DNA of 24,648 bases from a virus. A model generated the notes under the pieces. That model saw nothing but the letters and a program-made list of their open reading frames with translations, was not told the DNA's origin and ran no database searches. Position 1 is the stretch's first letter. Each line of letters opens with the position of its first letter. The DNA lies in IMG/VR virus record IMGVR_UViG_3300031658_000116, positions 1-24,648 of that record; one strand, given 5' to 3'. The position numbers and the translations under genes are program-made. Below, piece by piece: positions 1 through 24,648 of this stretch.

Positions 1-201
1 ACTGACCCAAAGTTCTCAGTCATGATTGACCTGTCTGCATACGCAACAGCGACACCTGACGACGACACCCGTGAAGTTGACTTTAAACGCTACCACGCAA
101 ATATGACTGAAGTGCAAGCAGCGGCTGGCGATAACTTCCTCGACAAGTGCTATGCTTGGGTTATGGCTCAAGACGATATGAATGGGAGCATTGAAGTATA
201 A
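1..201 (+). CDS. 3' end of an unrecognised phage gene (partial)
   Basis: An open frame enters from the left edge (codons start at position 1) and ends at TAA 199-201, giving the last 66 residues of a protein. The tail is acidic and moderately hydrophilic and ends in NGSIEV. I see no motif that names it. It is part of the same transcription direction as the fibre genes that follow, and its stop overlaps the next ATG by one base (TAATG), which suggests translational coupling and a related structural or tail role. The codons here are more GC-rich at third positions, with Arg written CGT or CGC, than in most genes to the right. The function is unknown. Confidence 0.75.
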   Translation, partial: TDPKFSVMIDLSAYATATPDDDTREVDFKRYHANMTEVQAAAGDNFLDKCYAWVMAQDDMNGSIEV

Positions 202-776
202 TGGGTGTAACCATTAATCATCAGACGAACGACATTTCGGCAACTAGCGGCTCTCTGACGATTGATGGGGCCGCGGCGGGTGGTGGTGGTGTTTTAGAAG
301 TTATTAGTCACCAAGTAACAACCGCAACTGTTACAGAGGTTGTTATATCGTCTATCCCCAGCACATACAAAAGCTACAAGTTAATAATGAATTGGACGCT
401 AGGATCAACTGCGTCCAGCAACCCCAACCTTACTTTTTTTGACGGCACTACACAGCTTACAGGTTTTACTATGTACCGCGCTACTGCAGCCAGTCAAACA
501 AATCAGACAGGGCAATCAAAAGTGCCTTTGGTGCGAGAACTTTCCATGAGCGTTTTTGCAGTTGAGGCTGATATCTGGGGTTTAGGTCAAGACAACACAA
601 GTTTGATAATTAGCGGTCAGACATATAGCAATGCAACAGCAAATGCTGTTTGCGAATTTGGGGCTTTTCGTGCGGGGGCTTCTGGGACCGCAGCAGATAA
701 AATTGCAATTAAGGCTAGTTGGACGAATATACCCGCTGGGGCGGTTATCACGCTGTATGGCTTGAGAGGATCGTAA
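201..776 (+). CDS. Small beta-rich tail/fibre protein
   Basis: This is a 191-residue protein rich in T, S, A and G, with predicted beta strands throughout and no signal peptide. The N-terminus (NDISATSGSLTIDG, about residues 9-22, then a run of Gly) is a kind of leader I associate with tail fibre and adhesin proteins of marine phages. The body and its end (AAGxVITLYGLRGS-like, residues about 178-191) resemble the small jelly-roll-like domains at the tips of phage fibres. The ATG overlaps the upstream stop, and a GGGAG lies at 184-188. A tail-chaperone-like gene follows one base later, which fits a fibre/chaperone pair. The role in host recognition is an inference from composition, motifs and position. 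Confidence 0.75.
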   Translation: MGVTINHQTNDISATSGSLTIDGAAAGGGGVLEVISHQVTTATVTEVVISSIPSTYKSYKLIMNWTLGSTASSNPNLTFFDGTTQLTGFTMYRATAASQTNQTGQSKVPLVRELSMSVFAVEADIWGLGQDNTSLIISGQTYSNATANAVCEFGAFRAGASGTAADKIAIKASWTNIPAGAVITLYGLRGS

Positions 777-777
777 A

Positions 778-1026
778 ATGAAAAAGCTGGTTGATGGAAA
801 ATATATCAGTCTGACACAACAGCAGATTAAATTGATTTACGCAGAAGAGGATTTATTACTGCCCTACCTTGTTAGGTCACAACGAGATAACCTACTAGCG
901 CAATCTGATGTTCATGCCTTGGCAGACAGAATAACGCCAGAGTGGGCATCGTATCGTCAGGCACTTCGTGATATAACCGAACAGGCAGGTTTCCCTAACA
1001 ATATAACTTGGCCTGTAAGGCCTTAA
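778..1026 (+). CDS. Tail (fibre) assembly chaperone-like protein
   Basis: This 82-residue protein resembles the phage tail-assembly chaperone family (Phage_tail_APC type). The visible signature is RDNLLAQSD (residues 36-44), a Trp at 56, YRQALRDI (59-66) and GFPNNITWP (71-79), ending in RP. Proteins with this ending usually sit just after a fibre gene and help the fibre fold or attach without staying in the virion. An AGAGGA ribosome site lies at 765-770, seven bases before the ATG, and the previous stop is one base away. The family assignment is fairly secure from the C-terminal motif. The partner is presumed to be the preceding gene. Confidence 0.8.
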   Translation: MKKLVDGKYISLTQQQIKLIYAEEDLLLPYLVRSQRDNLLAQSDVHALADRITPEWASYRQALRDITEQAGFPNNITWPVRP

Positions 1027-1050
1027 TACTACAACAAAAGGAAAATAAAA

Positions 1051-1272
1051 ATGGTAAAAGAAAATAACACAACCATTAACATTAATGACGTAGAATATGA
1101 CACTAACGACTTCACAGAGACACAGAAGGTAATGCTTAGTCATGTGGTCGATCTTGAGCGTAAGATTAGTAACATTAGGTTTAACCTAGATCAACTATCT
1201 TTCGGTAAGGAATCTTTTCTAAGTCAACTAGTTTCTTCGCTAGAAACTGAGAAACAAGAAGAGGCGGCATAG
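1051..1272 (+). CDS. Small conserved phage protein, DUF6447-like
   Basis: This is a 73-residue, acidic, hydrophilic protein. The N-terminal part (about residues 7-20) reads as a short beta hairpin (TININDVEYDTNDF), followed by a long helix or coiled coil (about 22-68) that starts TETQKVMLSHVVDLE. This layout matches a family of small phage proteins often labelled DUF6447, which commonly lie near tail fibre genes. Their function is unknown. The start is supported by AAGGA at 1038-1042, eight bases before the ATG. It is the last gene before an AT-rich spacer with inverted repeats, so it probably closes this transcription or processing unit. Confidence 0.75.
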   Translation: MVKENNTTININDVEYDTNDFTETQKVMLSHVVDLERKISNIRFNLDQLSFGKESFLSQLVSSLETEKQEEAA

Positions 1273-1376
1273 TCCCCTATTAAAAGGAGAAGCCCTCCTT
1301 CCCTATTATTATATATTATATAAGTTATACCTAAGGAAACACAGGTATAACTTATTTATCTAAGGAACCTACAGAT
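1273..1376 (+). promoter_or_regulatory. AT-rich spacer with two inverted repeats before the RNR gene
   Basis: This is the longest non-coding gap in the + strand module. It holds a six-base-pair hairpin AAGGAG/CTCCTT (1284-1289 with 1295-1300), then a purely A/T block (1305-1322). Next comes a thirteen-base-pair perfect inverted repeat (1320-1332 with 1343-1355) with a ten-base loop. The loop contains AAGGAA, and the sequence CTAAGGAA recurs at 1360-1367 just before the RNR start. The long stem is followed by only a weak T-rich stretch, so it could be a weak terminator, an RNase processing site or a translational control element. A promoter in the A/T block is possible, but no clear -35/-10 pair is seen. 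I saw no cobalamin-riboswitch signature. Confidence 0.45.
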
Positions 1377-3239
1377 ATGATGACTGACTACCAAACCTTT
1401 ATTCACCTCTCTCGCTACTCTCGTTGGTTAGAAGAAGAACAACGTAGAGAGACCTTACCTGAGACAGTAGCTCGTTACATGTCTACTTGGGAAGGTAAGC
1501 TTTCTAACGAAGATCACTTAGAACTAGCTTCTTCTATTGAGTCTCTAAAAACTATGCCTTCTATGAGAGCTATGTGGGCTGCAGGACCAGCACTACAACG
1601 TAATAACATTACAGGGTACAACTGTTCCTATCTTAAGATTGATACTCCTCGCGCTTTCGATGAGGCTATGTACATTCTTATGTGTGGTACAGGTGTTGGT
1701 TTCTCTGTTGAAGCTACAGATGTAAGTAAACTACCTATTATTAATGATCACTTCCAGCCATCAGAACGACTGATTGCTATCGAGGATTCTAAAGAAGGTT
1801 GGGCTAAAGCTCTACGTAAACACATTGCAGACCTCTATCTAGGTCGTGTACACTTCTTTGACTATACTAAGATTCGTCCTGCTGGCGCTAAGCTGAAGAC
1901 TATGGGGGGTAGAGCTTCTGGCCCTGAACCTCTCCGTGAGCTACTTGAGTTTACTACGAATTTATTCAAGAAGGCAGCTGGACGTAAACTAAACCCTATT
2001 GAGTGTCACGATCTTATGTGTAAGATTGGCGAGATTGTTGTTGTAGGGGGCGTACGTCGCTCTGCTATGATCTCTCTCAGTGACCTAGGTGATCACACTA
2101 TGCAGAACGCTAAGTCAGGTACTTGGTGGGAGGCCAGTGCACACCGTGCTCTTGCTAACAATTCGGCTGTATACTTACAGAAGCCTGATGCTCTAGCTTT
2201 TATCAAAGAGTGGACAGCTCTTATTGAGTCTAAGTCAGGTGAGCGTGGTATCTATAGCCGTGGTGGTGCTCAGAAGAGTGCTCCTGCTCGTCGTGATGCA
2301 GAACAAATTCATGGGACTAACCCGTGCGCAGAGATCGCTCTCAGATCAAATCAGTTCTGTAACCTAACAGAGGTAGTACTACGTAGTGATGACACTCTAG
2401 ACACTATCAAAGTTAAAATTAAGGTAGCCACTATTATGGGTACCTTGCAAGCAACTCTAACTAACTTCCCTTACCTTCGTAGTATCTGGAAGCACAACAC
2501 AGAAGAAGAACGATTGTTAGGTGTCTCTCTTACAGGCATTTGTGACTGCCCTGCGTTGATTAACGCTACAGAAGAACAGATTCAAACTCTGCGGGATTAC
2601 GCGGTAGAAGTTAACGTACTCTGGGCTGAAAAGCTAGGTATCCCTGCTTCAACTGCGGTGACAACTATCAAGCCCTCAGGTACAGTCTCTCAACTTGTAG
2701 ACTCTGCTTCCGGTATTCATGGTCGTTTCTCTCCTCAATACATTCGTACAGTACGAGGTGATAACAAAGATCCTATCACAGACTTTATGAAGTCTAAGGG
2801 TGTTCCAAGTGAACCTTGTGCTATGAAACCTGATAGCACTACGATCTTCTCTTTTCCAATCAAGAGCCCAAAAGGTTCTATTATGGTGGATGATCTTACT
2901 GCTATTGAACAACTGGAACTGTGGTTGAAGTTGAAAAAGAACTGGGCTGAACACTCTGTCTCTGTCACTGTCTATGTGAAAGAAGATGAGTGGATGAAGG
3001 TTGGTTCCTGGGTCTATGAGAACTTCGATCACCTTACAGGAGTATCGTTCTTGCCTTACACCGAACACTCTTATGCGCAAGCACCTTATCAGCCTGTCTC
3101 TGAAGAGGAATACAATGCAGCAATCTCCACGTTCCCCAATAATATCGATTGGACTAGTCTCAGTCTCTATGAAAAAGAAGACAACACCGAGGGTGCACAA
3201 ACACTCGCCTGTGTTGGAGGAGCCTGCGAAATCAAATAA
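1377..3239 (+). CDS. nrdJ: Adenosylcobalamin-dependent (class II, monomeric) ribonucleotide reductase
   Basis: This 620-residue enzyme would reduce ribonucleotides to deoxyribonucleotides in the cytoplasm using coenzyme B12. By comparison with the Lactobacillus leichmannii enzyme, the active site is complete. NCSYL gives Cys83 and NPCAEI gives the thiyl-radical Cys317 with Glu319. NQFCNL gives Cys328, the redox partner of Cys83. The C-terminal pair ACVGGAC (Cys612, Cys617) would re-reduce the active site. TTIKPSGTVS is the conserved phosphate-site loop, and GVRRSAMISL is also present. It is shorter than the roughly 740 residues of the bacterial enzyme. Two tandem ATGs open the frame (1377 and 1380), with AAGGA at 1362-1366. 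It lies between fibre and tail genes, not in a replication module, which is unusual for a metabolic gene. A class II enzyme needs no oxygen or iron but needs cobalamin from the host or the environment. Confidence 0.95.
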   Translation: MMTDYQTFIHLSRYSRWLEEEQRRETLPETVARYMSTWEGKLSNEDHLELASSIESLKTMPSMRAMWAAGPALQRNNITGYNCSYLKIDTPRAFDEAMYILMCGTGVGFSVEATDVSKLPIINDHFQPSERLIAIEDSKEGWAKALRKHIADLYLGRVHFFDYTKIRPAGAKLKTMGGRASGPEPLRELLEFTTNLFKKAAGRKLNPIECHDLMCKIGEIVVVGGVRRSAMISLSDLGDHTMQNAKSGTWWEASAHRALANNSAVYLQKPDALAFIKEWTALIESKSGERGIYSRGGAQKSAPARRDAEQIHGTNPCAEIALRSNQFCNLTEVVLRSDDTLDTIKVKIKVATIMGTLQATLTNFPYLRSIWKHNTEEERLLGVSLTGICDCPALINATEEQIQTLRDYAVEVNVLWAEKLGIPASTAVTTIKPSGTVSQLVDSASGIHGRFSPQYIRTVRGDNKDPITDFMKSKGVPSEPCAMKPDSTTIFSFPIKSPKGSIMVDDLTAIEQLELWLKLKKNWAEHSVSVTVYVKEDEWMKVGSWVYENFDHLTGVSFLPYTEHSYAQAPYQPVSEEEYNAAISTFPNNIDWTSLSLYEKEDNTEGAQTLACVGGACEIK

Positions 3240-3333
3240 ACCTTGGCCCCGTAAGCGTAAGCTTAATGCTCGTTTACGGGGTCATGTTAAGAAACAAGAA
3301 AGAAAACTGTTTAATAGTTTAACGGAGGGCTAG
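3169..3333 (+). CDS. Possible small basic protein overlapping the RNR end
   Basis: A frame different from the RNR runs across its last codons and fills the 95 bases before the next gene, giving about 54 residues from ATG 3169. Its second half is strongly basic (KPWPRKRKLNARLRGHVKKQ), the sort of sequence found in small nucleic-acid-binding phage proteins. Its stop lies one base before the next ATG. No good ribosome site precedes 3169, and GTG codons at 3193 and 3211 are alternative starts. The same DNA forms a strong hairpin, so the basic codons could instead be a by-product of that structure. Whether it is a gene is uncertain. Confidence 0.35.
   Translation: MKKKTTPRVHKHSPVLEEPAKSNKPWPRKRKLNARLRGHVKKQERKLFNSLTEG
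3244..3284 (+). other. Strong RNA hairpin after the RNR gene
   Basis: The bases 3244-3257 (TGGCCCCGTAAGCG) pair with 3271-3284 (CGTTTACGGGGTCA) over fourteen positions including two G-U pairs, with a thirteen-base loop. It starts five bases after the RNR stop. It is followed by an A-rich stretch, not by T residues, so it is not a classical intrinsic terminator on the + strand. It could be a processing or 3'-end stabilising site between the RNR and tail messages. It also lies inside the possible small basic ORF. Confidence 0.5.
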
Positions 3334-3334
3334 T

Positions 3335-4984
3335 ATGCCAAGAATAAAATTAGGAGAGGTAGGTATCGGGGGTCTTAACTCAGATACCCCTGCTCAAAAA
3401 CAAGACCTCACTACCTTTGCTCGAGGCTTGAACATGCGGCCCTTTGATAACTCTCTTCAAGGTGTTTTTGATTTAACTAAGACTTCAACTGCTAATAACA
3501 TTGGTGGTGGCGCAGATAATATTTCTGTGACTCCCCGAAACGTTTATGCGATGTCTCAATGGACTCCTACTGGTTCTTCTGAGTTCAACGTAATTTATAT
3601 GTATGAGAATGATAGCGATGGTCTCAACCTAACCTTTCAGATCGTGGATGATATTCTTAATCCTACTACTACACAAGTAGTTGGTTCTTCTACTCTTACA
3701 CCTATGGATGATAATGATAGGTTTAATATTGATCTCTTTCCTTTCAATGACATTGTAATTGCTAATGATGGTGCTAGTACTCCCAGAGAAATCAGAAAGA
3801 TTACTCAGGTAGATATTGACGCTAACTCTGGCCTAACAGGTTTACTGGATAACTATGCTGCTTTTCCCTTAACTGGCTGGATCTCGGGCGTTACTTCAGA
3901 AAGACTACTTACTTACCGTAATAGAATTATTGCCATCAACGGAGGAGGTGTTTACACTGGTTCAGAAAACCTAGGTAACGTTTCTCTTATTTGGTCCACG
4001 CCCATTACTGCTCTAGGTACACTTTCAGGTATTGACTTCATTGCAAGATCTACTAACTCTGCGGGTGACGATATGGTTACCGATACAGTAGGTGAGCTCT
4101 TAGACGCAGCAGAGTTAGGAGAGTACTTAATTGTTTACAAAGAAGACGGAGTCCTACAGTATCAAGATGTAGGCGATCCTTTATATTTAGTTGGACGACT
4201 TCTGTTTGATGATGATGGGCTTTATAGTCCTGGTTGTTTTGCAGACATCGGTAACGGTAAACATTTTGTTGTAGGTAACTATGGTGTTTACTTACATGAT
4301 GGTGGTCCTAACAAAGAAAATATTTCTCGTGGTAGAATTGAAAAAGCATTGTACACTGATGTAGATCCTGAAGCAAGAGATCGAGCCTTTGTGTTCCACC
4401 ACGCTTCAGATAAAGAAGTATGGATGTGCTACAGTTCCGTAGATCGCACAGGTGTTACTACAGGTTGTAATAGGGCTTTCTGTTATAACTATATCACTAA
4501 CAGTTGGTATAAAAGAGACTTACCTGTCGGTGGAACAGATGGAATACGTGGTATGACTGAAGGTGAACTTAAAGGTAAACTTTATATCTTCGCTTGGGGT
4601 AAGTCTGGTGTCTATCAACTGGGAGACGAAAGGAACGAAGGTACTTTCTTGTCTTCAGGTTGGGTCCAGTTCTTAGATAATAATCTGGGTGACGAGAGTG
4701 TAGTTAAGAAGATTTCTTCTGTCTACCCTAAGGGAGAAGCTCCTTTCCGTTGTGCTATTTCTTCCAAGAACACAGTAAACAGAGATACCGATGTAAGAGA
4801 TAACGATAGTTATGCCTTATCAGGAGCTAACGCTGCCTCCAGAACATTTGATCCCAGTTTAAAACATAAAGAAGATTACAGATTAACGGGTAGATATTTC
4901 GATATAGAACTATCTATGAAAGACTCAGAAAACCCTAACATAACTGGGTTCGATGTGGAAGTAATTTCAGGAGGTAGTAGATAG
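3335..4984 (+). CDS. Tail structural protein, possible nozzle/tail tubular B-like beta-propeller
   Basis: This 549-residue protein is rich in beta strands and aromatic turns, with no signal peptide or membrane segment. The middle and C-terminal parts contain repeated blade-like stretches (for example ERLLTYRNRIIAINGGG, GEYLIVYKEDGVLQY and KHFVVGNYGVYLHDGG). These are reminiscent of the propeller-type tail proteins of podoviruses, such as T7 gp12 nozzle and P22 gp10. I judge this from layout only and did not align it. Its first residues (PRIKLGEVGIGG) are very like the start of the 1244-residue protein at 18290 (AKINTGQVGVGG). GGAGGG at 3324-3329 is the ribosome site. It is followed by fibre genes with a one-base stop/start overlap. 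The gene is certain; the assignment to the tail nozzle is moderate. Confidence 0.7.
   Translation: MPRIKLGEVGIGGLNSDTPAQKQDLTTFARGLNMRPFDNSLQGVFDLTKTSTANNIGGGADNISVTPRNVYAMSQWTPTGSSEFNVIYMYENDSDGLNLTFQIVDDILNPTTTQVVGSSTLTPMDDNDRFNIDLFPFNDIVIANDGASTPREIRKITQVDIDANSGLTGLLDNYAAFPLTGWISGVTSERLLTYRNRIIAINGGGVYTGSENLGNVSLIWSTPITALGTLSGIDFIARSTNSAGDDMVTDTVGELLDAAELGEYLIVYKEDGVLQYQDVGDPLYLVGRLLFDDDGLYSPGCFADIGNGKHFVVGNYGVYLHDGGPNKENISRGRIEKALYTDVDPEARDRAFVFHHASDKEVWMCYSSVDRTGVTTGCNRAFCYNYITNSWYKRDLPVGGTDGIRGMTEGELKGKLYIFAWGKSGVYQLGDERNEGTFLSSGWVQFLDNNLGDESVVKKISSVYPKGEAPFRCAISSKNTVNRDTDVRDNDSYALSGANAASRTFDPSLKHKEDYRLTGRYFDIELSMKDSENPNITGFDVEVISGGSR
4970..4975 (+). promoter_or_regulatory. Ribosome binding site supporting a GTG start
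   Basis: GGAGGT ends eight bases before GTG 4984. It identifies the GTG, which overlaps the preceding TAG stop by one base, as the start of the next gene. No in-frame ATG lies close by. Confidence 0.8.
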
Positions 4985-5535
4985 TGGTTGAAATTTTTAT
5001 ACCTTCCAGTATTAGAGACAAGGCAACCAGAGATGTTCTTTACGCCTTGTCTAAGAAGATAGGTAATAGTTCTAGTAGTATTAGTGTACAGGCCACAGAC
5101 CCTAACGCAGGGGATACTGGTTACGTAGGTAATATTATTTACTCCAGTGATACAGATAGTATTTGGATTTTTACTGGAACTATTTGGGAAAAAGCTAGAG
5201 TAAGTAAGACAATCACTATCGGAATCGATTCTACTACTCCTGGTAGCGAAGGAACAGATCCTTCTGGTTGGCTTATTTCCTCCAGTAACTTTAGAAACAA
5301 TGCAGGCGTTACGAAGGCCCTTGTTGCTACTCTTTACATAGATAATACAGCTAATACTCTAGCTGAACACAATACTTACACTTATCTGTGGCGTAAAAAT
5401 GGCATAGCTAACTTTTCTTCCAGTACAACTCAACGTTCAGATACTGGTTACAGTTCAAGAACTATAATCATAGACGCTACAGATATCGCAGATCAAGGTG
5501 ACGATGCCTTTACTTGTGAAATCACATATTTATAG
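4984..5535 (+). CDS. Tail fibre-associated protein with C-terminal Ig-like domain
   Basis: This 183-residue protein starts at GTG, supported by GGAGGT at 4970-4975. Residues 1-27 form a helix (RDKATRDVLYALSKK). Residues about 40-70 resemble the short beta segment of fibre proteins (GNIIYSSDTDSIWIFTGTIW). Residues about 75-183 look like an Ig-like beta sandwich: FRNNAG at 103-108, YTYLWRKNG at 132-140, IIIDATDIAD at 161-170 and CEI at 178-180. The same ordered landmarks close the next protein, so the two genes share this domain. Ig-like domains in tail proteins usually mediate weak carbohydrate or surface contact. That role is inferred. Spacing to the next gene is nine bases, as in a tight operon. 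Confidence 0.72.
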   Translation: MVEIFIPSSIRDKATRDVLYALSKKIGNSSSSISVQATDPNAGDTGYVGNIIYSSDTDSIWIFTGTIWEKARVSKTITIGIDSTTPGSEGTDPSGWLISSSNFRNNAGVTKALVATLYIDNTANTLAEHNTYTYLWRKNGIANFSSSTTQRSDTGYSSRTIIIDATDIADQGDDAFTCEITYL

Positions 5536-5544
5536 GAGAATATA

Positions 5545-6594
5545 ATGCCTACAATTACAGGTAATATTACTATCGCGGATCTCGTTGATGGTGTAACAGG
5601 CGCAACTATCGTCTTCACTAATGAGTCCCATACTTTTACTGCAGGTACTGACGGCTCCGTTACAGACCTATCTTCTTTTTCTTCTGACGTAGCTGTTTAC
5701 GCAGGAACTACTCAGTTTACTTACGTAACAGGCAGTTCACCAGGAACTGATCAGTATGCTATTGGTTCTGTCGTAACGTCAGCAGGTCTTTCTACGTCAG
5801 TAGCAAGTGTCAGTAGTCAAGCAAGGTTAACAGTTGCAGATACTGCAGGTTCCGCTGGCTTTGCAGATGCAGGAGAGGATAATCCTGATTCTGCTAGTAT
5901 TGTTGTGCCTATTATAGTTAACATTTCAGGTACACTTATAACTTATAACAGAGTAATCAGTTTAGCTAAGGCTAGAGGTGGTTCTGCTAAAATTATTAAT
6001 GTTGTAGCAAGTAGACAAACTGTCCTCTACGACTTCGGCACTACTTCTCCTAAGTCAGGTGAAACTGCTTTTGTTATTGAAGCTGACTTTCAGAACTTTG
6101 AGACAGGAGATGCTGCAGGAGTATGGTCTTACCGAGCAGGTAACTCTGGTTCTTTTGTTGCTCTTGGTTCTGGTCAAGGTACTGTTAGTGGAGCTAATAA
6201 TATTTCTGTGTCAGTAACTCCTACTCAATACCAAACAGTCGCAGGATCAGACAATGTAGTAACTTACAGAGTAACTAGAGATACTCGTATTGATCAGGTT
6301 TCTATTGTTAAGCTCAGAGACGCGGAAGGGGGATATCAAGTAGTTATTGAAACTACTGACCCTACAATATTTAAAAATAACATAGGTGATGCAGATCTAA
6401 CTGCTAAACTATATCGAGGCGGTACTGAAATTACTTCAGGAATAACTTACTTATGGAAACTTAACGGCGCTAATTTTACCCCTAATGTTTCCCAACCTTC
6501 AGGTTACGGTACTACTTCTAAACAAATTAGAATAGATGCGGGAGATATTCCGGATGGTAGTTCTAGACAAGTTACTTGTGAAATAACATTTTAA
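5545..6594 (+). CDS. Tail fibre/host-specificity protein with C-terminal Ig-like domain
   Basis: This is a 349-residue, Ser/Thr/Val-rich, all-beta protein. Residues 1-14 (PTITGNITIADLVDG) match the opening of the next gene (PTIAGYISLADVGDG). Residues about 130-240 (ISLAKARGGSAKIIN, then a beta domain) resemble central regions of phage host-specificity and fibre proteins. The C-terminus is Ig-like with FKNNIG 276-281, TYLWKLNG 301-308, IRIDAGDI 328-335 and CEITF 345-349, paralogous to the end of the preceding protein. AGGAG at 5534-5538 sets the ATG. Its place between a fibre-like protein and a collagen-like fibre suggests it is a connector or baseplate part of the receptor-binding apparatus. 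Confidence 0.72.
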   Translation: MPTITGNITIADLVDGVTGATIVFTNESHTFTAGTDGSVTDLSSFSSDVAVYAGTTQFTYVTGSSPGTDQYAIGSVVTSAGLSTSVASVSSQARLTVADTAGSAGFADAGEDNPDSASIVVPIIVNISGTLITYNRVISLAKARGGSAKIINVVASRQTVLYDFGTTSPKSGETAFVIEADFQNFETGDAAGVWSYRAGNSGSFVALGSGQGTVSGANNISVSVTPTQYQTVAGSDNVVTYRVTRDTRIDQVSIVKLRDAEGGYQVVIETTDPTIFKNNIGDADLTAKLYRGGTEITSGITYLWKLNGANFTPNVSQPSGYGTTSKQIRIDAGDIPDGSSRQVTCEITF

Positions 6595-6605
6595 GGAGAT
6601 GACTT

Positions 6606-8807
6606 ATGCCAACAATCGCGGGCTATATTTCCCTAGCAGATGTAGGGGATGGAAAAACATTTAATCGCTATTACTCTACGTTGAGCGTAGGTGGCAGCAT
6701 TTCTACTACTCAAGGCAGCAGGAAGTACTTCTTTGATGTTATACACCGAGTAGATTTATCTCCTACTGCACCCACCTCTAGTACTGTCTTTTCTTTACTG
6801 ATAGGAACTGACGGCACTAACGGTACTAACGGTACTAACGGTACTAACGGCACTAACGGCACTAACGGTACTAACGGTACTAATGGTGTTGATGCTGATA
6901 TCTATAAAACCATTTACTTATTCCAAAACGGCGTAGCTGCCCCTTCAACTCCTGGTGCCTCTCAAGGTTTCTCTGCTTCCACAGGCTTAGCTACTTCTGT
7001 AGGTTCTTGGTCAACTTCCGCTACTACTCCTCCTGCAGGTCAGGTAATTTACGTAGCTTCTATTCTGTTATTTCAGTCAGAAGGGACAGGTAACTGGGCT
7101 TCAGCTTTTGCGTGGGCTGCTAATGCTGCGAGTGCTTCAGGTACTAACGGTACTAACGGTACTAACGGTACTAATGGTGATGATGCCCCTAGGTTTGCAG
7201 AGATAACGCTCTACTACGCAGGTACTTCTGCTCCCTCTGCACCAACAGCTACCATAACCTGGTCAACAGGTGCTATTTCTAGTATAACCTCAGGTTGGTC
7301 TAGAACTGCACCAACAAAAGTTGCTACAAGTGACATTGATGTATATTCATCTTATCTTGTGTTTATCGATACAACTCCTCCTTTTAGTGATACTGCCGTT
7401 ACAGGTGCTACACCTGCACAAGCGTTAAACTTTGATGGCCTTGTGACCTTTACAGGCGGAGACTTTGCGATTGATGGTTCTACTATTACATCTATTGATG
7501 GCGGTAACATTACTACTGGGACTATCAACGCAGATAAGATTGATGTCGATGGCACCCTAACACTCGCAGGAGCCACCTCAGGTTTTATTGCTGGTCGTAC
7601 ATCTACTTCTGACTTTGGGACTGATGGTTTCTACATCGGTCGGACAAGCTCAGGTGGTACTGTTGCAGATGGCTTTCAGCTATCTCATACGAGTGTTACA
7701 GACAGCTCTCACTCACAACTGTCTTCAGGTACAGTCCAAGCAGTTATCCATGATGATGATGCGGGTCTTCGTATCTACGAGCCTGTGTTCTATAAGCGTG
7801 GTACTGGTGTTGGTGGAGACACACTCTTGACTGCCAATGGGACTGTCATACTAACCAAAGGCGACATCCACACGGTTACCATTCAAGGTTCTGGCGGTGG
7901 CGGTGCTGGTGGGGGGGCCTCTTCAAGTGGCGCTAACAACTCCATACGCCTTGCGATTGCGGGTAATGCTGGTGGAAGCACATCAGTCGCCCTCACAGGT
8001 GCGACAGGATTTACAGGCACACGGAACCATTCCGCCTCAGGTGGTACGGGTGGTGCTGGTGGTATCACTTCCCTTTTCGATGGTGCCAACGGTATCTCGA
8101 CGCCCTTTGGAGATGGCGGCATCGGCGGTTCTGATAATGTCGGGTCAACCGCTCGTGAAGCTACATCTCCAAACGCAACCGCTTATGGCGGTGGTGGTGG
8201 CGGGGGATATGGCCGCTACCGCTCCGATAGTGGCGACCACAATGGTTATGGTGGTTATGGTGGAGGAGGGGGTGCGACTATCACAGTCACCTACGACCTC
8301 ATAGATGCTACCACTGATGGAACACTTAGTGTCACCATCAATGCGGCGGGTGGAACTACAACTGGTAACTCTAACCTTGGCGGAACAGGTGCTGCTGGTC
8401 GTAATGGTGCTGTAGCTATATCAGGTATTCTTGATGGTTACATACCACTTACCATATCAGACCTCCAACCACTCCCTTGGGCAACGAACAACTCTCGCAC
8501 GGGCAATGAGACTTTAGGTTCTACAAACACTAACTCCTACGTTCAAATTCTAGATGGAGGCACTGGTAATGGTAGATACTTCTACGGAATAAGAACAACA
8601 GGTCCTGCTAGTGGTGCAAGTGGTGTAATATCTGGAGCTGGACTTTGGCTAAAAGAGGGTTCAGGGGCAGCAGGGACTTTTCTACAGGCTGGAGACAGCT
8701 ATTCAGTGGTCGCCAGCACATCCGCAAATATCTTTGGGTTCATACCTGCGGGGGGTTCTGTCACAGCAAGACGGTCCTCTGCTACTGTAAGCTATTGGGA
8801 GCTATAA
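6606..8807 (+). CDS. Tail fibre/adhesin with collagen-like GTN repeats and polyglycine tip
   Basis: This 733-residue protein is the likely receptor-binding fibre. In order: an N-terminal leader shared with the previous gene; eight Gly-Thr-Asn repeats (residues 70-93); a beta module (about 94-178); four more GTN repeats (179-190); a second, similar beta module (191 to about 275). Then comes a segment IDGGNITTGTINADKI (297-312), like the trimeric stalks of lambda J-type proteins. A glycine-rich domain follows (about 428-610, with GGGGAGGG and YGGGGGGGYG), like polyglycine-sandwich phage adhesin tips. Last is a C-terminal beta domain (about 620-733). The stretch from about 7590 to 8500 writes Arg mostly as CGT, CGC or CGG, while flanking genes prefer AGA, so the tip may have been acquired. 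AAGGAG at 6593-6598 is the ribosome site. A chaperone-like gene follows directly. Confidence 0.85.
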   Translation: MPTIAGYISLADVGDGKTFNRYYSTLSVGGSISTTQGSRKYFFDVIHRVDLSPTAPTSSTVFSLLIGTDGTNGTNGTNGTNGTNGTNGTNGTNGVDADIYKTIYLFQNGVAAPSTPGASQGFSASTGLATSVGSWSTSATTPPAGQVIYVASILLFQSEGTGNWASAFAWAANAASASGTNGTNGTNGTNGDDAPRFAEITLYYAGTSAPSAPTATITWSTGAISSITSGWSRTAPTKVATSDIDVYSSYLVFIDTTPPFSDTAVTGATPAQALNFDGLVTFTGGDFAIDGSTITSIDGGNITTGTINADKIDVDGTLTLAGATSGFIAGRTSTSDFGTDGFYIGRTSSGGTVADGFQLSHTSVTDSSHSQLSSGTVQAVIHDDDAGLRIYEPVFYKRGTGVGGDTLLTANGTVILTKGDIHTVTIQGSGGGGAGGGASSSGANNSIRLAIAGNAGGSTSVALTGATGFTGTRNHSASGGTGGAGGITSLFDGANGISTPFGDGGIGGSDNVGSTAREATSPNATAYGGGGGGGYGRYRSDSGDHNGYGGYGGGGGATITVTYDLIDATTDGTLSVTINAAGGTTTGNSNLGGTGAAGRNGAVAISGILDGYIPLTISDLQPLPWATNNSRTGNETLGSTNTNSYVQILDGGTGNGRYFYGIRTTGPASGASGVISGAGLWLKEGSGAAGTFLQAGDSYSVVASTSANIFGFIPAGGSVTARRSSATVSYWEL
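6804..6884 (+). repeat. Nine-base tandem repeat coding for GTN (first array)
   Basis: Eight units of GGYACTAAY at 6813-6884 are preceded by one degenerate unit (GGAACTGAC, 6804-6812). The units differ only in GGT/GGC and AAC/AAT third positions. Unit length is a multiple of three, so copy-number change would lengthen or shorten the collagen-like stalk without breaking the frame. Confidence 0.95.
7140..7175 (+). repeat. Nine-base tandem repeat coding for GTN (second array)
   Basis: Four units of GGTACTAAY lie in the same gene and the same frame as the array at 6813-6884. The last unit ends in AAT, as does the last unit of the first array, and both arrays lead into Gly-x-Asp-Ala. This supports duplication of the whole repeat-plus-domain module. 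Confidence 0.95.
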
Positions 8808-8808
8808 C

Positions 8809-9174
8809 ATGTACTACTATATGATTAACGGTACAGTGATTGAGTTCGTTGCAACAAACTTACGCATCATAACTGAACTTTCAGTAGAGCAAGGTTTACC
8901 TGTGGTTCAAGACGATGAATACTACGGTGAAGGTTATCACTACGCAGATGGTGCTTTCGTTAAGGAAGCATCGTTCATCGAACAAGAACGCCGAAAAGAG
9001 AGGACTGAAGAGTTCTCCCAGACCCTCGACAAGCTCAACGCTTCTTGGTGGGACAGTCTTACAGATACAGAAAAGACTGAGGTAAACACATACAGAACCG
9101 CTTGGTTAGACTACCCGTCTACAGAGGTTAAACCCACAAGACCTTCTATATTTAACCCTAAGGGAGCAACATGA
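8809..9174 (+). CDS. Second tail fibre assembly chaperone-like protein
   Basis: This 121-residue acidic protein begins with a beta-rich part (MYYYMINGTVIEFVA), continues with a charged helix (about 53-78) and ends with YRTAWLDYP (95-103) and a terminal RP (111-112). That ending parallels the YRQALRDI...WPVRP of the chaperone-like protein at 778-1026. It lies one base after the large fibre gene, the normal place for a fibre chaperone, and its stop overlaps the next start (ATGA). Function as a folding helper or attachment factor for the fibre is inferred from position and the C-terminal pattern. Sequence similarity alone is modest. Confidence 0.65.
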   Translation: MYYYMINGTVIEFVATNLRIITELSVEQGLPVVQDDEYYGEGYHYADGAFVKEASFIEQERRKERTEEFSQTLDKLNASWWDSLTDTEKTEVNTYRTAWLDYPSTEVKPTRPSIFNPKGAT

Positions 9175-9620
9175 AAGTAATTCACTTAGACCCTAGTAGT
9201 ATCATTGCTCATTGGCGGACAATTGAACCTGCTTTACAATCAGCACTCGATCATTCGGTAGGTGAGTCAACTACTTACGACTATCTTTCTTGGTTACAAA
9301 ATCCTGAACACTATCAGTGTTGGATCGTGTTAGATGAAAAAGAAGTTATTGTAAATGTTAGTATAACTAAAATTAATCGTTATGCTACTCACAAGTCCCT
9401 TCACTTAATCACAACAACAAGTATAAACGGTGGAAGATGGGACACCTATAAAGAAGCCCATCATACTATAGAAGATTACGCTAGACAGAAGGGATGCAGA
9501 CGCATTGAGATGTATGGTAGAAAAGGGTGGTCTAAAATTCTAGGGAAACTTAAAGGTTCCCGAAATGAAAAATACAAAGAAGTGTACGTTGTGCACTCGA
9601 TGGAGTTAACAAATGAATAA
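9171..9620 (+). CDS. GNAT-fold-like protein in the position of T7 gp13
   Basis: This 149-residue protein has the look of a GNAT acyltransferase fold. A beta hairpin CWIVLDEKEVIVNVSITKI (50-68) is followed by a helix EDYARQKGC (101-109) and a strand ending RIEMYGRKGW (111-120). The Gly-Arg-Lys-Gly-Trp segment recurs in small phage proteins of this type encoded just before internal core protein genes. In T7 the corresponding slot is gp13, needed for building the internal core. No clear acetyl-CoA pyrophosphate loop (Q/RxxGxG/A) is visible, so catalysis is doubtful and a structural or chaperone role is as likely. Its ATG overlaps the previous TGA, and its end overlaps the next gene by eight bases. 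Confidence 0.65.
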   Translation: MKVIHLDPSSIIAHWRTIEPALQSALDHSVGESTTYDYLSWLQNPEHYQCWIVLDEKEVIVNVSITKINRYATHKSLHLITTTSINGGRWDTYKEAHHTIEDYARQKGCRRIEMYGRKGWSKILGKLKGSRNEKYKEVYVVHSMELTNE

Positions 9621-10347
9621 TAGCCTATATAATCCTTTCATGCCAGACCTCAGACTCAGACCTCATGGTATGGTGTTTAAAGGGGGAGGAGGTGATACTG
9701 AAACAGTAGAGTCTATCCCTGACTGGTATAAACCTTTTATCGAAAAGGGAGCTAATGCCGCCAGTGACGCGCTTGATGCAGGGTCTCTCAGTACCGTAGT
9801 TGGACTTAACGATAACCAGAATAAGGCACTCTCAGGAATGGAAGGTGCAGCTACAAGAGCAGACAGTAACTACAACACTGCAGCTAACGCTACAGGAGTG
9901 CTTACTGATGCTGCCTCAGGCAAAGGTATTTACGGAGCAGGCGCTACTCAAGGACTCAAAGACTCTGCTATTCGTGATGCTCAATCAGCTTTCGCTCCTG
10001 TAGGTTCTCAACTGGCAGCTCAAGGGCAAGTAGGTGGAGCGCGTGCTGCTTTGCTTGGTCAAGAAAGAGATGCTAACCTTACCTCAGAGCTAGCAAGTAT
10101 CGACTACCAAGATCTTTCTGATCGCAGAGCTACAGGTACTAGCGCAGCTAACAGCATTATTAATAACACTGGAGATATGAATACCGCTGCAGGCGCAGGC
10201 GCTTCTATCTTAGGGGAAGCGGGCGGTATCGAGCAAGAACAAGGGCAAAGAGAAGCAGACGCCACCTATCAAGGGTTGTCTCGCTTTGCTAGCCTTCTAT
10301 CAGGCGCTCCTCAACCAGGACAACAGGCTGTCCAAGGAGGAAAATGA
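9613..10347 (+). CDS. Internal virion (ejection) protein, gp14-like by position
   Basis: This 244-residue protein is rich in Ala, Gly and Gln. After a short N-terminal segment it has VESIPDWYKPFIEKGANAAS (about residues 32-51), an opening common in podovirus internal or DNA-transfer proteins. The rest is long helices with many small residues (about 70-225), suited to threading through the tail and assembling in the envelope. There is no signal peptide and no clear enzyme motif. GGAG at 9602-9605 precedes the ATG. It is the first of five consecutive probable ejection proteins, matching T7 gp14 in order and size class. The assignment rests on composition, the N-terminal motif and synteny. Confidence 0.62.
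   Translation: MNNSLYNPFMPDLRLRPHGMVFKGGGGDTETVESIPDWYKPFIEKGANAASDALDAGSLSTVVGLNDNQNKALSGMEGAATRADSNYNTAANATGVLTDAASGKGIYGAGATQGLKDSAIRDAQSAFAPVGSQLAAQGQVGGARAALLGQERDANLTSELASIDYQDLSDRRATGTSAANSIINNTGDMNTAAGAGASILGEAGGIEQEQGQREADATYQGLSRFASLLSGAPQPGQQAVQGGK
10335..10340 (+). promoter_or_regulatory. Ribosome binding site fixing the start at 10349
   Basis: AGGAGG lies eight bases before ATG 10349. The reading frame extends upstream to an earlier ATG at 10286, but that start overlaps the previous gene by 62 bases and lacks such a site. I therefore place the start at 10349. Confidence 0.85.
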
Positions 10348-10348
10348 T

Positions 10349-11641
10349 ATGTCAATGTTAGCACGAAACCCTATGGGGGACGAAGAACAGAGAGTTCAAG
10401 GTAGACAAATTCAAGGTGGTCCTACCTTACAAAAGAAGCCAGGGTTAGGACAACAAGTAGGTACTGCAGTAAAAAATAAGTTTCTTAGCTCAGCAATGAC
10501 ACCAGGTGGTCTTGTTGGTACAGCTGCAGTAGACGGTGGTGCCGCTGCTACCCAAGGTTTATTGGGTGCAGGTGGTACTATTAGTCCCTCTCTTGGCACT
10601 ATTGGTACTACTATCAGTGGTGCTCTAGCCCCCGCTGCTACTACTAGTGCAATAACTGCTGCTGCTCCTACTGCCTTGTCTGCTGCAATTCCAGCTGTCA
10701 CTACCAGTGTTTTACCTACTGCAGCAACGTCGTTAGCTGCACCCCTTGCTACTGGCGCTACTGCGGCTGCTGGTGGTTTAGCGGCTATGGCACCGCTGTT
10801 AGCAGCAGCAGGCCCCTTCGCTCTGATGGCTCTTCCTTTCTTACTTAACGACGGTACAAACAAAGTACCTGACGTAGACTACGGTCCTGATCCCTTTGCT
10901 CAAGGATACAATAATGGTACTCCTGGTATAGGTTTGGCTACAGAGTTTTTAGGGAGACACCCCATGGGTGGAGTTGCTTCCCAAGTTCCAGGTATTCAAG
11001 CGGCACAACAGTTAGCTGCACAACACCCTATGGGTAATGTTGTTTCTCAGTTACCTTTTGGTAAGGCACTAGGACTTAACGATGGCACTACCTGCGTAGG
11101 TGGTGTCAACTGTGACTGTCCTTCTTGTAAAGCAAGGAAGTATAACAACGGTACTCAAGGTGTTCAGCCTACAACCAACATGAACTATGCTGGCGGCACT
11201 GACAGTGTTCCTGCTATGTTGACTCCTGGTGAAGCTATTATTCCTGCTGCTGCAGCTCAGAATCCTGCTAATAAACCTATGATAGATTCAATGGTTAACG
11301 AAGGTAGAGCCGCTAACGACATGGCACAAGGTGGACCTCTTCGTACACAGACTTACGGAGGCCCTATGTCTTTACCAGAAGCCTCTCCTGTTACTACTTC
11401 CAATATCGGTAGCTTACAGTCTCCTTCTCTCGGCCAACAACCAAGTGACTTCCCTTCTGCTCATATGTCGGGACCACTCTCAGGTAAAGCTAAGAGAGAA
11501 CAAATGAAATTACTGCAAGATATGTCTTTTAAAAAGAAATCTTTTGAAGCAGAAGAAGCTAGGAAGCAACAAGCTTTCGAAGAGAAGATGTCCCAGAATA
11601 GAAGTAAATCTATGATGTCTCTCCAGCAATCACAGGAGTAA
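10349..11641 (+). CDS. Ala-rich virion protein with hydrophobic stretch, Cys cluster and GT motifs
   Basis: This protein has 430 residues from the ATG chosen by AGGAGG at 10335-10340. Residues about 130-167 form a long Ala/Leu/Gly hydrophobic stretch that could insert in a membrane. The second half carries several [YL]-N-[DN]-G-T motifs (about 166-170, 187-191, 243-247 and 265-269). It also has a cysteine cluster C249-x5-C255-x-C257-x2-C260, and then YAGGTDSVPAMLTPGEAIIP (280-299), a segment typical of tape-measure-like and internal virion proteins. The C-terminus (about 385-430) is a charged coiled coil with many Lys, Glu and Gln. It sits one base after the gp14-like gene and just before the transglycosylase-containing protein. 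A role in DNA ejection is inferred. I do not recognise the exact family. Confidence 0.65.
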   Translation: MSMLARNPMGDEEQRVQGRQIQGGPTLQKKPGLGQQVGTAVKNKFLSSAMTPGGLVGTAAVDGGAAATQGLLGAGGTISPSLGTIGTTISGALAPAATTSAITAAAPTALSAAIPAVTTSVLPTAATSLAAPLATGATAAAGGLAAMAPLLAAAGPFALMALPFLLNDGTNKVPDVDYGPDPFAQGYNNGTPGIGLATEFLGRHPMGGVASQVPGIQAAQQLAAQHPMGNVVSQLPFGKALGLNDGTTCVGGVNCDCPSCKARKYNNGTQGVQPTTNMNYAGGTDSVPAMLTPGEAIIPAAAAQNPANKPMIDSMVNEGRAANDMAQGGPLRTQTYGGPMSLPEASPVTTSNIGSLQSPSLGQQPSDFPSAHMSGPLSGKAKREQMKLLQDMSFKKKSFEAEEARKQQAFEEKMSQNRSKSMMSLQQSQE

Positions 11642-11646
11642 GTTAC

Positions 11647-14307
11647 ATGGCTGATATACTTTCAGGAAATCTCTGGGAAAATTACAAAGAAAAACTAGGC
11701 TATATAGAAAGCTCTAATAGATATGAGATCAAAGGTGGGACTAATGATCACTACGATGGCAAGTATCAATTTGGAAAGATAGCTAAGAAAGACATTGGTC
11801 TGGGTCACTCTATCAAAGAGAGAGAAGCTTTTAGAAAAGATCCTGCTGCTCAAGAAAAAGCCTTACTTGATCTCAGTAAATTAAATTACAAAAGATTACT
11901 TCAAAACCCAAAGTTTGCCGAGATGAGCACCGATCAGCAAATGGGAGTACTTGCTTATGCTCACAACCAAGGTGCAGGTGGTGCTAAGAAATGGTTAAAT
12001 ACAGGTAAGGTAGGTAAAGATGGTTTTGGAACCCTAGGAACTAAGTACTATTCTGCTTTCTCCGATAAATCACCTTTTGATTTTAGAGGAGTAGAAGAAA
12101 GCCTACGCCCTCAGTTAAGACCGACAGACTTAGATACTACACGCGCAGCTACAAACTTTGTTTCCTTACCAGCAGTAGCTGTTCCGCCAGTTCAATCTAA
12201 AATACCCCCTACATATGTACCACCAGTAACCCACGTAACGGGTACACAGCAAATAAACCCTAATGATGTAGACACCGCAGTACGTGAGGCGCTGCTTCCC
12301 TCCGCCGGGTTTCCTTCTCCTACTACTGTGTCTCATATTCGTCAAGGTTTTAACCAAGGTACAGCGGAAGTTCCTCAAGTAGCGGGGTATAACGATGGCA
12401 CTGAGAGTGTAAGTTGGCTTGACAGTCTTCGTTCTATCTTCGATCGAGTGCCTTCTGGGGAAGAACTCCGAGACACTGCAAGAAGAGCCAGGGAAGAAAC
12501 TTATAATCCTGCTCCAGAGGTTAACACAGGCGTACCTTTACAGGTCAACGATGTTAATTTGTTACCTCCTGCTCTTCCACCTCAGGCGTCAGCTATAGAA
12601 AAAGGTTACGTTCCTACTCAAATGGGTGCGACTGAGTTAAACTTACCTAAGTTTATTAACGCTAACTCTAACGTACCTACTGCTCCTCAAGCGGTTCCTG
12701 TTATTGGTCGTAATATGGATGTAGCTATGGGAGATGACGGTAGACCTAGGATACCTGCTATGCACCTATCAGATCCTTTGCTTAACGCGGCTATGGACTA
12801 TAATCCAGGTGGTGTTTACTCTCGAGATGGTCAGGAAGTAAAGTACACTCAGACAGAAGCATTCCCTGCTCCTGTTATACCTGCTTCTCAAGAGAATATC
12901 AGGTTAGCTAATGAGATTAGAATAGTATCTGATGAGCTCTCTATCACGCCACCCGGACGTATGTACGACCGTGTACAAGTGCAGCTAAATGAACTAAAAA
13001 GACAACAAGCTGCCTTAGGTGAAACAACTGTACCTACGGTTTTGTCTCCCTCTAACTACCCTCCGATCTCTGAGGTTGAAATTGATGGTGACGAGGTGTA
13101 CAGTGGTCGAGGTGACTTAGGTATGCCCAAAGACCCTGCGCTTGTCACTGAGTCTAGTGTCGCAGCACCTAAAACTAAAGAAGACGTTGAAGCTCAGATC
13201 ATTGCGAAAGATGTTGCAAGAAACATAGATATCGAAAATGAAGCAGACCTTAAGAAAAAGTCAGATGAAGCAATTCAAAACAGTGGACTAGGCATAGATT
13301 CCTTAAAGGGGCTTGGTTCTAAGCTACTAGAAATATTCGATATGGAAAGTAGTGATGTAACTAAAGCTATAGGCCTTTATTTGTTATCCAGAGCTACTGG
13401 TGCTTCTCATGGAGGTTCTATGCGCTGGGCGGGTGGTACTGTTCTTAATCAGGTTGAAACTCGCACTGCAGCAGAGAACAAGACTAAAGCTGAGGTAGCA
13501 AAGACTGAAGCAACATCTAAAGTTTTACTTGCTTCTGGTTATACCCCAGAGTCTGTAGCTGCATGGTCCGCCACAGGTATTGCTGGTACCTTAGATAAAC
13601 CTGGACCCGACTATACACAAAAACAACTTCGTGACAAGTACGCAGAAATACTGGCAGGAAATAAGTTTACACCTGAATCACTTAAGGCTGCTTTTGGTAC
13701 TGTTCCTGGACAGTTTAATCCTGGCTTCCTTACATTGAAAGGAGGTAATGGTAAAACTAATGCTGAAAACTCACAATTGCTCATCAAAGACTTAAGGTCT
13801 AACTTTGAGAATATAATAAAAGAAGCTTTTGAAGGCAATGAAGAACAAGGCGCAATCTTTTTATCAGATATGATGACAAGCGCTGAAACTCACTGGGTTA
13901 GCTCTGGTATTCCTATTGGAGACGAAGCAGTTGGCGCTAACATTAAGCGAGTCACCTCTCTCGCTATGGAAGCAGCTATGGCTGACTCTAAAAGGGGTAC
14001 TACAACAGTTAAAGACATTACCCCTTACATTAAGAATATGTCTTTGGACGAGTATGCACAGTCTGGAACAGATTCTATCTGGGCAATCGGAAGTACGAGT
14101 AAAGTAGATTCTTCTAAAGTAGCAGTACTTAGAAAGGATATGTACTCTAAGTCCGGTGGTGATACTGAAGTAATGAAAGGCGCTTTTTTATCTGCAGTAG
14201 ATGAATTTGAAGACCTAACTCCTGACCAAAAGGCTAGGTTAAAGCCCGGTAAAGGGGAAAATAAGTTTTATGTTTATCTACGAGAAAAACTTGCTGGGTT
14301 ACAATAA
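11647..14307 (+). CDS. Internal virion protein with N-terminal transglycosylase-like domain
   Basis: This is an 886-residue protein. Residues about 10-125 resemble a lysozyme/lytic transglycosylase fold. IESSNRY carries the likely catalytic Glu21, YDGKYQFGKIAKKDIG (36-51) takes the place of the usual GLxQ segment, and AYAHNQGAGG (103-112) matches the AYNxG element. Such a domain would cut peptidoglycan locally while DNA is delivered, as the N-terminus of T7 gp16 does. A proline-rich, disordered linker follows (about 160-500), with FNQGTAEVP (235-243) and YNDGTESV (248-255) motifs shared with the preceding protein. Then come helical regions, including LLSRATGASHGGSMRWAGG (about 578-596). AGGAG at 11634-11638 sets the ATG. 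The gene is certain; the enzymatic domain is likely. Confidence 0.78.
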   Translation: MADILSGNLWENYKEKLGYIESSNRYEIKGGTNDHYDGKYQFGKIAKKDIGLGHSIKEREAFRKDPAAQEKALLDLSKLNYKRLLQNPKFAEMSTDQQMGVLAYAHNQGAGGAKKWLNTGKVGKDGFGTLGTKYYSAFSDKSPFDFRGVEESLRPQLRPTDLDTTRAATNFVSLPAVAVPPVQSKIPPTYVPPVTHVTGTQQINPNDVDTAVREALLPSAGFPSPTTVSHIRQGFNQGTAEVPQVAGYNDGTESVSWLDSLRSIFDRVPSGEELRDTARRAREETYNPAPEVNTGVPLQVNDVNLLPPALPPQASAIEKGYVPTQMGATELNLPKFINANSNVPTAPQAVPVIGRNMDVAMGDDGRPRIPAMHLSDPLLNAAMDYNPGGVYSRDGQEVKYTQTEAFPAPVIPASQENIRLANEIRIVSDELSITPPGRMYDRVQVQLNELKRQQAALGETTVPTVLSPSNYPPISEVEIDGDEVYSGRGDLGMPKDPALVTESSVAAPKTKEDVEAQIIAKDVARNIDIENEADLKKKSDEAIQNSGLGIDSLKGLGSKLLEIFDMESSDVTKAIGLYLLSRATGASHGGSMRWAGGTVLNQVETRTAAENKTKAEVAKTEATSKVLLASGYTPESVAAWSATGIAGTLDKPGPDYTQKQLRDKYAEILAGNKFTPESLKAAFGTVPGQFNPGFLTLKGGNGKTNAENSQLLIKDLRSNFENIIKEAFEGNEEQGAIFLSDMMTSAETHWVSSGIPIGDEAVGANIKRVTSLAMEAAMADSKRGTTTVKDITPYIKNMSLDEYAQSGTDSIWAIGSTSKVDSSKVAVLRKDMYSKSGGDTEVMKGAFLSAVDEFEDLTPDQKARLKPGKGENKFYVYLREKLAGLQ

Positions 14308-14331
14308 ATCAAATGATTAAGGAGAAACTAA

Positions 14332-17300
14332 ATGGCTATATCTGAACTAGAAAGGCTCTGGGCTGCTCAAGGCACTCCGATTAAAAGAGAAGGCACTCAA
14401 GTAGGTGACACTGCAGTCTCCGTTGTTGACGCCGATACTGCTAGGGTCGGAGAAGGTGAGAATATACGTATTAATGACGTAGACGCTCCTGAAGTAAAGC
14501 ACTTTAATACTAGCTCCTTTGACTTTGATGACGGAGAAGTGTCAGGACAACTTGTAACTGATGCTACTGCTAATATTATTGAGAAGGAGGGATTCACAAA
14601 TGAATCTCTCCAGACTCAGGACAGAGCAGGCCCTGGTTTTATTACTGGAGAAAAGGTAAGAAGAGGGTTTTATGGTAGACCACTAGGGGATCTGGTAACA
14701 GACTCTGGTCAACACCTATCCAGCCGATTACTATCTTCTGGCTTGGCAACAGTAGATCGTTTTGGTGCTAAGTCAAACTATGATGGTACTGCCAGTAATG
14801 CTGTAGTTGTTCAATCTATGGGCGCTTTAGATCGGGCAGTACGTAAGGCAGAGGGAACTGAGAACGACAATGACCGTGTAGTTAATATGATTAATCAGAA
14901 TCGTATAGACAAGTCTTTAGATACCTATGGTTCTGCCTTTGTAGGTAAGCCAATGGCTGTTTCTGAGGCGGTGTTTTCTCGTAACCCAGACTTATACTCT
15001 GGAGTATCGATCAGAGATGAAAGCCGTAGTATAATGAATGAAACTAGAGGCTTCCAAATAGGTGATGCTTTTAAGTCAGGTACTAAACAAGGATTACTGG
15101 GTGCAAGTACCGCTATGGCTGTGATTGGGGAAGTATTAAACGTAGACTCAATGGAAAACTGGGGTCAAGGTAATGCAAATAAAATTAAGAGACAGATAGA
15201 GGATCTACCTCGATTAAAGAATGTAAATGCCTTTGATCCAGAAACAGGTGAATGGACTTTAGATGGTATTTCTGAGTTCGCAAGTTACATCGGTACTAAC
15301 TTTGCTTCTTCTTTACCTATTATGGGTATAACCTTGGGGGCAGCAGTATTAGCTGTGCCTACTAAGGGGTTATCTCTTACTGTTCCTGCCTCTATTTATA
15401 CTGGGCTTAACTATGACTCTCAAGCTAAAGATGACAAACATATTGCTAAGGCTTTTGGTTATGGTGTCTTACAAACTTCTCTAGACTTACTAACTGTGTA
15501 TGTACCTACAAATAAACTGGCTAGCTTCTTTACTAACTCTTCATCAAGAAAAGAAGTCGTTAAGGAAGTAGCGAAAAAGTATGGCACAAGTAATGAGGCT
15601 GCAGAAAAGCTCTTAGCCCAGACTATGCGTAAACAAGCAGAGCGAGGTGTTGAAATAACCTCTGATCAGATAAAGCGTGCTATTAAAAGCAAAGCTGCGA
15701 AAGCGGCGGCGGCAGGTATTACTATTGGAGGCAGTGCGCTTGTAGAAGGCTTCACTGAATCTACCCAAGAAATACTTTCTGTATTCGCAGAAAACAGCGA
15801 TGAGACTCCTGAAAACCTACACAATAGATTGTTGAATTCTTTCTCAGCGGGCTTCTTTCTTGGCGGAGGATTTGGTGCAGTAGGTGAAGCTGCGTCCGTA
15901 GGTAGCCAGTATAATGAAAGGGTAGGTCTATCTGACAGTAATCGAATACTAGAAAAAGATCAGGCAGTTGCCTTTGACGACGGTAAAGAGCTAGACGTCC
16001 TTGGGGCAAGGCAGGCTAACACTAACGCCAGATTTGGTCCATCAAAAGACGATAATAGTAATGCTAGTCTTGCTGCCCTGGCAGACCTAGAGCCAGATGC
16101 TAATGACCCTTCAGGGTTAATTGACAGAGGATCTAGGTTAGGAATAAAAGCCCTTCAGGGACAAGTTAATAATATCTTTTCAAGAGTAAAAACCAATGGC
16201 CCTATTATGAATAGACTTGCTTCTATTTATGGAGCAGCTAATGGTAGAGCAGGAGGTAATCTGGAAGAGAGACAGCAACTTCTCACAGCTAATTATTCTG
16301 GTAAGCAACAGTTTGATGAAAGAATAATGATTAGTGAATCTCCTTTCAGAAACAAAAAACAGTTTGTAGATCATGTTTATCTCCCTGAGAATCAAGCTAA
16401 GTATGAAACTATTCTTAAGCGGGGCGCTAAAACTAGAACTATAACTGTAGCAGATATTAAGAATAAATCTGGAATCGAATTAGATGCTTGGGAAGTAAAT
16501 TTTCTACAAGCAGTGCTTGACTCTAACAGACAAGCTAGTATAGATTCTGGGACAGAAGTAAACATTTTATCTAGAGGGTTTAGTGCCAGTAGGGTTTACA
16601 GTAAACAAACTGAATTTGAAAACTTACTAGTCAGTGAATACAAAATACCTAGACAAGATGCTGAAAGGATGTCGCAGATATTTAGTAGTACAGAAGAATA
16701 CACTACACCTAAAGACATAGGTGATGCTATGTTAAACTTAGACAGTAACGCTATAGATGTACGAGCCTTAGGTGATGTAACGCAAAGACCTGCTTTTAAA
16801 GATTTCTTAGAACCAGACCCTTTTGTTTCCATTGCTAACAACAGTAACAAAGCTGCAGCCAAGGTAATAAACAGTCAATTCATCGGTGCTAACGGTTCTT
16901 TTGCCGCCAGTGATCTTAATAAAGCTTTCAGTAATGGTGAAATCACTTATAATGAGAGAATACAACTAGCTAGAGGTATACAGAAATATCACGCACAAAA
17001 ATCAGGTACGGATAACGTTATACGTAGTAAAGCATATAATCGCACAATGAATATTATAACTACTACTACCGCGTTAACTTACTTAGGTAAAGCTGTTATC
17101 TCTTCTATACCAGAGATTGGTACTGTTATATTTAATGGCAACCCTAATAAGATGAAAGCAGTGTATACTCTAGCTAAAACATCAGCTGCAGAAATGACTG
17201 CTCTTGTCAATGAGTCTCTTAACTCACTTTCAGGAGGTAGGGTATCTATGAGAGAGTATCAACACCGAAAGGAACTTAGAGCTGCAGGTTATTTAGCAGA

Positions 17301-18276
17301 TCAACAGTCACCTGCTGCAAGAGTTGGTGCGGAGTATTCTCCTGCTCAAGCTATCTTAGTTAATAACTTCTTCCGTTGGACAGGACTTAACTCTCTAACA
17401 AACTTACAAAGGAGTGTTAGGTTATCTATAGCTAGAGATGCAATTCAACACTGGGAAGCTCAAGGCGCACTTCATATGCCTGAAGCAGGTCAAAAACCTA
17501 ATAAATATTATCAAGAAGCAAGAGATCAGTTATCTAGACTAGGTTTGGACTCAGATAAGTTTATTACTCAAGCATATATAAATGATGTTAGAGGAGACCC
17601 CACTGGTCAAGGTGACAGTAACGCAGAGGTAGACGCTTATGAAGAACAACTTAAAGTAGGTTCAGTTAGATTTGTAGACATGGCGATAGCTATGCCTAGA
17701 AAAGGAAATCGACCTGCTTTTTATAGTGACCCTAGATTTAGAATGTTTACTATGTTTCAAGGTTATACCTCAACAGTTACTGCTACTATACTGCCTCAGA
17801 TCTTCAAGGATTTAGGTGGTAAAGAATCTATGCCTGCTGCAAGAGTGCAGGCTATTACTACGATGACTTCTATGTTGGCCCTAGCCTTCCTCTCTATTGC
17901 AATGAAAGATGCATTAACTGGAAAAGAAGAAAAGGAAGAAAGAGAAGGCGATGATTTTAAACACATTATGCGGGGAATATATTCCTCGGGACTGGTCGGT
18001 ACTGCACAACGCCCGATCGATGCTATCTTTCCTCTGTATGGAGAAAAGAACTCTCTTGTAGGGAAAGGCATTGGTAGGGTATTAGGAAACACTGCTGGAG
18101 AAGTAACGGACTCCGTCATTTCAGAATCAGTGGCACTCAACTACCTAGATGATTTAGGTAAAGCAGTTGAAGGACATATTTCTGATGATGATAATAAGTG
18201 GAGAAGAACACTTAACGTCACTCCTCTAGCGGGGACAATGTTGAAAGACAGGGTCTCACCGTACCAGTTGAAATAG
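14332..18276 (+). CDS. Very large ejection protein with N-terminal staphylococcal-nuclease-like domain
   Basis: This is a 1314-residue protein. Residues about 27-145 read as a thermonuclease (SNase/TNc) domain: VVDADT (31-36), IRI (45-47), VDAPE (50-54), YGRPLGDL (114-121) and LLSSGLATV (133-141). Set against staphylococcal nuclease, D33/D35/T36, R46, D51, E54 and R116 correspond to D19/D21/T22, R35, D40, E43 and R87, so the catalytic set seems intact. The rest has several hydrophobic or small-residue segments that could enter a membrane (about 324-359, 455-476, 503-525, 910-933 and 1174-1197), as in T7 gp16-type proteins. AAGGAG at 14319-14324 is the ribosome site. Placement after the transglycosylase protein supports an ejected, envelope-spanning role. 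The nuclease could act on incoming, host or competing DNA, or could be structural only. Confidence 0.75.
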   Translation: MAISELERLWAAQGTPIKREGTQVGDTAVSVVDADTARVGEGENIRINDVDAPEVKHFNTSSFDFDDGEVSGQLVTDATANIIEKEGFTNESLQTQDRAGPGFITGEKVRRGFYGRPLGDLVTDSGQHLSSRLLSSGLATVDRFGAKSNYDGTASNAVVVQSMGALDRAVRKAEGTENDNDRVVNMINQNRIDKSLDTYGSAFVGKPMAVSEAVFSRNPDLYSGVSIRDESRSIMNETRGFQIGDAFKSGTKQGLLGASTAMAVIGEVLNVDSMENWGQGNANKIKRQIEDLPRLKNVNAFDPETGEWTLDGISEFASYIGTNFASSLPIMGITLGAAVLAVPTKGLSLTVPASIYTGLNYDSQAKDDKHIAKAFGYGVLQTSLDLLTVYVPTNKLASFFTNSSSRKEVVKEVAKKYGTSNEAAEKLLAQTMRKQAERGVEITSDQIKRAIKSKAAKAAAAGITIGGSALVEGFTESTQEILSVFAENSDETPENLHNRLLNSFSAGFFLGGGFGAVGEAASVGSQYNERVGLSDSNRILEKDQAVAFDDGKELDVLGARQANTNARFGPSKDDNSNASLAALADLEPDANDPSGLIDRGSRLGIKALQGQVNNIFSRVKTNGPIMNRLASIYGAANGRAGGNLEERQQLLTANYSGKQQFDERIMISESPFRNKKQFVDHVYLPENQAKYETILKRGAKTRTITVADIKNKSGIELDAWEVNFLQAVLDSNRQASIDSGTEVNILSRGFSASRVYSKQTEFENLLVSEYKIPRQDAERMSQIFSSTEEYTTPKDIGDAMLNLDSNAIDVRALGDVTQRPAFKDFLEPDPFVSIANNSNKAAAKVINSQFIGANGSFAASDLNKAFSNGEITYNERIQLARGIQKYHAQKSGTDNVIRSKAYNRTMNIITTTTALTYLGKAVISSIPEIGTVIFNGNPNKMKAVYTLAKTSAAEMTALVNESLNSLSGGRVSMREYQHRKELRAAGYLADQQSPAARVGAEYSPAQAILVNNFFRWTGLNSLTNLQRSVRLSIARDAIQHWEAQGALHMPEAGQKPNKYYQEARDQLSRLGLDSDKFITQAYINDVRGDPTGQGDSNAEVDAYEEQLKVGSVRFVDMAIAMPRKGNRPAFYSDPRFRMFTMFQGYTSTVTATILPQIFKDLGGKESMPAARVQAITTMTSMLALAFLSIAMKDALTGKEEKEEREGDDFKHIMRGIYSSGLVGTAQRPIDAIFPLYGEKNSLVGKGIGRVLGNTAGEVTDSVISESVALNYLDDLGKAVEGHISDDDNKWRRTLNVTPLAGTMLKDRVSPYQLK

Positions 18277-18289
18277 GAGAAATAAATAG

Positions 18290-21200
18290 ATGGCTAAAAT
18301 TAACACAGGTCAAGTAGGAGTAGGTGGCCCCGGTACTAATATCGATCCACTACAACAGCTACAGCAACAAGGCCGACAACCAGATGGCACTCCCTCACAA
18401 GGAGTGTCATTTGAGGCGGCACCTACTACTCCACCTACCTACTCAGGTATGAGCGCTGAACAGATAGCTGCTGTAAGGAATATTCCTGGGTTTGAAAAAG
18501 AGGTGTCTGCGTTTGACTCTTATCAAAACCAACTACAACAATACAAACGAGAAAATGTACAACCGTTAAGACAACCTCCTAGCCAAGTTCCTAACGAGAC
18601 CTTCCCGTTAGGTAATCAACCTCAAGTTCAGGTGGGTCAAAACTTTTTGGCGGAAACCATTAGAACTCCAGAAGGCGAGTTAGAGTCACTAGAACAACAA
18701 GTGGAAAGACAGCGTTTAGAGACTAATAGAGCTAACGCGGCTGCTACTCAGAACAACTTAGGTAGCAGGCTTAAAAACTCTCAGGAGCTAAGAGGATTCT
18801 TTTCTCCTACTTTTCAAAAACCACAAGTTGATGATCTTACTAGACAAGTTTTAAACTCTGGGCTGAAGCTTAATGAGATAGACTTGAATATTAAAACAAG
18901 TCAGTTAGATCCTGGTAGAAGCCTCTCTGCTTTAGAGCACATGAAAGAGAAATATAGTGCTTCTGAGACTGAGGTAGCTTTGTTTGCAGAAGATACATAC
19001 TTAGGTGCAGCGAAGATACTACTTGGTCTACAAAATAAAGTAGAGGCAGAAGAAAGTGGTTTTGAGTTTGCAGATTTAGGCGGAGAGACTTTAGGTGATG
19101 CAACCTTTCAAATCACTAACGGTCTGGTTGCTGTAGAAGCAAAAGCCTTTGAGGGCTTTCTGGCCGCTAACTTTAATGGTAGAATGATAGAAGCCACCCA
19201 ACAACCTAACAACCCCGATGAACCAATGGGGCGAGCTCTTGCTCGTGCAGCGGTTAACAAAGGTTATTACGAGTGGGTAGACGGTTATCAACCTGTAGAC
19301 GGAAAGGGCTTAGCTAAGGGTCCAAAGATTAGTGGTTACGCTATGACTGCAGATCTAAAAATGCAGAATGATAAGTACAGAGACTATGCTAGTTTATCCC
19401 CTATCCGTATCGGAGCGGTGGCAGCTACTAATAATAGTACTACTTCTATGGGGTCTTTGTCTTTGTTTCAAAAGAGAGATACACCTAGACCTAAAGGTAA
19501 ACTATCTAAAGAGCTGAAGAACACTACTGGTATGTTTAGCAACTTTACTTCTACTATTTCTAACTCTTTCCGTATACACAGTAATCCTGTACTTCAATCA
19601 GATGCTGGTTTTATTTCTGCTGCTACAGCTTACGACCAAGCTTATATGAATGGTCAAGAAATAACACCTACTATGTCTATGCTTAACTCGGCTGCAGAAA
19701 AGTTTTTTAAACTAAAACCTTGGTCAGGAGATAAACTAAACGATCAGAACCCTGATGTTGTGGCTCAAGAGAAACAAAACATACTTGAGTCTAGATCTAG
19801 AAAGCTCAAGTTGATGGCTAACCAGGTTGCAGATGCAACTAACCTTAACGTACAACTACCTAACGGACACAAGGTTGGGGGTGGTGTATTTGTAGATCCC
19901 TCTGCTATGCGTAACTACATCTACGCTTATAATAGCTCAGAGCAGAACTCTACCATTATGAGAGGCTCACTGAGAGGTTACGCTAACCAAACACTTACTA
20001 CTCGTATATATAATAAACCATCATCAACACCCCTTATCTCTCGCAGTGACTTAACTTCTTTGAGAAACAAGTCGAGAAAAGGAGGAGAGATAACCGCCGC
20101 AGATAAGGAAGTTATTTTCTTACTTATGTTAGGCCGAGAGATGGCTAATGTAGGAGGAGAAAGCGGACGTACACGCACGGATGAACAACTACTGCCTCTC
20201 ATTACTCCTGCTTTTGTAAGAGACATTGCGCTTAAGGGCAAAGCAATTAAACAGTACTCAGAAGTAAACGCTGATCCTCAGAAGTTAACTAATGCTATAG
20301 AGGCAGAAAACACTACTTCTATGCTAGACCCAGCACAAAACAATGCACTTCAAGGTGCTTTGTTTGCTATGTCAGCTTCACCTAAACATCATGGTGCAGT
20401 TCAACAGATGTTAGAGGCAGCTGATAGTTACGTTAACGCAGAAGGTGCTTCTACTTTAATGACATTTAACGTCTTCCCTGATATGTCATCAGCAGGTCGA
20501 CTTAACCCTGTTTTAAACGCAGATGGTTCTTTAGGTGCAGAGATTATATCAAGAATGGGATATTATCTCAGCCAAGAGTATACTGATCATATAGGTAAAT
20601 TACCTGCTTTAGGTGAAAGTGCAGGTACTTTCCCCTTAGGTAACCCTCGTTTATATGTTGCCGAAGCAGTTATACATTCACTGCATAACTCTGCTAGCGA
20701 AGGAAACATGGACGTTGCGCTAGCTGGCCTTCTTGAAGATTTGTTTACCACAGAGTTTGGAGGGGATCTCGCAGATACCTTTATGAAAACTCCTGCTATG
20801 GTAGTAGATTATGGTATGGCAATTTCTGGTGCAGGTAAGGTTGCTGCTGGCTTATTTTCTAAGCTTATAAAAGAGGCAGACACTGCGGGCTACAACGCTT
20901 CCGGTAAGTTAGCTACTCTTGCGGAAGCCAACAATGTTACTATGTCTGAAATTACAGACAGTATTGCAGGAGCTACTGCAGAAGCACTTACTTCTGTAGC
21001 TAACCCTTCTTACTCTAGTGCTTTTCAAAAGATGGGCCTAGCCTTAGGTGTACTTAATAAAGCCCCAGTATATGTAGGTTATGACGGTAATGTTCACCAA
21101 GTGGGTCAGCGAGAGCGTAGAGAAATCTTTGGTTCCTCAGTAACTCTATCTGATAATACGGGGTTTTCTAGCGCTGCTCCTATGAGAGAAGATACTTTGA

Positions 21201-22024
21201 CAGACTCTCCAGGTAAAAGAGTAGAACCAAAAGCACGTAAGGTGGATGGTCGTTGGGAATTTTCTACCCCATCGGTTTATTCTGCACAATCACAAGCATG
21301 GTCACCCGCGGTGGGACACTATACTGAGCGTGCTATTATCTCTAAGGCATTGGAGATATATGAGAAACGTTTTGGTAAGCTTGATAATATTATCTTAGAT
21401 GGACATGATTCTATTGGTATGGATTTTGCTCAGTCTTATCATTTTCAAAACATACTTCAGAATGAAGCTATTTTTGACATTCTTGAACAAGACCTACCTA
21501 GAAAGGCTGCTAGAGCTTCTCTTCAAGCAATGCGGGATTCTATTGAAGAAATTGATAAGCTAGGTAAAATTGTTACTCTAGGACCTAACAGTGATTATAG
21601 CCACCTTACTGATTATTTAGATGACTTGTATGATTCTTTGAAGACAATGGATGTTAATCCTACAGGTGCTACTCCAGAAGCAGTTAGGAATCGTAGAAAG
21701 GCTTTGAATAAAAACTTGTCAATTCTTTTAGCGGCTAATCTGAAAAATATTTGGGCACCTAAAGGTCCGGGACAAGTTCAGGAAATTGCAGAGTTTATTT
21801 TTTATAAAAATAACTCCTCTGATGCTTCTAGTTTTCAAGTAGAAGGAAAGGACTTTACTAAATGGTACTATGATTCTTTCTATAAACCAGCAGAGAACGC
21901 AGGTTTAAGCTTTATAAACACAGGATCTGACCTTCGTAAGAAAATGATTGCAGCGATGAAAACTGTTCCAGAAGGTATGATAGCCTTCTTTAGAAACGGC
22001 CCAGATAAGGCTGCTTCTCAGTAA
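18290..22024 (+). CDS. Very large virion protein of unknown function, last late gene
   Basis: This 1244-residue soluble-looking protein has no recognised enzyme domain, signal peptide or convincing membrane span. It starts AKINTGQVGVGG, like the tail protein at 3335. It continues with a Gln/Pro-rich low-complexity region (about residues 20-120) and is then largely helical with many Asn, Ser and Ala. A segment near residue 1030 (KLDNIILDGHDSIGMDF) is distinctive, but I cannot assign it. AGGAG at 18275-18279 lies ten bases before the ATG, and its stop is immediately followed by a terminator. Size, position after the other internal proteins and lack of any catalytic motif suggest a virion or ejection component. 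That is inference. Confidence 0.65.
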   Translation: MAKINTGQVGVGGPGTNIDPLQQLQQQGRQPDGTPSQGVSFEAAPTTPPTYSGMSAEQIAAVRNIPGFEKEVSAFDSYQNQLQQYKRENVQPLRQPPSQVPNETFPLGNQPQVQVGQNFLAETIRTPEGELESLEQQVERQRLETNRANAAATQNNLGSRLKNSQELRGFFSPTFQKPQVDDLTRQVLNSGLKLNEIDLNIKTSQLDPGRSLSALEHMKEKYSASETEVALFAEDTYLGAAKILLGLQNKVEAEESGFEFADLGGETLGDATFQITNGLVAVEAKAFEGFLAANFNGRMIEATQQPNNPDEPMGRALARAAVNKGYYEWVDGYQPVDGKGLAKGPKISGYAMTADLKMQNDKYRDYASLSPIRIGAVAATNNSTTSMGSLSLFQKRDTPRPKGKLSKELKNTTGMFSNFTSTISNSFRIHSNPVLQSDAGFISAATAYDQAYMNGQEITPTMSMLNSAAEKFFKLKPWSGDKLNDQNPDVVAQEKQNILESRSRKLKLMANQVADATNLNVQLPNGHKVGGGVFVDPSAMRNYIYAYNSSEQNSTIMRGSLRGYANQTLTTRIYNKPSSTPLISRSDLTSLRNKSRKGGEITAADKEVIFLLMLGREMANVGGESGRTRTDEQLLPLITPAFVRDIALKGKAIKQYSEVNADPQKLTNAIEAENTTSMLDPAQNNALQGALFAMSASPKHHGAVQQMLEAADSYVNAEGASTLMTFNVFPDMSSAGRLNPVLNADGSLGAEIISRMGYYLSQEYTDHIGKLPALGESAGTFPLGNPRLYVAEAVIHSLHNSASEGNMDVALAGLLEDLFTTEFGGDLADTFMKTPAMVVDYGMAISGAGKVAAGLFSKLIKEADTAGYNASGKLATLAEANNVTMSEITDSIAGATAEALTSVANPSYSSAFQKMGLALGVLNKAPVYVGYDGNVHQVGQRERREIFGSSVTLSDNTGFSSAAPMREDTLTDSPGKRVEPKARKVDGRWEFSTPSVYSAQSQAWSPAVGHYTERAIISKALEIYEKRFGKLDNIILDGHDSIGMDFAQSYHFQNILQNEAIFDILEQDLPRKAARASLQAMRDSIEEIDKLGKIVTLGPNSDYSHLTDYLDDLYDSLKTMDVNPTGATPEAVRNRRKALNKNLSILLAANLKNIWAPKGPGQVQEIAEFIFYKNNSSDASSFQVEGKDFTKWYYDSFYKPAENAGLSFINTGSDLRKKMIAAMKTVPEGMIAFFRNGPDKAASQ

Positions 22025-22030
22025 AAACTT

Positions 22031-22066
22031 AAAACCCCCACAGGTATATCCTGTAGGGGTTTTTTT
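22031..22066. terminator. Bidirectional intrinsic terminator between convergent modules
   Basis: The arms AAAACCCCCACAGG (22031-22044) and CCTGTAGGGGTTTT (22050-22063) pair with one C/A mismatch around a five-base loop. A run of seven T at 22060-22066 follows, and A-rich sequence precedes on the other side. This gives a T-tract after the stem on both strands. It lies seven bases after the stop of the + strand gene at 18290 and three bases beyond the stop of the - strand gene ending at 22069, so it can end both transcripts. Confidence 0.92.
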
Positions 22067-22068
22067 AT

Positions 22069-22344
22069 TCATTTTGGTAAGCCATGTTTTAACAGCTTAT
22101 CATATTCTTTTGATGCAGCTTTATACATCTTTTCAGCTTCTGTTTTTGCTATGCCAACGTCACCTAGTGTCTCTGACAGGTTAGCAATGTTTTGTTTTTT
22201 AATTTCATTCATAGCGTAGTGAACGCCTTTTGCAGAGTTGAGTAATTCGTCAGGGATGTGAACACCGACTTCAGCCATTTGTGATTGCCACTCTTGATCT
22301 GTTGTAGTTCCACCACGAAGGGCGTCTTTGTTATAGTTTTTCAT
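22069..22344 (-). CDS. Small hypothetical protein, last gene of the leftward module
   Basis: This is a 91-residue hydrophilic protein that looks mainly helical, with many Lys, Glu and Asn and no Cys. I do not recognise a family. It includes MAEVGVHIPDELLNSAKG (about residues 23-40) and a charged C-terminal helix (ETLGDVGIAKTEAEKMYKAA, 58-77). Its ATG overlaps the stop of a tiny upstream ORF in an ATGA arrangement, so its translation is probably coupled to it. It ends just before the bidirectional terminator. The function is unknown. Position downstream of RNA polymerase is compatible with a small early host-takeover or regulatory protein, or with a lysis accessory, but nothing in the sequence decides this. 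Confidence 0.7.
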   Translation of the reverse strand: MKNYNKDALRGGTTTDQEWQSQMAEVGVHIPDELLNSAKGVHYAMNEIKKQNIANLSETLGDVGIAKTEAEKMYKAASKEYDKLLKHGLPK

Positions 22345-22418
22345 TTTACCACCATTGTATTCATATCCATGATTGTGCCTACGACTGTTCCTACTGTTAA
22401 TATCACGATAAATACCAT
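22341..22418 (-). CDS. 25-residue hydrophobic micro-ORF coupled to the next gene
   Basis: On the - strand an ATG at 22418 opens 25 codons that begin MVFIVILTVGTVVGTIMDMN, a single short membrane-like segment, and end at TGA 22343-22341. An AAAAGGA sequence (22433-22427) lies eight bases before the start, an ideal distance. The stop overlaps the start of the following gene as ATGA, the classical coupling arrangement. It fills most of the 98-base gap between two annotated-size genes. A very short upstream ATG-CAA-TAA precedes it, but its ATG directly abuts the Shine-Dalgarno sequence. The product could be a membrane microprotein or only a leader peptide that controls the next gene. Confidence 0.55.
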   Translation of the reverse strand: MVFIVILTVGTVVGTIMDMNTMVVK

Positions 22419-22442
22419 TATTGCATTCCTTTTGGGTTAAGT

Positions 22443-22688
22443 TTATTCTTCTGTAGTTAGTATACCGTTGTGAGCTAGATACAGATCATACTGTTTTGCT
22501 CCTTCGATAGGGTTATCTTGTTTATCGATAAAATACTTACGCATGTTATCTTTATTATGAGCGTAGAAAGAGGGTTCAATACCTTCTATCTCGCAGTAAC
22601 GTTCATCGGTCATTAGTGGTTGTTTATTTTTACTAAGCAGATACCGATCACGTAACGCAAACCAATTGTAATGGATTTTGTTTGTCAT
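22443..22688 (-). CDS. Small hypothetical protein after RNA polymerase
   Basis: This is an 81-residue hydrophilic protein rich in Tyr, Asn, Lys and Asp (for example FALRDRYLLSKNKQPLMTDE, about residues 10-29, and KQYDLYLAHNG, 65-75). No family, signal peptide or membrane segment is recognised. Its ATG lies seven bases after the RNA polymerase stop, with TAGGT (22698-22694) as a modest ribosome site, so it is probably translated from the polymerase message. The function is unknown. Confidence 0.7.
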   Translation of the reverse strand: MTNKIHYNWFALRDRYLLSKNKQPLMTDERYCEIEGIEPSFYAHNKDNMRKYFIDKQDNPIEGAKQYDLYLAHNGILTTEE

Positions 22689-22695
22689 GTTTTAC

Positions 22696-24648
22696 CTACG
22701 AAAAGAAGTTACGAGAGCCAAGGACTTTATCTATTTCTAGATCACCCAGCTCTGGTACTTCTACCGTGCAGCCATTGTTTGTTACGTACTTCTTGACTGC
22801 TTCCAAGGGGTTATCATCGCTATACATAGCAACGAACATCTCTTGTGTTAGTTGTTTTAATTTGTTAACATCAGATGCATGGCAACTAAAGCTGTCATGT
22901 ACGGCACCGAAGTTAACACCGAAATCATCAATCACTAAGGCCATGTGAGTAGCATCCTGCGAGTGAATGTAGTTAGGAGAGATACCTGCGCTGGCTTCTC
23001 TTCTGTTAGTTGTTTCCAAGTAGATCTTAGCTACATGGTTGATACGACCTGGTTGCTTAGAAGCACCACCAATAACACCACGTAAGGTAGACTTACAGGT
23101 GTCCTGTCTTGTAGCGTTTACCTTGTAGATAACAGGGAAACCAGACTTAGTCATCCAGCGTATATCTTCTCCAGCATGACCGTTGACTAACACTAGTTTA
23201 CACTCAGCTATCTTAGAGTTAATAGTGTTTAGCTCCATAGTAGTTTCAGGTGTAGGGTTAGCCTTTTGTACTTTGTTAGCTTCCCTTGCTAGCTTCTTAT
23301 ATTTGTTTATCTTAGCATGAGATACTTTCTTACCTGTAGTATCTTGATACTCAAAGGTACCTAACTCCCACTGAGCTAACTCTTGTAGGAACTTCATGGT
23401 AGTCTGAGAACCAGGACATACTGCCTCGATTGCTTTAAGTACGTGAGTAGACAAGTCATCACAGTCAATCTGAGTAATGTTATACAACTCATCAGCCCCT
23501 GCTTGTACACAATCAGAGTACATAGACTCAGCTATTGTTTGTGCACCAGCAGAGTAAGCACGAGTCATTGTAGCTCGCTTAGAGATTAACTTACGTATCT
23601 CCGCATAGGACATGGGCCTATCTTTAAAGAAGTCAGGTGCTAGTTCTACTAACTTCTGTGCTACCTTAACATACAAGTCATGGGGCACAGCACTATCACT
23701 CAGTGCTACAAGGTTACCTGTCTTACTATCTCTTGACAAAGCAGCAGAGTGTTGATAACCGTTACAGGTACCATCAATAGCTACAGGTATACTAGACATA
23801 GGTACTAGACCTTCTGTCTCCATGTCAGCAATGTCACACCACTCGATACAACAAGCAAGAAACACTACTGTCTTTTCACAGTCATGTAACGTTCCATTGT
23901 CAGCAGTACTCTCTATCATATCCCAGTTATTATTAAACCAGTTGATTCTATCTTCAAGAGAGAACTTATCTACGCTGATAGTATCAATACCTTCTGCGTC
24001 AAGTAAAGACTTATAGTCTTCTTCAACCCAGTCAGGGATGTTTTCCACGTTATACTTCTCGTTGTAAGAGTTAGCAGTGTGAATAGCCAAGGCACGTTTA
24101 CCTTCATCATCAATCACTTTACTCTTACTGAAAGACATTAAGCCTCGAGCAATATCGTTACCCTGATAGTTCATGTAAGGCTCTTTGTAGTATACTCTAC
24201 CTCGGTAGTCTAGATCTACTAGCGAGTAGAACTTATCCCACTCTACTAGTTGTTTAGCCTTACCTATAGTTGTTTTAATCTCAGCACGTTTAGCTCTTAC
24301 CTGCAGAGGACGTAGCGTCTTTTCCCACTCTTTAGCGATTAAATTGTAACCAGCCTTGGTAGAAGCACTAGGATTCTTCTGGTACTTCTCATAAGCAGTC
24401 TTTAGTAGGCTCTTAGGTATAGCCTTATCGTACATAGGAATATCTTTTGGCATAATGTTTTCAAGATTATCTAACAACACAGCTAGGACTTTAGGGTTAA
24501 TCTTCCAAGCTGTTTGTTGTAGATTGTTGGCTGCTCGTACGAAGGGAGAGTCAATGTAGATGTTATTGAAGGCATCTCGCTGATCTTGAGGTGCAGCAAT
24601 ACCCCAACGTTTAATCAAGGGGTAATTCTTTGGCTGCATAATGTTACT
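22696..24648 (-). CDS. T7-type single-subunit RNA polymerase (N-terminal part outside the window)
   Basis: The frame is open to the right edge, so the 647 residues from ATG 24639 are a fragment. T7 RNA polymerase has 883 residues, and this piece matches it from about residue 240 onward. Landmarks, numbered from that ATG: TAWKINPKVLAV (43-54); VDLDYRGRVY (141-150); motif A AIDGTCNGYQH with metal-binding Asp289; motif B KLISKRATMTRAY with Lys354 and Tyr362; HSQD (559-562); motif C HDS with Asp582. The C-terminus ends NFFS, like the FAFA foot of T7. The position equivalent to T7 Arg627 is Lys350. It would transcribe phage genes from its own promoters. Unlike T7, it lies on the strand opposite to the late genes and converges on them. 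Confidence 0.95.
   Translation of the reverse strand, partial: SNIMQPKNYPLIKRWGIAAPQDQRDAFNNIYIDSPFVRAANNLQQTAWKINPKVLAVLLDNLENIMPKDIPMYDKAIPKSLLKTAYEKYQKNPSASTKAGYNLIAKEWEKTLRPLQVRAKRAEIKTTIGKAKQLVEWDKFYSLVDLDYRGRVYYKEPYMNYQGNDIARGLMSFSKSKVIDDEGKRALAIHTANSYNEKYNVENIPDWVEEDYKSLLDAEGIDTISVDKFSLEDRINWFNNNWDMIESTADNGTLHDCEKTVVFLACCIEWCDIADMETEGLVPMSSIPVAIDGTCNGYQHSAALSRDSKTGNLVALSDSAVPHDLYVKVAQKLVELAPDFFKDRPMSYAEIRKLISKRATMTRAYSAGAQTIAESMYSDCVQAGADELYNITQIDCDDLSTHVLKAIEAVCPGSQTTMKFLQELAQWELGTFEYQDTTGKKVSHAKINKYKKLAREANKVQKANPTPETTMELNTINSKIAECKLVLVNGHAGEDIRWMTKSGFPVIYKVNATRQDTCKSTLRGVIGGASKQPGRINHVAKIYLETTNRREASAGISPNYIHSQDATHMALVIDDFGVNFGAVHDSFSCHASDVNKLKQLTQEMFVAMYSDDNPLEAVKKYVTNNGCTVEVPELGDLEIDKVLGSRNFFS

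Follow-up and report, generated by a model that had tools for sequence, protein, structure and literature searches.

A staphylococcal-type nuclease domain fronts a large, probably injected virion protein in a marine short-tailed phage and its sampled relatives

Introduction

The enzymatic heads described so far for ejection proteins of podoviruses cut peptidoglycan. In T7 gp16 such a head, a transglycosylase, occupies residues 1–156 and forms the periplasmic wings of the gp15 tunnel, being followed by a "molecular tape" at residues 157–228, and in proteins of the K1E gp35-type the muralytic domain is found, as in the locus described here, on the gp15-like protein (PMC8954989). Homologues of gp16-type proteins in P22 and Sf6 have no N-terminal transglycosylase. 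The 2022 review of podovirus ejection proteins does not contain the word nuclease (PMC8954989), and in the literature covered by our search, mostly outside subscription journals, no description of a staphylococcal nuclease (SNase) domain on an ejection or internal virion protein of a podovirus was found. Among polyvalent injected proteins, DNase domains that are not ParB-like neither accompany nor displace the ParB-like ones (Iyer et al. 2017, PMC5512222).

The closest published precedent is the hub protein of BtI1, where an SNase-related N-terminal domain stands in the place that a transglycosylase takes in the homologous gp147 of Bacillus phage 0305phi8-36, for a reason that its authors find not obvious (PMC2147016). 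It resembles the protein considered below in that the domain is N-terminal on a virion protein and stands in the transglycosylase place. BtI1 differs in that the protein is a baseplate hub, the element is myovirus-like and its host is Gram-positive, and it is a single described case without conservation analysis. Here we analyse a stretch of 24,648 bases of a virus record (the window), in which late genes form a module on the + strand and the − strand encodes a T7-like RNA polymerase (PF00940, E 1.2e-56).

Results

The SNase-headed, ejection-type virion protein of 1314 aa is encoded at 14332..18276 (+) by an ORF with ATG start, a Shine-Dalgarno-like AAGGAG upstream (14319..14324, +) and homologues in other phages. 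These include proteins of L002 (91% identity), L003 (28%) and Roseobacter phage CRP-7 (gp34, 19%), the latter being a podovirus that infects an RCA roseobacter (Rhodobacteraceae) (PMC6918029). Scans of viral contigs gave L002 as the sole close homologue together with many distant ones, while bacterial genome contigs yielded no confirmed relatives. CRP-7 gp34 was the only protein of an isolated phage found to have an SNase head in a tblastn search of 50,697 phage records, which is insensitive at such divergence. The window phage is kin to CRP-7 beyond this protein, since its ribonucleotide reductase is 86% and 81% identical to two CRP-7 pieces. The reductase gene of CRP-7 (gp46–gp44, L004:4345-6963), annotated as two CDS, is split by a group I intron (RF00028, 79 bits, L004:5319-5529) with a 157-aa ORF after it; the homologous gene of the window (1377-3239) is uninterrupted.

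The first-pass annotation had placed an SNase-like domain at 14332-14770 on the basis of motifs. The domain is indeed there, but it runs further, to about residue 173, so that residues of about 27–173 (14410..14850, +) are assigned to it because the fold match spans model residues 27–173. PF00565, with a curated cut-off of 21 bits, aligns with residues 45–147 and scores 21.4 bits on the whole protein and 25.3 bits on the head alone. In a six-frame search the head was the single PF00565 match of the window (24.9 bits, E 4e-7). A profile built of ten heads (A5) and compared with PDB gave staphylococcal nuclease as all 60 matches listed, with the best E of 2.5e-6 and about 4e-5 for the wild type, profile positions 29–152 being aligned. 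The AlphaFold2 model of residues 1–180 has a mean pLDDT of 64, with most core blocks at 71–84, and its elements follow the SNase order: three strands, helix, strand, strand, helix and helix. Staphylococcal nuclease was the only protein among 50 Foldseek matches listed for this model (E 2.5e-5, probability 1.00), and VIA-align superimposed 120 residues of the two structures at 3.4–3.5 Å with Z of 10.5 (model residues 27–173), which bears out the OB-fold.

The whole-protein Pfam score is barely over the cut-off, as might be expected if the resemblance were accidental and no SNase domain were present. However, shuffling of the head reproduced the loose SNase motif in just 14 of 20,000 trials, the PDB profile, the fold, the six-frame search and the conservation described below all agree with it, and chance resemblance was rejected as practically negligible. 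That the 1314-aa protein begins with an SNase domain can thus be regarded as confirmed. Four BFVD models of further large viral proteins (A0A6J5NQ80, A7KUR9, A0A516LXN0 and A0A7R7G2A4) contain an SNase-like part and are possibly additional nuclease-headed virion proteins.

All residues named in the first-pass annotation (V31-V32-D33-A34-D35-T36, R46, V50-D51-A52-P53-E54 and Y114-G115-R116) were found at their positions. Aligned with staphylococcal nuclease, D33-A-D35-T36 (14428..14439, +) supplies equivalents of D19, the calcium ligand D21 and T22; R46 (14467..14469, +) corresponds to catalytic R35; D51-A-P-E54 (14482..14493, +) to the calcium ligand D40, T41, P42 and catalytic E43; and R116 of the YGR motif (14677..14679, +) to catalytic R87. 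Both calcium ligands are therefore matched in the window, by D35 and D51. Fold, element order and the D19/D21/T22/R35/E43/R87 set are common to the window head and staphylococcal nuclease, together with D40. The spacing differs: 11 residues instead of 14 separate the equivalents of D21 and R35, while 62 instead of 44 separate those of E43 and R87. The longer distance includes an insertion of 13 residues (98–110, window 14623-14661) between E54 and R116, which was observed in the window and L002 only. Unlike staphylococcal nuclease, the window head is acidic (18 K+R versus 27 D+E) and fused to a virion protein of ~1,100 aa, and in most of its relatives D40 is replaced.

Conservation was estimated for 29 distinct heads with complete N-terminus and identity down to 19%. 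The SNase head was present in all 29 of them, and the residues D33, D35, T36, R46, E54 and R116 are identical throughout, so that the catalytic positions pointed out in the first-pass annotation proved to be conserved among homologues. The D40-equivalent position, represented by D51, is variable: D in 9 heads, N in 17, S in 2 and G in 1. Aspartate is retained in the groups of the window, L002, L044, L049 and CRP-7, and asparagine prevails in the large metagenomic group; judging by these replacements in 20 of 29 heads, activity or metal preference may differ among the members. A stricter set comprised 18 heads remaining after clustering below 80% identity (pairwise 19–70%). Of its 151 columns only 8 never vary, six being the equivalents of D19, D21, T22, R35, E43 and R87 (hypergeometric 1.9e-9, for a residue set picked knowing the result). 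For the textbook set D21/R35/D40/T41/E43/R87, four positions of six are invariant (about 5e-5, calculated by hand). Comparison of the heads of the window and L002 gave dN/dS of 0.052 at dS of 0.41, which indicates purifying selection.

Since the relatives all keep the active site almost intact, the head is a putative working enzyme rather than a leftover. Nucleic-acid binding is common among OB-folds, and this, as well as the lack of D40 conservation in the family, would suit a non-catalytic module whose role during ejection is to grip DNA or to keep the ejection complex assembled. The first-pass annotation had also considered DNA gripping. Yet invariance falls on the catalytic residues, unlike in domains with lost activity, and the head is acidic, so a pure gripping role is disfavoured and the non-catalytic explanation as a whole seems improbable to us.

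Every locus that extends far enough shows the same gene order: ORFs of ~140–310 aa, ~125–450 aa and 700–1220 aa, the SNase protein, an ORF of 1115–1340 aa, and then genes of the opposite strand. The SNase ORF is thus the large ORF that follows the gp15-like one in the late structural cluster. In the window its downstream partner (1244 aa, 18290..22024, +) is syntenic in relatives, and domain searches recognised none of the known domains in it. Its upstream partner (886 aa, 11647..14307, +) has a muralytic domain at residues 9–138 (PHROG_5867 endolysin, E 9.6e-26), in line with the initial reading that such activity belongs to the previous protein. The muralytic family varies from phage to phage, being of endolysin type in the window, pesticin-like in CRP-7, GH108 in L013, phage lysozyme in L044, SLT in L015, L017 and L040, and of other endolysin or transglycosylase types in L003, L016 and L035; in the partners from L014 and L049 no muralytic domain was recognised. 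Across these loci the wall-cutting enzyme is freely swapped, whereas the SNase stays constant. Several unrelated muralytic families cover wall cutting from the upstream partner, and the SNase is therefore not needed for it. In Vibrio phage 1.262.O the gene directly before the headless homologue (L068:724-1908) has a phospholipase C domain according to its annotation, and its product is perhaps another enzyme on an ejection apparatus.

The virion-protein core occupies residues 241–1314 (15052..18273, +). From about residue 240 onward, homology of the family to PaP3 orf19 is evident (hhalign probability 99.3, E 8.8e-21, 834 columns). Most of the relatives scanned matched PHROG_6958 (virion structural protein), while the window protein alone gave no match with this profile at E 0.1. 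The core homologues PaP3 orf19, LUZ24 gp50 and Vibrio KIT05_21 are annotated as virion structural or particle proteins; they share with the window protein ~830 aligned columns, the late structural position and hydrophobic segments. Fusion of the nuclease to a large virion-type protein with membrane-compatible segments, noticed at first reading, is thereby upheld, Kyte-Doolittle profiles locating such segments at residues of about 322–355 (15295..15396, +) and 1169–1196 (17836..17919, +). Between residues 472 and 512 (window 15745-15867) a pattern E..TE..QE followed by glycine-rich G...GG is invariant in the four proteins of our first alignment, in a region otherwise diverged. Pfam revealed in the window protein no LPD/MPTase-type domains characteristic of polyvalent injected proteins.

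The designation "gp16-like" holds in part. Gene order and size are in its favour: T7 gp16 is alike in size, in its place after another large protein and in having an enzymatic N-terminal domain of ~150 residues. However, homology to T7 ejection proteins was detected neither by profile nor by fold, a nuclease replaces the transglycosylase and the muralytic domain sits on the previous protein. The C-terminal core profile found only chance matches in PDB and no solved ejection protein, and the fold search with the C-terminal model, which is poor (pLDDT 56), yielded no significant match. The window protein is therefore outside the T7 subgroup of gp16-type ejection proteins, having SNase instead of the N-terminal transglycosylase.

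In contrast to the window protein, PaP3 orf19, LUZ24 gp50 and KIT05_21 lack the SNase head, and their phages encode endonuclease I instead. By profile, the head was detected in 13 of 13 headed records and in none of 9 other podophages. Endonuclease I (PF05367) showed the reciprocal distribution. It was found in eight of the nine headless phages (PaP3, KIT05, JB8, LUZ24, tf, SCYZ1, Vibrio 1.262.O and CRP-4, with the matches of PaP3, LUZ24 and SCYZ1 below the curated cut-off) and gave no match in KPP25. Among the 13 SNase-headed records, including the complete genome of CRP-7 but also metagenomic records that may be incomplete, it had no match at all. As to other endonucleases, endonuclease VII is present in 2 of 13 headed records and VRR_NUC is absent in all 16 records searched. 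CRP-7 is annotated with an exonuclease and without an endonuclease.

Such a distribution would be expected if the SNase entered the cytoplasm and made the first cuts in host DNA, replacing that part of the job of T7-type endonuclease I, with the phage exonuclease degrading the fragments and the ribonucleotide reductase, which is encoded in the window, helping to recycle them. On the other hand, diverged or other endonucleases can escape detection, and an ejected enzyme would be unable to resolve branched DNA late in infection. Free calcium is low in the cytoplasm. Moreover, a phylogeny of the C-terminal region sets the headed proteins apart from those of PaP3 and KIT05 (100/100, long branches, midpoint root), so that the whole pattern may reflect a single event. 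T7-like RNA polymerase is encoded in all 13 headed records (G001-G012 and CRP-7) and was not detectable in headless PaP3, KIT05 and JB8. The reciprocity of the SNase head and endonuclease I is a lead that is confounded by ancestry, and we consider cytoplasmic action rather unlikely.

Discussion

Based on these data one can propose, with a probability of roughly 0.55, that the N-terminal ~175 residues are an SNase with catalytic competence and probable calcium dependence, which a podovirus ejection protein brings into the host. That an active nuclease is delivered with the ejection apparatus at all is, in our opinion, rather probable; its action in the periplasm is a tentative version of this proposal, somewhat short of an even chance. 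We infer ejection from homology and gene order; the activity, substrate and compartment assigned to the enzyme are putative as well. The SNase-headed protein would be packaged in the head and ejected ahead of DNA, like the other large podovirus proteins encoded here. The enzyme might stay latent in the capsid and become activated as the protein refolds during ejection. Most likely the head would then face the calcium-rich periplasm from the outside of the conduit and cut nucleic acid there, while phage DNA passes inside, protected. The periplasmic exposure is suggested because the head stands where T7 gp16 has its transglycosylase, on the periplasmic tunnel; since homology to T7 gp16 was undetected, this is an argument by position. 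A target of the SNase in the periplasm is not obvious. The cytoplasmic alternative fits the genome comparison better than the periplasmic one, but fits worse with topology and with the calcium requirement.

An active nuclease lying next to packaged phage DNA has to be kept switched off, and the analysis identified neither an inhibitor nor a propeptide. The region taken up by the ejection proteins of P22 can be entered by packaged DNA (PMC8402733), so that a nuclease residing there would need latency. The same access to DNA might let the SNase work in virions or in the cell that produces them, for instance on DNA ends in packaging or head filling. Headless relatives, however, package their DNA without SNase and a nonspecific nuclease is ill-suited for end trimming, which makes this option very improbable. 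Returning to delivery with the ejection apparatus, one may speculate that in this aquatic podovirus lineage a built-in nonspecific nuclease replaces the early-expressed endonuclease I, and that the attack on host DNA starts at ejection, before phage gene expression; the change from D to N at the calcium site would then adapt the enzyme to cytoplasmic metals. We regard this extended scenario as unlikely, even more so than cytoplasmic action as such.

Thus, a marine short-tailed phage and all its sampled relatives have a complete staphylococcal-type nuclease in front of a large, probably injected protein. The SNase fold itself is ordinary; its combination with an ejection-type protein is unusual. 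Several questions become testable, namely what keeps the nuclease from harming the packaged DNA, which compartment it works in and whether it stands in for endonuclease I. CRP-7, isolated on a Rhodobacteraceae (RCA) host, offers experimental access to them. That the nuclease is fixed and its catalytic set unchanging, beside a muralytic domain that is freely exchanged, indicates that podovirus ejection proteins can carry an enzyme directed at nucleic acids.
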